64,000 bases of DNA. Source: Thermogemmata fonticola. Its GTDB lineage: Bacteria > Planctomycetota > Planctomycetia > Gemmatales > Gemmataceae. The stretch lies in contig NZ_JACEFB010000011.1 of assembly GCF_013694095.1 (NCBI RefSeq), forward strand, positions 62,001 to 126,000, in the 5' to 3' direction. Each line of letters opens with the position of its first letter. Within the stretch, counting starts at the first letter, position 1. Below, one piece after another: positions 1 through 64,000 of the stretch. The notes below the pieces were generated by a model. It did no database searches. It saw nothing but the letters and a program-made list of their open reading frames with translations, and was not told where the DNA came from. A program made the translations under genes and the position numbers.

Positions 1-420
1 GGTGACCGGTCCGTCGTTGATGAGTTCCACCTGCATATCGGCGGCGAAGCGGCCCGTAGCGACCGGGACCCCCCAGGCTCGCAGGGCTTGGATAAAGGCT
101 TCGTAAAGGGACTGGGCCGTCGCTGGCTCTGCCGCCTGGGTGAAACTTGGCCGGCGCCCTTTGCGGCAATCGCCGTAGAGGGTGAACTGGCTGACGACGA
201 GCACAGCGCCCTGCACGTCCTGGACATCGCGGTTCATCTTGCCCTGAGCGTCGGGGAAGCCGCGGAGGTGGACGACTTTTTCCGCCAGCCATTCGGCGTC
301 CGCCGTCGTGTCGCCCTGCCCCACACCCAAGAGGACTAGCCAGCCGCTGCCGATCTGACCGGTCACTTCCCCTCCGACAGTGACGCGCGCTTGCCGGACC
401 CGCTGGAGCACCGCCCGCAT
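1..420 (-). CDS. dtd: D-aminoacyl-tRNA deacylase (3' end cut by window edge)
   Basis: Hydrolyses D-amino acids (and glycine) mischarged on tRNA, a cytoplasmic proofreading step. The reverse strand reads open from an ATG at 420-418 to base 1, giving 140 residues beginning [17 protein letters not shown]. Both family signatures are visible: SQFTL at residues 77-81 and the Gly-cisPro motif GPVT at residues 137-140. Family members are usually about 145-150 residues, so only the last few codons lie outside the window. It reads toward the window edge, downstream of the Tat-signal gene on the same strand with a 231 bp gap. Identification rests on the two motifs and full-length similarity. Confidence 0.93.
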
Positions 421-651
421 CGCTTCCTCCGCTTCACCTTGGCCTTGTTTTCTTGGCTTCGGTCCGTTGTGTGTCGATTCGTTGTGTGTCCTCTGCCTCG
501 GCTTCGCCTCGTCTTCTTCCGCCCCGCTTCAGTCTATCGAGACTCTCCGTCCCCCCACCGGCGGATACCGCGGGAACGAGGGCGGCTCCAGACGTTGCGT
601 GGGGTTTGGGGTTGGCCCTCGCATGGGCATTCGGATCAGCTCTGGCTTGGT

Positions 652-2124
652 TTACTGGACAGGCCGGGCGTAGTCACCCCGCATGAAGCCGCTGTCGGCG
701 GGGGGATCGTATCGGATGTCGCGCAGGTCCGGTGTTTCCAGGCGGGCGGAGCGGCGCACGCGGGATTCCAGGGCGTAGTCGAGGATGCCGCCGGTGAGGA
801 GGGTGCGTTCCACGGGGTAGGGGGGCTGGCCGGTTTCCAGGAAGCGTTCGATGTGGCGGGTCAGGGCTTCCAGGAAGGCCGCGCCCGGCGGCGGCGGGAG
901 ATAGAACAGGCAGGAGGCGATTTGCGGCGGTTGAGCCAAGCGGGCGGCGAAGGTTTCATCCGCGACATGGCCGTCGAGTTGCAGCACGGCGGCCTGCAAG
1001 CCGTCGAGGTACTCGATGAGAAAGGCGATCGGGCCGGGAACAAAGTTGCCCCACGTCGTGGGCCGGGCGAAGCGGCGGCAGTTGGCCCGAACGTCGCCGG
1101 CGTTGCGGGACAGGCTCCGGCCCAAGGCGTGCTCCAGCAACTCCCAGGACCATCGCCCCTCCTCGGCGGCTTGCCAGACCGCGTCTCCTTGCAGGCAAGT
1201 CACGGCCCGGACGCCCTGCGCTGCTCCATCTTTCCCAACGGGGCGGAAGCGCCGCTCCACCATGCATTGCAGCGCTTCCAGGGCGTGAATGCCGTAAATT
1301 TCCAATTCCCCGCGCGAGGCCACGAGGGCTTCCTTCATCCCTGTACCCAGAGGCAATTCCAGTTCCGGCCGCCGCCAGGTCACCGGCAGACTGGACCCCG
1401 CCATCAGGGGGAAGCCCATTTGACGGGCCGTCATTACCATTTCCGCCGCCTGACGCCGGTCGTAACTCAGATGCTTGTCGCAAAACACCGGCACGCTCCG
1501 CCCGCTTTTCTCGAACACCGCCACGATCTGCCGGAAATAGTCGTAACGAGGATAGAGCTTCTGGCCTTTGGCGTTGTACGGGTAATCCCCATGCTCCGCG
1601 ATGAGCAGCACCCCATCGACCGCCAGCTTGCCCGTACCCAAGGTCAGGGCATCCTCGATGGTCGGCGACAGGCGGAAGCCGTGTTCCTGGGCCAGCTCCC
1701 GGCTCAGATCATTCTTTCGCACCTGTTCCACATAGAGGCTGGCGACTCCGAAGGAGGGAAAGTGATAGCCGTCGTCACGCAGGTAGCCGTCCAGGAAGCG
1801 CCCGGCGATGTGATAAGCGTGGGAGAGGTAGTGATAGATAGTCGTGAGGACGGCCAGTTTCTTCTCGGCGGGGCGAGGCCGTTTGGGAGGCCGGCTGCGG
1901 GGGAACGATGACAGACTCGAAGCATCTCTGCCACTTGCCGGACCGCCACCCTCGCTTCCATTCTTCTCCGGACTCCAGGAGGCCGCGGCCCCGGCCAGGA
2001 CCACGCCGCTGCTGAGCACAAACTGCCGCCGATCGGGAGAGTCGGAATCGGACCCCCGAACGGGTATCGGCTCGGCTTTCGCGTCGCTGCTGGATCGGAC
2101 GGGAAACGGAACTTCAGGGGGCAT
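652..2124 (-). CDS. Tat-signal hypothetical protein
   Basis: A 490-residue exported protein of unknown function. Residues 31-34 (DRRQ) followed by a hydrophobic stretch (FVLSSGVVLAGAAASW) form a twin-arginine signal, so a folded, possibly cofactor-bearing protein is likely exported. The ATG at 2124 is chosen over the upstream in-frame codon at 2175 because AGGAGG lies 8 nt before it. The mature part has motifs such as HGDYPYN and FCDKHLSYD and reads like a planctomycete protein that handles a small-molecule or oxidoreductase-like task, but I do not recognise a named family. It lies upstream of dtd on the same strand. Confidence 0.8.
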   Translation of the reverse strand: MPPEVPFPVRSSSDAKAEPIPVRGSDSDSPDRRQFVLSSGVVLAGAAASWSPEKNGSEGGGPASGRDASSLSSFPRSRPPKRPRPAEKKLAVLTTIYHYLSHAYHIAGRFLDGYLRDDGYHFPSFGVASLYVEQVRKNDLSRELAQEHGFRLSPTIEDALTLGTGKLAVDGVLLIAEHGDYPYNAKGQKLYPRYDYFRQIVAVFEKSGRSVPVFCDKHLSYDRRQAAEMVMTARQMGFPLMAGSSLPVTWRRPELELPLGTGMKEALVASRGELEIYGIHALEALQCMVERRFRPVGKDGAAQGVRAVTCLQGDAVWQAAEEGRWSWELLEHALGRSLSRNAGDVRANCRRFARPTTWGNFVPGPIAFLIEYLDGLQAAVLQLDGHVADETFAARLAQPPQIASCLFYLPPPPGAAFLEALTRHIERFLETGQPPYPVERTLLTGGILDYALESRVRRSARLETPDLRDIRYDPPADSGFMRGDYARPVQ

Positions 2125-2798
2125 GCCATCTTCCTCCTGGGTTATCGCCCTGGAATCCCACAGAGCAGGAACCAAGGCCGCTGAAGGATTGCTCAGAATG
2201 ATGGCCGGCTAGCTCGGCACACCAGCCGGGCAACGCCTTAGCATACCTCATGGCGGGACAGCGATCTCGCACGCCAACCGCCGAGCGGTGAACCCGCGGT
2301 ACTGCTCTGCTGGCCATTGTGGTCGAGTGCACCCGCGTTGGACAGCAAAAAATCGCCGCTTCGTGGCAAGTGGGCCTTGAATGAGGAGTCGGCCTCTGGT
2401 GAGTGAGGGGATCGGCTTTGTGTGGAAGACTTAGGAGGCAGTGGATCTGGTGGGCGGGGCAGAGTTTGGCTTAGCTTGGAAAGTACGAATAAAGAATGGC
2501 GACTTTTCTGCGAATAGTGAATTGATGCGGAAAGCGGAATGGAAAAGGTTTGCGGCGATCTGTTGGCAGGGCGAAGTGGGAGGGGGGCCGGCCAGGTCCT
2601 CAGGGCTTCCGACTCCCCTGGCGCAAGCGCCAGGGCTTGAACAATCGGTTCTTTCACAGCCAGATTGCCCGGATTCGCCAGAAGCGGAGCTTGTCAAAGT
2701 CTTAGGCATCGGTCACAATCGGATATAGCGGGACTGCGCCAACGGGGTGGTGAAAGGTCCGGTGTTTTCGGGTGTCCCCGCCGGGGGGAGTGCCACTC
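2125..2798. other. Intergenic, divergent promoter region
   Basis: 674 bp separate two divergently transcribed genes, so promoters for both should lie here. Short open frames on both strands in this stretch have no recognisable protein character or ribosome binding site. The part around 2440-2560 is noticeably richer in A+T than its surroundings. No RNA gene or repeat was seen. Confidence 0.5.
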
Positions 2799-3992
2799 AT
2801 GACGGTCTTCGGCAAGGTACTGTTGATTTTCAACCTGCTGCTGGCAATTGGCTTCGGCTATTTGGCCACCCAGGATTGGCAGCGCCGGCAGACAATCCAA
2901 GCTGCGGCCCTGCGTTATGACCTTCTGGTCCAGGGTTTGCCCTTGGGAGCTGAGCCGGACGCCCCCAAATCACTTCCCGCCGATCCCGATGATCCGGTAC
3001 CGCTGCGTGTGCTCGGCGTGGGGAACATACCGGTCTTCAGTGTCAGCAAGAAGTATTTGGAGGCGTATTTCCAAGGGGCGCAAGGGGGCAGCGACCTGGG
3101 GGGTCCTGCGGTGCCGAATCAATTGGCTGAGGTGCAGCGTGTGCGCAGCCGCATCGAGCAGTTGCTCAGTGCTGCGGAAACCCCGCAGGCCAAACTCCAG
3201 CGCCTGCGGGGTTGGCTGCTATACCAGGCGGAAACCTTCGAGGAACATCAGGCCATCCTTGACCTCTTGCGGCAGGGGAACGTCGAGGAGTTGCAGAACC
3301 GGCTTTATGCCCGCTTCGATGCCGTGCTCAAACCCTCCCAGGCGGGTGCCATCCCCCCTCCCCTCACCGATGAAGAGTTGGCCGGTAAAACTCCTGAGGA
3401 ACAAGCCGCCTTAGTCCAATCCCGCGCCAGCCAGCTTCAGCAGAGCTATGCTCAGTCTCTCGACGAAAGTGAGCGCCGCATGCGCCTCGCTCATCTGCTG
3501 ATCCATTTGGACCCCAGTGCCGACTGGCAGAAGCGAGTCGCCGCCGTCGTAGGTTTGAGCCGCTATACCTCGGCCCTGGTGGCTCAGACCCGGCGCTTCG
3601 AGGAGATGTCCCGCCTGATGGAGCAGCTCCTGGTGGTGGACCAGCAGGCGTATCTGGAACGGTTACAGCCGCTCATGCGGGCTGCTCAGAACGCGACAGA
3701 CGTGACCAATCGCCAGGCGGCCTTGCGAGCCAAGTGGGTCGAGCAGTTCCGGCGCGAATCGGATGCCGTCAACCAGCGGGAAACCCAACTGCGGGAACTG
3801 ACTAATGCCCTGGCTCGCGTCAAGGCGGAAGTCGATGCCTTGCTGGTACGCCAGACGGGGATCGAAGACCAGATGCTGGCCATTCAGCGGGAAGTGGCCA
3901 ATGCCCTGGAGGAAGTTTACCGGCTGGAAGCGGAACTGGTGGCGCGAGAGAAGCAGTTGCTCCAGCAAATGGGCCGCTCCTTCGGTCCTTGA
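2799..3992 (+). CDS. Membrane-anchored coiled-coil protein, first of four
   Basis: A 397-residue protein of unknown function. The start at 2799 is preceded by a GGGGGGAG ribosome site 8 nt upstream and immediately opens a membrane anchor (residues about 4-23, FGKVLLIFNLLLAIGFGYLA). The rest is hydrophilic and helical; the last 110 residues (RQAALRAKWVEQFRRESDAV and on) look like a coiled coil. It is followed by three more genes on the same strand that share the design of an N-terminal anchor plus a charged extracytoplasmic or cytoplasmic helix. The set looks like one transcription unit, possibly a planctomycete envelope or scaffold complex; that role is inference only. Confidence 0.8.
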   Translation: MTVFGKVLLIFNLLLAIGFGYLATQDWQRRQTIQAAALRYDLLVQGLPLGAEPDAPKSLPADPDDPVPLRVLGVGNIPVFSVSKKYLEAYFQGAQGGSDLGGPAVPNQLAEVQRVRSRIEQLLSAAETPQAKLQRLRGWLLYQAETFEEHQAILDLLRQGNVEELQNRLYARFDAVLKPSQAGAIPPPLTDEELAGKTPEEQAALVQSRASQLQQSYAQSLDESERRMRLAHLLIHLDPSADWQKRVAAVVGLSRYTSALVAQTRRFEEMSRLMEQLLVVDQQAYLERLQPLMRAAQNATDVTNRQAALRAKWVEQFRRESDAVNQRETQLRELTNALARVKAEVDALLVRQTGIEDQMLAIQREVANALEEVYRLEAELVAREKQLLQQMGRSFGP

Positions 3993-4160
3993 AGTATCCC
4001 TTGGTCCTGGGACTGGGAGCTGGATCCAGGAGGGAGGCGGCGCGCAGAAGGCGGTCGTTCACGACGGGCCGAAATGGGGAGGCGCTCGCGGGCCGAAGGC
4101 AGAGTCGACGAGTCCTGGCGAGAGGAACAGGGACCCAAGCAACGCGCGGGAATCCAGGCC

Positions 4161-4886
4161 ATGACAGCGATTGGTAAGTTTCTGGCGGTGCTGAATCTGT
4201 TTGTGGGGATCGGCTTGGCGACCTGGTCAGTCAGTGTCTTTGCCAACCGGTTGCCGTGGTACGATCCCTTGCCCCCTGCGGAGACGATCCATCCCGGCCA
4301 CAAACCGGCCAACTTCGCCTACCTGCGGGAAGAGCTGGACAAGCACGTGCGTGCCGCCCAAGCAGCCAGCCTGCTCTGGACCCAACAACGGCAGCGCTTC
4401 GAGCAATTGGAACAGTTCCGCAACAGCCGCCTGCGAGGGTACGAAGAATGGATCGGCTTCGCCAAAAACGGCAACCCGCGGGACAATGGCATCGGCTTCT
4501 ACGAGCCGGTGTACGATCCCGCAACGGGCTTGCTGGACCTGACCCCTCCCAGCCCCACCGTCCGCCGCACTCCGATCCTGGGAGTGGACAATCGCCCCCT
4601 GCGCGGCGCCGACACCCTTCAGGATCAGTACATCCGTGATGCCAATGAATTGATCAAACTGGCGCGCCAAATCGACGAGCTGCGCAATCGCTTCCGCGAT
4701 CTGAGCACGGAAATCCTGCAAACCGAGGATCGCTTGCGCCGGATGGTGGAAATCCGCGATTCCGTTCAGGCGGAGCTGTTCTACCTGATGGATGCCCAAT
4801 GGGACGTTTACGAACTGCGGGAGACGGCCCTGCGGCGCCAACGGCAGTTGTCCCAGCGTCTGGCGGAATTACGCCCGAACCCCTGA
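4161..4886 (+). CDS. Membrane-anchored coiled-coil protein, second of four
   Basis: A 241-residue protein of unknown function. The start at 4161 is chosen because the membrane segment begins right after it (MTAIGKFLAVLNLFVGIGLATWSV, broken here by the second half of the anchor); upstream codons give no plausible protein. The ribosome site is weak. The N-terminus closely resembles the first gene (MT-x-x-GK-x-L-x-x-x-NL), which suggests they are distant paralogues. Residues about 180-235 (RQIDELRNRFRDLSTEILQT and on) form a likely coiled coil. The 168 bp gap from the first gene contains no other recognisable gene. Confidence 0.78.
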   Translation: MTAIGKFLAVLNLFVGIGLATWSVSVFANRLPWYDPLPPAETIHPGHKPANFAYLREELDKHVRAAQAASLLWTQQRQRFEQLEQFRNSRLRGYEEWIGFAKNGNPRDNGIGFYEPVYDPATGLLDLTPPSPTVRRTPILGVDNRPLRGADTLQDQYIRDANELIKLARQIDELRNRFRDLSTEILQTEDRLRRMVEIRDSVQAELFYLMDAQWDVYELRETALRRQRQLSQRLAELRPNP

Positions 4887-5126
4887 GAGCCACGGGGCCT
4901 ACTACTTGAGCCAAATGACTTGAAATGACTTGAGAGGGAAAAAAACATCCTGTAACCTGGAAAAGACGTGGGGAGCTGGGGAACAGCTCATATGCCTTGA
5001 ACTTGTGAAGCTGTCGGAGAGTCCGCTGGGCAAGCCAGTGAGGAGATAACAAGCGAATCCGAGATTGTTGGATCCAAATGCTTCGAGGAGATCACGCCGT
5101 CTCAGTTGTGCCGAGGAGAGACCCCC

Positions 5127-6035
5127 ATGACCTGGCTTGGGAAAATACTCGCCTTCTTCGTTTTGATCGGTGCTGTGGTGTGGATGTACCTGTCGGTCCA
5201 GGCATTCGTGCTGCGGACGAATTGGAAGGTGGAAGCCGATCGGTGGCGGCAGGCCTACGAGCAGATCCGCTCAGCACGGGAAGCTGAGTATCAGCGCTTC
5301 CGGTCGACCGAGGAAGCCTTGCGGCGGCAATTGCTGGCCGAACAGCGCCGCACCAGCGAGTTGCAAAAGTCTGTCGCCGAGTTGACCAATCGCGGAGCGC
5401 GGGATGCGGATGCGACCAAGAGCTTGCAAAAGCTCTACGAGGAGGCGGATGTCAAGGCGGTGCAACTGCAAGCGAGCCGCGATGCTTTGATCAAGGAAGT
5501 CAGCTCGGTTCGGGTGCGCAACGAGCAGTTGGAAAGTGAGCGGCAGCGTTTGATCGTCGCTGCCGAGGAAGCCCGGCGTGAGGCAGTGCGGGCCAGAATC
5601 GCCGAGCGGGCTGCCCAATTCGTCGCCGAGCAGAACGCCGCTCTGGTCGAAGAACTGCGGGAAAAAATCCGGCAGCTTAGCCGTTCTCTCCTGGCCGGTG
5701 GCTCTACTCAACCTCCGGCATTGCGAGAAATCGATAAGCCGCCGCCTCCGCCATTGCCCAATCTCCGCGGGGAAGTCACTGCTGTGTCAGGGGATCTGGT
5801 CGTCCTGAGTATCGGCTACGAAGCGGGGCTGAACGTCGGCACGGAGCTGGAAATCTATCGCCTTGAGGGAGAAAGCCGCTATCTGGGGACTGTCAAAATT
5901 ACCAGCTTGGCCAATCTTTATCCCAAGCAAGCCGTGGCCACCTTCATCCCGGCCCGCAATGTGCCCTTTGCCCGCTTGACCCCGGCGGAGAAACCCCGCC
6001 CCGGCGACCTGGTCCGGCCGATCGAAAGCCGCTGA
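5127..6035 (+). CDS. Membrane-anchored coiled-coil protein with C-terminal beta domain
   Basis: A 302-residue protein. The start at 5127 has GGAG about 9 nt upstream and again leads straight into a membrane anchor (residues about 4-24, LGKILAFFVLIGAVVWMYLSV). Residues about 30-190 are a long, strongly heptad-like coiled coil rich in Arg, Glu, Ala and Gln. After a Pro-rich hinge (DKPPPPPLPN) a roughly 85-residue beta-rich domain follows, with GEVTAVSGDLVVLSIGYEAG and a GDLVRP ending. This looks like the small SH3-like or FlgT-C/MreC-like beta modules that cap coiled-coil envelope proteins, but the assignment is only by pattern. Third member of the putative operon. Confidence 0.78.
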   Translation: MTWLGKILAFFVLIGAVVWMYLSVQAFVLRTNWKVEADRWRQAYEQIRSAREAEYQRFRSTEEALRRQLLAEQRRTSELQKSVAELTNRGARDADATKSLQKLYEEADVKAVQLQASRDALIKEVSSVRVRNEQLESERQRLIVAAEEARREAVRARIAERAAQFVAEQNAALVEELREKIRQLSRSLLAGGSTQPPALREIDKPPPPPLPNLRGEVTAVSGDLVVLSIGYEAGLNVGTELEIYRLEGESRYLGTVKITSLANLYPKQAVATFIPARNVPFARLTPAEKPRPGDLVRPIESR

Positions 6036-6189
6036 GCTTCCCTGGTCCCAACGGTTCCCTCTGCCGAAAGAGAATGGTCGGGGGTTTCTCGTACCTGCGG
6101 ATTTTCGCCCTGAATATCGACTCCCGAATAACCTATAACCTGCAAACCGTTGCTTCGAAACAACCAGCAGCGCTCCAGGAGCAAGACAC

Positions 6190-6495
6190 ATGGCCAAGAA
6201 AAAGAAGAAGAAAAAAGAAGAGCTGGATGAGGATTATGAAGTCGCCCCCGCTGCCGAGGTGGAGGATGGAGCCGAAGAAGCGGCGCCCTCTCTTCGCCGG
6301 CCCCAACAAGCCAAGCCGCGCAACGATGCCTACGTCATGATGCTGGCCATCACCTTTTTGGCCCTAGTGACGGGTTGCGTGCTGATGTACCTCGACGCTG
6401 CCCAGTATGAAGGAAAAAATCCGCCCCAGGCGGCAATCCCTGCCGTGCCGGAGTTGGGGAAAGCGGCGGCACCCGCAGGACCCGCTACGAAATAG
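6190..6495 (+). CDS. Small lysine-rich single-pass membrane protein
   Basis: A 101-residue protein that opens with seven lysines (residues 3-9), followed by an acidic stretch, then one membrane segment at residues about 49-67 (VMMLAITFLALVTGCVLMYL) and a Pro/Ala-rich tail. AGGAG lies 8 nt before the ATG. It is the last of the four membrane-anchored genes and is followed by a candidate terminator, which suggests the operon ends here. The positively charged N-terminus probably stays in the cytoplasm (positive-inside rule) with the tail outside. No family recognised. Confidence 0.75.
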   Translation: MAKKKKKKKEELDEDYEVAPAAEVEDGAEEAAPSLRRPQQAKPRNDAYVMMLAITFLALVTGCVLMYLDAAQYEGKNPPQAAIPAVPELGKAAAPAGPATK

Positions 6496-6519
6496 CTCCT
6501 TCGGACCAGGGAGTTTTTT
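6494..6519 (+). terminator. Candidate intrinsic terminator
   Basis: A 6-pair stem (AGCTCC with GGAGTT, one G-T pair) and a loop of about 10 bases is followed directly by a run of T (6514-6519). It overlaps the stop codon region of the four-gene membrane-protein run and sits between that run and the convergent lactate permease gene. Confidence 0.5.
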
Positions 6520-6651
6520 CCGGGTTATTGCTGGCGATTCCCGCTGCTCTTTGACGCCGAGCGTTCCGCTGCCCAGGGGTGGGCCGGACGCTCCGCAATG
6601 TTCTCCCCGGACCGCTTCCCCTTCACCTGCGGACGGTCGGCGTGACTTGGA

Positions 6652-8487
6652 TCACTTCGGCACCATTAGCGTAAACGGCCAGAGGAAAGCTTGGACAGCC
6701 GTCATCAACCCGACGACGCAAGCGAGCAGGACGCTATGCCAGATGACGGCTTTGAAGATGTCCGCTTCCCGGCCGACCTGATTGGTGCCCGCTGTGGCGA
6801 CACAGATGCTCTGCGCGTCGATCATTTTGCCCATCACGCCGCCGGTACTGTTGGCCGTGCAGATGAGGGTTTGCGCTTGTTCCAAGCTCAGGTGACGCAG
6901 CGCGGTGCTGCCGTGAGTATTCCACACCTCTGTGGCGGTGATCTTCTGCAAACTGCCGAAGAGGGCATTGCTGCCGGCGTCCGTGCCGGTGAGGAAGACC
7001 CCTAGCCAGCCGAGCATGGCGGCGAAAAAGGGATACAGCACCCCCGTTTCCGCAAAAGCTACCCCCAAGGTGGCATCCATGCCGGCGTACTTCGTGACAT
7101 AGCTCAGTCCCAGCATGCAGGCGATCGTGGGGATGGGAATGCGCATCTGATAGATCGTCTTGCGGAAGACGGCGAGCACCTGAGCCGGGGAGAGTCGCAG
7201 CAGCACCATCGACAAAAGGGCGGCGCAAAAGACCGGCGTTCCCGGCGCAGTCAGCCAGGTGATCTTGAAGAGGGCGGCTTCCTTCCTCTCGTCGCCAACG
7301 GCATCCGGGGGGACCAGCCGCTCGGCCCGTTCCACCCTTTTGTGCAGCGTCGGCACCGGCACTTCCCAGTAGGAAGGGACCACGCCGAGGTCCAACGGCC
7401 CCTGCTTTTCCATCTGCCGGGCGATGCCGGAGAGGATAAGAAACAGGGCCATCAAGCCCCAGGGCATCCAGGCGCGGAGGACTTGGCGCGTTTGCAAGGG
7501 TTCGAAGCGCTGGGCCAGTCCCTGGCCATTGGCGAGCCACTCGCTGACCTGTTCTTCCGCCTGGACGACGTTTGGGTCCGCCGGAGAGACCGGTTCAGCC
7601 GTCTGGCCAGCGCCCACCTGTTCCTGGGGGAAGCGCCACTCCTGCCGAGGCTTCCAGACGAATTTGAGGAAAGCCGCCAGGCAGGCCATGGACAGGATCG
7701 CCCCGCAGATGTCGGTCAGGGGCCAGATTGGCGGCAGGCCGTAAGCATGGGCTGTAGCAAAGAAAAACTGGGCCAGGGCAAAGGAACCGCCCCCCACCGC
7801 CAGCGCGGGCCAGATCGCCAGGGTTTCCCGCCAGGTGCACATCGTCTTGACCATGTACAGCGGAATCAGGCACGACAGGATCGGTAACTGATGCCCGCAC
7901 ATAATGCTGATGGTGTCTCCCGACAGTCCGGTGACACTGGAAAGCGTCAGGATCGGAACGCCCAGGCCGCCGAAACAGACCGGCGAGGTGTTGGCAATCA
8001 GGCAGATAACCGCCGCTTGGAACGGAGGCACTCCCAGGCCGACGAGCATGGCGCCGCAGATGGCCACCGGCGAACCTGCCCCTGCCGCACCCTCCATGAA
8101 CGCCCCGAAGCAGAAACCGATCAGCACCGCCTGCACCCGCGCATCGCCGCTCAGGCCCCCAATGGAACGCCGGATGATGCTGAACTGCCCGCTGATCAAC
8201 GTTGTGTTGTACAGCAGCATGGCAGCAAAGACGGTCCAGCCGATCGGCAGCAAGCCAAAGGTCATACCATGGACGAAGGCCCAACTGGCCATCGCCAACG
8301 GCATGTCATAGGCCAGCCAGGCCAGCAGCACCGCGGTGATCGCTCCCGCCGCTCCGGCCCACGGCGCCAGCCATCGCCGCCCCACCAGCAAGTAAAACAA
8401 CACCAGCACCGGCAGGCCAGCGACCACCGTGGACAACAGCCGGTTCCCTAACGGGTCCAGATTCTGCACATACACGGCCCAGAGCAT
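6652..8487 (-). CDS. lctP: L-lactate permease
   Basis: A 611-residue polytopic inner-membrane transporter of the LctP family, importing L-lactate (and related 2-hydroxy acids) with protons. Many hydrophobic segments are visible, and the stretch GFCFGAFMEGAAGAGSPVAI together with NTSPVCFGGLGVPI is characteristic of the family. The protein is somewhat longer than the usual 530-570 residues because of a hydrophilic loop at roughly residues 300-360 (PQEQVGAGQTAEPVSPADP). The start at 8487 (MLWAVYVQNLDPLGNRLLS) is preferred to the upstream in-frame codon at 8547 because GAAAGG lies 9 nt upstream and family members begin close to the first membrane segment. No lactate dehydrogenase gene is next to it. 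Confidence 0.93.
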   Translation of the reverse strand: MLWAVYVQNLDPLGNRLLSTVVAGLPVLVLFYLLVGRRWLAPWAGAAGAITAVLLAWLAYDMPLAMASWAFVHGMTFGLLPIGWTVFAAMLLYNTTLISGQFSIIRRSIGGLSGDARVQAVLIGFCFGAFMEGAAGAGSPVAICGAMLVGLGVPPFQAAVICLIANTSPVCFGGLGVPILTLSSVTGLSGDTISIMCGHQLPILSCLIPLYMVKTMCTWRETLAIWPALAVGGGSFALAQFFFATAHAYGLPPIWPLTDICGAILSMACLAAFLKFVWKPRQEWRFPQEQVGAGQTAEPVSPADPNVVQAEEQVSEWLANGQGLAQRFEPLQTRQVLRAWMPWGLMALFLILSGIARQMEKQGPLDLGVVPSYWEVPVPTLHKRVERAERLVPPDAVGDERKEAALFKITWLTAPGTPVFCAALLSMVLLRLSPAQVLAVFRKTIYQMRIPIPTIACMLGLSYVTKYAGMDATLGVAFAETGVLYPFFAAMLGWLGVFLTGTDAGSNALFGSLQKITATEVWNTHGSTALRHLSLEQAQTLICTANSTGGVMGKMIDAQSICVATAGTNQVGREADIFKAVIWHSVLLACVVGLMTAVQAFLWPFTLMVPK

Positions 8488-8914
8488 GGAGAGAGACCTT
8501 TCTTCTGTGCCGAGGATTCCCAGGTCAAGACGAATATCTTCCTCCACCTTGTCCGTGATAGGGCCAGGTGCTCTTCGATGCTAGCCTTTTCGATCTTTTC
8601 CGGCCAGCCGGCTGTTTTTGACTCCAACTCGCCGGCTGTTCACGCAGGTTGACCCAAACGTTCCCACCGTACCTATCGGGCTGTGTCCTGGACTGGCCCG
8701 GCCTGCGCCAGCAATCTCCTAGATATTTTGTGTGGATTTCCCGGACTGTCCCGATAACGGATTTTGTCCATTTCATCCATCTTCCATCAAGTTCTCCGCG
8801 ATCACCTGCCGAAAATCGATGTCGAAGCTCCGGAAAGCGGGGTACACCGGCGAGGCAGTGGCGCTTCAGCCGGAGCCTGCCTTCCCCGTCGATCCCAACC
8901 TTGGAGATGACCTC

Positions 8915-9358
8915 ATGAGTCGTGCCCGTCAGGTTCTTGGCTTGTTTCTGGTAACACTGTTCGGAGTTTATGGCTGCACGCAAGGGCAGATCGGGGGCCG
9001 CGAGAAAAGCGCACTGGAAGCGAAAATCCAGCGGCTGGAAGAGGAGGTGCGCAGCGCGCATACGGCCCAGCAGCAATTGCGGCAGAAATTGCTCGCCGCC
9101 GAAGAACGGCAAGTGCAGTTGCAGAAACAGTTGGAACAGTGGCAGGCCCAAGCGGCTGCGGAACGGGAAGCCCTGCGTGCGGAGCTGAAAGTCCGCACGG
9201 CCGAACGCGATGCCCTGGCCGCTCACTATGACAAGTTCCGCAAGGACCTGCGCGATCTATTGCAGCAGGCGGAAGCAACTCTGCCGGGGATCAGTCCTGC
9301 GGTGGCGCCGCCGCCGAGTGCTGTCAGTGCCCGCTCGGCAACTGAGCCGCTCCCCTAA
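8915..9358 (+). CDS. Coiled-coil lipoprotein
   Basis: A 147-residue protein. The start at 8915 has GGAG 9 nt upstream. It opens with a short signal sequence ending in LFGVYGC, a likely lipoprotein cleavage site with an unusual Tyr at -2, so the mature N-terminal Cys would be lipidated. Residues about 30-115 form a nearly uninterrupted coiled coil (EAKIQRLEEEVRSAHTAQQQ and on). The tail is Ala/Pro/Ser-rich. It is divergent from the lactate permease and upstream of a secreted protein. Function unknown; the shape resembles small periplasmic coiled-coil lipoproteins. Confidence 0.72.
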   Translation: MSRARQVLGLFLVTLFGVYGCTQGQIGGREKSALEAKIQRLEEEVRSAHTAQQQLRQKLLAAEERQVQLQKQLEQWQAQAAAEREALRAELKVRTAERDALAAHYDKFRKDLRDLLQQAEATLPGISPAVAPPPSAVSARSATEPLP

Positions 9359-9511
9359 GCCTTCCTCCCGCCTGGCTCCTTGTCCTTGGCTCCCACCGGC
9401 CCCGTCAGCTTGCCACGCTGAACAGGCAGCCAGCCTTCACCACCTTGTTATAAGGACCCGGCAGGGCTAGGCTGGAGCAAGGGCCTAGATGGGCCAAATC
9501 TGCACCGCAGG

Positions 9512-9543
9512 GTACCGGTGAGCGGTACTCTGTGGCTTTTTTT
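9512..9543 (+). terminator. Weak candidate terminator
   Basis: A perfect 6-pair stem (GTACCG / CGGTAC) with a 5-base loop at 9512-9528 is followed after 8 bases by a run of seven T. The separation between stem and T-run makes this a weak intrinsic terminator for the lipoprotein gene. Confidence 0.25.
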
Positions 9544-9637
9544 CTGCGAGGGGATTATACTACGTCCCGTTACTGAAGTCCTGCCTCGATGCCGCCTTCC
9601 CCGATCATTCCCTTGGAATTTCCCCGGAGAGCGAGCT

Positions 9638-10531
9638 ATGCGTTCGGCTGCTTGGACGATTCCTGTTGCTGGAGCGGTGCTGCTGCTTGGGCCTGCGAGC
9701 GCGCTGGTTTCCCAATCTCGAAGCGTTTCGCCTCCTGGAGCCAAAACCGTCAGTAAGCCATTGCAGCTTTCCTGGCAGAAAAACATTCTGACGATCCGCG
9801 GCCCTCACGTACCGGGGGAAACTGTGGAGGTGCTCTACCTGGAAGCCTACTGCCGGCCGGGGTCCACGGATCGGGATTGGAAGGAGACGGTCATCGGCCA
9901 CACCACCGAGCTGGTGGAAGCGGCGGCGGACGGTTCCCGCTTGCACCTGCGGTGCACCTTGCGCGACGGCGTGCGGGTGGAGCATGACATCACCGCCGGG
10001 GTGGATGAAGTCACCTTCCGCCTCCAGGCTCACAATCCCACCGACCGGCCATCGCAGGCCCATTGGGCACAGCCCTGCATCCGCGTCGATCGCTTCACCG
10101 GCGAAAAACAACACACCTATCTGAACAAGTGCTTCATCTTCCTCGAGGGTAAGCTCACCCGCATGCCCACCCCGCAATGGGCGACCAAAGCCCGTTATGT
10201 CCCCGGTCAGGTGTGGCGACCCCGCCATGTTCCCATCACTGACGTCAACCCACGCCCCCTCAACCCTCTTACCCCTAGCCACGGTCTGATCGGCTGCTTT
10301 TCCGCGGACGAAAAAATGCTCCTCGCTACGGCTTGGGAACCGTATCAGGAACTATTCCAGGGTGTCATCGTTTGCATCCATGCCGACTTCCGCATCGGCG
10401 GGCTAGCCCCTCACGAGAGCAAGACCATCCGTGGCAAAATCTACATCCTCCCCAACGACATTCCCGCTCTGCTCCGCCGCTACCAACAGGATTTCCCGGA
10501 ACATGCTGACAAAAAGCCCCCAGCTCCGTAA
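9638..10531 (+). CDS. Secreted hypothetical protein
   Basis: A 297-residue protein. The start at 9638 has GGAG 8 nt upstream and is followed by a signal peptide (MRSAAWTIPVAGAVLLLG and an ASA-type cleavage region near residue 23). The mature part is beta-rich, with motifs such as DGVRVEHDITAG, HWAQPCIRVDRFTGE and THGLIGCFS-like stretches, and reads as a conserved planctomycete extracytoplasmic protein. I do not recognise a catalytic motif. Its stop codon abuts the degraded third toxin cassette that comes from the opposite strand, so the region just past 10531 is a junction. Confidence 0.78.
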   Translation: MRSAAWTIPVAGAVLLLGPASALVSQSRSVSPPGAKTVSKPLQLSWQKNILTIRGPHVPGETVEVLYLEAYCRPGSTDRDWKETVIGHTTELVEAAADGSRLHLRCTLRDGVRVEHDITAGVDEVTFRLQAHNPTDRPSQAHWAQPCIRVDRFTGEKQHTYLNKCFIFLEGKLTRMPTPQWATKARYVPGQVWRPRHVPITDVNPRPLNPLTPSHGLIGCFSADEKMLLATAWEPYQELFQGVIVCIHADFRIGGLAPHESKTIRGKIYILPNDIPALLRRYQQDFPEHADKKPPAP

Positions 10532-10910
10532 GAACCTCCCCCACCCCAAACTTTTCGAGAACCGCCCCCAGCCCAGAACCTCTGGCGAAAGGATAGACCA
10601 TACCAACGACTTGTCCACCGAGATAGCCTGTGACGTTCCCGATCAACTGTGTCATCGGAGTCCACCAATCGGCCAGGCCAACCCAGATGCCGAAGGTCAG
10701 GGTGTCGGCCATGCCGGCCGCTGCGTTGCTCAGGTCCTGGAAGCTAGGTAAGTAACTCCCCAGGCTGTTCGAGGATGAACCCAATGAAGCTATTAGGTGA
10801 GCGGCGTAGAAGGCGCGTTTTTGGGCCAGTTGCAGCACGGTCGGCCCTGAGGAGGGAACGGTGGGCAGATTTCCGGCGGTATCGGGACGGAGCCACAGGG
10901 AGGCCGCCAC
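10532..10910 (-). pseudogene. Remnant of a third toxin cassette (toxin domain lost)
   Basis: The reverse strand from 10910 reads V/M-AASLWLRPDTAGNLPTVP and then TVLQLAQKRAFY, matching the junction segment of the other two cassettes. It continues for about 85 residues of unrelated hydrophobic, Gly-rich sequence (VGLADWWTPMTQLIGNVTGY) and then runs into the antisense of the secreted protein gene that ends at 10531. No toxin-like domain and no immunity gene follow, so the 3' part appears deleted. The first codon is GTG with no ribosome site, as in the complete displaced cassette. Its DNA repeat is about 90% identical to the other copies, so it is the oldest or most diverged of the three. Confidence 0.65.
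10805..10910 (-). repeat. Cassette junction repeat, copy C (diverged)
   Basis: 106 bp aligning without gaps to 12289-12394 with about 95 matches by hand count. A perfect 38 bp block (10805-10842) is followed by a 12 bp block that is almost wholly different, then by near-perfect identity. The neighbouring 18 bp (10911-10928, AATAGACTGGGGTGGCCG) is identical to that flanking copy B. Confidence 0.85.
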
Positions 10911-11081
10911 AATAGACTGGGGTGGCCGAAGGGCGGCCGCCTCGGCGTGAGGGTTATCGGCAGAGCCAGAGCGGCCTTGATAGCTCGGAGCTAAGTGAGC
11001 TGATCATGCAGAATCTGAGCAAAATTTATAAAATATGTACTTGAATTTATTCGATTAGAACTATGGTCTTCATGACTTACA

Positions 11082-11441
11082 CTACTTGAGGCCATCCAAC
11101 CTGGATTTCAACTGATCACATAAACTGAATAGCTCCTGCCATGCTATGTCCGTTTTTATCTGTTCGGCCGTTATCGTCTTGTCACATATACTCCCAGAAA
11201 GGGAAAGCCATTTTTCACGGATCTTCTTACTCAGGTTCAACGCGACATCATCAATCAGGCTACTCTTACTAAGTCGAGCTAGACTCATATCATGAAAGAA
11301 GGAATGAACTCCGATATCGAATTCTTCAAATAAGTTATAAAATAATTCATCATCTGAATAACTATTCAGATTGAATGTGCAGCATTTAGCTATTGTATCA
11401 TAATAAAGTTTATATAATTCTTTTGCCGATATCTCATTCAT
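11082..11441 (-). CDS. Candidate immunity protein for cassette B
   Basis: A 119-residue, acidic-leaning, all-helical-looking protein (MNEISAKELYKLYYDTIAKC). It starts 5 bp after the stop of the displaced toxin cassette on the same strand, the usual place for the protein that neutralises a polymorphic toxin. Its DNA is clearly richer in A+T than flanking genes, as is common for toxin/immunity cargo. I recognise no named immunity family; the role is inferred from position, size and composition. It has no obvious promoter of its own in the 5 bp gap, so expression would depend on read-through or on an internal promoter within the cassette. Confidence 0.62.
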   Translation of the reverse strand: MNEISAKELYKLYYDTIAKCCTFNLNSYSDDELFYNLFEEFDIGVHSFFHDMSLARLSKSSLIDDVALNLSKKIREKWLSLSGSICDKTITAEQIKTDIAWQELFSLCDQLKSRLDGLK

Positions 11442-11446
11442 GTAAA

Positions 11447-12394
11447 TTATTCCTCTATTCGAATAATTCGGGCCTTGTCACCTGGCAGAGGTTTGTAGTC
11501 CTTGCCAACAACCTTTACCTTTCCTGTGGTGCCGCTGGAAAAACCCCAATATCGTCCCACATGCCTCCCTCCTTCATGATAAAAAACTACTTTGTCATCC
11601 TTGGTAAACTTCCAACCTGTACCTGTGACCCCATATTTTCCTTTTGTCCACCCATCACCAAGAATAGCAGCAATCTCGTCAGCAGACTTACCGAACAAAA
11701 CAGCAGGATTGTTTACTATATCATCGAACGAACTAGCCACGGCTCTTACCGTGGCTGCGGTAGCGGTCAACGGTGCGTGCGGCGCGGCCGTTGAGGATGG
11801 GTGGGTCGGTGACTTGGACCACACTCTCATCCACCAACCCTTCACCGTCGTCACAATCATCTGACGATACTTGATGATCGTGTAAACGCCATAGCTACCC
11901 CCTATAAGTCCCACACTCAACTCATAGTATTGTCCTGTTCCTTCTCCTGCGACCGCCTCCACGCCCTGAGCGATCAGGCTGGCATGCTCCTCACCATCCC
12001 AGACCTTCCACAGACCGGTGATCACCTGATCTGCACCCGCCACCAACACTCCCAGCCCCACCGGAATGGTCACCACACCCCCCACTCCCACCCCAAAAAT
12101 CGTCCCGCCACCGGCTACTGCCACTCCACTGACACAGGTGCCTACTCCTCCCACAGTCTGCAACACCCCTTCGAGACGCGTGCCGAGGTGGTTGCGGAAC
12201 CAGAAGTCCCGTACTCCTTCCCACTGACGGGACCACCACCCAGGTTCGGATAGTGGGGGCGGCGAGAAGGTGAGCTGCGGGTAGGTCTCGTAGAAGGCGC
12301 GTTTTTGGGCCAGTTGCAGCACGGTCTGCCACCCCTCTGGAACGGTGGGCAGATTTCCGTCGGCATCGGGACGGAGCCACAGGGAGGCCGCCAC
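11447..12394 (-). CDS. Displaced (orphan) polymorphic-toxin C-terminal cassette B
   Basis: A 315-residue open frame with no normal gene start. The first 40 residues (from AASLWLRPDADGNLPTVPEG) are identical to an internal stretch of the upstream LEPR-XLL toxin. The first usable codon is GTG, the equivalent of an internal valine there, with no ribosome site; an in-frame TAA lies about 13 codons upstream. Next comes a Gly/Val-rich hydrophobic pretoxin-like region (residues about 85-150), then a C-terminal domain of about 90 residues with KSADEIAAILGDGW, GTGWKF and YHEGGRHVGRYWGFSSG. The GW...GWKF...HxGGRHxGxYW pattern is like C-terminal domains of Rhs/CDI-type toxins. Interpreted as a silent spare toxin that could be recombined onto the main gene. 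Confidence 0.7.
   Translation of the reverse strand: MAASLWLRPDADGNLPTVPEGWQTVLQLAQKRAFYETYPQLTFSPPPLSEPGWWSRQWEGVRDFWFRNHLGTRLEGVLQTVGGVGTCVSGVAVAGGGTIFGVGVGGVVTIPVGLGVLVAGADQVITGLWKVWDGEEHASLIAQGVEAVAGEGTGQYYELSVGLIGGSYGVYTIIKYRQMIVTTVKGWWMRVWSKSPTHPSSTAAPHAPLTATAATVRAVASSFDDIVNNPAVLFGKSADEIAAILGDGWTKGKYGVTGTGWKFTKDDKVVFYHEGGRHVGRYWGFSSGTTGKVKVVGKDYKPLPGDKARIIRIEE
12275..12394 (-). repeat. Cassette junction repeat, copy B
   Basis: 120 bp identical, base for base by eye, to 13879-13998 inside the main toxin gene. It encodes the first 40 residues of the orphan cassette. At its outer edge an 18 bp flank (12395-12412) is shared with copy C but not with copy A, marking a precise boundary. Confidence 0.92.
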
Positions 12395-12412
12395 AATAGA
12401 CTGGGGTGGCCG
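12395..12412. repeat. 18 bp flank shared by orphan cassettes B and C
   Basis: AATAGACTGGGGTGGCCG occurs here and at 10911-10928, directly outside the junction repeat of each displaced cassette, and is absent next to the repeat inside the main gene. In the toxin frame it would read RPPQSI just before VAASLW. It may be a relic of the ancestral gene from which cassettes were displaced, or a recombination edge. Confidence 0.75.
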
Positions 12413-12525
12413 GAGCAGCGAAAAATGTTACCAGGAATGCAACCTGCTACCGCGCAACTGTCATGTGGAGTGCTCTGGATTCCTCATTGAGTAGCACAAT
12501 TCCGGATACTATTAGAATTTTGCTT

Positions 12526-12966
12526 CTAAATTATACCCTTACCAACATTACGCCAATTAGGAGAAGGCCAGAATACTCGCCATGCCATATCCATATCAGG
12601 TTCTTCTTCATATTCCTCCAAATTGACATGATCAAGATAGTTATCTCCGTATAGACACATCCCTAACAGTCTGAGAAACTCCTGAGCTTGGTCGCAATGA
12701 ATAAAATCCAGGTCTTGAGCCTCGGCACGGAGGTCTTCGAACGGGGCATTTTTGGTGATCATATAATATTCAAATGCCCAGCGGATGTAGTCCTGTTGCT
12801 CTTGGGTTAGCAACCGAAGATACGGCTCAATGAAGAAAACCGCAATCCTATTCACATCTATGATGTTGCAGCAATCATAGTCTGTGAAAGAAACATTGTC
12901 CCCGAGATGGATACCTTCCAATATATGAAAAATATCAGCAAAAACGTAATAATTTGCCTTTTTCAT
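12526..12966 (-). CDS. Candidate immunity protein for the main toxin
   Basis: A 146-residue acidic protein (MKKANYYVFADIFHILEGIH) that begins 30 bp after the main toxin's stop on the same strand. Aromatic and acidic residues are abundant (EEYEEEPDMDMAW near the C-terminus) and the DNA is A+T-rich relative to neighbours. Position, size, charge and composition fit a cytoplasmic immunity protein that binds the toxin domain just upstream. No named family recognised. It is followed by about 130 bp of non-coding sequence and then orphan cassette B. Confidence 0.68.
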   Translation of the reverse strand: MKKANYYVFADIFHILEGIHLGDNVSFTDYDCCNIIDVNRIAVFFIEPYLRLLTQEQQDYIRWAFEYYMITKNAPFEDLRAEAQDLDFIHCDQAQEFLRLLGMCLYGDNYLDHVNLEEYEEEPDMDMAWRVFWPSPNWRNVGKGII

Positions 12967-12996
12967 GATTGATATAAATTCATAGTTTATATTGAA

Positions 12997-14994
12997 TTAC
13001 CGAGCCCCAAATAATGGAAAGACAGTTTCCGGTAGTCCATACCGATTCAACACAACAATTACACGAGATAAACCACTCCTATACTCTCCTGTTCCCTGCG
13101 CAAATCCCTCCCCCACCGGACGACACATATCCAGCCTAATCCTCACTTTATTTGGAGCCACCCCACTTGGATATTCGGCCCTGAATACCTGTTGAGCCTT
13201 TGCAATCGCTTCCTCCATCGCCTCATAACTCGTAAAACGTGTCGAATCAACCATCGCTGGTCTACCACTATACATCACTACCTTACCCGTCCACGGGTCG
13301 ATCCCGTGCATCGCTCGATTCTTCAAAGCCTCCAACGGAACGTCCGGCGAGTGACGAGCCAAAAAATGGGCCCCCGGAACTTGGCCATTCAGTTGGACCA
13401 AACGCCACTGAGCCTGGACCTCTAGAGAATGTCGAGCCCATTCAGCCCGGAGCGCTGCGGCCGTTGCCTGCAGTTCTGCCACCTGAGGGGCCACAGCATT
13501 GTACGCACGAGCACTAGCCCACTCATAAACCACGGTCTGACCTACGCCGATCACCCGTCGTCCACTCTGAAGGACCGGGATGACAACCACACCGTCCATG
13601 AGCAAGTTGAAGGTGCCACCATACCACGTCCGCTCACCCTGGAGCATGCCGGCAATATGCGGATTGAGCGGCTGGTAGCCGTCCACGAGGATCAGTCCCC
13701 CGCCATCGATCACCGCCTGTCCGGTTCGCACCACTGGTTGCACGAACAGGTGGTCGACTCCGTCGGCCAGTCCTTCGATTACCGCGGCTCCGTAGTAGAG
13801 CAGCCAGCCCGACTCGCGAGAGACTCCCAAATGGAGACCGGTAGAAGGCTGCGAGTAGGAAGTGGAAGGTGCAATGAACTGCGGGTAGGTCTCGTAGAAG
13901 GCGCGTTTTTGGGCCAGTTGCAGCACGGTCTGCCACCCCTCTGGAACGGTGGGCAGATTTCCGTCGGCATCGGGACGGAGCCACAGGGAGGCCGCCACGC
14001 CGGTCGGCTGACCATCGCTGCCCAGGGTCATGACCATCAGGCTGAGGCCGCTGGGGTCTTGCACCCAGCCGTCGAATCCGGTCAGGGCGGCCAACGCCGC
14101 AGGCACCGCACCAGCCTCCACATAGTTGACATTCGGACCGGCAAGGAGACGGGTGGACAATCCCAAGGCCAGCGAATCCCCGGTAGGAACTAAACTCCAG
14201 GCTTGCGCCCACAGTTGACCGTTGCCATCATTCCACACCACTGCCAACCGCGGCAACGTCAAGACCGAACCAAGCTGCGGATCTGAAGGGCTGACTATGA
14301 AAGCATTCCCTTCCGATGATCGCCCAACCGCGGGGACAGTGAGAGATTGGCCGGAACTCCTGGATGTGCCAGAGTCGTCTGGGTCGATAACGTCTTCTGT
14401 GAGATCATATTCATTACCGTCAATTGGGTCATATACATTGGCATCATCTATATTATCTATGTCACTGTTGATTACTGTATAAATGATCGATGTGAATAGA
14501 TCAGAATTTGAATTATTGATCCAGGAGTGAAGCCAGCCTACCCACGGGTCGGTATGAATAGCGGTGGCAGCGCCGGTGACAATATCCGGAGTGTTTTCAG
14601 CAGATGGATCGTAAGTGTTATCCGTCGAGACAACGTCTGCGGAGTTATGATTATACGATGATATCCAGAGATTTTGATATTGTATTGTTATGTCGATCCA
14701 CCAGTTTGGTATCCAGGAAAGGCTATCGGTGATGGTGATAATATCATGGTCATCATCGTAATAGAAACCGAATATGTCGAAGTTGTTGGAATTGAGGTTG
14801 TTGTCAAGCTGGCCTGTGAGATCAGAATTTCCAGTTGTGGTTTCTGGGGATGGTATGGGGGAGGTGGGGTGGGTGGGGGTTGCGAGTGGATCGGCTATTA
14901 GGAGTGGATGAGGACGGGATAAGGAAGTCTGTTTCCTGAGGGTTGGGGTCGAGCAGGGCGGCATTGGGGACGGTGCGGTCTTCGAGGGGTTCAA
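12997..14994 (-). CDS. LEPR-XLL-linked polymorphic toxin, C-terminal frame
   Basis: A 665-codon open frame; the real N-terminus lies in another frame (14822-15142), so the codon at 14994 is not a credible start. From N to C: an Asn/Asp-rich low-complexity region (about residues 55-210, A+T-rich DNA), a conserved region (about 220-330, LTVPAVGRSSEGNAF and VVWNDGNGQLWAQAWS), the junction repeat (residues 333-372), a hydrophobic linker (380-500) and a toxin domain. The toxin (last 130 residues) has HFLARH, a conserved Arg/Gly pair, DSTRFTS, RPVGEGFAQG and a VIVVLN...TVFPLF ending. This HxLxRH...SxxF...VGEG...VVL...FP layout matches C-terminal RNase-type domains of Rhs/CDI toxins (BECR-like); the exact family is inference. 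A candidate immunity gene follows. Confidence 0.75.
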   Translation of the reverse strand: MNPSKTAPSPMPPCSTPTLRKQTSLSRPHPLLIADPLATPTHPTSPIPSPETTTGNSDLTGQLDNNLNSNNFDIFGFYYDDDHDIITITDSLSWIPNWWIDITIQYQNLWISSYNHNSADVVSTDNTYDPSAENTPDIVTGAATAIHTDPWVGWLHSWINNSNSDLFTSIIYTVINSDIDNIDDANVYDPIDGNEYDLTEDVIDPDDSGTSRSSGQSLTVPAVGRSSEGNAFIVSPSDPQLGSVLTLPRLAVVWNDGNGQLWAQAWSLVPTGDSLALGLSTRLLAGPNVNYVEAGAVPAALAALTGFDGWVQDPSGLSLMVMTLGSDGQPTGVAASLWLRPDADGNLPTVPEGWQTVLQLAQKRAFYETYPQFIAPSTSYSQPSTGLHLGVSRESGWLLYYGAAVIEGLADGVDHLFVQPVVRTGQAVIDGGGLILVDGYQPLNPHIAGMLQGERTWYGGTFNLLMDGVVVIPVLQSGRRVIGVGQTVVYEWASARAYNAVAPQVAELQATAAALRAEWARHSLEVQAQWRLVQLNGQVPGAHFLARHSPDVPLEALKNRAMHGIDPWTGKVVMYSGRPAMVDSTRFTSYEAMEEAIAKAQQVFRAEYPSGVAPNKVRIRLDMCRPVGEGFAQGTGEYRSGLSRVIVVLNRYGLPETVFPLFGAR
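13879..13998 (-). repeat. Cassette junction repeat, copy A (inside the main toxin gene)
   Basis: 120 bp identical to 12275-12394. It encodes VAASLWLRPDADGNLPTVPE and the following 20 residues, the boundary between the conserved delivery part and the variable toxin part of the main gene. Homologous exchange here with copy B would swap the toxin and immunity genes. Confidence 0.92.
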
Positions 14995-15142
14995 GGTAAA
15001 GTCGGGCGGGGCGGAACGACGGGGCGGCAGAGATGAGCCGATGGGTGGCTACACTCTTGCGTCCTGGTCGATAGGAGGAGCTATTTCCCCCCGTACTGAC
15101 CTTCAGTTTACTGATCCATTGGCGGAACAGGAACGGAACCAT
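14822..15142 (-). CDS. N-terminal LEPR-XLL-type segment of the toxin gene (frameshifted)
   Basis: A 106-codon frame starting at ATG 15142, with AGGAG 8 nt upstream. Around residues 55-68 it carries LYLEPLEDRTVPNA, the N-terminal LEPR-XLL-type motif of large planctomycete surface or secreted proteins, after a basic stretch (SYRPGRKSVATHRL). The frame then becomes Pro/Ser/Thr/His-rich and stops at 14822, while the next frame stays open from before 14994. Skipping one base would join the two. The overlap holds several G runs on the plus strand (14846-14849, 14857-14861, 14866-14869, 14871-14873, 14875-14879), natural sites for a one-base slip. It could be a real mutation, phase variation or an assembly error. 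Confidence 0.75.
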   Translation of the reverse strand: MVPFLFRQWISKLKVSTGGNSSSYRPGRKSVATHRLISAAPSFRPARLYLEPLEDRTVPNAALLDPNPQETDFLIPSSSTPNSRSTRNPHPPHLPHTIPRNHNWKF

Positions 15143-15258
15143 CGGGGCGACTCCTATTGTTAGTAAGAGATGAGATTGCGGAACACGGTGACTGTCACAC
15201 GAATCCTTAGGTGGATTATAGCACATCGCCAGTGCGGTATCAAGAAACCGGTGCTGAC

Positions 15259-16602
15259 TTATCCCGATTTCTGTGTTGTGGATATGGGGGTGCCAAGCGG
15301 TGGTAGGGGTGTTGGAGGTGAGGGGTTGAGGAGAATGTTAGCGGAAGAGCGGGCTGTTTTTTGCAGTTCGCCGGCGAGGAAGACGCTGCCGGTGATGCAG
15401 AGCAGATCCTCTGGAGTAACGGCGGCCCAAGCGGCCTCCCAGGCGGCCTGAGCGGAGGAAAAGAGGCGGAAGTTGGGTCGTGGATTCTGGGCGGCCAGCA
15501 GTTCGGCCAGGTGTTCGGGGGAAACACAGCGGGGATTGTTCCCGTAGCGGGTCAGGTAGAATTCATCGAAGTAGCCGGAGAGCAACTGAAGCATCTGCGG
15601 GTACTGTTTGTCGGCAGAGACCGCGAAGATGACATGGCGGCGTCCCGGCGTCGGAAACTGGCGGCGCAGGGTGTCCAGCAAGGCCTGGATGCTCGGCACA
15701 TTGTGGGCAGTGTCCAGAATGACGGTGGGATGCCGGCGCAAGCATTCGATCCGCGCTGGCCAGGCTACCTGGGCCAGACCCTGGCGGACCGCGGACTCCG
15801 GCAAATAGAGGCCGGCTTGTCGCAGGCGTTCCAGGGTCACTAGGGCTACGGCAGCATTATCCCGCTGGTGCTCCCCGCATAGTCCCAGACGATAGCGTTG
15901 GGCGGCCTGGCGCTCGATTGGCCCCACCTCGAACAAGGGGGCGTTCTGCTCCTCCGCCACGCGGCGGATCACCGCGCGCGGCCCCGCTTGCTGCTCCCCG
16001 CTCACCACTGGCACCCCCCGCTTGACAATCCCGGCCTTCTGATAGGCGATGGCTTCCAGTGTGGAACCTAACTGATTCATGTGATCGTAACCGATGTTGG
16101 TGATGACGGCGACCAGCGGCCAGCAGACATTCGTGCTGTCGTAGCGGCCGCCTAACCCCACTTCGATGATGGCCAGGTCGCAGCGGCGGTAAAGGAAGTG
16201 AAGGAAGCCGACAGCCGTGCTGATCTCAAAGAACGTGACCGGCGGGCCTTGCCGTTCGACCGCCTCTACCGCCGGCCGAATCTCATTCAGGCGAGCCGTC
16301 AATTCCGGGGCCGATATGGGGATTCCGTTGACTTGCACCCGTTCGGAGACATGTTCCAGGTGCGGCGAGGTGAACAATCCCACGCGGTATCCCGCTGCCT
16401 GGGCCACCGCGGCCAACATGGCGCAGGTCGAACCTTTCCCCTTGGTTCCGGTGACATGGACCAGGCGCAGCCGGTCCTGAGGGTTGCCGAGCCGCCGCAA
16501 CACGGCCCGCATCCGTTCCAGTTTCAGGTCCCGCGGTGTGGCGGCGCGCACCTCGTAATTGATCCGCCCGAACCACCAGGCCAGCGCTTCCTCGTAAGTC
16601 AT
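15259..16602 (-). CDS. folC: Folylpolyglutamate synthase / dihydrofolate synthase
   Basis: A cytoplasmic ATP-dependent ligase that adds glutamate to folates and, in many bacteria, to dihydropteroate. The Mur-ligase P-loop TGTKGKGST is at residues 51-59. SPHLEHVSERVQVNG, GLGGRYDSTN and the second-half motif DTAHN are also present. About 447 residues from the ATG at 16602, whose N-terminus (MTYEEALAWWFGRINYE) matches the family; an upstream TTG at 16680 would add 26 residues of weak character. The last 25 residues are a Pro/Thr-rich tail of no clear function. The LEPR-XLL toxin gene starts 116 bp downstream on the same strand. Confidence 0.95.
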   Translation of the reverse strand: MTYEEALAWWFGRINYEVRAATPRDLKLERMRAVLRRLGNPQDRLRLVHVTGTKGKGSTCAMLAAVAQAAGYRVGLFTSPHLEHVSERVQVNGIPISAPELTARLNEIRPAVEAVERQGPPVTFFEISTAVGFLHFLYRRCDLAIIEVGLGGRYDSTNVCWPLVAVITNIGYDHMNQLGSTLEAIAYQKAGIVKRGVPVVSGEQQAGPRAVIRRVAEEQNAPLFEVGPIERQAAQRYRLGLCGEHQRDNAAVALVTLERLRQAGLYLPESAVRQGLAQVAWPARIECLRRHPTVILDTAHNVPSIQALLDTLRRQFPTPGRRHVIFAVSADKQYPQMLQLLSGYFDEFYLTRYGNNPRCVSPEHLAELLAAQNPRPNFRLFSSAQAAWEAAWAAVTPEDLLCITGSVFLAGELQKTARSSANILLNPSPPTPLPPLGTPISTTQKSG

Positions 16603-16947
16603 TGTCTTGTCCACAGCCTCTGGCTCGCTCCCCTCGTTTCGGCTGGACCCGCTCCTGCCATCCCGGCTTATGGATGACAATACGACTTTGCGGCTATTGT
16701 CCCATAGCCTCCCGCTAGAATGGCCGGTGGTCTGGGGGAAATGAGCCAGTCCCAGGGTTCCCCTGCCGTATCACGGGGTCGAAGGCCGCCGCATCACCGG
16801 GTCAATGTCGAAGAGGGAAAGAAAGCGGCAGCGCTGCTGTCGGAAATGGAAAGCAAAGCGGAGAGACTGGGGAAAGCTGGGGACGGGGGCGGAGCACAAC
16901 GCGGGGAACTCCGCCCTGGGCAAAGCAGCAGGCTTTTCCGCGGAGGA
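16603..16947. other. Intergenic, 345 bp
   Basis: Lies between the lipoprotein gene's stop and the folC start, both on the minus strand; it should hold the folC promoter. No RNA gene, repeat or credible ORF was seen. Confidence 0.4.
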
Positions 16948-17397
16948 TCAACGTTTCTTCTTGGATTCCAATTCGATAATGATCGGTTTGCCATCGCCGA
17001 GCACGGTGTAGGAGAGGATCGTCTCCGCCGGGCTGCTGTAATAGGGCGGGAATTCGTCTTTGAGGTCCGATTCGATGATGGCACCGACCGGTTCTTCACC
17101 GCTCATGTTTTTCAGCACGCCTTTGTTGACGATGACTTTGTATTTTCCGGGCGCGAGACCGGGTTTGCCTTGTTTGGTGTCCGCGATGACGAAGCGGCCA
17201 TCACTGCCGGTTTCGCCGAAGCCACCGAAGCCCTCTGTTCCCTTTTCGGGGATGAAGGTGACTTTGACACCGGGGAGCGGTTTGCCATCCAGGCGCACTT
17301 CCCCGTTGACTGGCACGCGTGCGCCGCCAGAGCCGCCACATCCCGCCAGCACCAGAAGCAATCCGCCGCACACACCCCACACACTGCATCGCATCAT
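16948..17397 (-). CDS. Lipoprotein with carboxypeptidase-regulatory-like fold
   Basis: A 149-residue lipoprotein. AGGAG lies 7 nt before the ATG at 17397. The signal peptide ends in LVLAGC, a good lipobox. The mature part starts with a Gly/Ser stretch and then VNGEVRLDGKPLPGVKVTFI, GSDGRFVIAD and LAPGKYKVIV. These are the hallmarks of the small beta-sandwich seen in many planctomycete lipoproteins that sit next to DUF1559 genes. That is the case here: the DUF1559 gene lies just upstream on the same strand, so the two may be co-transcribed. Function unknown. Confidence 0.85.
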   Translation of the reverse strand: MMRCSVWGVCGGLLLVLAGCGGSGGARVPVNGEVRLDGKPLPGVKVTFIPEKGTEGFGGFGETGSDGRFVIADTKQGKPGLAPGKYKVIVNKGVLKNMSGEEPVGAIIESDLKDEFPPYYSSPAETILSYTVLGDGKPIIIELESKKKR

Positions 17398-17698
17398 AGA
17401 CGAACTCCTGCTTCGACTTCTTTCAGGGTTGTTCTTTTTCTGCATTTTGTTCCGGCTACTTCCCTGCCGGGGTTTTCTGACTTTTGTTTCGGGTACTTCC
17501 TTTCCTGGAGGATGCTATTCCGGCGGTATACCCGAAGGCCATCACGAAGAGACCGCCAAGCCGTTACTCCGAGGGGGAGCAGCCAGCAGGTCAACAAAAC
17601 CCCTGCCCGCCAGAAAAACACGCAGGGCAGGCCAGGGGGAAGGTTGGTGTTCCTGCGAGGCCGAACGGGTGCCGCGCCCCTTCCCTTCGACCAGGGGT

Positions 17699-18796
17699 TC
17701 AATCGAGGTTGACGATAGACCCGTCGCTGATGAGAGCCACGAGACGGAGGGTAGTAGCCGGGATTGTTTCGCGCACAAAGCGGACGGAGCCATCGCCCAT
17801 GGCGAAGTTGGCGCCGCCCGGATGCAGGCTACCGATGCGTCCCCAATCGCCAAGACGGCCAGGCCGCGGGGGATTCGGGCCGCCCGGCGTCCCGCAGGTC
17901 GTCCAGGTGGCGATGAGCGACCAGTCATTGATTCCTTGACCGGAGGTGGTGCGGGCTGGGTCTAGACCGGTTTGCACCCAACCGCGATACCCCCACACTG
18001 GCCCCCAGCCGTTGCACCGCGGCTCTACCGTTGTTTCCCCAATGAGGAAGGTGTTGCTGGCGCCATCTTTGGCGTCGTTGACCGTGACGCGGCTGTTTTC
18101 CCCGAAGTAATAACGGAGATTCACTGCGGCGCTCCGCCACCAGTTGCAGGTGCTGAAGTCACTCCCCGCCACGGTGATGAAGTCGTAATTGGTACGTTGG
18201 CCGGGCAAGCCGCCAGACGCAGGACCAATCGCTCCATAGCGGTTCGGATGGTTCTGCGGAGTGCTTTGCCGCGGGCCGGAATCGGAAGGACAGGCGAACA
18301 CCGACAGATAGGTGTTCATGAGCAGCATGTTCTGGGTGGGAGTCCCCGGAGCGCTTGTGTTGCCGTTCCACGGGGGGCCGGTGTAGATACCGTTCTGATT
18401 GCGAATGGCGCCCGCATTGTCCCAGATCACATCGCAGAAGGGAAGTTGCAGGTTCATTTGTTGGATCAGACCCTGCTGCTCGATGTAGGGCAGAACCAGA
18501 ATCCAGCCGCTCATGTTGAGGACCTGCCGGTCGCCGGGACCGCCCGGTGCGGAGAAGCAGAAGCCGTAACCGACTCCCGCTGGCGGCAGCGTCTGATGCG
18601 CCGACTCGTAATTGTGGCAGGCCAATGCCAGTTGCTTCAGGTTGTTCTGGCAGCGCATGCGGGCCGCGGCTTCCCGCACCTTCTGCACGGCGGGCAGCAA
18701 CAGCCCGATCAGGATCGCTATGATTGCGATCACTACCAGCAGCTCAATGAGCGTAAATGCCTTACGCTTCCGCGAGCAGAACACACGGCGCTTCAT
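17699..18796 (-). CDS. DUF1559 prepilin-like protein
   Basis: A 365-residue protein with a type IV prepilin-type N-terminus: basic leader (MKRRVFCSRKRKA), then FTLIELLVVIAIIAILIGLL, so processing after the Ala before Phe by a prepilin peptidase is expected. QNNLKQLALACHNYES and the final GDGSVRFVRETI are typical of DUF1559, a family expanded in planctomycetes. The ATG at 18796 has GGAGG 7 nt upstream and is preferred over the codon at 18820. The protein is probably exported and membrane-tethered; its precise role is not known. Confidence 0.93.
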   Translation of the reverse strand: MKRRVFCSRKRKAFTLIELLVVIAIIAILIGLLLPAVQKVREAAARMRCQNNLKQLALACHNYESAHQTLPPAGVGYGFCFSAPGGPGDRQVLNMSGWILVLPYIEQQGLIQQMNLQLPFCDVIWDNAGAIRNQNGIYTGPPWNGNTSAPGTPTQNMLLMNTYLSVFACPSDSGPRQSTPQNHPNRYGAIGPASGGLPGQRTNYDFITVAGSDFSTCNWWRSAAVNLRYYFGENSRVTVNDAKDGASNTFLIGETTVEPRCNGWGPVWGYRGWVQTGLDPARTTSGQGINDWSLIATWTTCGTPGGPNPPRPGRLGDWGRIGSLHPGGANFAMGDGSVRFVRETIPATTLRLVALISDGSIVNLD

Positions 18797-19273
18797 GGCA
18801 AAACCTCCGGAACCAAACATAAGGGGATGAAAAAAACCTGGGCGAACCGATAAGGCAGGAGGAGGGAAACGGTCTGGAAGGTTCCCGACCTTCCTGATAA
18901 CACTGGTATTATCCTACCGCTTGATACGGCCCAGATGCAATATGCATTTTGTCACAACTCATAGTTTTTTCAGTCCTGCTCGGTTTTGGCAGAAGGTCGG
19001 GGAGAATCCCGAACGGTGCAGGATCGCTAGTTTTGCTGGCGGAAAAATGTCGCCGCCTCTTTCGTGGGTCATGACAGACTTCTGCCGTCCGAGGGACTCC
19101 CTCCGGGACTAGGAAGAGGGCGCTACCAGGGGTTGACCTGGTTGCGCTGCGGTTTTCTGCTTGTAGGGGGCAGGGTAGGGGAGTAAAGTGTAGAGAAGAA
19201 TCTGGAGGTCGTGTGAGGCGGAAGGTGGCGGAGAGCGGTGGTTTATTGAGAGAATTCTGAAGAGGGGGCGGGA
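18797..19273. other. Intergenic, 477 bp, divergent promoter region
   Basis: Separates the divergent DUF1559 and DUF1501 genes, so both promoters should be here. The part near 18890-18990 is A+T-rich. No RNA gene or repeat was seen. Confidence 0.4.
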
Positions 19274-20698
19274 ATGCGTCATCATCACGAGCATGCTTTC
19301 GGTTTTTTGCATGCGGAGGCCAAGGAAGGTTTGACCCTGACGCGGCGGAATCTGTTCAAAGCCAGTCTGGCAGGCGTGGGAGCGCTGACGTTGCCGCGGT
19401 GGTTGCAGGCCTGTGCGCAGGGAAAGGCATCTCGCTCGAAAGCTCTGATTTTGCTCTGGCTGGCTGGCGGACCAAGCCACATTGACATGCTCGATCCCAA
19501 GCCCCACCGCCCGCCGGAGAATCGGGGGCCATTCGGCGTGACCCGTACGCGGCTTCCCGGTGTGGTGATTTGCGAGCATTTGCCGAAACTGGCCGCGCGC
19601 CTCGATCGCTTTTCCCTGCTGCGCTCTGTGGATTGCCGCGGCAGCAATCACGAGCCGAACACGGTGATGCAGACGGCCAATCGCCGGGCCGAGCCGCGCA
19701 CCAATCCCGAAGCGGTTAAGTACCCAGCGATCGGTTCTCTGGTGGCGAAGTTTTACGGCTCGAATCATCCCGCCGCACCGGCCTATGCCGCCTTCATGCG
19801 TTCCCGCACCCACCTTGCCTTCGCGGGGTATCTGGGGCAGAAATACGATCCGTTTCTGGCCAACGAGGCCGCTCGCTTGCCGATCTACGATTTGGTCGGC
19901 AACGACACCGGCAAGGTGTCCCGTGGAGCATTGTTGGAATTACCCGTGGGAGTGGATGCTGCCCGGTTGCAGGATCGGCAGCGGCTGCTCCAGCAATTCG
20001 ATCGCTTGCGGCGGGATTGGGAGTCCAGCCGGGCTGGGGAGGCCCTGGAGAGTTACACGCAGCAGGCGGTGACTTTGCTGACGAGCAGCCGGGTGCGGGC
20101 GGCCCTGGACCTGGAGCAGGAACCGCGGGTGATCCGGGATCGGTATGGTTCCCATCTGTGGTGCCAGCAGGCGTTACTAGCCCGCCGCTTGGTCGAAGCC
20201 GGTGTGGCCTTCATCACCTTGGACCTGAGTTATCACACCGCCAGCGGCACTTGGGACACCCACGGGGATAACATCCCGCCCTACGGCGGCATCCGCAAGG
20301 GATTGGGGCCGCTCCTGCCTCTGTTCGATCATCTGGTCACGACCCTGGTGGATGATCTGGAGCAGCGCGGCCTGCTGGAACAGACCCTGGTGGTGGCGAT
20401 GGGGGAGTTTGGCCGTACGCCCCGCATCGGCACCCAGGGAAGCACCGATGGCCGAGATCACTGGCCCTACGTCATGACCGTTCTGCTGGCTGGCGGCGGA
20501 CTGCGCCACGGCCAGGTCATCGGCAGCTCCACGCCGGATGGAGGTGCCATCCAAGAGCGGCCGGTGACTCCGGGCGATCTGGCCGCCACCATCTATCGCC
20601 ACTTCGGCGTCCCTCTGGAGAGCACCTATACCGATCCCGCCGGCCGGCTCCTCCATTTGTTGCCCGATGGCGGCGAGCCGATCCGCGAGCTGTTCTGA
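19274..20698 (+). CDS. DUF1501 (sulfatase-like) Tat-exported protein
   Basis: A 474-residue protein of the DUF1501 family, distant members of the alkaline phosphatase/sulfatase fold that are abundant in planctomycetes. Residues about 23-45 form a twin-arginine signal (LTRRNLFKASLAGVGALTLP). Family motifs include LWLAGGPSHIDMLDPKP, LLRSVDCRGSNHEPN, WDTHGDN, GEFGRTPRI and GRDHWP, where conserved His and Asp would bind metal. GGGGGCGGG precedes the ATG. It often pairs with DUF1549/DUF1553 cytochrome-type proteins; here no such partner is adjacent. Confidence 0.93.
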   Translation: MRHHHEHAFGFLHAEAKEGLTLTRRNLFKASLAGVGALTLPRWLQACAQGKASRSKALILLWLAGGPSHIDMLDPKPHRPPENRGPFGVTRTRLPGVVICEHLPKLAARLDRFSLLRSVDCRGSNHEPNTVMQTANRRAEPRTNPEAVKYPAIGSLVAKFYGSNHPAAPAYAAFMRSRTHLAFAGYLGQKYDPFLANEAARLPIYDLVGNDTGKVSRGALLELPVGVDAARLQDRQRLLQQFDRLRRDWESSRAGEALESYTQQAVTLLTSSRVRAALDLEQEPRVIRDRYGSHLWCQQALLARRLVEAGVAFITLDLSYHTASGTWDTHGDNIPPYGGIRKGLGPLLPLFDHLVTTLVDDLEQRGLLEQTLVVAMGEFGRTPRIGTQGSTDGRDHWPYVMTVLLAGGGLRHGQVIGSSTPDGGAIQERPVTPGDLAATIYRHFGVPLESTYTDPAGRLLHLLPDGGEPIRELF

Positions 20699-20766
20699 CC
20701 CGGCTGCTCATGGGCGGATGCCGTTGATCCAGCCTCTCATGGCCGATTCCCGCAGAGTCTGGCTCC

Positions 20767-21966
20767 TCACTTGCGGACGCCGAATTTGTAGATCGTTGTC
20801 TGTTTGTAGATTTCCCCCGGCTTGAGGATGGGGTTGGATTTGTCCCACCACTGCGGCTGGTGGATGGAGTCGGGGTATTTTTGCGGCTCCAGGCAAAAGC
20901 CGGCGTATTGCTGGTACACCGCCCCGCCTTTGCCCTTGAGGGTGCCATCGAGGAAATTGCCGGTGTAGAACTGCAAACCGGGTTCCGTGGTGTACACTTC
21001 CAGGGTGCGTCCGCTGCGGGGATCGACGATGCGGGCGGCGAATTCCGGACGCTCGGTCGGTCCTTTGTCCAGGACGAAGTTGAGGTCGTAACCCACGGGC
21101 TGCCCCCCGGCTTGGGCCAGGTCCTTGCCGATTGGCTTGGGCCGCGTGAAGTCGAAAGGCGTGCCGCTCACGGGGGTAATTTTGCCTGTGGGGATCAACG
21201 TGTCATCTGCCGGGGTGTAGTGGGCAGCGGCAAAGTGCGCCTCGTGCTCCAGAATCGTCCCCTGATCGTGACCAGCCAGATTGAAGTAACTGTGATGGGC
21301 GAGATTGCAGAGCGTCGGCGCATCGGTCGTGGCGCGATAGTCGATGATCAGCTCATTGGTGTCAGTCAGCGTGTAGCGGATGGTGACAGAGAGGCGGCCG
21401 GGATACCCTTCTTCGCCGTTGGGACTAGTGTAGCTGAACTGGATGCCGGGGCCGACATTGTGGACGAATGGTTCCGCCCGCCACAGCTTCTTGTCAAAGC
21501 CGTTATTGCCGCCGTGCAGGTGATGGGGACCGTTGTTGGTGGCTAATTTGTATTGCTTCCCTTCGAGAGTGAAGACGCCTTTGGCGATACGATTGGCACA
21601 GCGCCCGACGTTGGCTCCGAAGTACGGATGCCCGCGCAGATAGTCGTCCAGCTTGTCGAAGCCCAGCACGATGTCCGCGAAGCGCCCCTCTTTGTCCGGG
21701 GTGCGGATTTCGGTGATGATGCCGCCGTAGTCGGTGCAGCGCACCACCAGGTTGTTTGCGTTGATCAGGGTATAACGGGTCACGGGCAGGGCCGGCCCTT
21801 TGCCCGTTGCGGGGAGTTTCCCCCACGGCTCCTGCTCGTAAGCCGGACCGAGACGTTGGGTAGCACCGGCTCCGGCCCCCACCATCAGACAACCCACTCC
21901 CCAGGCCACACACACGGTGGCCATAAGCTGTCCGGCCCAGCACCGGCTCTGACCAAGGCCCATCAT
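20767..21966 (-). CDS. galM: Exported galactose mutarotase (aldose 1-epimerase)
   Basis: A 399-residue enzyme that interconverts alpha and beta aldose anomers. Family motifs are visible: GFDKLDDYL, GRCANRIAKG, NNGPHHLHGG, AHHSYFNLAGH (catalytic His region) and FCLEPQKYPD (catalytic Glu). The start at 21966 has GGAGG 8 nt upstream and opens a clear signal peptide (QLMATVCVAWGVGCLMVGAG), so this copy is exported, unlike the classical cytoplasmic enzyme. The upstream in-frame extension to 22239 has no protein character. It is convergent with the DUF1501 gene. A role in extracytoplasmic sugar processing is inference. Confidence 0.92.
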   Translation of the reverse strand: MMGLGQSRCWAGQLMATVCVAWGVGCLMVGAGAGATQRLGPAYEQEPWGKLPATGKGPALPVTRYTLINANNLVVRCTDYGGIITEIRTPDKEGRFADIVLGFDKLDDYLRGHPYFGANVGRCANRIAKGVFTLEGKQYKLATNNGPHHLHGGNNGFDKKLWRAEPFVHNVGPGIQFSYTSPNGEEGYPGRLSVTIRYTLTDTNELIIDYRATTDAPTLCNLAHHSYFNLAGHDQGTILEHEAHFAAAHYTPADDTLIPTGKITPVSGTPFDFTRPKPIGKDLAQAGGQPVGYDLNFVLDKGPTERPEFAARIVDPRSGRTLEVYTTEPGLQFYTGNFLDGTLKGKGGAVYQQYAGFCLEPQKYPDSIHQPQWWDKSNPILKPGEIYKQTTIYKFGVRK

Positions 21967-22326
21967 GCCCGATTCCTCCGCGGAAGTATGGAAGGGTCTA
22001 TCCACCAGCCTTGACGGCGGGGACAATGCTATGCCTGGAACCGGCTCTTGGCGAGCACCCCCGGCTAATTCCCGCCAGATTTCCCAAATGGACCAGGCCG
22101 TACACATTTCCCCTATTGGAACGTATACGGACGTGCGAGCGTTGCTTTGAGGTACCAGATATCTAAGAAGGATGCCCAGGGGGTAGGAAGCAAATGTGTC
22201 GTGTTGGGAGGTGGTCCGCATTGACACCGATAGGGCCAATTTTTGAAAGCGAAACTTACTTGTGTTTTATCGAATGCGAAAAAAAGAGAGCTAGTCCCTG
22301 TGTTGATAGATCACAAGGAGAGCCAA
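21967..22326. other. Intergenic, divergent promoter region, 360 bp
   Basis: Lies between galM (minus) and the restriction endonuclease gene (plus). A perfect TTGACA at 22221-22226 sits about 100 bp before the endonuclease start; 17 bp further on there is only a poor -10 (TGAAAG), so this is a weak promoter suggestion. Nothing else was recognised. Confidence 0.3.
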
Positions 22327-22962
22327 ATGTCTAACGAAGAGATGACTGCCTGTACTCCTCTCCCTGTGCGAGCAGATGATTTCAATGTTCAAGCTATTCT
22401 TCCATATGGCCTAGAAGTCCGACACATCCGCCAAGCGATGGAGGCATTCATTGACTTCTTAGGGTTTATCAACTGGGAATTGCATCGCAAGGGCATTCGC
22501 AGGCTTGAATTGTTAGTAATGCCTGCCACTTTCAGTAGCATCGTAAGCGAATTCATAGCTGGGACTCTACCGAAATACTGTAGTTCACTTGTCAAAAATC
22601 GCCATCACAACGGGTATCCCGACCTATTGCCAAGAGGGTACTATTCCGGAGATTCTGTGCTTCGGGGGCAAGAAGGGATCGAAGTCAAAGCATCAAGGTA
22701 CAGGTCCGGCTGGCAGGGGCACAATCCCGAGGAGGGCTGGCTGATAGTGTTTGTATTCGATGCAAACAGTTCACGCGATGAAGTCCAAGATGTTGAGCTG
22801 AGGCCCTTCCGATTTGTCGAAGTGGTGGGAGCGAAGCTCAGAAAGTCGGACTGGAGATTTTCGGGCCGTTCTGGGACAAGCCGGCGGACGATTACCGCTA
22901 GCGTACAAAGGAGTGGATTTGACAAGATGCGGGCGAATTGGATTTATCGCGTTTCAGAATAG
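22327..22962 (+). CDS. Probable Type II restriction endonuclease
   Basis: A 211-residue protein, convergent with and overlapping a DNA methyltransferase gene by 9 bp. The start at 22327 has AAGGAG 6 nt upstream. A PD-(D/E)XK nuclease core can be read: Asp99 in YPDLLP, then Glu119 and Lys121 in GIEVKAS, followed by a hydrophobic strand (GWLIVFVFDA). These residues would bind Mg2+ and cleave the site the neighbour methylates. I cannot name the restriction family or the target site. DNA composition is less GC-rich than surrounding genes, which fits a mobile module. The alternative, a different nuclease-fold protein, is less likely given the methyltransferase partner. Confidence 0.75.
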   Translation: MSNEEMTACTPLPVRADDFNVQAILPYGLEVRHIRQAMEAFIDFLGFINWELHRKGIRRLELLVMPATFSSIVSEFIAGTLPKYCSSLVKNRHHNGYPDLLPRGYYSGDSVLRGQEGIEVKASRYRSGWQGHNPEEGWLIVFVFDANSSRDEVQDVELRPFRFVEVVGAKLRKSDWRFSGRSGTSRRTITASVQRSGFDKMRANWIYRVSE

Positions 22963-23910
22963 GCTGGGTTGGTCGGGGTGAGCTATCATTTCAGGGTCCC
23001 CAAGTGGTACCTCCAGTTGCTGCAAGCGAGGAATTGCATCCCGAGCCATTTTGTAGAAGTCGCGATTACGTTCGATGCCGATCGCAGTTAGACCGAGTGC
23101 TTCCGCCGCAGCTATAGTCGAGCCACTGCCGGCAAAAGGATCTAAGATGACCCCCTGGCCCAATGGCAAAGATGCATGACAGATTCTCCGCAAGAAGGAC
23201 TGCGGTTTTAGGCTTGGGTGGGGGGCGATTTGCCGCTCGTGGCGAGGTGTCCGTTCACTGGCGATAACATCTTCAAAAGGTTTGCCTTGAGCGGTTCTCC
23301 GGAGACCGCCGGTTTGAAAACGTCGGAGGCATTCACCGACGGTCATCTTCGCGGGAAGCGGTTTGCGAAATAGCCCCCAGGGTTCATAGCACCCTTTCGG
23401 CATCGAGGAGACACCGGGAAACTCGGTTTCCGCATTTTTCGGGCGATCACCGCCTCTTAGGGTGCGCACCAGACGAATAATCTGTCCCCGAAACTCCAGA
23501 CCACCTGCGACTAGCGCTTCATAAAGCAGAGGAGCAATAAAAGCATGGGTGGCGATGAATACGTGGGCACCCGGGCGCAAGACTGGCAGGAGCAATCGAG
23601 TCCATTCTGTGAAATAATGTCGTAAGTGTTGACGGGCATTTGTATCCAGGGCCGTAAACCTGGGGAGCGGAGCTCGCTCATGGCCATCAAACGTGGGAGG
23701 AATCCGCCACACACCCCCTTTGCCGTTCGCGCGTTTGGCGAGTTGCTCTGGTTCGTATTCTTTGATCCCATAAGGTGGGTCTGTCACAACGGCATGAATA
23801 CTATCCCGTGGGGCGCGACGTAGCCACTCCAGGCAATCGGCGTAAACCAGAACCGACTGGCCAACCCGAACGTGCTCGAAACCTAAAGCCAGAGAATGAA
23901 TTGTCTCCAT
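22954..23910 (-). CDS. DNA methyltransferase (N4-cytosine/N6-adenine type)
   Basis: A 318-residue S-adenosylmethionine-dependent DNA methyltransferase, the protective half of the R-M pair. The catalytic motif DPPY is at residues 44-47, before the SAM-binding motif DPFAGSGST at residues 257-265; this order is typical of beta-class amino-methyltransferases. A long region between (residues about 130-250) is probably the target-recognition part. The ATG at 23910 gives a normal N-terminus but its ribosome site is weak; a longer start at 24090 adds 60 residues of doubtful character. The 3' end overlaps the endonuclease's 3' end by 9 bp. Confidence 0.9.
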   Translation of the reverse strand: METIHSLALGFEHVRVGQSVLVYADCLEWLRRAPRDSIHAVVTDPPYGIKEYEPEQLAKRANGKGGVWRIPPTFDGHERAPLPRFTALDTNARQHLRHYFTEWTRLLLPVLRPGAHVFIATHAFIAPLLYEALVAGGLEFRGQIIRLVRTLRGGDRPKNAETEFPGVSSMPKGCYEPWGLFRKPLPAKMTVGECLRRFQTGGLRRTAQGKPFEDVIASERTPRHERQIAPHPSLKPQSFLRRICHASLPLGQGVILDPFAGSGSTIAAAEALGLTAIGIERNRDFYKMARDAIPRLQQLEVPLGDPEMIAHPDQPSLF

Positions 23911-24239
23911 TGTTGAAGGAATTCTATCCCTATACAAACATTGACGCAAGAGCGGATAGTTTACCGCTATAATGTACTTTGCATGGGAAAGTTGGGCTGT
24001 ACTAGCGAGTCGGAAACAGTTGTAGTTTAGCCACTTCTGTCCCATATGTTTGCTCTGGAGGTTGTAAGAGAGGTTACAGGGAAGAACCAAGGCGAGGGGC
24101 TTGGAAAGTGAGAGAGTGTCAACAATGCCCCCTAGAGACAGGCGGAGGCGGTGCTGGTCCAGGGAGTGGGAGTAAGGCGGTGCTGGTCCAGGTAGGTGTG
24201 GGTGAAGTCGATGAAATGGCAGGTAAACTCAAGAACAGC
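23911..24239. other. Intergenic, 329 bp
   Basis: Upstream of the methyltransferase and downstream of the sugar isomerase-like gene (both minus strand). It contains a short direct repeat (24146-24192) and an AGCGG...CCGCT inverted repeat near 23950-23968 that might be an operator for the methyltransferase. Nothing else was recognised. Confidence 0.35.
24146..24192. repeat. Short direct repeat (two 18 bp units)
   Basis: AGGCGGTGCTGGTCCAGG occurs at 24146-24163 and again at 24175-24192, a 29 bp period. Its meaning is unknown. Confidence 0.8.
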
Positions 24240-25268
24240 TTAGGAAGCCAGGGAGTTGGCCAGGGCTTTCATCTTCTCCAAGCCGGTTTGGGCCACCGCT
24301 AGCGGGTCCTGTTTCCAGTACGAGCGGTTGAACAGCTCCAGGGAAAGGTAGCCGGTGTAGCCGAGGGTCTTGAGGGTTTGCAGGACCTGCCGAAGGGGAG
24401 CGGTGCCATCGCCGGGATAGACACGGTCGGCATCAGTAATCTTGTCCCGCGGGATGTTGGGATAGTCGTTGAGGTGGAAGATGCCAATGGCGGTGGGGGC
24501 GAGCAGTTTCAGGCCGGCGAAGTCAGAGCCGCCCTTGTAGAGGTGGTAAATGTCGGGAAGGATGGCGGCATGGGGTTGCATGGCTTCCGCGGCGATGAAC
24601 AGGGCTTCACCGAGCCGCCGGAGCGTACGGGAAAACCCCCAAATTTCCACAAGGGGAATGACGCCGAAGCGGCGGCCCTGTTCGACCAGGGCGTGGTAGC
24701 GCTCGGCAGCGGCGAGCAGATCAGTGACAGGATCGGAGCGGCGGGGATCATCGCGGGGACTGCCGCCGCCGGTCGCACCGACGGGAGGCGCAGCCACATG
24801 GGGGCAACCCAGTTGGGCGGCCCAATCCATGTAGCGCCGGGCTAGCTCCAGGCCTTTTTTGCGCCGGCTTTCATCGGCCACAATCCACTCGGCAAAGCCG
24901 ATCAGATCGGGCACTTTCAAGCCTGCATCGTCGAGCCGCTGGCGCAATTCCCGCAGGGTTCCCCCGCCTTGCAGATAAGCCTCCACCTCGTGGGTCCACG
25001 GTTCGAGAGCGTCGTAGCCGGCCTGCTGGGCAATGCGGATCAAATCCGGCAGAGGGCGCGAACGCCCTTGCGCATCCCGGACCGTGCTGGTGTTAAGGCA
25101 GAAGCGGAAGGCCGGTGCTGGGCGCGAAGACGGCGCCGCTGGTGCCGGAGGCGAGGCCGCGGGAGGCGAGGATGGAGAAGCTGCCGCCGGAACTGCCGCA
25201 CTGCCCCAAGCGGCGGCTCCGACCGTGGCGGTCAACCATTGCCGTCGATCCCAGCGAACCTCGGTCAT
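24240..25268 (-). CDS. Tat-exported sugar phosphate isomerase/epimerase-like TIM-barrel protein
   Basis: A 342-residue protein of the AP-endonuclease-2/xylose isomerase-like TIM-barrel family. The ATG at 25268 has GAGGAG upstream. Residues about 6-30 are a twin-arginine signal (WDRRQWLTATVGAAAWGSAA), followed by an Ala/Pro/Ser linker. The barrel shows LVEIWGFSRT, HAAILPDIYHLYKGGSD and FHLNDYP, where conserved Glu, Asp and His would bind a divalent metal, and ends with GYLSLELFNR. Exported members are common in planctomycetes; the substrate is not predictable from sequence. Confidence 0.9.
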   Translation of the reverse strand: MTEVRWDRRQWLTATVGAAAWGSAAVPAAASPSSPPAASPPAPAAPSSRPAPAFRFCLNTSTVRDAQGRSRPLPDLIRIAQQAGYDALEPWTHEVEAYLQGGGTLRELRQRLDDAGLKVPDLIGFAEWIVADESRRKKGLELARRYMDWAAQLGCPHVAAPPVGATGGGSPRDDPRRSDPVTDLLAAAERYHALVEQGRRFGVIPLVEIWGFSRTLRRLGEALFIAAEAMQPHAAILPDIYHLYKGGSDFAGLKLLAPTAIGIFHLNDYPNIPRDKITDADRVYPGDGTAPLRQVLQTLKTLGYTGYLSLELFNRSYWKQDPLAVAQTGLEKMKALANSLAS

Positions 25269-25651
25269 GGCGTTTTCTCCTCGGATTGTGTGCACCTTAC
25301 CCCACCCGCCACCCTCCGTTTTACAAACTCACTCTGGAATGGATTAGGGTGAAAACCTTACCGGCGAGTCAGGTCTGAGCGAACAATTACGGCCACCCGC
25401 ACAACAACGGGCCGGAAACAGCAGGGTTGCGCTTCAGAATGAAAAAAATCTGGGAACTTCGGAAAATCCCGACGATCCAAGGCAAAAGTATAAGCTATGG
25501 TTACGAGCAGGAAGTCTGGCCGCTGCGGCAGTGCGGATCGACTTTGCCCTCCGTGCTTGAAGCTCAAGTATGGACCCAACAGTCGGCGAGTCTACCCTCT
25601 GAAGTGCGAGCACCAGGATAGCTGCTAGTAGGAGGCGTGGAGGTTACCCCT
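25269..25651. other. Intergenic, divergent promoter region, 383 bp
   Basis: Between the TIM-barrel gene (minus) and the kinase gene (plus). An A-rich stretch lies near 25435-25500. No RNA gene, repeat or credible ORF was seen. Confidence 0.4.
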
Positions 25652-26800
25652 GTGCCCACCAGTACCCGTTTACCCAGTCCTCTCAACGCTCCTTTCGTAC
25701 AGGCGATTTTGCGTAGCGGTTTGCTGCGGCCCGATGACTTGCTGCCGGTCCTGGCCGAGCTGAATGTGGACCCCGCGAAGCTGCCGCCGTTGCAACTGGC
25801 CACGCATCTGGTCCGCAAAAAGTTGCTGACAAAGTTCCAGGCGATGCAGCTCCTCAATGGCCGGACGCGGGGGTTTATCCTGGGGCAGTACAAGATTCTC
25901 GATGGTATTCGCCAGGACCGGGTCGGAATGGTCTTTCTCGCAGAGGACACGCAGCAGCAGCGGCGTGTCGCCGTGAAGGTGTTGCCCACGGATCGGGTCT
26001 CTGACCCGACCATCTTGCGGGAGTTCCTCAAGGAGGTGCGAGCGGCGGCGCAGGTCAGCCATCCGAACATAGCGCGGGTGCTAGATATCGGCCACTGGCA
26101 AGGGACGCACTTTGTGGTCACCGAGCATGTTCCGGGTGTGACTTTGGACCGCCTGGTGACGGAGAAAGGACCGCTGCCTCCCCATACGGCAGCGCAGATT
26201 GTGGCCCAGGCGGCGGTGGGACTGTACGCCGCTCATCAATTGGGCTTGGTCCACCGCGACATCAAGCCAGCCAACATTGCTCTGCTCCCGGATAATCGGG
26301 TCAAGTTGCTGGATTTGGGATTGACCCACATGCTGGAGAATCCCTGGGCGCGAGTGACGCGGCGGATCAACACCCGCGAGTATGCCGAGGAAATCGCTCA
26401 CATAGCGCCGGAGCAGGCCTGGGGTTGCGAGATCGACGCCCGCAGCGATGTTTACAGTTTGGGTTCCACCTTCTACTATTTACTCACCGGTGAGGTTCCG
26501 TTTCCAGGTCTGGCACCGGAGATGATGGCGGAGCGGCAGATTCGCGGTGTGCCCTCTCCCCGGCAGAAACGTGCGGAAGTGCCCCTGGAAATCGATACAA
26601 TCGTGCAGAAGATGGGGGCCAAAGACCCCCACGCACGCTATGCCTCGGCCCGCGAGGTGCTCATCGCCATGCAAGCCTGGCTGCCGCTCGCCCAGTGGCT
26701 GTCCCTTGGCATTGCCCCGCCGCCGCCGGTAGAGGCCCACGTCTCCGCCCCGCCTCCCCGAAAGAAACGGGGCTTCTTCGCCTGGCTTTTCGGGCGTTGA
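25652..26800 (+). CDS. Serine/threonine protein kinase
   Basis: A 382-residue Hanks-type kinase. The GTG at 25652 has GGAGG 8 nt upstream, better spaced than the GTG at 25637. An N-terminal helical region (residues about 10-75) typical of planctomycete kinases precedes the kinase domain. Lys109 (VAVKVL), the catalytic HRDIKPAN (201-208) and DLG (221-223, in place of DFG) are present, then APEQAWGCEIDARSDVYSLG. The Gly-rich loop is degenerate (GIRQDRVGMVFLAED, no GxG), so nucleotide binding may be altered. The end is Pro-rich then basic/aromatic (RKKRGFFAWLFGR), possibly membrane-associating. No extracellular sensor domain is seen. Confidence 0.92.
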   Translation: MPTSTRLPSPLNAPFVQAILRSGLLRPDDLLPVLAELNVDPAKLPPLQLATHLVRKKLLTKFQAMQLLNGRTRGFILGQYKILDGIRQDRVGMVFLAEDTQQQRRVAVKVLPTDRVSDPTILREFLKEVRAAAQVSHPNIARVLDIGHWQGTHFVVTEHVPGVTLDRLVTEKGPLPPHTAAQIVAQAAVGLYAAHQLGLVHRDIKPANIALLPDNRVKLLDLGLTHMLENPWARVTRRINTREYAEEIAHIAPEQAWGCEIDARSDVYSLGSTFYYLLTGEVPFPGLAPEMMAERQIRGVPSPRQKRAEVPLEIDTIVQKMGAKDPHARYASAREVLIAMQAWLPLAQWLSLGIAPPPPVEAHVSAPPPRKKRGFFAWLFGR

Positions 26801-26923
26801 TGGCCTTCCGCTGTTTCAGGGGGTGTGCATAAGGTCCTGCTATTTCAGATGGGGTGTCGCATCCCTCTTGCCACCTTGACCGCTAATCGGCATCTTCCTC
26901 CATCCCTCCACCTAACCTGGCAC

Positions 26924-28567
26924 TCAGAAGCGGACTTCCATACCGAAGCTGAGACCCTGGAGCCAGTAATCGCTGGTGCGGAAGCCGCTATAGATTGGCG
27001 GCTGCTCTCCCGGCAGCAGGGTCACGGGGGGACGGAAGATGGGGTTGATCCGCGGGTCGATCTGTTCCCCCGCTCGCACGACGTTGCTCAAGTACATCCA
27101 GTTGTAGGCGACGTAGAGGCGGGCGCTTTCCGTCAGTTGCACGCCGCCGCGCACGTTGACTTCTGGCAGCACGGCAAAAGTGGTTTGCTGGTAGCGGCCA
27201 ATGTTGGACGGCAGGGCGAAGCGGCCGATCGCCGTGGCTGTAGGCAGGCCGCCGAGGGGCGTCAGCACTGTTCGCCCGGAAATCTCCACCACCTGTCGGA
27301 CTCCGCCGAGAGCCACCGAAGCCCGTCCTGCCAGGAACCAAACCCCCAAGCGGCGCTCGCCAGCAATTCCCAACACCCCGCCGTGGAAGTGATTGAAGGT
27401 GCGGAAACGGTCCAGGGCTTGCAAGTGATCGCCGGGATTGAGCGGTGCCGCCGCCGCGCTCAGCGCTGTCGTGTCCTCCTTGATGCTGACTTCATCGAAT
27501 AAACCGAAATAGCGGTAGCCCGCCAGGAGGTCGAGTTTGCCGCCGAGATCATTCCAGAGATTGAACAGCGCATTGGTGCCGCCGCCGATGACGAAACTTT
27601 CCACCTGCACGTCGATGGCGCCGCGCTGGACGCCGGGATAGGCCACGAGGATGGCGTCATCCATCCCGGTGACGGCATTGATGAAGGGGCGGGCCAGAAT
27701 CTGATTGCCGTTGGCATCGGAGGCTGCTGTCAGGCCCTTTTTGCTGTTGCGCAGGAAGAAGAAGTCGCCCTCCAGACCGACGATCCGATTGAGATCGAGC
27801 CAGGTTCCCCCGCTGAGGCGGAAGCCAGGGCGGAACTCATTGTTGACGCGGTCGAGGGGGAAGAGAATGCGGGTGTCAGGCGTGAACAATTTGCCGGCCA
27901 GATTCTGGGGAGTGATCGGATCGCCGGTGGTCATCATGGGGGGAAGGTGTTGGCCGGAGCCGGCCCACATGAGGATTTCCAGGTTCGTCCACAGGACGCC
28001 GCCGGGGTCCGGACTGGGAGCAAGGGCGGGGAAGGCGGCCTCCGGCTCTGGACCCAACTCCGGGGCGGCGGATTGCAGGCGAATGCCCCGCGGGAACGGC
28101 ACGGGCGATGGAACAGCCGAAAAAGGAACGGGCGAAACCGGAGGAGGAAGGGAAGACAGTGCTTCGGGTGGGGCCGGGCGGGCAGGAGTGGCTTCCTCTG
28201 GTCCAAAGGTGGAAAACCCTGACGGCATGGCGGCTACTGGCTTTGGCCGATCCAGGGGTCCGACGGGAAGCGAGGAGAGCCGGGCCAAACGGGGCGTGCG
28301 TTCCCGCGAGCGATAGCCAAGCTGAGAGTCGCTCGTGGAATAGGGCCACAGCCCAGGGTTGGCTGCCATCTCCGGTCGCCGCCAGAGAGACGAGCCAGTA
28401 GCGGGGATCCCTTCCGCCGAGGACGGCCAAGTGTCGCGCGGGGCTGGTGCCGCATAGAGTCGGATGCCTTCCCGCTCAGGCATTTGTCCCCAGGCGGCGG
28501 AGGTCCCCAGACCCAACAGACCCGCCACGGCCTGACCCCAGATGCCCCACCGTTTCAGCCACAGCAT
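26924..28567 (-). CDS. BBP7-type outer-membrane beta-barrel protein
   Basis: A 547-residue exported protein. A signal peptide follows the ATG at 28567 (LKRWGIWGQAVAGLLGLGTS, cleavage near AWGQ). AGGAGG lies 10 nt upstream; a GTG at 28636 with its own GGGAGG is a possible longer start. After a long Pro/Ala-rich linker, the C-terminal 330 residues show the BBP7 features: WTNLEILMWAGSGQHLPPM, FRLSGGTWLDLNRIVGLEGD, GGKLDLLAGYRYFGLF, VYAYNW-like YVAYNWMYLSNVVRAGEQID and a C-terminal strand ending in Phe. Such proteins are frequent outer-membrane barrels in Gemmata and relatives. Convergent with the kinase gene. Confidence 0.9.
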   Translation of the reverse strand: MLWLKRWGIWGQAVAGLLGLGTSAAWGQMPEREGIRLYAAPAPRDTWPSSAEGIPATGSSLWRRPEMAANPGLWPYSTSDSQLGYRSRERTPRLARLSSLPVGPLDRPKPVAAMPSGFSTFGPEEATPARPAPPEALSSLPPPVSPVPFSAVPSPVPFPRGIRLQSAAPELGPEPEAAFPALAPSPDPGGVLWTNLEILMWAGSGQHLPPMMTTGDPITPQNLAGKLFTPDTRILFPLDRVNNEFRPGFRLSGGTWLDLNRIVGLEGDFFFLRNSKKGLTAASDANGNQILARPFINAVTGMDDAILVAYPGVQRGAIDVQVESFVIGGGTNALFNLWNDLGGKLDLLAGYRYFGLFDEVSIKEDTTALSAAAAPLNPGDHLQALDRFRTFNHFHGGVLGIAGERRLGVWFLAGRASVALGGVRQVVEISGRTVLTPLGGLPTATAIGRFALPSNIGRYQQTTFAVLPEVNVRGGVQLTESARLYVAYNWMYLSNVVRAGEQIDPRINPIFRPPVTLLPGEQPPIYSGFRTSDYWLQGLSFGMEVRF

Positions 28568-29312
28568 CCGCCCTTGGCCTCCTGCGCGGCTTGGAAACGA
28601 TTGCCCCCTCAGCTTCTGCCTAATGCGTGCCAGCACGCTATGCCCTCCCTGCTTGCCGGAACCGTCTATCCGTCATTGTCCCTGGAGGCCAGCCGATCGC
28701 TGTTTCGGTGGCCGAGCATCTATACGGTCCTATCGGCGTAGCCGTTGTGTTCGCGCCATCCGGACCGAGAGGATAGAGGAGTCCTCGGAGTTCTGCTCTG
28801 CGGCATGTTCGGTACAAAGTCGCCTGATTTCCTAGTTTGACAGCGGCCTAAGGATTAAGCGGCCTAATGATCAATGTGCTGAAGTGAGTGGATTTCCTCC
28901 GGGTGGGTCGGACTGTTCCAGGTCTGAACCCACCGCATCGGCGTTATTCCGCGGAGAGCACCCAGGTTGTTCGGGGGTTGTAAACCATCGGTGCGTTGGG
29001 CAGGTCGGGCAGTGGCACGACCGGTTGGCCAAGGTGATACCAACAGGAACCTCCTAAATGAACTCCCTCAGGGGTGCGGTCGTAACCGATTCGGCCCTGT
29101 TTGGTTCGCGCGGCGGATCTAGGCTTCCTCCGGATTGAGAGGGTGGGAAGGGAGGGGAGATTTGGCCGGGTGGGGAGGCCGGAGATAGAATCCCCATGCC
29201 GAGGCACGAGGGCGACTTGGGGGGAAGAAAGGCTTCGCAGGGGTAGAAAAGCTCCGGCGCAAGCTGGGGAGGGACAGGCTGCCAAGGAACGGCACGTAGC
29301 AGGACCAGCACC
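28568..29312. other. Intergenic, 745 bp, divergent, with a hairpin
   Basis: Separates the divergent BBP7 and MazG-like genes. A minus-strand frame ends at 28944 with protein-like sequence (CWYHLGQPVVPLPDLPNAPM) but lacks a convincing start, so it is not called. Ten bases beyond its stop, 28902-28934 forms a strong hairpin (GGTGGGT...ACCCACC with a second inner stem). It has no T-run. No other RNA or repeat was recognised. Confidence 0.45.
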
Positions 29313-29612
29313 GTGACTTTGCGCGAGTTGCAAGAGATAATTCAGGCCACCTTCGGGAGCAAAGATGCCCGCCGAGGGGTGGAAGGGACATTTATGTGGT
29401 TCATGGAAGAAGTCGGGGAGCTGGCGGCGGCTTTGCGAGCGGGAGAGGACCGAGAACATCTGCGCCACGAATTTGCCGATGTGCTGGCCTGGCTGGCGAC
29501 CCTGGCCAACATCGCTGGCGTAGATTTAGATGAGGCCGTCGAGCAACTCTATGGCTCAGGTTGTCCCAAGTGCCGGTGTTGCCCCTGTGCCTGTGTGGCG
29601 GCCAAACCCTAA
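29313..29612 (+). CDS. MazG-like nucleotide pyrophosphohydrolase with Cys-rich tail
   Basis: A 99-residue member of the MazG/all-alpha NTP pyrophosphohydrolase family, which hydrolyse nucleoside triphosphates to monophosphates. The metal-binding motifs EEVGEL (residues 32-37) and EFADV (53-57, Glu53 and Asp56) are present. The C-terminus is unusual: Cys84, 87, 89, 90, 92 and 94 (CPKCRCCPCAC), possibly a zinc or iron-sulfur site. The start is GTG with AGGA upstream. It is followed after 18 bp by a large membrane protein on the same strand, so they may be co-transcribed. Confidence 0.85.
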   Translation: MTLRELQEIIQATFGSKDARRGVEGTFMWFMEEVGELAAALRAGEDREHLRHEFADVLAWLATLANIAGVDLDEAVEQLYGSGCPKCRCCPCACVAAKP

Positions 29613-29630
29613 CGCGGATTTCGGAGCAGG

Positions 29631-32126
29631 ATGGGCATGGCGGAAGATCGCCGGGGCGGGGGAAGGTGGGTGCTGCTCAGTCTAGCCCTGCTGGGTTGGC
29701 TCAGCGGCGGTATGGGAACAGGTGTGACCGCTGCGGCCCAGGAATGGCCGATCCGCATCACCGCTGCCCGGCTCGGCTTTCCCACCGAGGAGGAAACTCC
29801 GCTCGCTCGCTTTGGACAGTGGACCCCGCTGGATGTGACTTTCCAGCTTCAGGCCGCTGTGCCCGAAACGGTAGAACTGGTCCTTTCCGCGCCGGATAGC
29901 GACGGGATTACTACGATCCAGAGGGTGCCGCTCCCGCTGGAAAAGGCTGAAGCGGGGCGTGCCCTCAGTACTCTGGCCTTGGGAGCTTGGGCGTATGTTC
30001 GCCCGATCGGCGGTACGGATATCCTGATCGAGGTGCGCGGTGCGGAAAGCGGCCAACTCCTCTCCGAACCGTTCCGCCTGCGTTTGGGCCGCTTGCGAGA
30101 TACGCTGGCCTACAGCGTGCTGTTCCTGGGTTTGAAGCCGCCGCACTTTGAGCTGCCCAAGCCTGCTGGGGGGGATGCTGCCAGTGCGGGGGGGTTGCGC
30201 GGGGGCCGCGTGCTCACAGCTACTCTGACCGCGGTAGAGCAATTGCCCGGCCACTGGTTCGGCTATGAGACGGTAGACCTGGCCGTCCTGTTTCTCGGCG
30301 AGGAATCGCGGGAGTTTGTGGAGCAACTGTGGTCCGCCGGGGCAGCGCCGCTTGTGCGGCAACGGCGCGAGGCCTTGCTGGAGTGGGTGCGGCGGGGAGG
30401 CCGGCTGGTGGTGGCGGGCGGCTCGCTGGCCGATACCGTGGCTCGGCTGCCGGACCTTCAGGAAGTCCTGCCGGTGGCGATTCGGGGCCAGCGCCCAGCG
30501 GATGTGCTGCTGCTGCACTGGAACGCGCCGCTGTCGAGTCAATTCGGCGTGTTTCACGGCGCGCTGGGAAGTAAGCAGGGCCGCTTCCCCGTGGCGGACT
30601 GCGTCCGCAAGCCGCACCCAGCGGTCCGGGTCCTCATCCCGCCGCCGGAACGCCAGCATGATCCGAGCCTGATGCTGGTGGCAGTCCAATGGCCCTTCGG
30701 CTTGGGGCGCATTACCTGCATCGCCTTCGACCTGCATGGCCCGCCATTCACCGAGTTCCCGCTACGCAGCGAGTTCTGGGATTGGGTGCTGCGGGAAGGG
30801 GGGGCAGCGCGGGCCTCCGTCGGCAGTGAAGGAAAACCCAAGCCGCTCGACGCCGACGTGAGCGAAGAAGAAGATGAGCTAGCCGCCGCCCTACGCGCCC
30901 ATGCGGACACCTTCGAGGGCATCCCGGTTATTTCCTTTGGCTGGGTGGCAGTGCTACTGGTTCTGTACCTGCTGGTGATTGGTCCGTTGGAGTATCTGCT
31001 GCTCAAGCGGCTGATCGGGCGGCAGGAGTGGACGTGGGTGACTTTTCCCATCATTGTCTTGACTGTGACGGTGCTGGCATTCCTGTCCGCTTCTCGTTGG
31101 AAAGGCCAAGAGTTGCGGATCAACAAGCTGGATGTGGTGGACGTGGAGGTGGCGGCAGGACGGGTGTACGGGACCACGTGGCTGGGCCTATTCAGCCCCC
31201 GGATTGAGCATTACACGCTGAGTGTGACGGGGCAGCCGGATTGGGTCGGCACAACGAGCGATACGGTCATCGGCTGGTGGGGTGCTCCCCGCGGTCCGCG
31301 CGCCGGTTTGCTCCGCCGCCAGTACCAGTGGTCGCCGTGGCGCGATCAGCCCCTGGGGGTGCTTCAGGAAGTGCCGATTCAGGTCTGGTCCACGAAGGCA
31401 TTTGTGGTCAACTGGAGCGGGCGTTGGCCGGCGCAGGAGCCGCGCGTGCGCTGTTCCTTGGAGCACCCCCCTGCCGACGGACGGGCTGTGATCGGAAGCT
31501 TCACCCTGGACCTTCCCGTGCCGGTGCTAGCGGACTGCGTGCTCTTCTACGCAGGGCAGGCTTACCCTGTGCCCGGCGGTGTGGTTCTGCGTGGACAGAA
31601 GGTCCAAGTGGTGCTCGACGGCGGAACGCGAGCGGATCAATGGTTGCAGCGGGAAAGCCGCTTGGAAGAGCTGCTCTGGCGTGCTCCGGTTTACCGGGAG
31701 CGCCTTGGTCCGGTTCGGGGAGCTGCCGGGGGAGCTGTGCCGGCTCCAGTTTCGACTTCCGCAATGACTGAGGAACGCTCGGCCTCGACCGCGATACCTC
31801 TGCTCGGCTTGCTCTTCCACGAGGGGTCCTTGAGCTTTGCTGAGGGTGTGTTCCCCCGCAATGCTTCCCTGCGGCGGCTGGACCAGTCGTGGCGGCTGCA
31901 TCCAGAACATACCAGCGAGATTATTCTGGTCGGCCGGACCGTCCTCCCTGTGGGTGATGCCGAAAGCCAGTTGTGCGGGCCGTCCTCCCCTTCCCTCCTG
32001 TGGTGGCGCCAGCCCCCGGACGGAATGGCGACGCGCACCCCTTTGACCGGCCGGGGCCGGCAGGAAACTTGGGTCCGCCTCTACTTGCCCATTGCTTCTT
32101 CCTCGACCGTTGCAGGACAGCCATAG
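29631..32126 (+). CDS. Large membrane protein coupled to an ABC ATPase
   Basis: An 831-residue protein. It has a signal sequence (VLLSLALLGWLSGGMGTGVT, residues about 14-33), a long extracytoplasmic part with a class-I-glutamine-amidotransferase-like region (WVRRGGRLVVAGGSLADTVA, residues about 245-275), and two membrane helices in the middle (GWVAVLLVLYLLVIGPLEYL and WVTFPIIVLTVTVLAFLSAS, residues about 435-490). A beta-rich C-terminal half follows. This layout is seen in planctomycete membrane proteins that work with an ABC ATPase, and the ATPase gene follows after only 2 bp. Start codon: ATG at 29631 or 29637 are both possible. Substrate unknown. Confidence 0.8.
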   Translation: MGMAEDRRGGGRWVLLSLALLGWLSGGMGTGVTAAAQEWPIRITAARLGFPTEEETPLARFGQWTPLDVTFQLQAAVPETVELVLSAPDSDGITTIQRVPLPLEKAEAGRALSTLALGAWAYVRPIGGTDILIEVRGAESGQLLSEPFRLRLGRLRDTLAYSVLFLGLKPPHFELPKPAGGDAASAGGLRGGRVLTATLTAVEQLPGHWFGYETVDLAVLFLGEESREFVEQLWSAGAAPLVRQRREALLEWVRRGGRLVVAGGSLADTVARLPDLQEVLPVAIRGQRPADVLLLHWNAPLSSQFGVFHGALGSKQGRFPVADCVRKPHPAVRVLIPPPERQHDPSLMLVAVQWPFGLGRITCIAFDLHGPPFTEFPLRSEFWDWVLREGGAARASVGSEGKPKPLDADVSEEEDELAAALRAHADTFEGIPVISFGWVAVLLVLYLLVIGPLEYLLLKRLIGRQEWTWVTFPIIVLTVTVLAFLSASRWKGQELRINKLDVVDVEVAAGRVYGTTWLGLFSPRIEHYTLSVTGQPDWVGTTSDTVIGWWGAPRGPRAGLLRRQYQWSPWRDQPLGVLQEVPIQVWSTKAFVVNWSGRWPAQEPRVRCSLEHPPADGRAVIGSFTLDLPVPVLADCVLFYAGQAYPVPGGVVLRGQKVQVVLDGGTRADQWLQRESRLEELLWRAPVYRERLGPVRGAAGGAVPAPVSTSAMTEERSASTAIPLLGLLFHEGSLSFAEGVFPRNASLRRLDQSWRLHPEHTSEIILVGRTVLPVGDAESQLCGPSSPSLLWWRQPPDGMATRTPLTGRGRQETWVRLYLPIASSSTVAGQP

Positions 32127-32128
32127 CC

Positions 32129-33064
32129 ATGATCGAATGCCGGGACCTGACCAAAAAATACAACGATTTGTTCGCCGTGGACCGCCTGACGCTCCGCCTG
32201 GAGCAAGGGGATGTGTATGGCTTCATCGGCCCCAACGGTTCCGGCAAAACCACGACCATGCGGATGTTGGCCACCTTGCTCAATCCCAGTTGGGGAGAAG
32301 CCACGGTCTGCGGCTACTCTATCTACACGGGAGCCAAACAGATTCGCCGCCTCATCGGTTACATGCCCGATTTCTTCGGCGTCTATGACGACATGAAGGT
32401 GACGGAGTACCTGGAGTTCTTCGCCGCCGCCTATCGTATCGATGGTCCGGCCCGCCGCCGCCGTGTCGAACAGGTCCTCGATTACGTCGATCTGGGCTAC
32501 AAACGCGATGCCCTAGTGACCAGCCTCTCCCGTGGCATGACCCAGCGCCTGGGACTGGCCCGAACCTTGCTCCACGATCCGCAAGTGCTCCTGCTCGACG
32601 AACCGGCCAGCGGTCTGGACCCCCGCGCCCGCATCGAAATGCGGGAACTGATCAAACGCTTGCGCCGGGAAAACAAGACCATCATGGTTTCCAGCCACAT
32701 CCTGCCCGAACTGGCCGACATCTGCAACAAGATCGGCATCATCGAGCGGGGCAAGCTGATCTGGAATGGGACCGTCGAAGCTGCCATTCAGGCGGTGCGG
32801 GGCAAATCTGTCTTCACCGTGGCCGTGTTGCATGACCGCAATGCCGAAGCTGCCGAACGCCTCCGTTTGTTCCCCGAAGTCGAAAGCGTCACGCCCGATC
32901 CCAAAACCCACGCCCTCGATGTCCGCCTTAGAGACGGATACGAGGACGGCAGCTTCATTCCGGAACGCCTGCTGCAAGCCGGCTTCCGCCTCCGCCTCTT
33001 CAAGGAAAAAGAAGTCAACATCGAAGACGTCTTTATGCGCATCACCAAGGGCATCACAAGCTAA
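32129..33064 (+). CDS. ABC transporter ATP-binding protein
   Basis: A 311-residue ABC ATPase. Walker A GPNGSGKTT (residues about 36-44), signature LSRGMTQR (about 132-139), Walker B VLLLDEPASGLDPRA and switch His in SSHI are all present. The C-terminal 90 residues are an accessory domain of the type found with ABC-2 exporters. It begins 2 bp after the upstream membrane protein's stop with AGGACAGCC as ribosome site, so the two are translationally linked. No separate ABC-2 permease follows, so the upstream protein may be the partner. The transported substrate is unknown. Confidence 0.93.
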   Translation: MIECRDLTKKYNDLFAVDRLTLRLEQGDVYGFIGPNGSGKTTTMRMLATLLNPSWGEATVCGYSIYTGAKQIRRLIGYMPDFFGVYDDMKVTEYLEFFAAAYRIDGPARRRRVEQVLDYVDLGYKRDALVTSLSRGMTQRLGLARTLLHDPQVLLLDEPASGLDPRARIEMRELIKRLRRENKTIMVSSHILPELADICNKIGIIERGKLIWNGTVEAAIQAVRGKSVFTVAVLHDRNAEAAERLRLFPEVESVTPDPKTHALDVRLRDGYEDGSFIPERLLQAGFRLRLFKEKEVNIEDVFMRITKGITS

Positions 33065-33547
33065 TCTGGTTCCCCCGCGCCGGCGGTGCCAGCCCCGGCC
33101 TCCCGCTCGTTCTCCAGGATACCTCTGGATTGCACTGTTTCCCTCACTCCCCCCTCATGATCGTGCCGGGCTTTTCCCTTTGATCCCTCCGCATTTTTCG
33201 GCTGGCGGCGAAAGCAGGCAGGACGGTCTTTTCTGAATCATTTCCGATTGTGTGCTAGGTTTTTGAATGAAGTGAAAAACGAGAGACACGGGGGCCATTC
33301 CAGTTACGGGGGCCATTCCAGCCTGGGAGCAGTCCCTGGAGGTGTGTGGTGCCTGTGCAGTTGCTGGAGCTGTTCGGGGCTTGCCCCATGTCGGCGAGGT
33401 ACCGGGGCATTTCCAAGAGGAGCCTCGTTAAGCCGGACCGGCTCCACGGAGGAATGGCTCCGATTGGGGGATGGCCGCTCGATGGCGGCTTCGGTGTCCC
33501 ATCCGCGGGCAGCGATTTGGGCGGAGGTGGCAGGGGTGTGGGGGACG
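33065..33547. other. Intergenic, 483 bp, with a short direct repeat
   Basis: Between the ABC ATPase and the PilZ gene. ACGGGGGCCATTCCAG occurs at 33288-33303 and 33306-33321 (18 bp period). No promoter, RNA gene or credible ORF was recognised beyond this. Confidence 0.4.
33288..33321. repeat. Short tandem direct repeat
   Basis: Two perfect 16 bp copies, 33288-33303 and 33306-33321, separated by 2 bp. No function is evident. Confidence 0.85.
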
Positions 33548-34075
33548 ATGGACTTGGATGCATTCGTGCAGTGGTGGCAAGATAATGCCCTGGCTATGGG
33601 GGTAGGACTGGGGGTTGCCCTGCTGATCTTGGGGTTCTACGCTTGGCGGCGGCGGCCCTCGGCCACAGAACGTTTAGCGAGTGCCGCAGAAGCTGCGGCA
33701 GCCAGCCAGAAGATGGATGCTGCCACCGAGGAAGCCGCCCTGGAATGGGCGCCCCGGCAATTGGCCCTGGCTGAACGGCGCGCCTCTATCCGCAGGGGCG
33801 GGGCCGTGGTGCGTGTAACAGTTGCCTCGCCCTTGTTCCATCGCGGGGTGACGGATGGCTTCGTCTTGGATCGTTCCACCGGCGGTTTATGTATTGCTCT
33901 GGCCACAGAGGTGCCGCGGGGAGTGGTGCTCAAAGTCCGAGCCGCTCATGCCCCGGATACCGTCGGTTATATCAACGTCATCGTTCGCAACTGCCGCCGC
34001 CAGGAGGAATACTACGAAGTCGGTTGTGAGTTCGAGCAAACCCCGCCCTGGAATGTTTTACTTCTCTTCGGCTGA
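33548..34075 (+). CDS. Membrane-anchored PilZ domain protein
   Basis: A 175-residue protein. One membrane segment at residues about 17-32 (MGVGLGVALLILGFYA) is followed by an Ala/Glu-rich linker and a C-terminal PilZ domain: the RxxxR element at Arg78/Arg82 and DxSxxG at Asp108/Ser110/Gly113, the cyclic-di-GMP binding signature. It should tie cyclic-di-GMP signalling to the membrane. The start at 33548 is preferred to the longer frame from 33248, which carries no protein-like sequence before the anchor. No motility or polysaccharide gene lies nearby. Confidence 0.85.
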   Translation: MDLDAFVQWWQDNALAMGVGLGVALLILGFYAWRRRPSATERLASAAEAAAASQKMDAATEEAALEWAPRQLALAERRASIRRGGAVVRVTVASPLFHRGVTDGFVLDRSTGGLCIALATEVPRGVVLKVRAAHAPDTVGYINVIVRNCRRQEEYYEVGCEFEQTPPWNVLLLFG

Positions 34076-34242
34076 TGGAGCGATGCATAGTTTTGGCTGA
34101 TTGGGGGCTGCATCCGGCGTAGCCCCTGGAGCGCCGGAACCCGTTCCCCCTCCATTTGGGCAATGGGCAGATCAGGTAGAGGGGTGGATGAGCGAGCGCT
34201 CCGACGATCCGCTGGTCGTGACGCTATTGGTTCGGTTGAGGA

Positions 34243-34806
34243 TTAGAGCCGGGGGGCGAGATCGGCAGGCAGCAGCCCTTTGCGTTTTTCCTCCTCGAAT
34301 TCGGCGACGAATTGTTCCAGTTCGCGAGCACTGCGTTCCCGCCCCAGCGATCCCATCCGGTCGATGAAGAGGATGCCGTGGAGGTGGTCGATTTCATGCT
34401 GCCAGACGCGGGCGGGCAGATCGTGGCAGAGCATCTCGTAAGGTTCGCCTTGCAGATTGTAGGCTTGCACTTTGACCGTCTTGGCCCGGCGGACGTTCTG
34501 GTACAACCCCGGAAAGCTCAGGCACCCTTCACGCCCCACCACCGACCCTTTGCTTTCCAGAATGACCGGATTGATGGCGACGAACTCGTTCTCCTTGTCT
34601 TCGGGGTCCGCGGAGAAGTTGAGGACGATGAGTTGCCAGGGGAGAGCGACCTGGGGAGCGGCCAAACCGAGGCCTTCATGCTCATACATCAGTTCGAGCA
34701 TGCGGGCGGCTACCTGGCGTACCTCGGCCGTGATGGCGGTGACCGGTTGGGCTTTCTGACGCAAGGCCGGATGCGGATATTTGACAATCTTCAGTGATGA
34801 CGTCAT
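34243..34806 (-). CDS. def: Peptide deformylase
   Basis: A 187-residue cytoplasmic metalloenzyme that removes the N-formyl group from new proteins. All three motifs are intact: GLGLAAPQ (residues 45-52), EGCLSFP (93-99, metal ligand Cys95) and QHEIDHLHG (136-144, ligands His137 and His141, catalytic Glu138). The ATG at 34806 has AGGA 8 nt upstream; longer in-frame starts to 34905 exist. It sits downstream of fusA on the same strand, 212 bp away. Confidence 0.96.
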   Translation of the reverse strand: MTSSLKIVKYPHPALRQKAQPVTAITAEVRQVAARMLELMYEHEGLGLAAPQVALPWQLIVLNFSADPEDKENEFVAINPVILESKGSVVGREGCLSFPGLYQNVRRAKTVKVQAYNLQGEPYEMLCHDLPARVWQHEIDHLHGILFIDRMGSLGRERSARELEQFVAEFEEEKRKGLLPADLAPRL

Positions 34807-35018
34807 CACGGTTTGTCCTGAAGGCATAAGGCAGGGGCGTAGCATTTCCTCTCTCAGCATTATAGAAGCGCAAGCTGGAGAGCCTCTGGGGCTTGGCGGC
34901 GTCATGAGTCCGCTGGTAGGACGGCTTGCGTTGACAGGACTGGTGAGGCGACTCGCTTGGGTGCCTCGATCAGCGGGGAGGCGGATGCATCTCGTCGTTC
35001 GGAAATCCCTGGCGGCGG

Positions 35019-37145
35019 CTATTCGCCGAGCAGTTCCCGGAGCACTTCCGGCGGGGCCGGTTCATAGCTGTAAGGTTCGATGGTCACCGCCGCGCGTCCC
35101 TGACTGAGGCTGCGCACTTCGTTGGCGTAGGTGAAGAGCCGGGCCAAGGGCACGCGTGCTACGACTTCGGCACGGTCGCCGGTGGGGCTGAGTTCCTGCT
35201 GGTCGATTTCGCCGCGCCGGGCCGCCAGATCGCCCAGGATGTTCCCCAGGAACTGCTGGGGCGTGGTGACGGTGACTTTCATGATCGGTTCGAGCAGGAG
35301 GACGTTATCCTGGGTGGCCAATTGGTAGGCGCGAATGGCCGCGGCGACAAAGGCGTCCTCGGAGGAGAGTTGGGGATCGAAGCGGGCCTCCAGGATGCGG
35401 GCCTGGGTATGCATGAGGGGATAGCCCAGCTCGCCGGTGGTCAGGGCCTCGCTCAGGGCGCGTTGGGCTGCCGCGAGGAAAGCCGGGGGGATCGGTTGGG
35501 TTTCGGTATCCACGGCACAGGTTACTTCCACGGGCTTGTCGCTTTTGTGATTGGTGAAGGCGACGGTCAACTCGGCGAAAGCAGGCTTGTCCCCCAGGCG
35601 GTCGATGCGGGCGGTGACAGTGCGCGCTTCCCGCAGCATCTCCCGGTAGCTGACCCGCGGCTTGCCCACCCGCACCTTGAGGCGGAAGTCCCGCTCCAAC
35701 CGGTGCTTCTTGACTTCCAGATGGAGGGTGCCCATGCCGCTCATGAGCGTCTGCCCCGTCTCCTTATCCGTGCGGACTTTGAACGTCGGGTCCTCCAGTT
35801 GCAGCACTTCCAGGGCGAAGGCCAGCTTGTCCTTGTCGGCGCTGCTTTCCGGTTCGATGGACTGGCTGACGACGGCCTCGGCGAAGGTGATCGGTTCCAG
35901 CAGGATCGGATGGGCGGTCTCGCACAAGGTATCGCCGGTGACGCTGCCTTTGAGGCCGATGACACAGACGATGTCGCCGGCCGGTCCCCGGTCGATTTCC
36001 TCCAGGCCGCGGGCGGGGTCGGCATGCACGTGGTAGAGCTTGGGGATATTTTCCTTGATGTCCTTGCCGGGGTTGTAAGCCCGCATGCCCGGTTTCATCA
36101 TGCCGGAATAAACGCGAATGAAGAAGCGATTGCCGCTGGGGTGCCAGGCCGCTTTGAAGACCAGGCCGCAGAAGGGTTCCTTGACATCCGGTTTGCGGCG
36201 AATCTCCTTGTGGGTTTTCGGGTCCCAGCCGGTCACTGGGGGGCGGTCCAGGGGGCTGGGCAGATAGTAAACGACGGCATCGAGGAGCGGCTGAATGCCG
36301 ATGTGCTCGCGCCCCGAACCGCAGAGCACCGGATAGATGCGGCGGGCCAGGCAGAGTTCCCGTAGCAGCCGCCGGGTCAATTCCGGGGGCGGATCCTGCC
36401 CTTCCAGCAATGTGGAGGTGATGAGGTCCTTGTCATCATAACGGGTGAGGGTGTCGAAAAGGAACTCGCGCCACTGCTGCACCTCCTCGGCGCATTCCGG
36501 TGGAATGGGGGCCGTATGGATCGTCTTGCCCAAGTCGGCAGGATCGAAAAAGAGGGCTTGTTGATGGATCAGGTCGATGACTCCGCGGAAGGGCTGGCGG
36601 CTGTCGGCGCTACTGCCCGAACCGATGGGAATGGCGACCGGGACGGCCTGTCCGTGCTCCTGGGGGTGGGGAGTCAAACGCGTGCGGATGCTTTCCAAGC
36701 AGCAGCGGAAGTCCGCCCCCACGACGTCCATCTTGTTGATAAAGACCAGCCGGGGAACCTGATACTTGTCCGCCTGCTTCCAGACCGTTTCCGATTGGGC
36801 TTCCACCCCTTTCTGCGCATCGAAAACCACGATCGCTCCGTCCAGCACGCGCAGAGACCGTTCCACCTCGGCGGTGAAATCGACATGGCCCGGCGTGTCG
36901 ATCAGGTTGATCGTGTGGCCTGCCCAGTGAAACGGGACGCAGGCGGAGTAGATGGTGATGCCCCGCTGTTGCTCTTCCGGATCGTAATCGGTTTCGGTCG
37001 TCCCTTCGTCCACTCCGCCGAGTTTATGCTTGGCCCCGGAATAATAGAGCAGATGCTCCGTGGTGGTCGTCTTGCCCGCGTCGATATGGGCGACGACACC
37101 GATGTTGCGTAGGCGGGCGAGGTCCACATTCTCGGCATGCGCCAT
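35019..37145 (-). CDS. fusA: Elongation factor G
   Basis: A 708-residue translational GTPase that moves tRNAs and mRNA on the ribosome. P-loop AHIDAGKTTTTE (residues 19-30), switch region RGITI, DTPGH and NKMD are intact. Domains continue to the C-terminal LGDLAARRGEI region of domain V. The switch I region has TTETDYDPEEQQRG in place of the more usual ATMDWMEQEQERG, a small difference that may mark a paralogue subtype. It is last in the rpsL-rpsG-fusA run, with 290 bp between rpsG and fusA. Confidence 0.95.
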   Translation of the reverse strand: MAHAENVDLARLRNIGVVAHIDAGKTTTTEHLLYYSGAKHKLGGVDEGTTETDYDPEEQQRGITIYSACVPFHWAGHTINLIDTPGHVDFTAEVERSLRVLDGAIVVFDAQKGVEAQSETVWKQADKYQVPRLVFINKMDVVGADFRCCLESIRTRLTPHPQEHGQAVPVAIPIGSGSSADSRQPFRGVIDLIHQQALFFDPADLGKTIHTAPIPPECAEEVQQWREFLFDTLTRYDDKDLITSTLLEGQDPPPELTRRLLRELCLARRIYPVLCGSGREHIGIQPLLDAVVYYLPSPLDRPPVTGWDPKTHKEIRRKPDVKEPFCGLVFKAAWHPSGNRFFIRVYSGMMKPGMRAYNPGKDIKENIPKLYHVHADPARGLEEIDRGPAGDIVCVIGLKGSVTGDTLCETAHPILLEPITFAEAVVSQSIEPESSADKDKLAFALEVLQLEDPTFKVRTDKETGQTLMSGMGTLHLEVKKHRLERDFRLKVRVGKPRVSYREMLREARTVTARIDRLGDKPAFAELTVAFTNHKSDKPVEVTCAVDTETQPIPPAFLAAAQRALSEALTTGELGYPLMHTQARILEARFDPQLSSEDAFVAAAIRAYQLATQDNVLLLEPIMKVTVTTPQQFLGNILGDLAARRGEIDQQELSPTGDRAEVVARVPLARLFTYANEVRSLSQGRAAVTIEPYSYEPAPPEVLRELLGE

Positions 37146-37435
37146 GGCGGCTGAATCCCCTCAATTCCCTCACAGGCTCATGTCATCATCGTATAAGACG
37201 AGCGGAGAAAGGGAAAATCGCCCTGCGCCTGAGGTTTTTCCGCGCCACAACTCCACGGAAGGCGGTTCCACGGAAGCAGGTACGGGATACCAACAGGAGA
37301 AAATCCCAGCGCAGTTAGAGGAGCGGCGGTTGGGATCGACTGGGATCGGGCTGTGCCGTTGGGGTAGGATATCTGCCTGCTACAGCCCCGCAAGGAAGGG
37401 CTAGACGCCTCAGGAAAAGTGCGGGGGAGGCCGGT

Positions 37436-37912
37436 TCACCAAGCGAAGTGGCTGAAGGCCTTGTTGGCTTCGGCCATTTTGATGGTCTGTTCGCGTTTGG
37501 CCATCGCGTCCCCCTGACGCTGGTAGGCTGCTAGCAGTTCATCGGCGAGCTTCAGGTAGGTCGGCCGGCCGGTTTTCGCCCGGACCGCCTGGATGATCCA
37601 GCGGATAGCCAGGCTTTCGGCCCGCTTCGGCTTGACCTGCATCGGTACTTGGTAGTTAGCGCCGCCGACACGCCGGGAGCGGACTTCCAGCGTCGGTTTG
37701 ACGTTCTCCACGGCCTGCGTGAAGATCTGGAGCGGGTCCGCATCCGGCATCCGCTTGCGGATCTGATCCAAAGCCTGATAGAAGACGCGGGTGGCCACCG
37801 ATTTCTTGCCATCCCACATCAGGCAGTTGATGAACTTGCTGACGAGCAGCGAGTTGTAGCGCACATCGGGAACAAGCTTTTCGTAGCTGGCAGTCCGTTT
37901 TTTGGCACCCAT
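37436..37912 (-). CDS. rpsG: 30S ribosomal protein S7
   Basis: A 158-residue small-subunit protein that starts assembly of the 16S rRNA 3' domain and lies near the exit site. The conserved SRRVGGANYQVP segment, KRAESLAIRWI and AEANKAFSHFAW end are present. Length is normal. It follows rpsL by 78 bp and precedes fusA, the usual str-operon order. Confidence 0.97.
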   Translation of the reverse strand: MGAKKRTASYEKLVPDVRYNSLLVSKFINCLMWDGKKSVATRVFYQALDQIRKRMPDADPLQIFTQAVENVKPTLEVRSRRVGGANYQVPMQVKPKRAESLAIRWIIQAVRAKTGRPTYLKLADELLAAYQRQGDAMAKREQTIKMAEANKAFSHFAW

Positions 37913-37990
37913 AGGCGTATTCGGGGGTTAGAACACCGGGAAAAACTATCTCCGCCGCCTGTCCAGGAAAGCGAGGCTTCGGCCCTCGCA

Positions 37991-38365
37991 TTACTTCTGG
38001 TTCTTCTTGGCTCCATACTTGGAGCGGGCCTGCTTGCGATCCTGGACGCCTTGGCAGTCGAGGACGCCGCGGATGATGTGGTAGCGGACGCCCGGCAAGT
38101 CACGAACGCGGCCGCCCCGGACCAGCACGATCGAGTGCTCCTGGAGATTGTGGCCTTCGCCGGGGATGTAAGCGGTGATTTCCACACCGGTAGACAAGCG
38201 CACACGGGCCACCTTCCGCAGCGCCGAGTTCGGCTTCTTCGGCGTCATCGTCTTGACCACCGTACACACCCCCCGCTTCTGGGGGCAGCCTTCCATCGCA
38301 GGATGGCGAGGCTTTTTGTGTTGCGGGACCCGTGGCTTACGGATCAGTTGATTGATCGTTGGCAT
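37991..38365 (-). CDS. rpsL: 30S ribosomal protein S12
   Basis: A 124-residue protein of the decoding centre. [41 protein letters not shown] (the lysine where streptomycin resistance arises is the wild-type Lys) and [12 protein letters not shown] are intact. The ATG at 38365 is preceded by AAGGAT and gives the standard N-terminus; an upstream in-frame start at 38431 adds 22 residues not seen in the family. Next gene is rpsG, 78 bp downstream. Confidence 0.97.
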
Positions 38366-38734
38366 GAGCCGGACATCCTTATGTTGCCTACGTCTGCTCT
38401 GATCGTATTCCCAGGCCGCCTGCCAGGGCAAAGCGCTGGTTTCTCATCTCCGGGGAAGCTGGCTTCTCGTCCCCAGGAGTATCCAAGCCGGAAGTCGATT
38501 TTCCGGTTGCGGGACGGAAAACATCCGCAGCCTTCACACCGTGGGACAGAGTATCGTATGCACCGGGAGGTGGGGCGGACAGAGGGGGAGACGAAAAAAG
38601 GCCTCCCCCCAGGCTACCGGTTTCCGAGCCGGGCCATAGGAGCGGCGGAGAGGGGGGAACAGCAAGCGGGGAAGCCAGCGGAGTAGCATCCGGGTGCAGC
38701 ACGGCGGGGAGGGCGGGAACCCACTTGGGCTGGT
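38366..38734 (-). other. rpoC-rpsL spacer, 369 bp
   Basis: This spacer separates rpoC from rpsL on the same strand and should hold a promoter for the str genes. At 38592-38613 the minus strand can fold as GCCT-GGGGGG-AGGC followed by six T, a weak terminator. Nothing else was recognised. Confidence 0.4.
38592..38613 (-). terminator. Weak candidate terminator after rpoC
   Basis: On the minus strand a 4-pair stem (GCCT/AGGC) with a G6 loop is followed within one base by TTTTTT. An alternative longer fold pairs GGGGGAG with CTCCCCC around the T-run, so the two folds could compete. It lies about 120 bp after the rpoC stop. Confidence 0.3.
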
Positions 38735-41700
38735 TCAGGCTCCGGTGACGGTGTGCGGGGTATCGATGTCATCGCTGGGGCCGCTGGCGGCGGGCGCCGT
38801 CAAGCTCGCGGGTGTTTCCAGCAATTCCGGAGCATTGATGCGCACTTCGGCTTCGACATGGGCCTTGAAGCCTGTACCCGCCGGGATCAGGTGGCCCAGA
38901 ATGACGTTTTCCTTCAGGCCGACGAGGTGATCGACCTTGCTGGCCAAGGCCGCTTCGGTGAGCACCTTGGTCGTTTCCTGGAAGCTGGCAGCGGAGATGA
39001 AGCTGTCCGATTGGACGGCGGCCTTGCTAATCCCCAGCAGTTGCACGGTGGATTGGGCCGGGGTGGGCGTCGTGCAAGTGGGCAGCTTCTTCTTGCCGCC
39101 GGCCTTGCGGAGGTTGTCCCGTTCTTCCTCGAAGGCGTCCTTGCGCACCACCTGGTCCCGCTTGAAGGAGCTGTCGCCGGGATCGACGATCTTGACGCAC
39201 TCTTCGAGTAGGCGGCGGTTGACTTCCTTGAAGGCGAAGCGGTCCATGACCGATTCCGGCAGCAGGCCGGAGTCGCCGGGATCGGTGACTTTCACCTTGC
39301 GGAGCATCTGGGCGATGATGATTTCGATATGTTTGTCGTCAATATCGACCCGCTGGGAGCGGTATACCGCCTGGATTTCCCGCAGGATGTAATCTTGGAC
39401 GGCTTCCGGGCCGCTGATGCGTAGGATGTCGTGGGGCGTGAGCGGTCCCAGATCGAGCGGTTCTCCCGCTTTGACGAATCCGCCATCGGGAACGCGGCGG
39501 TTGGCGCTGGCCCGGATGTAGTGGATGCGGGCTTCGCCGATTTGTTTGCCGGTGGCAGGGTCCACGGGGATGACTTCCACGATGCGCTTGCCCCGCTTGC
39601 GTTCGCCATAGCGGACTTTGCCGGAGATTTCGGCCAGGACGGCGGAGTTGCGCGGCCGGCGGGCTTCAAAGAGTTCCGTGACGCGGGGCAGACCGCTGGT
39701 GATGTCCTGGGTTTTCTCGACTTCCTTGGGGATTTTGGCCAGGATGGTGCCTGGAGCGACCCGGCTGCCCTCGGTCACCTGGAGGATGGAGCGCTCCGAG
39801 AGCGGATAGCCCCGCAGCGTTTGCCCGCGTTCATCGACAATGTCGATGGTGGGGTGCAGCTCTCCTTTGTACTCCATGATGGTGTAGCTATCCAGGCCGG
39901 TGGAGGGGTTGCGCTCTTTGCGCATGGTCACGCCTTCCTTGATGTCGCGGAAGCGGACCAAGCCGCCGACTTCGGCAAGGATGAGCTGGGCGTGCGGGTC
40001 CCACTTGCAGAGGATGGTACCGGGGAGCACTTCTTCCCCTTCCTGCACGAGGATTTCCGCACCGTTGGGTACGGTGTAGCGTTCGGTGACCGGTCCATCC
40101 TTGTGCTCGCGGTGCAGGACGATCTCGCCGTTATGGGATTCCAAGGCGATCCGTTGGCCCTGTTCGTTGACGACGACCTTGAAGCGCTCCAGAGTGACGA
40201 TGCCGCCCTTTTTGGCTTTGTGCTCGCTTTCGCTGGCAATGCGTGTGGTGGCGACGCCGCCGATGTGGAACGTGCGCATGGTCAACTGGGTGCCCGGCTC
40301 GCCGATGGATTGAGCGGCGATGATGCCGACGGCCATTCCTTCCTCGACCAGGGTACCCGTGGCCAGGTCCATGCCGTAGCAGAGGCGGCAGACGCCCAGG
40401 GGAGCCTCGCAGGTCATCGGACTGCGGACCAGGACGCGGTCGAAGCCGGCCCGTTCGATCTCCTTGGCGATCTTCGGTGTGATCAGTTCGTTCTCCCGGA
40501 CGAGTACCTCCTTGGTGGTGGGGTGGCGGATGGTTTCGGCGGCGACGCGCCCGCGGATCACTTCCGACAACGGGCGATCGATTTCATCCCCCTTGTAGGT
40601 GACAGTCTTGCTGATGCCCTTGGTGGTGCCGCAGTCGTGCATGGTGACGACGACATTCTGGGCCACGTCCACCAATTTGCGGGTGAGGTAGCCGGAATCG
40701 GCCGTTTTCAGGGCGGTATCCGACAGGCCTTTGCGGGCGCCGTGAGTGCTGGAGAAGTACTCCAGGACGGTTAGCCCCTCGCGGAAGTTGCTCTTGATGG
40801 GGGTTTCGATGATTTCGCCGTTGGGTTTGGACATTTGCCCGCGCATGCCGGCGAGCTGGCGGATCTGTTCGGTACCGCCGCGGGCGCCGGAGTGGGCCAT
40901 CAGGTAGATGGGGTTGAGGTAAGGGACGAGTCGGCCGCTGGCATCGGGCCGCCGGTCGTTGGCCAGCTCTTGCATCAGCAGGCGGGTGATCTTCTCGCGG
41001 GCGTCGGTCCAGGCTTCGTTGATCTGGTTGCGCCGTTCGCTTTCCGTGCACAAGCCGCGCTCGTAGTTCCGGCGGATTTTTTCCACCGCTTTTTCCTTCT
41101 CCTGGATGATCTTTTCCTTTTCCTTGGGGGTCTTGAGGTCGCTGGCGGCAAAGGAGAGGCCGCTGCGGGTCGATTCGCGGAAGCCGATCTCCTTCATCCG
41201 GTCGAGCAGGGCGATGGTTTCCCGCCGGCCCAGCAGTTCGTAGCAGTCGGAGATGATGCGGCTGAGGTATTTGCTGACCAGGGGCAGGTCGTAGAAAGCC
41301 ATCTTGGGATGGAGGATGTCGTTGAAGATGACCCGCCCGGCGGTGGTGCGGACCAAGCCGTTCGGCTTGCGGGGCATTTCGTCGGCGCGGGGATTCCCCT
41401 TTTCATCTTTGACTTCCGTGATGACTTTCTTGGGATGAGTGATCCCCTGGGGTTCCCGCAGCGCCGGCGCGCCGGCCCGCTGATTGTGGCGGCGGATGCG
41501 CGCCAATTCCTGGTGGAAAAGGGTATCCGGGACGAATTCGCCGGTGCGGAAGCGGCTGTCCCCGGCGTCGGTGATTTCGATATAGGCCATTGGCAGGCGG
41601 ACGTGGATTTTCGCATGCAGTCCCACCTTCCCCTCGGCATAGGCCTGGAAGACTTCGGCAGGGCTATGGAAGATCATGCCATCGCCCGGTTCCACCGCTT

Positions 41701-43297
41701 CATCTTCCGCGCCGCGATTGGCCGTCAGATAGTAGCAGCCCATGACGATGTCCTGGCTGGGCGTGATGACGGGGTTGCCGTGGGCCGGGCTGAAGATGTT
41801 GTTGGTGGACATCATCAGGATGACGGCTTCGACCTGGGCTTCGATGGACAGGGGCAGGTGGACTGCCATCTGGTCGCCGTCAAAGTCCGCATTGTACCCT
41901 TTGCAGACCAGGGGGTGGATGCGGATGGCGTTGCCGTCAATGAGGATCGGCTCGAAGGCTTGGATGCCGATGCGGTGCAGAGTCGGAGCGCGATTGAGCA
42001 ACACGGGGTGGTTCCGGGTCACCTCTTCGAGGATGTCCCAGACCACGTCGTCGCGCCGTTCGAGCATTTTGCGGGCCGACTTGATGGTATCGGCGTGTCC
42101 CAGTTCCTTGAGGCGGCGGACGATGAACGGCTGGAACAGTTCCAGGGCGATCCGCTTGGGCAGGCCGCACTGGTGGAGCTTCAATTCCGGGCCGATGACG
42201 ATGACCGAGCGGGCCGAGTAGTCTACCCGCTTGCCCAGGAGGTTTTCCCGGAAGCGCCCTTGCTTCCCTTTGATCATGTCGGTGAGGGATTTGAGCGGGC
42301 GGTTGGACGAACCCAGCACCGGGCGCTTGCACCGGCCGTTGTCGAAGAGGGCGTCCACTGCCTGCTGGAGCATCCGTTTTTCATTGCGGATGATGACATC
42401 CGGCGCGTTGAGGTCTACTAGCTTCTTGAGGCGGTTATTGCGGTTGATGATCCGGCGGTAGAGGTCATTCAGGTCGCTGGTGGCGAAGTTGCCGCTTTCC
42501 AGAAGGACCAGCGGGCGCAGGTCCGGCGGAATGACCGGGATGCATTCCAGCACCATATATTCGGGCCGGTTGCTGGAATCCCGCAGGGCCTCGACCGTCT
42601 TGAGGCGCTTGACCAGGTCCTTGATCTTTTGCTTGGAAGCCTTATCCTCCCCTTTCTTGAGTTCCTCGTTGAGTTTCTCCCGTAGTTCCCGGGACAGTTC
42701 GACCAGGTTGAGGCGTTCGAGCAGTTTTCGGATCGCCTCCGCTCCCATGTCCACCTCGAAGGTGTCGCCGTAGTCCGCCCGGTACATTTGGTATTCCTCC
42801 TCGGTCAGGAGTTGCTTCTCCTTGAGAGGAGTGTCGCCCGGATCGATCACGACGTAGTCCTGGAAGTAGATGATCTTTTCCAGGTTGGCGGCTTTGATAT
42901 CGAGCAAGGCGGCCAAGCGGGAAGGCGTGGCTTTGAAGAACCAGATGTGGACGACGGGAGCGGCCAGCTCGATATGCCCCATGCGCTTGCGGCGGACGCG
43001 GGAATGGGTCACTTTCACCCCGCAGCGGTCGCAGACCATCCCCTTGTACTTCTGCCCCTTGTATTTGCCGCAGGAGCACTCCCAGTCCTTTTCCGGCCCG
43101 AAGATGCGCTCGCAGAACAGACCGTCTTTCTCCGGCTTGTAAGTCCGGTAGTTGATCGTTTCCGGCTTCTTGACTTCGCCGTGAGACCAGGAGCGAATGT
43201 CCTGCGGACTGGCTAGACTGATCCGCACGGCACCGAAGTCATTGATCCGTTCGTAGGTGGTGTCGTCGCTTGCCGCTTTGTTCGGATAGATCGTCAT
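38735..43297 (-). CDS. rpoC: RNA polymerase beta' subunit
   Basis: A 1520-residue catalytic subunit. The N-terminal zinc site has Cys74, Cys76, Cys89 and Cys92. NADFDGDQM at residues 469-477 holds the three aspartates for the catalytic Mg2+. The length is somewhat above the E. coli protein (1407), and a [20 protein letters not shown] helical segment lies near residue 720. The C-terminus ends in a Thr/Ala/Pro-rich tail. It follows rpoB after 142 bp in the usual order. Confidence 0.98.
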
Positions 43298-43439
43298 ATG
43301 TCAGGCTCCCGTGGGTTGGGTGTCGCTTGGAGGAAAGTTCGGCGTATCCGTCAGGCGGTGGGTTCTCCGCGAGAGAGTTTCTGGCCGCGCCAGGCGGGAA
43401 GGCAGGGAGCACTTCCCCCCTCGCGGGGAACCCGGAGTC

Positions 43440-46400
43440 TCAGGTCCGTTTCTTTTCCAGGCTCATGTTGAGAGCCAGGCCGCGGATTTCGTGGGTCAGA
43501 ACCTCGAAGCTGGCGGGGGTACCGGCTTCCAGGGTGTTTTCCCCCTTGACCATGCTTTCGTAGATTTTGGTGCGTCCTTCGACGTCGTCGGATTTCACGG
43601 TCAGCAGCTCCTGGAGGGTGTAGGCCGCCCCGTAGGCTTCCAAGGCCCAGACTTCCATTTCGCCGAAGCGCTGGCCGCCGAAGCGGGCCTTTCCACCCAA
43701 CGGTTGCTGGGTGATGAGGGAGTAAGGGCCGGTCGCGCGGGCGTGGACCTTGTCATCCACCAGGTGGTGCAGCTTGAGCATGTAGATGTAGCCGACGGTG
43801 ACCGGCTGGTCGAACGGTTCGCCGGTGCGGCCATCGTAGAGAATGGTTTTGCCGGTTTCGGGCAGTCCCGCTTCGGTCAGGGCCTTGCGGATTTCCTCTT
43901 CCGTGGCGCCGTCGAAGACCGGGGTGATGGCCTTGAAGCCGAGCTTGGCCGCGGCCCAGCCCAGGTGCGTCTCGAAAATCTGCCCGACATTCATACGGCT
44001 CGGCACCCCCAGGGGATTGAGGATGATATCCACCGGCGTGCCGTCGGCCAGGAAGGGCATGTCCTCCTCGGGCAGGATTTTGGAGATGACTCCCTTGTTG
44101 CCGTGGCGGCCCGCCATTTTGTCGCCGACGGAAATCTGCCGCTTGGTGGCCACGTACACCTTGACCATTTGCTGCACGCCGGTGGGCAGCTCATCCCCGC
44201 GTTTGAGCGAGTTGAGCTTGCGCTCCTGCTCGTCGATGTAGAACTGGATGCGTTCCCAGTGCCGCTGGTAGATTTTTTCCGCCTTTTTGCGGTGCTCGCT
44301 GGTGCGGATGTCGAGTTTGGCCAGGTCGAAGCGGCGGGCCTGTTCCGCCACGACCTTATCGTCCTTATCGCTCCCCAGTTGCTTGCCGGTCTGCGGATCC
44401 TTTAGCTCTTTCTTGTCCAGCACCTCTTCCAGGGCCTTGATAAACTCGCGGAACTGGGAGGCGATCTTTTCGGTATAGGTCTGGGTGATTTCCCGTTCCT
44501 GGCGTTCGAGTTCCTTCTTTTCGGCCTCGCTCATGCAAGCTCGGCGGCTGAACCGATGGGTAGCGATGACGATCCCTTCGATGCCGGAGGGGACTTCCAG
44601 CGATTCGTTTTTGACGTCTTCGCCGGCCCGGCCGAAGATCGCATGCAGCAGTTTCTCTTCGGGGGTCAGCTCGCTGCGGCTCTTGGGCGCCGTTTTGCCG
44701 ACCAGAATGTCGCCAGGACGCACGTAGGTTCCCACGCGGACGATTCCGTTCTCATCCAGGTTGTTGAGCATGCGCTGGCTGACGTTGGGGATGTCGCGGG
44801 TGAATTCCTCCTTGCCGAGTTTGGTTTCGCGGATTTCGGCGGTGAACTCCTCGATATGGATCGAGGTATAGGTGTCATTTTTGACCAAGCGTTCGGAGAT
44901 GATGATGGCGTCCTCGAAGTTGTACCCTTCCCAAGACATGAAGGCGACGAGGATGTTGCGCCCCAGGGCCAATTCGCCCTTGTAGGTGGCAGGTCCATCG
45001 GCGATGATCTGCCCCTTTTTCACCTTGTCGCCGGGTTGGACGATCGGCTTCTGGTTGAGGCAGGTCTTTTCGTTGAGGCCGTGGAATTTCCGCAGAACAT
45101 ACTCGCGGACGATTTTGTCCTTTTCCTCGATGTGGATGCGTTCCGCATCGACGTAGACGACGACGCCGTCTTCGAGGGCTTTGAGGACCATGCCGGAGTG
45201 GCGGGCGACTTCCTTTTCCAGTCCGGTGGCGACCAGCGGCGGTTCGGGCACAAGCAGGGGGACGGCCTGCCGCTGCATGTTGGACCCCATCAGGGCGCGG
45301 TTGGCGTCGTCATGTTCGAGGAAGGGGATCAGACCGGCAGAGACGCCGACCAATTGTTTGGGCGAAACGTCGATGTATTGCACTTTGTCGGCTTCGATGA
45401 CCTGGAGTTCGCCATGGACACGGGCATTGACTCGCTCGGCGGTGATCCGGTCGCCTTCGGTGGGGGTATCAGCGGGCGCGAGAACGACGTTGGCCTCCTC
45501 ATCGGCCCGCAGCCGGACGATCTCATCGGTGATGCGGCGGTTCTTGACGCGCTTGTAGGGCGTGATGAGGAAGCCATAGTCATCCACTTCCGCATAGGTG
45601 GCCTGGTGCAGGATCAGGCCGATGTTGGTGCCTTCGGGGGTTTCGATGGGGCAGATGCGGCCGTAGTGGGAGATGTGCACGTCGCGGGCTTCGTGGCCGG
45701 CGCGCTTGCGGTTGAGGCCGCCTGGTCCTAGGGCCGAGAGACGGCGTTCGTGCGTCAGTTGCGACAGCGGATTGGTCTGGTCCACCACCTGGGACAGCTC
45801 GCTGCGGGCAAAAAAGTATTCGATTGCCGAGGAGACCGATTTGGGATTGATCAGGGAACGCGGACTCATGTCCTGGGCATCCCGGATGGCCATGCGCTCC
45901 TGAACTGTCTTTTTGAGTTTGAGGAAGCCTTTGCGGAGTTCATCGGCGGCCAACTCGTCGATGGTCCGCAGCCGGCGGTTGCCGAGGTGGTCGATGTCGT
46001 CGATCTGGGCGTGCTTGGCATCGGCACGCAGATCAAGGAGGTATTTGATGGCGTTGACCAGGTCGGTGCTGAGCAGCGTCAGCTCCGTTTCGGGGATATT
46101 CTGGCCAAACTTGCGGTTGATGCGGAAGCGTCCGACCCGTCCCAAGCGGTAGCGGTTGGCATCCTGGAACTTTTCGTGGAACAGTTCGCGGGCCTTGTCG
46201 AGCTGGGCTGGGTTGCCGGGACGGAGCCGCTGGTAAATTTTGAGCAGGGCCTGCTCATGGGACTCGGTGCCGTCCTCCAGGATCGAGTTGAGCACGATTG
46301 GGTCTTTCGGCGGCGGCACGGCCAGAACTTCCGTCAGCGCGGAAGCGAGAATTTTATCGACGGCAGCGGCAGTGAAGGGTTTGCCGGCGTCGAGATAGAC

Positions 46401-47189
46401 TTCACCGCTTTCCGGGTCGATGATGTCATCGGCGGCGTACATCGGGGGAATCTGCTGGTCCGGCTGGCCGAGCAAGCGCTGGCGGGCAGCCGCGGCGTCC
46501 TTGAGCTTGATTTTCTCGACGGGCAGGAAAGCCTTGATGATGGCCGCCGTAGAGCCGTAGGCTGGGTCCATCGCCCGCAGCAGCGTAAAGGCCGGAAACT
46601 TGCCGGACTGATCCACCCGCACCTGGAAGGTGTCTTTCTTGGTGCAACTGATTTCGATCCAACTGCCGCGCTCCGGAATCACTCGGCAGGAGTGGAGGGT
46701 TTTGTCCCCTTCCCGCGTCGCGGTGAAATCCATTCCCGGCGAACGATGGAGCTGGGACACGACCACCCGTTCGGAACCGTTGATGATGAATTCCCCGCCG
46801 CCGATCATGATGGGCATGTCGCCCAGGTAAACTTCATCTTCCCGGACGCTGCCGTCCGGCAGGCGCAAGCGGAGCCAGACTTTGAACGGCCGGCCGTAGG
46901 TCAGCTTGAGCTGGCGGCATTCGTCCGGATCGTAGCGGGGCTTGCCCAATTCGTAGCGGACATATTCCAGCACAATTTTTTTGTCATAGCTTTCGATGGG
47001 GAAGATTTCCCGCAGGACGCCTTCGATGCCGATCGGCTCCCGTTTGTCCCAGGGTACGTCAGCCTGGAGGAAGCGGGCGTAAGCGCGCTGTTGCACTTCC
47101 GTCAGTGGGGGAACTTCCAGGGCATCGCCAAAGCGTCCGAAGTCGCGGACATGGGTGGGGATAATGATCCGTTGTGCCGGGATGGCCAT
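43440..47189 (-). CDS. rpoB: RNA polymerase beta subunit
   Basis: A 1249-residue subunit that with rpoC forms the active-site cleft. The rifampicin-region segment [20 protein letters not shown] is intact (Asp, His and Ser at the positions that usually give resistance when mutated are wild type), as are [10 protein letters not shown] and [20 protein letters not shown] near the C-terminus. Length is usual for the family with a moderate insertion. The start at 47189 gives [12 protein letters not shown] 954 bp non-coding spacer separates it from rplL. Confidence 0.98.
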
Positions 47190-48143
47190 AGGTCCAACTC
47201 CTTGTCTTCGTCCAGGGTGTCCTTGTGTTGTTAGGCTAGCGCCATTCAGGTTCTGGGTGCCCAGGCTGGGCCGAGCGGGGCCAGGAACACAAGGCCTATC
47301 TTTAGGCCAGTCGGATATCGGGCAGAGGATGGCATGAGGGTCATCAGTAGAGAGAGAGTCATCTTGTCGGCTTTAGGTTCGCTATCAGATTTCCAGGGGG
47401 TCAGACCGCCGGATAACCAGGACCCGCGGCCGCGTGGCCCCCCGGCGGTACTGGGGGTTGCACGGACCGCCGCGGCGGGTTATAGCTGAAGTACTCCGCC
47501 TGGCCCGCCGGCGGCCTTGGCATTGGCGGATGGGACTATCGTCCAGGTCCGTACTGTTCCCACCGCCCTAGGGCTTAGCCCGGAGGCATTCCCTTGACGG
47601 TGTGGAACACAACCCGGCGGATAAGATGGAAGGAAACATCGACAGGCCAGACGACAAAATGGCTCATGCGAGTGGATTGCGTGCATTGTCACCACTGGCT
47701 TCGTGGCTCGGCCCTTGACGCATGTGCCACCCCCTCCTGGGGTTTCACAGGACGCACTCCGGGCCGCGCTAAGGTCGGGATCCCGCCAAGTGTATTATCC
47801 TATCCCGCCCCTTAGGTCTTTGTCCAGAGGGAACGGAATAATTTTTTGTCAAGAGGATGAGAGAAGGCGGCGGGCGCTTTCCCGAAGAGGAGGCCTGCTC
47901 CGCCTTCACCAGTACCGCCAATCTCCTCGCTTGCTGGCCGAACAGCTTGGCCGATAACGAGTTCTGGGTTGTCCGCTAACCCTGGGATGGGTAGGGACAG
48001 ACCCTGCCGTTGGGTTTGGCTTTCGCCTGCCAACCCTTCCACTTTCGCCCTGCGAAGAAGGGGGGAGGGTACTTTCCGTCCGTCCCGGTCCTTCTCCCCA
48101 GGATGCTGGCCCAATCGGGCGGGTCGGGATGGCCCTGCGCAGC
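47190..48143 (-). other. Long structured spacer between rplL and rpoB
   Basis: 954 bp with no credible protein gene; open frames here lack protein character. The 47390-47600 part is very GC-rich and self-complementary: ACCGCCGG at 47405-47412 is the exact inverse of CCGGCGGT at 47442-47449, and CCGCCGCGGCGG at 47467-47478 is a perfect palindrome. Bacterial rplL-rpoB spacers often carry an attenuator or RNase cleavage site but are usually near 300 bp. It may hold an rpoB leader, its own promoter or an unrecognised RNA. I found no match to RNase P, tmRNA or SRP RNA core sequences. Confidence 0.5.
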
Positions 48144-48557
48144 TCATCCGGCAGGCTTGATCGTGACTTTGGCGCCTGCCTCTTCCAGCTTCTTCTTGAC
48201 TTCCTCGGCGGTCTTCTTGTCCACGTTTTCCTTGATCGCCTTGGGAGCACCTTCGACGGTGGCTTTCGCCTCGGCCAATCCTTGACCCGTGAGTTCGCGG
48301 ACCACCTTGATGATGCCCACTTTTTTGGCGGCGTCGAAGCCGGGTTCGAGGATGACGTTGAACTCCGTCGGTTCGGCAGCAGCAGCCGGTGCCGCACCGG
48401 GGGCGCCGGGAGCACCGGGGGCGGTCGGGGCCGCTACGACGACTCTCCCGCCGGCTGGCTCGATCTGATACTTTTCCTTGAGGTAATTCTTCAGTTCGAC
48501 TGCTTCGGCCAAGGTCAATTTGGCCAGCATGTCGCCGAGTTCCGCAATACTGGGCAT
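48144..48557 (-). CDS. rplL: 50S ribosomal protein L7/L12
   Basis: A 137-residue stalk protein that recruits GTPase factors to the ribosome. N-terminal dimerisation helices (LGDMLAKLTLAEAVELKNYL), an Ala/Pro/Gly hinge (residues about 40-62) and the C-terminal factor-binding domain (KVGIIKVVRELTGQGLAEAK) are all normal. The hinge is a little longer than in E. coli. It follows rplJ after 161 bp. Confidence 0.97.
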   Translation of the reverse strand: MPSIAELGDMLAKLTLAEAVELKNYLKEKYQIEPAGGRVVVAAPTAPGAPGAPGAAPAAAAEPTEFNVILEPGFDAAKKVGIIKVVRELTGQGLAEAKATVEGAPKAIKENVDKKTAEEVKKKLEEAGAKVTIKPAG

Positions 48558-48718
48558 GTTCGTCCTTCCTTTCCGTGAGTACGCCGGGTGAAGCGGCCCG
48601 GCTGAGGGTTACAGGTTGCGTAATAGCGGATGGTTTGTCAGCCACGGCACCCCTGATCCTGCGGTCATGTCGTCTCGGTGGGCAAAACTCACTGTTGGCC
48701 GAGAGCAGGTCTGGGTTA

Positions 48719-49258
48719 TCAAGCCGTGGGTGCTTGGCTCTTGGCTTTCTCTTCGATGGCTTGCAGGATGCCGGCGATGGCACTGCTGGGGCTGGTCAGG
48801 CACTGGACCAGGGCACTGCCCGGTCCCAGAATAGCCGCCAGGACTTCCCCGATGGCTTCTTCCCGCGTGGGCAAGGTTTTGGCCACTTCCAGTGTGACGG
48901 GCTGTCCATCGGCGATGACGGTCTTTTCCTTGAGGCGCTTGGGGGCCTTGGGGTCCTTGTGCAACTCCCGCAGCAGGTCATCGACGGCCCAGCCTAGCTC
49001 CTTGATGCTCTTGCCGCCCCAGACGACAAGGGTCGGTCCGGGTCCGGGATCGAGCGGGACGCCGTTTTCTTGGAACACCATGCGGGCGAAGGTGTTTTTG
49101 ACCATTCGGACCCGGATGTTCCGCTCGCGCAGTTTCTTGCGCATTTCGTAATCGCTGCCGGCATCGAGTTTGAGCGGTTCCAGGAGCACCATGTCCCGCA
49201 CGCCGTGGAACAGCTTGCGCAATTCGTTCAGTTCCAGTTGCTTGACTTTCTTGCTCAT
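48719..49258 (-). CDS. rplJ: 50S ribosomal protein L10
   Basis: A 179-residue protein that forms the base of the ribosomal stalk and binds L7/L12 dimers through its C-terminal helix (AIAGILQAIEEKAKSQ). N-terminal MSKKVKQLELNELRKLF and the RVVKNT-like RMVKNTFARMVF segment fit the family. It follows rplA by 24 bp, so the two are co-transcribed. Confidence 0.95.
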   Translation of the reverse strand: MSKKVKQLELNELRKLFHGVRDMVLLEPLKLDAGSDYEMRKKLRERNIRVRMVKNTFARMVFQENGVPLDPGPGPTLVVWGGKSIKELGWAVDDLLRELHKDPKAPKRLKEKTVIADGQPVTLEVAKTLPTREEAIGEVLAAILGPGSALVQCLTSPSSAIAGILQAIEEKAKSQAPTA

Positions 49259-49282
49259 CGGTTGTGTCCTCCCACGGCGGGA

Positions 49283-50158
49283 TTAGAGCGCCAGGCGGAT
49301 ACCGGGGGACATGGTGGCGGATAGGACAACACCCCGGATGAATTGTCCCTTCACACCTGCCGGTTTGGCTGCCCGCACATGCTCCAGGAACGTCTGAATG
49401 TTTTCCACCAGTTTTTGCTCGTCGAAGCTAAGTTTTCCCACGCCGGCGTGAATTTGGCCGGTCTTGTCTGAGCGGTATTCCACTTTGCCGGCTTTGAACT
49501 CGCGCACGACACTGGCCAGGTCCGCTGTGACGGGAACAACGGTTCCGGCTTTTGGTGTCGGCATCAAGCCGCGGGGCCCCAGAACTTTACCGAGGCGGGA
49601 CACTTGGGCCATCATGTCCTGCGTGGCGATGGCCACATCAAAGTCCAGGAAGTTTTCCTTTTGAACTTTTTCGACCAGGTCCGCCCCGCCGACGATGTCA
49701 GCGCCCGCCGCCTTGGCCTTGGCTTGATTGTCCCCTTGGCAGAAGACGGCCACCCGTACAGTCTTGCCGATGCCGTGCGGCAGGGAAACCGCCCCGCGCA
49801 CCATTTGATCCGATTGCGTGGGGTCGATGCCCAGGTTGATATGCAATTCGACGGTTTCGTCGAATTTGGCCCGCTTGAGTTTCTTCAGCTCAGCGATGGC
49901 CTGCTTGAGCGGCATAGGACCAGCTTCCCGCAGGCGGTTCTGAATGCTGCGGAGAAGGTTGCGCAGCTTTTTGCCACGGCGGGGCGCCACTCCTGGTTTC
50001 TTCTTACGGGTGGTGGCTTCGGCTCCTTCCGCGGCTGGGGCGCTCGCGGTTGCAGGGGTGGGGGAAGCGCCGGCGCCGGAGGCGGGGGGCGGGCCGCCAC
50101 TACCACTACTGGCACTACTGGCGGGGGTCGAGGTCGGTTGGGTGGTGTCGGTACTCAT
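49283..50158 (-). CDS. rplA: 50S ribosomal protein L1 with N-terminal extension
   Basis: A 291-residue L1. The last 230 residues are a normal L1 ([38 protein letters not shown]). The first 60 are an extra Ser/Thr/Pro/Ala/Gly-rich, low-complexity region followed by [13 protein letters not shown]. The usual upstream partner rplK (L11) and nusG/secE are not here: the next gene upstream is a DUF1080 protein, 196 bp away. GGAGGA lies before the ATG at 50158, which supports this start and so the extension. Confidence 0.95.
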
Positions 50159-50354
50159 GGGGAAAATCCTCCTGCGGGGGTCGCCGGGGGGTAGAAAATG
50201 CCGTGGGACGGCAAGACCGGCTACATCCCCTCCCGCACCTCTGCCGGTGCGGTCCTGTGGAGACAGAAATTGCTATAGCTCGGCGGCCTCTCCGGCAAGC
50301 CCCCTGCCTTCCCTGGGCTTCCTCAAACGCAGGGGGAAGGACCGGTTAGGCCGA

Positions 50355-51083
50355 TCAAGGGGAAAGTTCCTTGAGATAAATGTTGCGGAATTCCACCCGG
50401 ACGTTGTAACTCTGAAAGCCGACTTTGCCTTGGGTCCGCTTCAGGCCGGGATGGCGCTCGAATTTGCTCTTGTAGTCGTCCAGATTGGCTCGGACCAATT
50501 CCTTGCCGTTGTGTTCAACGATCACGTGCCGCCCTTGGCAGACAATGCGGACGCTATTCCATTCGCCGATTGGTTTATTGCTCGCGGGTTTGGCGGGCTG
50601 AACATCATAAATGGAACCGGTGTGCTGGTAGTCCGCGAGTTTGCCGGGCCATCCTTCGTCGTCGATCAGTTGGATTTCCATGCCGACGTAAGCAGGATCG
50701 CCTTTGTCTGGGGCGCGCAGAGCGATGCCGCTGTTGCCTCCCTTTTTCGTCCAACGGTACTCGCAGCGCAGTTCAAAGTTGGCGAAGTCCTTCTCAGTCA
50801 GGAGCCAGCCTCCGCCGCCTCCTTCGCAGACGAGGACACCGTTTTCCACCTTCCACACATCTGCTTTGCCTGTGGGTTTCCAGCCGCTCAAATCCTTGCC
50901 GTTGAACAGCGATATGAAACCTTCGGGAACAGGGGTCTGGACGGTGCCAGAAGCGGGGACTTGGACTGTGACAGGGGCTTGTCCAGCCGCGGAAGCGGGA
51001 GCGGCGATCGGCTTCCCCGCGGATTGAACCAGGTTCGCAAATAGTCCTGTGGCCAACGCCAGCAGAAGAATGCGGTTGGTCAT
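50355..51083 (-). CDS. Exported DUF1080 (3-keto-disaccharide hydrolase family) protein
   Basis: A 242-residue protein. Signal peptide MTNRILLLALATGLFANLVQ, a Pro/Val/Thr linker, then a DUF1080 beta-sandwich: FISLFNGKDLSGWKPTG, WLLTEKDFANFELRCEYRW, GNSGIALRAP, GMEIQLIDDEG, HTGSIYDV and GEWNSVRIVCQGRHVIVEHN. The family includes enzymes that cleave 3-keto-glycosides and is much expanded in planctomycetes. The ATG at 51083 has GGAGG 10 nt upstream; the longer frame to 51437 is not protein-like. Activity of this copy is inferred from the family. Confidence 0.93.
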   Translation of the reverse strand: MTNRILLLALATGLFANLVQSAGKPIAAPASAAGQAPVTVQVPASGTVQTPVPEGFISLFNGKDLSGWKPTGKADVWKVENGVLVCEGGGGGWLLTEKDFANFELRCEYRWTKKGGNSGIALRAPDKGDPAYVGMEIQLIDDEGWPGKLADYQHTGSIYDVQPAKPASNKPIGEWNSVRIVCQGRHVIVEHNGKELVRANLDDYKSKFERHPGLKRTQGKVGFQSYNVRVEFRNIYLKELSP

Positions 51084-51451
51084 GGGGCAACTTCCTCCAA
51101 AGGGGACGGCAGTGGGGGGCAATTGGGAATCCGGCGGGGGGCTGTCTTGGAATGCGTCCCCCGGTTGGGATGCGTAATCCTTTCCTGCTGCCAGGAATAC
51201 TTTAGGCCATACAATGGCCTGCGGACAGCGAGAAGGGGCCGGCCAGGGAAGGGGCAGGCGAGACTTGCTACCCCCGGACCTTCTGCTTCCAGGAATGCCT
51301 GTCGTCCCGACTTGTGAAGCTGCCGGATTAGGGAAAAGGAAGAGTGCGGGGTCGGGAGCCGCTGTGCTCAGACTCGTCGGCAGCCCCGCCTTGCCTTGGA
51401 TAGGAGGCGGTCGCGCCAGCCATACGCTCAGACTCAAGGGAGCCAGTAGTC
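51084..51451. other. Intergenic, divergent promoter region, 368 bp
   Basis: Between the DUF1080 gene (minus) and panD (plus). It should hold both promoters. No RNA gene, repeat or credible ORF was seen. Confidence 0.4.
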
Positions 51452-51832
51452 ATGCGGCGGATCATGCTCAAGTCCAAAATCCACCGAGTGACGGTGACGG
51501 AAACCAACGTAGACTACGAGGGCAGCTTGACGGTGGACAGCGATCTGCTGGAAGCCGCAGATATTCTGCCCTACGAACAGATCCACGTCTGGGATGTGAC
51601 GAACGGCCAGCGGCTGATCACCTATGCCTTGCCGGCGGAGGCGGGGAGCGGCACAGTGTGCGTCAACGGAGCTGGTGCCCATCTCATTCGTCCGGGGGAC
51701 AAGATCATCATCGCCACTTACACCGAGATGAAGAGCAAAGCCGCCCGCCGTTACCAGCCCCGGATCGTTCTGGTGGATGACCACAATCGCCTTCAGGAAA
51801 CAGAAAAGGCAGGCAAAGGCAAAGGCGGATGA
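51452..51832 (+). CDS. panD: Aspartate 1-decarboxylase
   Basis: A 126-residue pyruvoyl enzyme that makes beta-alanine from L-aspartate for pantothenate and coenzyme A. The self-cleavage site Gly-Ser lies in YEGSLTVD (Ser25); [29 protein letters not shown] and IIATYTEM are typical. The proenzyme would split into a small beta chain and a pyruvoyl-bearing alpha chain. GGAG lies 9 nt before the ATG. No other pantothenate gene is adjacent. Confidence 0.97.
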
Positions 51833-51910
51833 GGAGCGGAGTTCCTACGCTGAAGCTGCTCCTGTACTGAAGCTCGATTGAGCGGAGAATGTGGCAACAG
51901 AGGGGGGGAT

Positions 51911-52405
51911 ATGAACGTCGAAGTGCCCAACTATGTGGAGCGCGGGCCGATCCACGACGTTTGGTGGATTCCTCTAAAAGTCCGCACCGATAGCCGGGGT
52001 TGGTTGGTGGAATTGTTCCGCCAGGATTTGCTCGATCCCAAGCATCATCCGGTCATGGCCTATGTGTCGATGACCCGGCCCGGTGTGACCCGCGGACCCC
52101 ACGAACACCGGGAGCAGACCGATTACTTCTGCTTCCTCGGCCCCTCGGATTTCGAGGTCTATCTGTGGGACGCCCGTAAGACCTCTCCCACGCATGGCGC
52201 CAAGGAGGTGCGGCGCGTCGGCGCTTCGGCTCCCTATGCCCTGCTCGTGCCGCCGGGAGTCGTCCATGCCTACAAAAATGTCGGCTCCGTGGAGGGGTTG
52301 GTCTTTAATGCCGCCAATCGCCTCTACGCTGGCTGGCTCCGCCAAGATCCTGTGGACGAAATCCGCCACGAACAGGACCCCCATAGCCCCTACCAGGTGG
52401 CCTGA
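51911..52405 (+). CDS. dTDP-4-dehydrorhamnose 3,5-epimerase-like cupin
   Basis: A 164-residue cupin similar to RmlC/RfbC, the epimerase of dTDP-rhamnose synthesis. DSRGWLVELFRQD, SMTRPGVTRGPHEHREQTDY (catalytic His region), LLVPPGVVHAYKNVG and NAANRLYAGWLRQD are visible. The start at 51911 has a G-rich ribosome site just upstream. No other rhamnose gene (rmlA, B, D) lies nearby, so the substrate could be another nucleotide sugar. It follows panD after 78 bp on the same strand. Confidence 0.85.
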   Translation: MNVEVPNYVERGPIHDVWWIPLKVRTDSRGWLVELFRQDLLDPKHHPVMAYVSMTRPGVTRGPHEHREQTDYFCFLGPSDFEVYLWDARKTSPTHGAKEVRRVGASAPYALLVPPGVVHAYKNVGSVEGLVFNAANRLYAGWLRQDPVDEIRHEQDPHSPYQVA

Positions 52406-52504
52406 TGGAAAAAGAGGTTATCCCTTTATGCGCCGACGTATGCGAAAAGGGTGCTAGAATTGTGTTTGGGATCTATCCGTTTTCCAGGTAAGAGGTGGTG
52501 CGAT

Positions 52505-52739
52505 ATGGCAGTCTACAATTTCACAGTCGTGATTGAACCTGATGAGCAGGGCTTTTCACGCTTATGTACCCGCTTTGCCTGGCTGTCATACGTTTGCGGA
52601 TACGATTGACGAGGCTCGCAGAAACATTCTGGAAGCCCTTGAGCTTCATCTTCAAAATCTGCTTGAGGACGGTGAGCCTATTCCGGTGGAACGCGAGCCA
52701 GTATTCATTACCCGTCTCTCCATACCGGTAGCTGTGTGA
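52505..52739 (+). pseudogene. hicB: HicB-family antitoxin with one-base frameshift
   Basis: The ATG at 52505 reads MAVYNFTVVIEPDEQGF, a normal HicB start, then leaves the family and hits a stop 17 codons later. In the next frame the protein resumes as HAYVPALPGCHTFADTIDEA and continues to the stop at 52739. The break is at a run of four T (52553-52556): removing one T would give a complete 77-residue HicB, so the 235 bp length is one base too long. HicB proteins neutralise HicA and usually repress the operon. The cause could be mutation or a sequencing error. It overlaps hicA by 4 bp. Confidence 0.85.
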
Positions 52740-52972
52740 GTATAAGTGAGAAGCTGCCGCGAATAGATTGCCAGGAGTTGATTCGGGCATTAGAGCGTGC
52801 TGGTTTCGTATGGAAACGGCAAAAGGGCAGTCACCCGCATATGTGGCGAGAGACGGATAGAAAACGTGTGACCATCCCTGTTCACAAAGGGAAGATCGTG
52901 CCGCCAGGGACTTTACGTGCCATCCTCCGTGATGCCAACATCAGTATTGAGGAGTTCCGCACACTGCTTTAG
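52736..52972 (+). CDS. hicA: HicA-family mRNA interferase toxin
   Basis: A 78-residue dsRBD-fold toxin that cleaves mRNA when free. IDCQELIRALERAGFVWKRQ, then GSHPHMW with the catalytic His33, and RVTIPVHKGKIVPPGTLRAI are typical. The start is GTG at 52736, overlapping the hicB stop by 4 bp, which couples translation. If hicB is truly broken, hicA would need silencing or an alternative antitoxin; its own sequence looks intact. Confidence 0.92.
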   Translation: MSISEKLPRIDCQELIRALERAGFVWKRQKGSHPHMWRETDRKRVTIPVHKGKIVPPGTLRAILRDANISIEEFRTLL

Positions 52973-53203
52973 CAAAGCCGCCAAACATTTTGCTTTAGCC
53001 AACTGTTTCCTTGTTTTGCCCCGTCGCAGCAATTGAGCCAGGTGGTGCTGAGACTCGCGAGTTGAAACGACATTTCTCCAACGGGGTACAGGGACTCCTC
53101 CCTCCGATGGAGTTGACTTCGGATGAGGTAGAAGTAGTGGGGGCAGTGTTCTATTATGTTCGCCCGGTTAGGGGTGCGGTTCTTGGGTGTGGAAAGGTGG
53201 GGA

Positions 53204-55114
53204 TTAGCGGTCGTGCAAGCCCAAGGCGATGCCGGCCAGACCGAAGGCGTAGACGGCCTTGGGGGACCAGCCGAGGATGGCCCGCTGTTCCTGCTGCAAG
53301 TCGCCGCTGCAGCGGGTATTGTGGCGTGCGATCCAGAAGCGCCCCCACAGATGGGCGGCACAGAGTTTATTCAGGTCCGCCGGGATGGGGTGGCTTTCCT
53401 CCGCGAGACGTTGCTGGAGATGAGGGAGTTGCCAGCGGAAGCATTCGGCGTAGGCCCATTCCCGCAGTCCTTCATCACGGATCGCACCGGCAAAGTTGCG
53501 GGCCGCTTCCGGCCGGTTGCAGGCGGCCGCCAGTTGGCAGCAGCGTAGGAGCTGGCCATCGGCAAAGCGGACATTGACTTTGCCCTTCTGGTTCGCCACC
53601 AGCGTACTGGCCGCCTCGACCCAATCGGACATTTGGGACGGGGTAGGGTAGCGGCAGGTTTCCATACCCAGCAAGAGGGCTTTCAACTGGGTTTCGACAG
53701 GACCGGGTCTGTGGGCAACAGCCAGAGCCGTGCTAGGCTCTCCTCGCAGGCACAGGTGGAGCACATGGGCCAGCCGCAGGTTTTCCGGCACAGGACCTTG
53801 CGCAGGTAAAGGGGGAAGCGGCGGGGCCTTTTCCACGGAGAGAACCTGCCCGAGCACCAGCGCGGAGGGAGAAGCCGAAGACGGGGGAGGAGCTTTGTCT
53901 TTACCTCCCGCCGGTGGAGGCGGCAGCAGTTCCCGGCTGATGCGAGCGACCAGGTCCGAGCCTTTGTTGCGCCGGTGGGCTTCCAGAGCGAGCCATGCCC
54001 GGACCTCGTTCCGCTCGGTGTCGGAAAAGAGCAACAGCGGCAGGCTTTCCAGGGCCAGCTCCACTTGGTCTTTGTCGAGGAGTTGATCAGCCAGAAGGCG
54101 GGTGTAACCGAGACGCAGATCATACTCCGCTCCCTGGAGGAGGGTCAAAGCCAGGCGTAACTCTTCGTGGACGCTCCGGGATCGTTCCCCGCGTAAGGGT
54201 CCCCCGCGGGTGGGTCCATCCGGCAGCCAGCCGAAGCGGATTTGCGCCGAGACCTGGGATTCATCTCCTCCGAAGCGTAGCGTCAGCAGGGCACACTCTG
54301 CCGCCAAAGCGTGGCGCACGCCGCAAACCGGAGCGTTCCGCAATTCATTCCGGGCTTTCTGGAGATGTTGGTGGGCTTCCTTGAACTTGTCCGTACGGTC
54401 CCAGCGCAGCGCTTCCTCGGCCAGAATCAGATGGAGCAATCCCTTCCCCAGTGCTGCTTCCGGTTCGCGGAGGTCCTGGACGCCTTCCTGCCAGTGAGTC
54501 AGGACTTGGGCCATCAGATGTTCATCTTGCTGGACTTGGCGGCGATGGAGGAAGTAGAAGACGCCTCCTGCGATGCTGCCGAGGAGCGCGAGGATCAAAC
54601 CCGCGATGAGGAGTTTTTCCCGGAGGGGTCGAGGTTCCAGTTCGACCTCGGTAACGCCAGCTTGAGCGAGGGCCTGGCCTGAGACGAGTTGCGCTTCGGA
54701 AGCATCGACGACGCCATCGAGCTTTTCCTGATTCTGCCGGGCGAGCGAAGGGAGGCGGGTGCGTGCTTGGCGCCAGTCGGCGGCCGCTTTCCCTTGAGGC
54801 TCCGGCACACGCAAGCGCTGGCGGCATTCCGGGCAGAGCACATTTTTGCCGGCCTTGCTCAGCGGTTCCTGCCACTGGTGCCCGCAGTAGTTGCAGTTCA
54901 TGGCAATACTGCTGCTTTCCGGGGCTTCAGCCGCCGGCGGATCGTCCACCAGAGCCGAGACGGCAAGCTGCTCGATTTCCTCTGCCCGCGGAGGCGCGGG
55001 GATGGTGAACACCTTGCGGCAGGAAGGATTCTTGCAGGTCGCCCGCTTGCCGGCCAACTCCTCCTTCAGTCGATAGGGATGTTGACAATGCGGACACTGA
55101 AAGTCGATGGTCAT
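53204..55114 (-). CDS. Membrane protein with two N-terminal zinc ribbons
   Basis: A 636-residue protein. The ATG at 55114 opens a zinc-ribbon-like motif (Cys7, Cys10, Cys27 and Cys32 in CPHCQHPY...CKNPSC), with a second near residues 70-100 (CNYCGHQW...CPEC). One membrane segment follows (LLIAGLILALLGSIAGGVFY, residues about 165-190). The large remainder is helical and Leu/Ala/Glu-rich with tetratricopeptide-like spacing, plus Pro-rich linkers, and has no recognised catalytic motif. Such MJ0042-like zinc-ribbon plus membrane proteins are common in planctomycetes; function unknown. The longer frame to 55330 is not protein-like. Confidence 0.8.
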   Translation of the reverse strand: MTIDFQCPHCQHPYRLKEELAGKRATCKNPSCRKVFTIPAPPRAEEIEQLAVSALVDDPPAAEAPESSSIAMNCNYCGHQWQEPLSKAGKNVLCPECRQRLRVPEPQGKAAADWRQARTRLPSLARQNQEKLDGVVDASEAQLVSGQALAQAGVTEVELEPRPLREKLLIAGLILALLGSIAGGVFYFLHRRQVQQDEHLMAQVLTHWQEGVQDLREPEAALGKGLLHLILAEEALRWDRTDKFKEAHQHLQKARNELRNAPVCGVRHALAAECALLTLRFGGDESQVSAQIRFGWLPDGPTRGGPLRGERSRSVHEELRLALTLLQGAEYDLRLGYTRLLADQLLDKDQVELALESLPLLLFSDTERNEVRAWLALEAHRRNKGSDLVARISRELLPPPPAGGKDKAPPPSSASPSALVLGQVLSVEKAPPLPPLPAQGPVPENLRLAHVLHLCLRGEPSTALAVAHRPGPVETQLKALLLGMETCRYPTPSQMSDWVEAASTLVANQKGKVNVRFADGQLLRCCQLAAACNRPEAARNFAGAIRDEGLREWAYAECFRWQLPHLQQRLAEESHPIPADLNKLCAAHLWGRFWIARHNTRCSGDLQQEQRAILGWSPKAVYAFGLAGIALGLHDR

Positions 55115-55380
55115 GGCGCACCTACCGCCCGACGGGATCCCTCGCTTCGCTTTCACCCAGCGCGGGGTGAAATCCGCCACATCGTGCTCGATTCCGATAG
55201 GGACGATCTGTGTCCCATTATCTGGCCGCATCTGTCGAGAGGCAATCGGATTGTGGAAATTCTCCCTTGCTCCGGGTCCTGGGGCTTGCACAACAACAGA
55301 AGATTTTTGCTTTGTGAATGAAGTCCACACGATCGAAGGGAGTCCTCATGAAGGAGGCACTCGGATAAGGAGGCACTCGG

Positions 55381-57525
55381 ATGGCCCTTTCCAGCGTGCG
55401 CGTGGGGGTATGGGGTGGTCTAGCCGGCATCGCTTTCCTCTTGAGCGGCAGTGGAAGGTGGACGCCCCATGCTCCCGGAGCGTTGCCTGCTTCCGAAGAG
55501 CGCTCGGCCTCATCGGGTCTTACCCTCTACGTTTCTCCGCAGGGAAACGACCGCTGGAGCGGCAGGTTGGCCCAAGCTGCTGCTCACGGCAGCGATGGTC
55601 CCGTCGCCAGTCTCGCCCAGGCTCTGCGGATCGCTCGCCAATTGCGGCAGGCAGCGCCGCCAAACTCACCTCGGGCGGTGACCATCGTCTTGCGCGGCGG
55701 CCTCTACTTCCTGACCGAACCGGTGTTGCTGACCCCCCAGGATTCGGGAAGCGCCCAGGCTCCCCTGCGGATTGTCGCCTATCCCCAGGAGCGGCCTGTG
55801 CTCAGCGGCGGGCGGCGCGTGTCCGGCTGGAAGGCTGCCTCCCTTGCCGGTCGGACGCTCTGGCAGGCGGAGTTGGCCGAGGTGCGAGCCGGTCAGTGGT
55901 ATTTCCGGCAATTATGGGTCAATGGCCAGCGGGCACGGCGAGCGCGCCACCCCAACACCGGCTTCCTCTCCGTTGCGGAATTGCCCGACGTGACCAAGGA
56001 CACGCCTTGGAATCAGGGTCAAAAACGTTTCCGCTTCCGAGCGGGGGACCTGTCTTGCTGGCCGACTCTGGACGCTGCCGAGGTCGTGGTCCTCAATCGC
56101 TGGGTGGAGTCCCGCTTGCCCGTTGTCCGTTGCGATGAAAAGGAACGACTGCTGGAGTTCAGCAAGCGGAGCGTCTTCCGCCTGGACCAGGGCGATCCAT
56201 ACTACGTCGAGCACTGTCGGGAGGCCCTCGACGCGCCGGGGGAATGGTTCCTTGATCGGACCACAGGGCGATTGGAATACCTGCCCCGTGCGGGGGAAGA
56301 GATCGGCCAAAGCGAAGTGATCGCGCCGGTTCTGCCCCAGGTGGTGCGCATGGTGGGCGATCCGGCTCAGGGGCGCTGGGTGGAGCATGTCCACTGGGAA
56401 GGGATCACGTTTGCCCACACGGAGTGGTATTTTCCGGAGGCAAGCCGGCGCGGCAGGGATGTCGGCGGTTTCGCCCAGGCGGCAGTGGAAGTGCCCGGCG
56501 CGGTCTTTGCGGAAGGGGTGCGGCAGTGCACCTTTGAGCGCTGCACCTTCACCCAGCTTGGCACCTATGCCCTGGAGTTGGGCCGGGCCTGTTCCCGCAA
56601 TCGCATCCTTCGCTGCTCCTTCTCCGATCTGGGCGCGGGCGGGATCAAAATCGGAGAAATGACCATCCGAGATGCTCCGGCGGACCAGACCTCCGATAAC
56701 GAAGTGACGGACTGCACCCTGCGGGACGGCGGACATCTGTTCCACAGCGGCGTCGGTATCTGGATTGGCCAGAGTGCCAACAACCGCATTGCCCACTGTG
56801 AAATCGCGGACTTCTACTACACCGGCATCAGCATCGGTTGGACGTGGGGTTACGGTCGGTCCTTAGCACGCGGAAATATCGTTGAATACAATCACGTCCA
56901 CCATATCGGCCAAAAAAGCGACGGTAGCGGACCCTTGCTTAGCGATATGGGAGGCATCTACACGCTGGGCATTCAGCCTGGCACGGTGATCCGCTACAAT
57001 CTCTGGCACGACATTGCCGCTTTGCGCTATGGCGGCTGGGGCATCTACTTCGACGAAGGGTCTACCGGAATCGTGGCGGAAAACAACGTGGTGTACAACA
57101 CCACGCATGGCGGATTCCACCAGCATTACGGCAAGGACAATACGGTACAGAATAACATCTTCGCCGGGGCTAGGGATCATGCGATACAAGCAACTCGACC
57201 GGAAGATCATACCCGCTTCCGTTTCCTCCGCAACATCGTCCTCCATCGTGGGGAACAATTCCTGGCTGGCAATCTCGACTTCCACTTCGTCTTCGACCAC
57301 AACCTCTATTGGCGGCCTGAGGGAGGAACAATGCGCTTCGGCAACCTCACGTGGGAGCAGTGGCAAGCCAAGGGAATGGATCGGCACTCGCGCCAGGCCG
57401 ACCCCCAATTCCGCGATCCCCAGCGTTACGATTTCCGCCTCGCCGAGACTTCACCGGCGCGGGAGCTAGGTTTCCAGCCCTTCTCTCTGGATCAGGTAGG
57501 TCCGCGGCGGGAGAAAATGCCATAA
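55381..57525 (+). CDS. Secreted right-handed beta-helix protein, glycoside hydrolase-like
   Basis: A 714-residue protein. An N-terminal hydrophobic segment (VWGGLAGIAFLLSG) is followed by LYVSPQGNDRWSG, the opening typical of beta-helix polysaccharide-acting proteins, and ALRIARQLRQ. Repeated beta-helix coils run through residues about 330-620 (NRILRCSFSDLGAGGIKIGE, NNRIAHCEIADFYYTGISIG, VRYNLWHDI-like turns, ENNVVYNTTHGGFHQHYGKD). The layout resembles GH141-type enzymes, but no catalytic residues can be assigned from sequence alone. Substrate unknown. Confidence 0.82.
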   Translation: MALSSVRVGVWGGLAGIAFLLSGSGRWTPHAPGALPASEERSASSGLTLYVSPQGNDRWSGRLAQAAAHGSDGPVASLAQALRIARQLRQAAPPNSPRAVTIVLRGGLYFLTEPVLLTPQDSGSAQAPLRIVAYPQERPVLSGGRRVSGWKAASLAGRTLWQAELAEVRAGQWYFRQLWVNGQRARRARHPNTGFLSVAELPDVTKDTPWNQGQKRFRFRAGDLSCWPTLDAAEVVVLNRWVESRLPVVRCDEKERLLEFSKRSVFRLDQGDPYYVEHCREALDAPGEWFLDRTTGRLEYLPRAGEEIGQSEVIAPVLPQVVRMVGDPAQGRWVEHVHWEGITFAHTEWYFPEASRRGRDVGGFAQAAVEVPGAVFAEGVRQCTFERCTFTQLGTYALELGRACSRNRILRCSFSDLGAGGIKIGEMTIRDAPADQTSDNEVTDCTLRDGGHLFHSGVGIWIGQSANNRIAHCEIADFYYTGISIGWTWGYGRSLARGNIVEYNHVHHIGQKSDGSGPLLSDMGGIYTLGIQPGTVIRYNLWHDIAALRYGGWGIYFDEGSTGIVAENNVVYNTTHGGFHQHYGKDNTVQNNIFAGARDHAIQATRPEDHTRFRFLRNIVLHRGEQFLAGNLDFHFVFDHNLYWRPEGGTMRFGNLTWEQWQAKGMDRHSRQADPQFRDPQRYDFRLAETSPARELGFQPFSLDQVGPRREKMP

Positions 57526-57693
57526 AATCCCCGCAGATCCTACCCTGGTCCGCCATAAATTAAGGAGTGGGTGCTTGGCTGGACCTCCGCCTGATGTTGG
57601 CGGACCGGCGGTTATCCTTCGCTGATGTCTTGACGCGGGGGGAGGTGATCCCGCGCACAGTTCGGTTTTCAGGCTCTGCTCGGAAGGCGTCCT

Positions 57694-58737
57694 ATGGCAC
57701 TTCGCACTCTACTCCGCCAGGGGAGTCCGTTGGCGGACCCGGCGGTCCAGCTCCGCATTCTCTCCCAGGCAGGACGGCACAAACCGTTCGAGCAGTCCCT
57801 GGCAGAAAGCGGGTTGTACCCTTTGTGTGCCAACGGCATTTCCGTGTTGCAGTTGAACTTGGGCAAGCTCTGCAACCAGACCTGTCGGCATTGCCATGTC
57901 GATGCCGGGCCGGAACGCCGCGAGGTGATGAGCCAAGAGACGATGCAACTGTGCCTCGACTTTTTGGCCCGCACGGACATTCCGATCGTGGACATCACGG
58001 GGGGCGCCCCGGAGATGAACCCCCACTTCCGCTGGCTGGTCCGGCAGGTCCGGGGCTTGGGCCGGCACGTCATCGACCGCTGCAACCTGACCATTCTCTT
58101 AGCTCCCGGTTACGAAGACTTGCCGGAGTTCCTCGCAGAGCAAGGCGTCGAGATCGTGGCCTCCTTGCCGTGTTATCTGGAAGAGAACACCGATGCTCAG
58201 CGCGGCTCCGGTGTCTTCGAGAAATCGATAGCTGCTCTTCGGCGGCTCAACGCCTTGGGTTATGGCCAGCCCAACAGCTCCTTGCACCTGACTCTGGTGT
58301 ACAATCCGCTTGGCCCTTCCCTACCACCGGACCAGTCCACCCTGGAGGCGGCCTATCGGCGGGAGTTGGCCCGCCGCTACGGTATCGTCTTCCATCGTCT
58401 CTACACCATTACGAACATGCCCATTAGCCGCTTTCTGGAGGACCTGCTGAGTCGGGGGCAGCTCGAAGAGTACATGCAAAAGCTGATCGTGTCGTACAAC
58501 CCGGCGGCTGCCGCCGGCGTGATGTGTCGGACCACCTTATCCGTCGGCTGGGATGGCCGGCTCTACGATTGCGACTTCAACCAGATGCTGCAACTGGGTT
58601 TGGCCCCCGATTGGCCCCAGCACATCCGGGAAGCCGATCCCGACCGGCTCGCCCAGCGCCGGATCACCACGGGACAACACTGCTATGGTTGCACTGCCGG
58701 GAACGGTTCCAGTTGCCAGGGAGCGGTGCTAGCTTGA
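57694..58737 (+). CDS. arsS: Arsenosugar biosynthesis radical SAM protein ArsS
   Basis: A 347-residue radical-SAM enzyme. The iron-sulfur motif CxxxCxxC is at Cys60, Cys64 and Cys67 (CNQTCRHC); DITGGAPEMNPHF follows. The C-terminal half has MPISRFLEDL, CRTTLSVGWDGRLYDCDFNQ and HCYGCTAGNGSSCQGA, the DUF3641-like region typical of ArsS, with extra Cys that could bind a second cluster or peptide. The family acts in arsenosugar formation; no other arsenic gene is nearby. GGAAGG lies upstream of the ATG. Confidence 0.9.
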   Translation: MALRTLLRQGSPLADPAVQLRILSQAGRHKPFEQSLAESGLYPLCANGISVLQLNLGKLCNQTCRHCHVDAGPERREVMSQETMQLCLDFLARTDIPIVDITGGAPEMNPHFRWLVRQVRGLGRHVIDRCNLTILLAPGYEDLPEFLAEQGVEIVASLPCYLEENTDAQRGSGVFEKSIAALRRLNALGYGQPNSSLHLTLVYNPLGPSLPPDQSTLEAAYRRELARRYGIVFHRLYTITNMPISRFLEDLLSRGQLEEYMQKLIVSYNPAAAAGVMCRTTLSVGWDGRLYDCDFNQMLQLGLAPDWPQHIREADPDRLAQRRITTGQHCYGCTAGNGSSCQGAVLA

Positions 58738-58888
58738 CCGTTGGAAAGACGGCGTCCGCCGAGGCAACCATGCAGAGGCAGACGGTGGGTCGCCGGATGT
58801 AAAAGGGTAGCGTGTATCTGAGCAAGCGGTTCAGCGTCTTCCCGAAAGCGACAGCGCTGTAGCAGCCCTGGATCAGGGTGGCGGCATG

Positions 58889-61800
58889 TCAGCGTGGCGG
58901 TGGGGGCGGCGGCGGTTCCTTGAGGCTGGCGAGGAAGGCGACCAGATCGCGTAACTGTCGGCGCGTCAGCTTCGTATGCAGGTCCGCGGGCATGGCGCTG
59001 GGGCCTTTCCGCCGGGACTCGACATCGGCCTTGCGGATGACCAATTCCTGGTTCTCTGGCGTCACCAGGCGGATGGTGCTCTCGTCTTCATACTTGATCA
59101 CTCCGGTGATCGTGCGTTCATCCTGAAGCAAGAGGATGGCCGTTTCGTACCCCTTGGCGATGCGGGCATCTGGGAAGACGACAGCTTCGAGGAAGTAGCG
59201 GTAATCCTTAGCGGGATCGGCGGCCAGTCCATTGAGCGCGGGTCCCACCTCGCCGCCCTGGCCATCGAGTTTGTGGCAGCGCTGGCAGTACACGGCGGAG
59301 TGATTCAGAACGATGTCGCGCCCGCGTTCCGGGTTGCCGCCACGCAGGGCGTCCAGATACGGTGCTAAGGGATCGGCGGATTTCTGTTGAGCTTGGCGGT
59401 AGGCTTGCACTTTCTGGGCCAGCGGGGCGAACAGCTTCTTCCCTGGAGCAGATTGGGAGCGGGTCTCGGCGGCTTCGAGCAGATCCAGGAGCAGCTCCGG
59501 AGCGAGTCGGCCTGCCAGCGCCTGATCGAGCCAGTCAGCCAGGAGGCGATCCACACTTTCGGAAGGTTGCGGCCAACGGCCTAGGAGGGTCAAGGCTTCT
59601 TGTTTTTCCACGATGTCGGCTTGGGGGTTGCTGAGCAAGCGCAGGACTTCTGGCAGGAGGGCTTGGGGGTGGCGGCGAGCCAGGATGTGCCGGGCCGCCG
59701 CACGCAGAGCGGCATGCGGCGCTTGACGGGCCTTCTCCGCCACGGCGGCGAGGTCCGCATACCGCAGGACTTCGAGGGCATAAAGAGCTTCTACCCGCAG
59801 GGACAGCGGCTGTTGCTCCTGTTGGACAACCTCGGCTAGTGCGGGACCGAAGTCTTGAAGGCCGAGCCGGGCGATAGTTTGGGCGGCCTGGCGGCGCACC
59901 GGGTCCGAACCGGTAAACAGACGTGCTCCTTGCTGCCGGACAGCAGCCGCGACAACGGCGGCGTCGCGCCGGGGCAAATCCAACGTCAAGCCGGTGATGG
60001 GGTCGCGCCGGGGTGGGGCCGGCCAGTCTGCAAGCAACTTGAGGGCGAAGAGGCGGAGGTGATCCGGAGCGTGGGTTCGGCCAGCCAGGCGTGCCAGTCG
60101 CTCCGCTCCTGGAGCGTCTCCCAAAATGTAGTTGGCCGCAGCAGACCGATAGGCTACCGCCAAGCTGCGCTCGCTTTGATCCGCCAGGCGGGCCAAGGCC
60201 GGCAGGGCGGAGAATACCCGCTCCTCATAGATTGCACGGGCTGCTTCGGCGACAATCCTCTCCTCGGCATCGTTCAGGAAATTGGCCAGCCGCTCGCTCC
60301 GGTGTTTGCGCAAGGTCAGGACGAGGGCCAAGCGCACGGCGGGATGATTCGCGGAGGGGTCCTGCCGCACAGCCTCTTGCCAGCTTTCCCACAAATCCTG
60401 CGGATTGCTGAAAGCATAGTACAGCCCCATGACGGCCGCATGCCGCAGGTACGGGTCCTGGTTATTGTTGCTGACAAGCAGTTCAAATAGCGGTTTGAGG
60501 TAGGCGCTTCTCGCGGAAGAAGCAGGGTTCGCGGAAGATGCCGGCGGGCCGAGTTTCCCGTAGGTGATGGCAGCAGCGCTGCGGACATGGGGCTGCCCTT
60601 CCCGTAGCAAGCGGGCCAGTCGGCTGTGCCCCTGTGAGAGGTGCTGCGCCATGTCGGTTGCCGCGGAAGAGGAAGAGGGGGCAGCACGGCGGCTTTGACT
60701 GGCGAACCACACGTCTCCCAACTGTTCTGCGGCCGCTCGGCCGACTTCAGGGTCCGGGTCGGCCAGGAGGTCCGCCAAGACCTGGAGGAGACCAGTGCGT
60801 GTCGCGGAGGCTTTGGCGTCGGAGGGAGACAGGCGGCGTGCGATCATGCCCAGTCCCCAGAGAGCGTGCAGGCGGGCCAAGCGGCTGGCCGACCGATCCG
60901 CGGCGATTTCCCGTAGAGACTGATGGGCTTGGCGCTCAGCCAGTTCCAATTGAGCATAGAGCCGCACCTGCTGATGCGGATGCCCCAAGAGTTGGCACAA
61001 TTCGGCTGCCGAACGCTGCGGGAAGCCTTCCCGTAGCAAGCGTTGCACTTCAGCCACGACCGGCTGGCTCTGGGCTTGCGGGTCCGTGACGCGGAAGAGG
61101 CGTCCTTTCCCCGGCGGATTCCAGCCGCCCACCCAGTCGCTCCAGTAGAAAGCGCCATCTGGGCCGAAGTCGCAATCGGTGGCAACAATGCCCCGGAGAA
61201 AGGGTTCCGCCTGCACCATCTCAAACCCAGCTCCCTTGGGGCGAAAACGAACGTTCCAGATTACGCTGCTGTTCGGATCTGCGGTGAAGTCGCAGGCGAA
61301 GAAGGAGTCGCGGTAGCGGTCTGCCAGTCCGACCCCCGGATAGTGGACGATGCCAGCCGGGCCGTTCCCCAGATGGGAAACAGGCGGTATGATCCACGCG
61401 GGTTGGTCCGCATGATAGGTATGCCAGAGCTTCTCGACGTTCCACGGCCCGCGGTTCCCTTGCGGGGTGTCCGGTGTGTGGTAGAGGGTGCCGTACTGAT
61501 AGCCGCCGCGCCAGCCGCTATCCCCTCCTTCCATCACGTAGACCCAGCGGGCGCGATCGCCGGAGTCGGAGTTGTTATCGAAGGTGAACAAATACCCCAA
61601 ATCGTCAAAGGCCAACTCCTGAGGATTGCGCAGCCCCCAGTGAACAACTTCCAGTCGGCTGCCATCCAGTTCGCAGCGTAGCACGGCACCCATGTTCGGA
61701 TAAAGTAAACGCTGGCCCTCCCTGGTGAGGACCTGGAAGCCGCGGTCGCCGATCGAAAAGTAGAGCCGCCCATCGGGACCCAACCGCAAACCGTGCAGAT

Positions 61801-62428
61801 CATGACCGAGGAATTGCGCGGTGGGACCGAAGCCGCTGAACAGGGTTTCCTTAACATCCGCCACACCGTCTCGATTCGTGTCTTGTAGGAGATACAGATC
61901 GGGAATGCAGGCGAAGTACACCCGGCCGCGATAGGCCAGCACTCCTGCCGCCAGCCCATCTTGGGGGCGATTGTACCCTCCGGAAAAGATCGTGCTTTTC
62001 GTGGCCCGGCCCGTTCCCTGCTCGTCCCAGACTAACCGCAACTGATCGCTGTATTTCTCGAACCCCTGATATTTGTGCTTTTTGTACATGGCCAGCAGAT
62101 CATCGATCGTACGATTGGCCAGGTCTTCTTCCAGCCAGTACATGTGGCTGCGGGTATCGGGGACGCCCCGTCCGAAGCGGGTGGTTTCGGCGATGAAGGC
62201 GCGGCCTTGTTCGTCGAAGCAGAACGCCACGGGATTAGCCAGCAGCGGTTCCGCCGCCCAGAGTTGCACTTTCAAGCTCTTATCGGCGAGGCGTAGGCGG
62301 CCCAAGGTCTCTTCCGCTCCGCCCAACTTCCCCGGACGCTGGCCCCAACTGGAAGGCATCCCCCATCCCCCGACCACTGCCAAGAGGATGCCACCGATCC
62401 ACCCTGCGACGGCTGCCTTTCGATGCAT
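58889..62428 (-). CDS. PVC-type membrane-bound dehydrogenase with HEAT repeats and cytochrome c
   Basis: A 1179-residue exported protein. Signal segment near residues 9-30 (GWIGGILLAVVGGWGM). A beta-propeller dehydrogenase-like part (residues about 60-460: VAFCFDEQGRAFIAETTRFG, GHDLHGLRLGPDGRLYFSIG, GLRNPQELAFDD) is followed by HEAT-like helical repeats (about 480-1000). A cytochrome c-type heme site CQRCH lies at residues 1048-1052, then GEVGPALNGL. The Pro-rich end is short. AAGGAG lies 8 nt before the ATG at 62428. This architecture is a hallmark of planctomycetes and verrucomicrobia; likely a periplasmic redox enzyme on sugars or polysaccharides. Confidence 0.93.
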   Translation of the reverse strand: MHRKAAVAGWIGGILLAVVGGWGMPSSWGQRPGKLGGAEETLGRLRLADKSLKVQLWAAEPLLANPVAFCFDEQGRAFIAETTRFGRGVPDTRSHMYWLEEDLANRTIDDLLAMYKKHKYQGFEKYSDQLRLVWDEQGTGRATKSTIFSGGYNRPQDGLAAGVLAYRGRVYFACIPDLYLLQDTNRDGVADVKETLFSGFGPTAQFLGHDLHGLRLGPDGRLYFSIGDRGFQVLTREGQRLLYPNMGAVLRCELDGSRLEVVHWGLRNPQELAFDDLGYLFTFDNNSDSGDRARWVYVMEGGDSGWRGGYQYGTLYHTPDTPQGNRGPWNVEKLWHTYHADQPAWIIPPVSHLGNGPAGIVHYPGVGLADRYRDSFFACDFTADPNSSVIWNVRFRPKGAGFEMVQAEPFLRGIVATDCDFGPDGAFYWSDWVGGWNPPGKGRLFRVTDPQAQSQPVVAEVQRLLREGFPQRSAAELCQLLGHPHQQVRLYAQLELAERQAHQSLREIAADRSASRLARLHALWGLGMIARRLSPSDAKASATRTGLLQVLADLLADPDPEVGRAAAEQLGDVWFASQSRRAAPSSSSAATDMAQHLSQGHSRLARLLREGQPHVRSAAAITYGKLGPPASSANPASSARSAYLKPLFELLVSNNNQDPYLRHAAVMGLYYAFSNPQDLWESWQEAVRQDPSANHPAVRLALVLTLRKHRSERLANFLNDAEERIVAEAARAIYEERVFSALPALARLADQSERSLAVAYRSAAANYILGDAPGAERLARLAGRTHAPDHLRLFALKLLADWPAPPRRDPITGLTLDLPRRDAAVVAAAVRQQGARLFTGSDPVRRQAAQTIARLGLQDFGPALAEVVQQEQQPLSLRVEALYALEVLRYADLAAVAEKARQAPHAALRAAARHILARRHPQALLPEVLRLLSNPQADIVEKQEALTLLGRWPQPSESVDRLLADWLDQALAGRLAPELLLDLLEAAETRSQSAPGKKLFAPLAQKVQAYRQAQQKSADPLAPYLDALRGGNPERGRDIVLNHSAVYCQRCHKLDGQGGEVGPALNGLAADPAKDYRYFLEAVVFPDARIAKGYETAILLLQDERTITGVIKYEDESTIRLVTPENQELVIRKADVESRRKGPSAMPADLHTKLTRRQLRDLVAFLASLKEPPPPPPPR

Positions 62429-62602
62429 GATGAAGACTCCTTGAAGCTTTCGCTTTTCCTCTAATGTATGAAACCATTCCCATGCCCTGGCCTTGCTCCC
62501 CATGGACCAGGTCTTCGGCCAGGCATTGTGTGGGAAACGCCCCTATTCTCCGATGGGAAGAGGGGGTTAGGACCGAACAAGGTCGCTGCGAGAAAGGCCG
62601 GC

Positions 62603-63859
62603 TCACTTCTTCGGCTGACCCTGCGGAGGTTGGCGAGGCTGGTCGGGCAAGGGTTCGAGGAGACGCGGTTCCTGTGCGGCAATCGCATAGGCATCGCTGT
62701 CCTGCTGACGGACTTTCTTACCCCCTTGCTGCAAGATGGCGCGCTCGGCCAGTTCGAGGATGAGGTCGGCCTGCTCGCTGATCCGCATCTTTTCGGGCAG
62801 TTGGGGGCGGGTGCGATTGAGGTAGATGTCCTGAACTTTGTACTGCGGCAATTGGGCCAGGCGGCGCTGACCCCAGCGGACACCGAGAATGCAGCCCGCA
62901 GTGGCAGCATTGCAATCGGCGTCGTAACCCAGGGCCATCGCATATTGCAGCGTCTTGTAGAAGTCATCCTGACCGTAAAGCAAAGCCAGTACGATCAGTG
63001 CGCCATTAGTTGGCGTGGCATTGTCATTCCAGCCGCGCTCGCGGTACCAGCGTTGATGAATCTGTTGACGAGCCGCTTTCCAATCCTGCGGATGCTGGCG
63101 AAAAGCAGCACGGGCATCGCGAATGGCGGCATAGAGACTGCTCCGCCGATCCAACGCTGGCAGGGCACTTTCGAGAACCTGTTCGATGGGCCGCTGATCC
63201 ACGAAGCAGAGACTGATGAACGCTGGCCAGAATTGGGCTGCCTGCAACGGCTCCTGGGACACGGCCACTTTCGCATAATGCAATCCCAACTCGGCGGCCA
63301 GTTGGGGCATTCCCGGACAGACCAAACCGTACGCTTCCGTGCAGAATTGGGCCGAGAGGTTGTACCAGGCGTGTTCGTTGCGATCGACGTCGCCGGTCTG
63401 GGGCGGCAACAAGCCCTCCTCCATCAAGGCGCGTGCCCGTTTGTTCGCCCGCCACACTCCTGTGTTCATGTTGGCCTTCCAGATTTCGGCAATCCGGGCG
63501 TAGGGCAGCTTGAGGGTCTTGTCCCGCGCCATGAAGTACAAATGTGTCAGCTCAATGTCGCTGTCATCATCGGAGCGGGCACCCTGGGCGAGAAAAGTGA
63601 ACTGCGGCAGGCTATCGCGGGGCTGCTCCAGGTATTTGAACTCATGAGGCAGCCCTTCGAGATTTCCAATGAGCATGCCCAGCCAGCCGCCGTAGATGCG
63701 GTCATACAATTCCTGCCGCGTCAGGATGGCTTCGCGGACTTGGAGCTTGGCTGGAGGCGTGGCTTGCTCTGGCTGGACTGTTGCCCCTCGCGTTACCGCG
63801 GCACCGACCGTTGCTGCGCCCAGGAATAGTAGGGCTGGAAATCGCCAGGGTGTATGCAT
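62603..63859 (-). CDS. Exported ADP-ribosylglycohydrolase-family protein
   Basis: A 418-residue protein. GGAGG lies 7 nt before the ATG. A signal peptide (WRFPALLFLGAATVGAAVTR) is followed by the ADP-ribosylglycohydrolase core: RIYGGWLGMLIGNLEGLPHE, DDDSDIELTHLYFM (metal-binding Asp cluster) and GYDADCNAATAGCILGV (second Asp motif). These acidic residues bind two metal ions in the family. An exported location is odd for an enzyme that acts on ADP-ribosylated proteins, so the substrate may be different. The tail is Pro/Gln/Lys-rich. It lies upstream of the PVC-type cytochrome gene on the same strand. Confidence 0.88.
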   Translation of the reverse strand: MHTPWRFPALLFLGAATVGAAVTRGATVQPEQATPPAKLQVREAILTRQELYDRIYGGWLGMLIGNLEGLPHEFKYLEQPRDSLPQFTFLAQGARSDDDSDIELTHLYFMARDKTLKLPYARIAEIWKANMNTGVWRANKRARALMEEGLLPPQTGDVDRNEHAWYNLSAQFCTEAYGLVCPGMPQLAAELGLHYAKVAVSQEPLQAAQFWPAFISLCFVDQRPIEQVLESALPALDRRSSLYAAIRDARAAFRQHPQDWKAARQQIHQRWYRERGWNDNATPTNGALIVLALLYGQDDFYKTLQYAMALGYDADCNAATAGCILGVRWGQRRLAQLPQYKVQDIYLNRTRPQLPEKMRISEQADLILELAERAILQQGGKKVRQQDSDAYAIAAQEPRLLEPLPDQPRQPPQGQPKK

Positions 63860-64000
63860 GGAAAATCCTCCGCTACAAGGTTGGGTTCGGCAATCCGATT
63901 ATGTCACAATCCTTTGCTCCTTGCTATGACCCTGGGGCTGATCCACAAAAAGGATCCTTCCTCGACAGGTAGCTGCTGCGAGTTCCCCTCGAAACCCCAT

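Follow-up and report, generated by a model that had tools for sequence, protein, structure and literature searches.

A conserved, uncharacterised four-gene envelope set of Gemmataceae consists of two modules, one of which adjoins mreB outside Planctomycetia

Four consecutive genes of Thermogemmata fonticola, reported in an initial annotation to encode anchored helical proteins, raise the question of whether they specify one undescribed envelope complex and what such proteins might do. We analysed them within a 64,000-nucleotide stretch of contig NZ_JACEFB010000011.1 (the window, to which all coordinates refer). The open reading frames, here termed A, B, C and D, lie in sequence on the forward strand, as had been described. 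Gene A (2799..3992) encodes a 397 aa protein with an N-terminal anchor, a helical region bearing one small two-stranded part, and a long C-terminal helix. The product of gene B (4161..4886; 241 aa) has an anchor followed by a region of helix-like hydrophobic periodicity and probably lacks a beta domain of the kind seen in C. Gene C (5127..6035; 302 aa) encodes an anchor, a single helix up to residue 187, a linker and a beta domain. Gene D (6190..6495; 101 aa) encodes an N-terminus that is first Lys-rich and then acidic, a single membrane helix and a short Pro/Ala-rich tail; its protein begins MAKKKKKKK, bearing out the reported head of seven lysines, and is a single-pass protein rather than a coil. 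Matches of all four proteins to Pfam and NCBIfam fell under the curated cut-offs, and no recognised description of the C family was found in titles and abstract openings, a search in which subscription journals are thinly covered. The weak candidate intrinsic terminator proposed to end the set (6494..6519, forward strand) was upheld only in part: an 8-pair hairpin overlapping six T is present (-8.3 kcal/mol), but its stability relative to shuffles was inconsistent (z -0.10 for one cut, z -2.35 for another) and it was absent from the list of a consensus terminator scan. Within 2000-7500 we found one sigma-70-like promoter site, compared to 1.1 expected from shuffles.

The first three proteins were said to share a very similar N-terminal anchor, and profile tests confirmed that it is both common and specific to A, B and C. 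The anchor occupies codons 1-36 of each gene, at 2799..2906 in A and 4161..4268 in B (profile comparison and a joint anchor model) and at 5127..5234 in C (anchor models), all on the forward strand. Family profiles of A and C aligned in register at residues 1-39 only, those of A and B in register at residues 1-35 only, and those of B and C from residue 1 onward. When the 892 proteins predicted from the fetched loci were compared with a C-anchor model 36 residues long, solely A, B, C and C-like relatives matched at E<0.01, with two further proteins at E<1. Below E 1e-4 the joint model matched three proteins, never more or fewer, in each of 9 genomes; the next match stood at E 0.108. Since the anchor was restricted to three proteins per genome in these 9 genomes, we rejected the idea that it represents a general sorting signal.

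Long helices were predicted in the structure models of A and C. The proposal that all three anchored proteins are coiled coils held for B and C of the window, whose hydrophobic periodicity exceeded that of shuffles (p 0.001 and p 0.004, respectively), but not for A (p 0.72 for residues 200-390 and p 0.15 for 253-390). Family-wide, periodicity at p<0.05 was observed for 27/39 members of C, 11/30 of A and 5/29 of B. Family alignments A1-A4 contained 33, 26, 26 and 28 chosen members, with L050, L052, L066 and L068 left out as incomplete. The AlphaFold model of C consists of a single N-terminal membrane helix, a long helix and a C-terminal beta part, with the hydrophobic segment starting after six residues. 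Its predicted strands fall at residues 215-298, in agreement with the small beta domain described at the end of the third protein, and we place that domain at residues 212-302 (5760..6032, forward strand). The spacing between K6 and the beta domain had a median of 204 residues (quartiles 201-208) in 39 Gemmataceae and of 202 (200-204) in 35 non-Gemmataceae, a conservation that holds despite an identity of just 20-30% between most members and the C of the window. The family signature, an MTxxGK anchor followed by a long helix and a beta domain, was found, with M1, G5, G230, G254 and D294 invariant among 33 aligned members. A PDB sequence search with the C profile was set aside, as most of the 60 matches listed were coiled-coil proteins, myosin and tropomyosin among them.

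The predicted fold of the C beta domain resembles both the FlgT C-terminal domain and F1-ATPase barrels. Foldseek returned FlgT (3w1e) as the top match (E 7.9e-5), and VIA gave Z scores of 9.9 for 8z5n, 8.7 for 3w1e and 9.0 for F1-ATPase barrels; the matched chain of 8z5n, an LPHT ring, we take to be FlgT. Because the F1-ATPase barrels tie with the FlgT scores, the domain may simply have a common fold. FlgT_C (PF16538) matched weakly in 9/33 C members (best 3.2e-4) and above its curated cut-off in 0/10 genomes. C carries an anchored long helix, which FlgT is not known to have. For A, a fold search of the PDB retrieved nothing at E<=0.001, which says nothing about its fold. With respect to the side of the membrane, four paralogues combine a coil and beta domain with a start that by eye resembles a signal peptide (L046, L063, and the near copies L172 and L174), suggesting that the helix and beta domain of C are periplasmic. 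Judged from these paralogues and from a modest charge bias (N side +1.9, C side +1.0), the beta part of C most likely faces the periplasm.

The suggested check, whether the four-gene order is conserved across Gemmataceae, showed the genes together in most genomes: A and C lay within 6.5 kb of each other in 40 of the 51 genomes having both. Eight of the 11 remaining genomes were clear splits, into A-B and C-D wherever the loci were read. Two (G005 and G012) have one locus interrupted by contig ends and were not counted as clear splits, and a third (G003) is ambiguous, with B and C both at contig ends; our tree, which leaves out L046, L050 and L052, contains G003 in its 'split' group of 8, as it was reclassed since. 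Among the eight clear splits, A adjoined B in 7/7 loci read for A, and C adjoined D in 7/7 read for C. Median gaps were 50 nt for A-B, 159 nt for B-C and 44 nt for C-D (L046, L050, L052, L066 and L068 excluded), so the B-C junction is the loosest. As both pairs are intact in the split loci read, the cluster is two modules, A-B and C-D, rather than one indivisible complex. What stands of the suggested complex is a conserved gene set, and our findings support regarding A-D as an uncharacterised gene set of the envelope.

C was matched in 118/118 genomes of the class Planctomycetia and, weak matches included, in 237/246 genomes of the phylum; given this breadth, the direct link to unusual planctomycete membranes that had been floated is unsupported. 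MreB was present in 38/118 Planctomycetia genomes. The 61 Gemmataceae genomes held no clear MreB (one weak match) and 0/61 matched RodA/FtsW, and full-length relatives of A occurred in Gemmataceae only; this family thus appears to have retained C-D and added A-B without a clear MreB or RodA/FtsW. Of 92 genomes outside Planctomycetia with positions listed for both genes, 78 had mreB no more than 4 kb downstream of C in the same orientation, 92 being the overlap of those typed for C (146) and for MreB (150) from 246; 13 of the other 14 have C and mreB on different contigs. Within Planctomycetia, C was directly upstream of mreB in 11/38 MreB-bearing genomes by table reading, several others being drafts with the genes on different contigs. 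At 35 loci outside Gemmataceae, mreB lay within 2.5 kb downstream of C in 26, lnt lay within 1.5 kb upstream in 20, and a small membrane protein followed C in 33 (34 by rule, the one at L125 being a second C copy). L134 has the full operon. By the same rule, 71/251 other genes of those loci (28%) were followed by a small membrane protein, so individual assignments of D outside Gemmataceae are not all safe. The 35 loci omit L101, L115, L119 and L128, where the gene finder called no C and a genome search places one; as the gene finder misses genes, its counts are lower bounds.

While these genomic patterns are well supported, the mechanism has to be argued from them. We favour, at a probability of roughly 0.45, the reading that C-D, linked to the elongasome, is a scaffold or spacer in the periplasm and has outlived MreB, A-B having been added later in Gemmataceae. 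C-D would have originated as an old planctomycete envelope module of the rod (mreB) operon. The N-terminal helix of C, which just six or so residues precede, would fix the protein in the inner membrane, and the helix of conserved length, most likely crossing the periplasm, would bear the FlgT-like beta domain. In that compartment C, probably as an oligomer, may act as scaffold or spacer and perhaps contact the outer envelope. D, with its charged N-terminus and single membrane helix, would be the small partner of C. Inherited with the elongasome, C-D would be independent of MreB or RodA, since it is retained where both are gone. In Gemmataceae, duplication of the anchored-helix gene may have given rise to A and B, placed in front of C-D, with which A-B, having the same anchor, would probably co-assemble. 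This reading draws on the presence of C in many Planctomycetia genomes that lack MreB, the position beside mreB outside the class, the conserved spacing, the FlgT-like fold, the signal-peptide-like paralogues and the restricted anchor. Weighing against it, C is directly upstream of mreB in just 11/38 MreB-bearing Planctomycetia genomes, the beta domain may simply have a common fold, periodicity is weak in A and B, and conserved coil length, which is frequent in coiled coils, is no proof of a ruler.

A somewhat unlikely alternative is that C-D serves the Rod complex itself as an accessory: in the manner of MreC or RodZ, C would touch PBP2/RodA on the periplasmic side, and the charged tail of D would meet MreB in the cytoplasm, the pair being a reused leftover in lineages without MreB. 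The position beside mreB outside Planctomycetia fits this, as does the modelled layout of C, which resembles bitopic MreC (PF04085) in that a short N-terminus leads into a single membrane helix, followed by a helical stretch and C-terminal beta structure. However, C is matched in 118/118 Planctomycetia genomes and MreB in 38/118, the spacing in C is unchanged in Gemmataceae, and the operons checked (L120, L124 and L134) include a separate, true MreC. Homology of C to MreC was itself rejected, as comparing the C family with five MreC sequences in hhalign gave a probability of 0.8%; PF04085 was neither assigned to the C of the window nor among 25 families listed for 33 members. RodZ, the membrane adaptor of MreB, possesses a cytoplasmic helix-turn-helix domain that binds MreB. 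C is comparable in concept, as an inner-membrane adaptor linked to mreB, but the six or so residues ahead of its membrane helix leave no space for such a domain, which is therefore excluded. RodZ is reported absent from Planctomycetes (PMC5147048), a point in favour of this alternative. The small bitopic divisome proteins with a periplasmic coil, FtsL/FtsB/DivIC, share the general design of C, and DivIC matched 2/33 C members (best E 0.004); unlike them, C has a beta domain.

It is doubtful that the adjacency has no functional meaning, that is, that conserved membrane proteins of unrelated roles merely sit in a stable gene order. The loose B-C junction and the ability of A-B and C-D to part would suit this, but the anchor is confined to A, B and C, small membrane proteins follow C far above background, and both pairs were intact in every clear-split locus read. 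Less probable still is a role of C-D alongside Lnt (apolipoprotein N-acyltransferase) in the biogenesis of lipoproteins or the outer membrane, C adjoining mreB just because lnt does. The upstream lnt genes, including that of L109, whose genome has no MreB match, and the likeness of the beta domain to the flagellar basal-body protein FlgT are in keeping with such a role; on the other side, mreB is beside C more often than lnt, and no Lnt-like protein was present among 466 predicted proteins of 40 Gemmataceae loci.

A bolder version of the scaffold reading, which we also consider unlikely, is that A-B-C-D spans the periplasm and replaces MreB/RodA/FtsW in envelope spacing and shape of Gemmataceae, being derived from the elongasome and multiplied for deep invaginations, with C acting as a ruler of fixed length (~24 nm); conventional peptidoglycan synthesis would, on gene evidence, be lost as well. 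The loss of peptidoglycan is disputed, because Gemmata obscuriglobus was reported to contain it (Jeske et al. 2015, cited in PMC5147048) whereas most conventional synthesis genes are reported missing from Gemmataceae (PMC8567305). PMC8567305 also reports a proposal that membrane invaginations became possible once peptidoglycan synthesis was no longer coupled to elongation.

The C family bears on how planctomycetes, which have no FtsZ, maintain their shape and divide, and on how Gemmataceae do so without a clear MreB or RodA/FtsW as well. It is matched in all 118 genomes of the class that were sampled, its members in the window have no Pfam or NCBIfam assignment, and it is linked to mreB elsewhere and joined by two anchored proteins in Gemmataceae. 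Gene knock-outs have been published for Planctopirus limnophila, in which the family offers concrete deletion targets. Two further neighbours were observed: a serine/threonine kinase gene divergent from A in 21/31 A loci, kept out of our explanation because it is absent from the genome of the window, and mnmA downstream of C in 7/39 loci.

The four genes A (2799-3992), B (4161-4886), C (5127-6035) and D (6190-6495) all lie on the plus strand, and none of the four proteins displayed a Pfam or NCBIfam match above family cut-off. In a profile comparison the families of A, B and C lined up in register, starting at residue 1; the aligned stretch ended after 39 residues for A and C and after 35 for A and B. 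The C anchor, as we term this N-terminal stretch, was modelled in 36 columns, and the model was run on 892 predicted proteins from the fetched loci. At E<0.01 it matched 38 C proteins (including the model's own sequences), 25 A, 19 B and 29 C relatives outside the Gemmataceae; the only others were three C-like proteins. Likewise, a joint anchor model produced 27 matches below E 1e-4 in nine genomes. Taken together, these alignments and searches indicate that A, B and C have a specific anchor in common. A general sorting signal is ruled out, as there were three matches per genome and the next stood at E 0.108.

We measured how consistently the four genes stay together in the Gemmataceae. Of 61 genomes, 54 gave a match to the window C protein and 55 to the A profile, with a few of the latter matches short. 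All four genes were present in 22 of 40 fetched loci as read by a simple gene finder, a lower bound given contig ends and short genes missed by the finder. By genome-search places, A and C lay ≤6.5 kb apart in 40 of the 51 genomes having both. The remaining 11 comprise two with a single locus cut by contig ends (G005, G012), one that is ambiguous, with B and C both at contig ends (G003), and eight clear splits (G001, G004, G009, G013, G021, G027, G030 and G053). Among the split genomes, B adjoined A in 7/7 read for A, and D adjoined C in 7/7 read for C. Median gaps were 50 nt for A-B (26 loci), 159 nt for B-C (26 loci) and 44 nt for C-D (29 loci). Since the splits keep A with B and C with D, the conserved unit is A-B plus C-D. 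In the tree of 72 C proteins a 99/99 branch separates the Gemmataceae from the others, and the split label (which includes G003) needs three changes. D is followed by another D-like gene in L039, L042, L044 and L064. In L159, L162, L163 and L166, where A-B stands apart from C-D (G003 being ambiguous), an acidic D-like extension precedes the A membrane helix.

C-D is widespread. The C profile found a match in 118/118 Planctomycetia genomes at E≤1e-10 and, with weak matches counted, in 237/246 phylum-sample genomes at E≤0.001; matches were weak or absent in families f45 and f76, where the weak ones may be coiled-coil noise. By rule, 34 of 35 loci outside the Gemmataceae have a small membrane protein after C, or 33 without L125, in which the protein following C is a second C copy. 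Because 71/251 other genes of these loci satisfied the same rule, the excess after C is real, yet single D assignments are not all safe.

In the class sample, A was matched in 26/26 Gemmataceae (the G013 match being short) and in 6/92 other genomes, the latter over 35-76 profile positions only. A is thus the newer gene as judged from these profiles. A, and probably B with it, was added in the Gemmataceae, and we infer the direction of evolution. Upstream of C in six f2 loci lies an anchored helical gene that lacks a beta domain; since it most resembles C by hhalign (99.0%, compared to 97.7% for B and 93.3% for A), an initial duplication may predate the family.

Outside the Gemmataceae, mreB lay ≤2.5 kb downstream of C in 26/35 loci, and lnt ≤1.5 kb upstream in 20/35. 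Among the 92 genomes, all outside the class, for which both C and mreB places were listed, mreB was on the same strand, downstream and within 4 kb in 78, with a median start-to-start distance of 1,456 nt; the other 14 had the two genes on different contigs (13) or 7.9 kb apart (one). By Pfam, locus L134 reads MoeA, Lnt, C and D (both without a match), MreB, MreC, an unassigned protein in MreD's place, a PBP transpeptidase and a RodA/FtsW family protein. MreB was matched in 225/246 phylum-sample genomes. Within the Planctomycetia it was found in 38/118, compared to 118/118 for C, and, as we read the two match tables, C is directly upstream of mreB in 11 of these 38 (G181, G323, G328, G335, G336, G346, G354, G369, G376, G384 and G386). 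The Gemmataceae yielded one weak MreB match in 61 genomes (5e-22), none in the 44 good genomes, no RodA/FtsW in 61 genomes and no Lnt-like protein in 40 loci. No MreB match came from the genome of locus L109, in which lnt lies upstream of C.

Passages of one report describe most Planctomycetales, including Gemmataceae, as without peptidoglycan genes, which are said to track with the MreB complex, and propose that such loss left the inner membrane free to invaginate (PMC8567305). Peptidoglycan has nevertheless been reported for Gemmata obscuriglobus in part of a text that also describes Planctomycetes as lacking RodZ (PMC5147048), and an excerpt on Planctopirus limnophila records no phenotype for an mreB deletion (PMC6952346).

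In the C model a single helix (3-187) and a beta domain (215-298) are joined by a disordered linker (pLDDT<50 at 187-203); with a pTM of 0.35, the model does not fix the relative placement of these parts. FlgT was the best Foldseek match of the beta domain, and FlgT and F1-ATPase barrels tied in a second structural comparison. The spacing from K6 to the beta domain had a median of 204 residues (range 187-234) in 39 Gemmataceae and 202 (range 194-213) in 35 others. Helices rise 0.15 nm per residue, at which the C helix past the membrane would be ~24 nm long. The K6-to-beta-domain spacing is retained where MreB is absent, which argues that C serves the geometry of the envelope and not MreB itself.

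L046 (8762-9370), L063 (5450-6118), L172 and L174 contain C paralogues that pair the same beta domain with a shorter coil. Since, by eye, these bear a signal-peptide-like start in place of the anchor, the coil and beta domain of C would be extracytoplasmic, provided that C and the paralogues have one topology; charges around the C membrane helix agree weakly with such an orientation of the beta part. We propose a periplasmic scaffold or spacer role for C, which may involve oligomerisation and co-assembly of A-B with C-D. A further paralogue, in L175, has a start that by eye fits no class, and L178 (387-1682; G308) carries the anchor, coil and beta domain in one open frame encoding a longer protein than usual. 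In the A model a helix at the N-terminus and a long one at the C-terminus flank a small two-stranded region and short helices; its fold search gave no match at E≤0.001.

In 21/31 Gemmataceae A loci a Ser/Thr kinase gene lies divergent to A (as in L033, 4210-5646); the window's genome is not among these. The place it holds in many relatives is occupied in the window by a minus-strand ORF upstream of A (652-2175; 507 aa from the first start, 455 aa by the simple gene finder) without a Pfam match. Downstream, the C profile after iteration matched a 179-aa protein (8819-9358) with 4e-9, a similarity that is probably due to coil alone.
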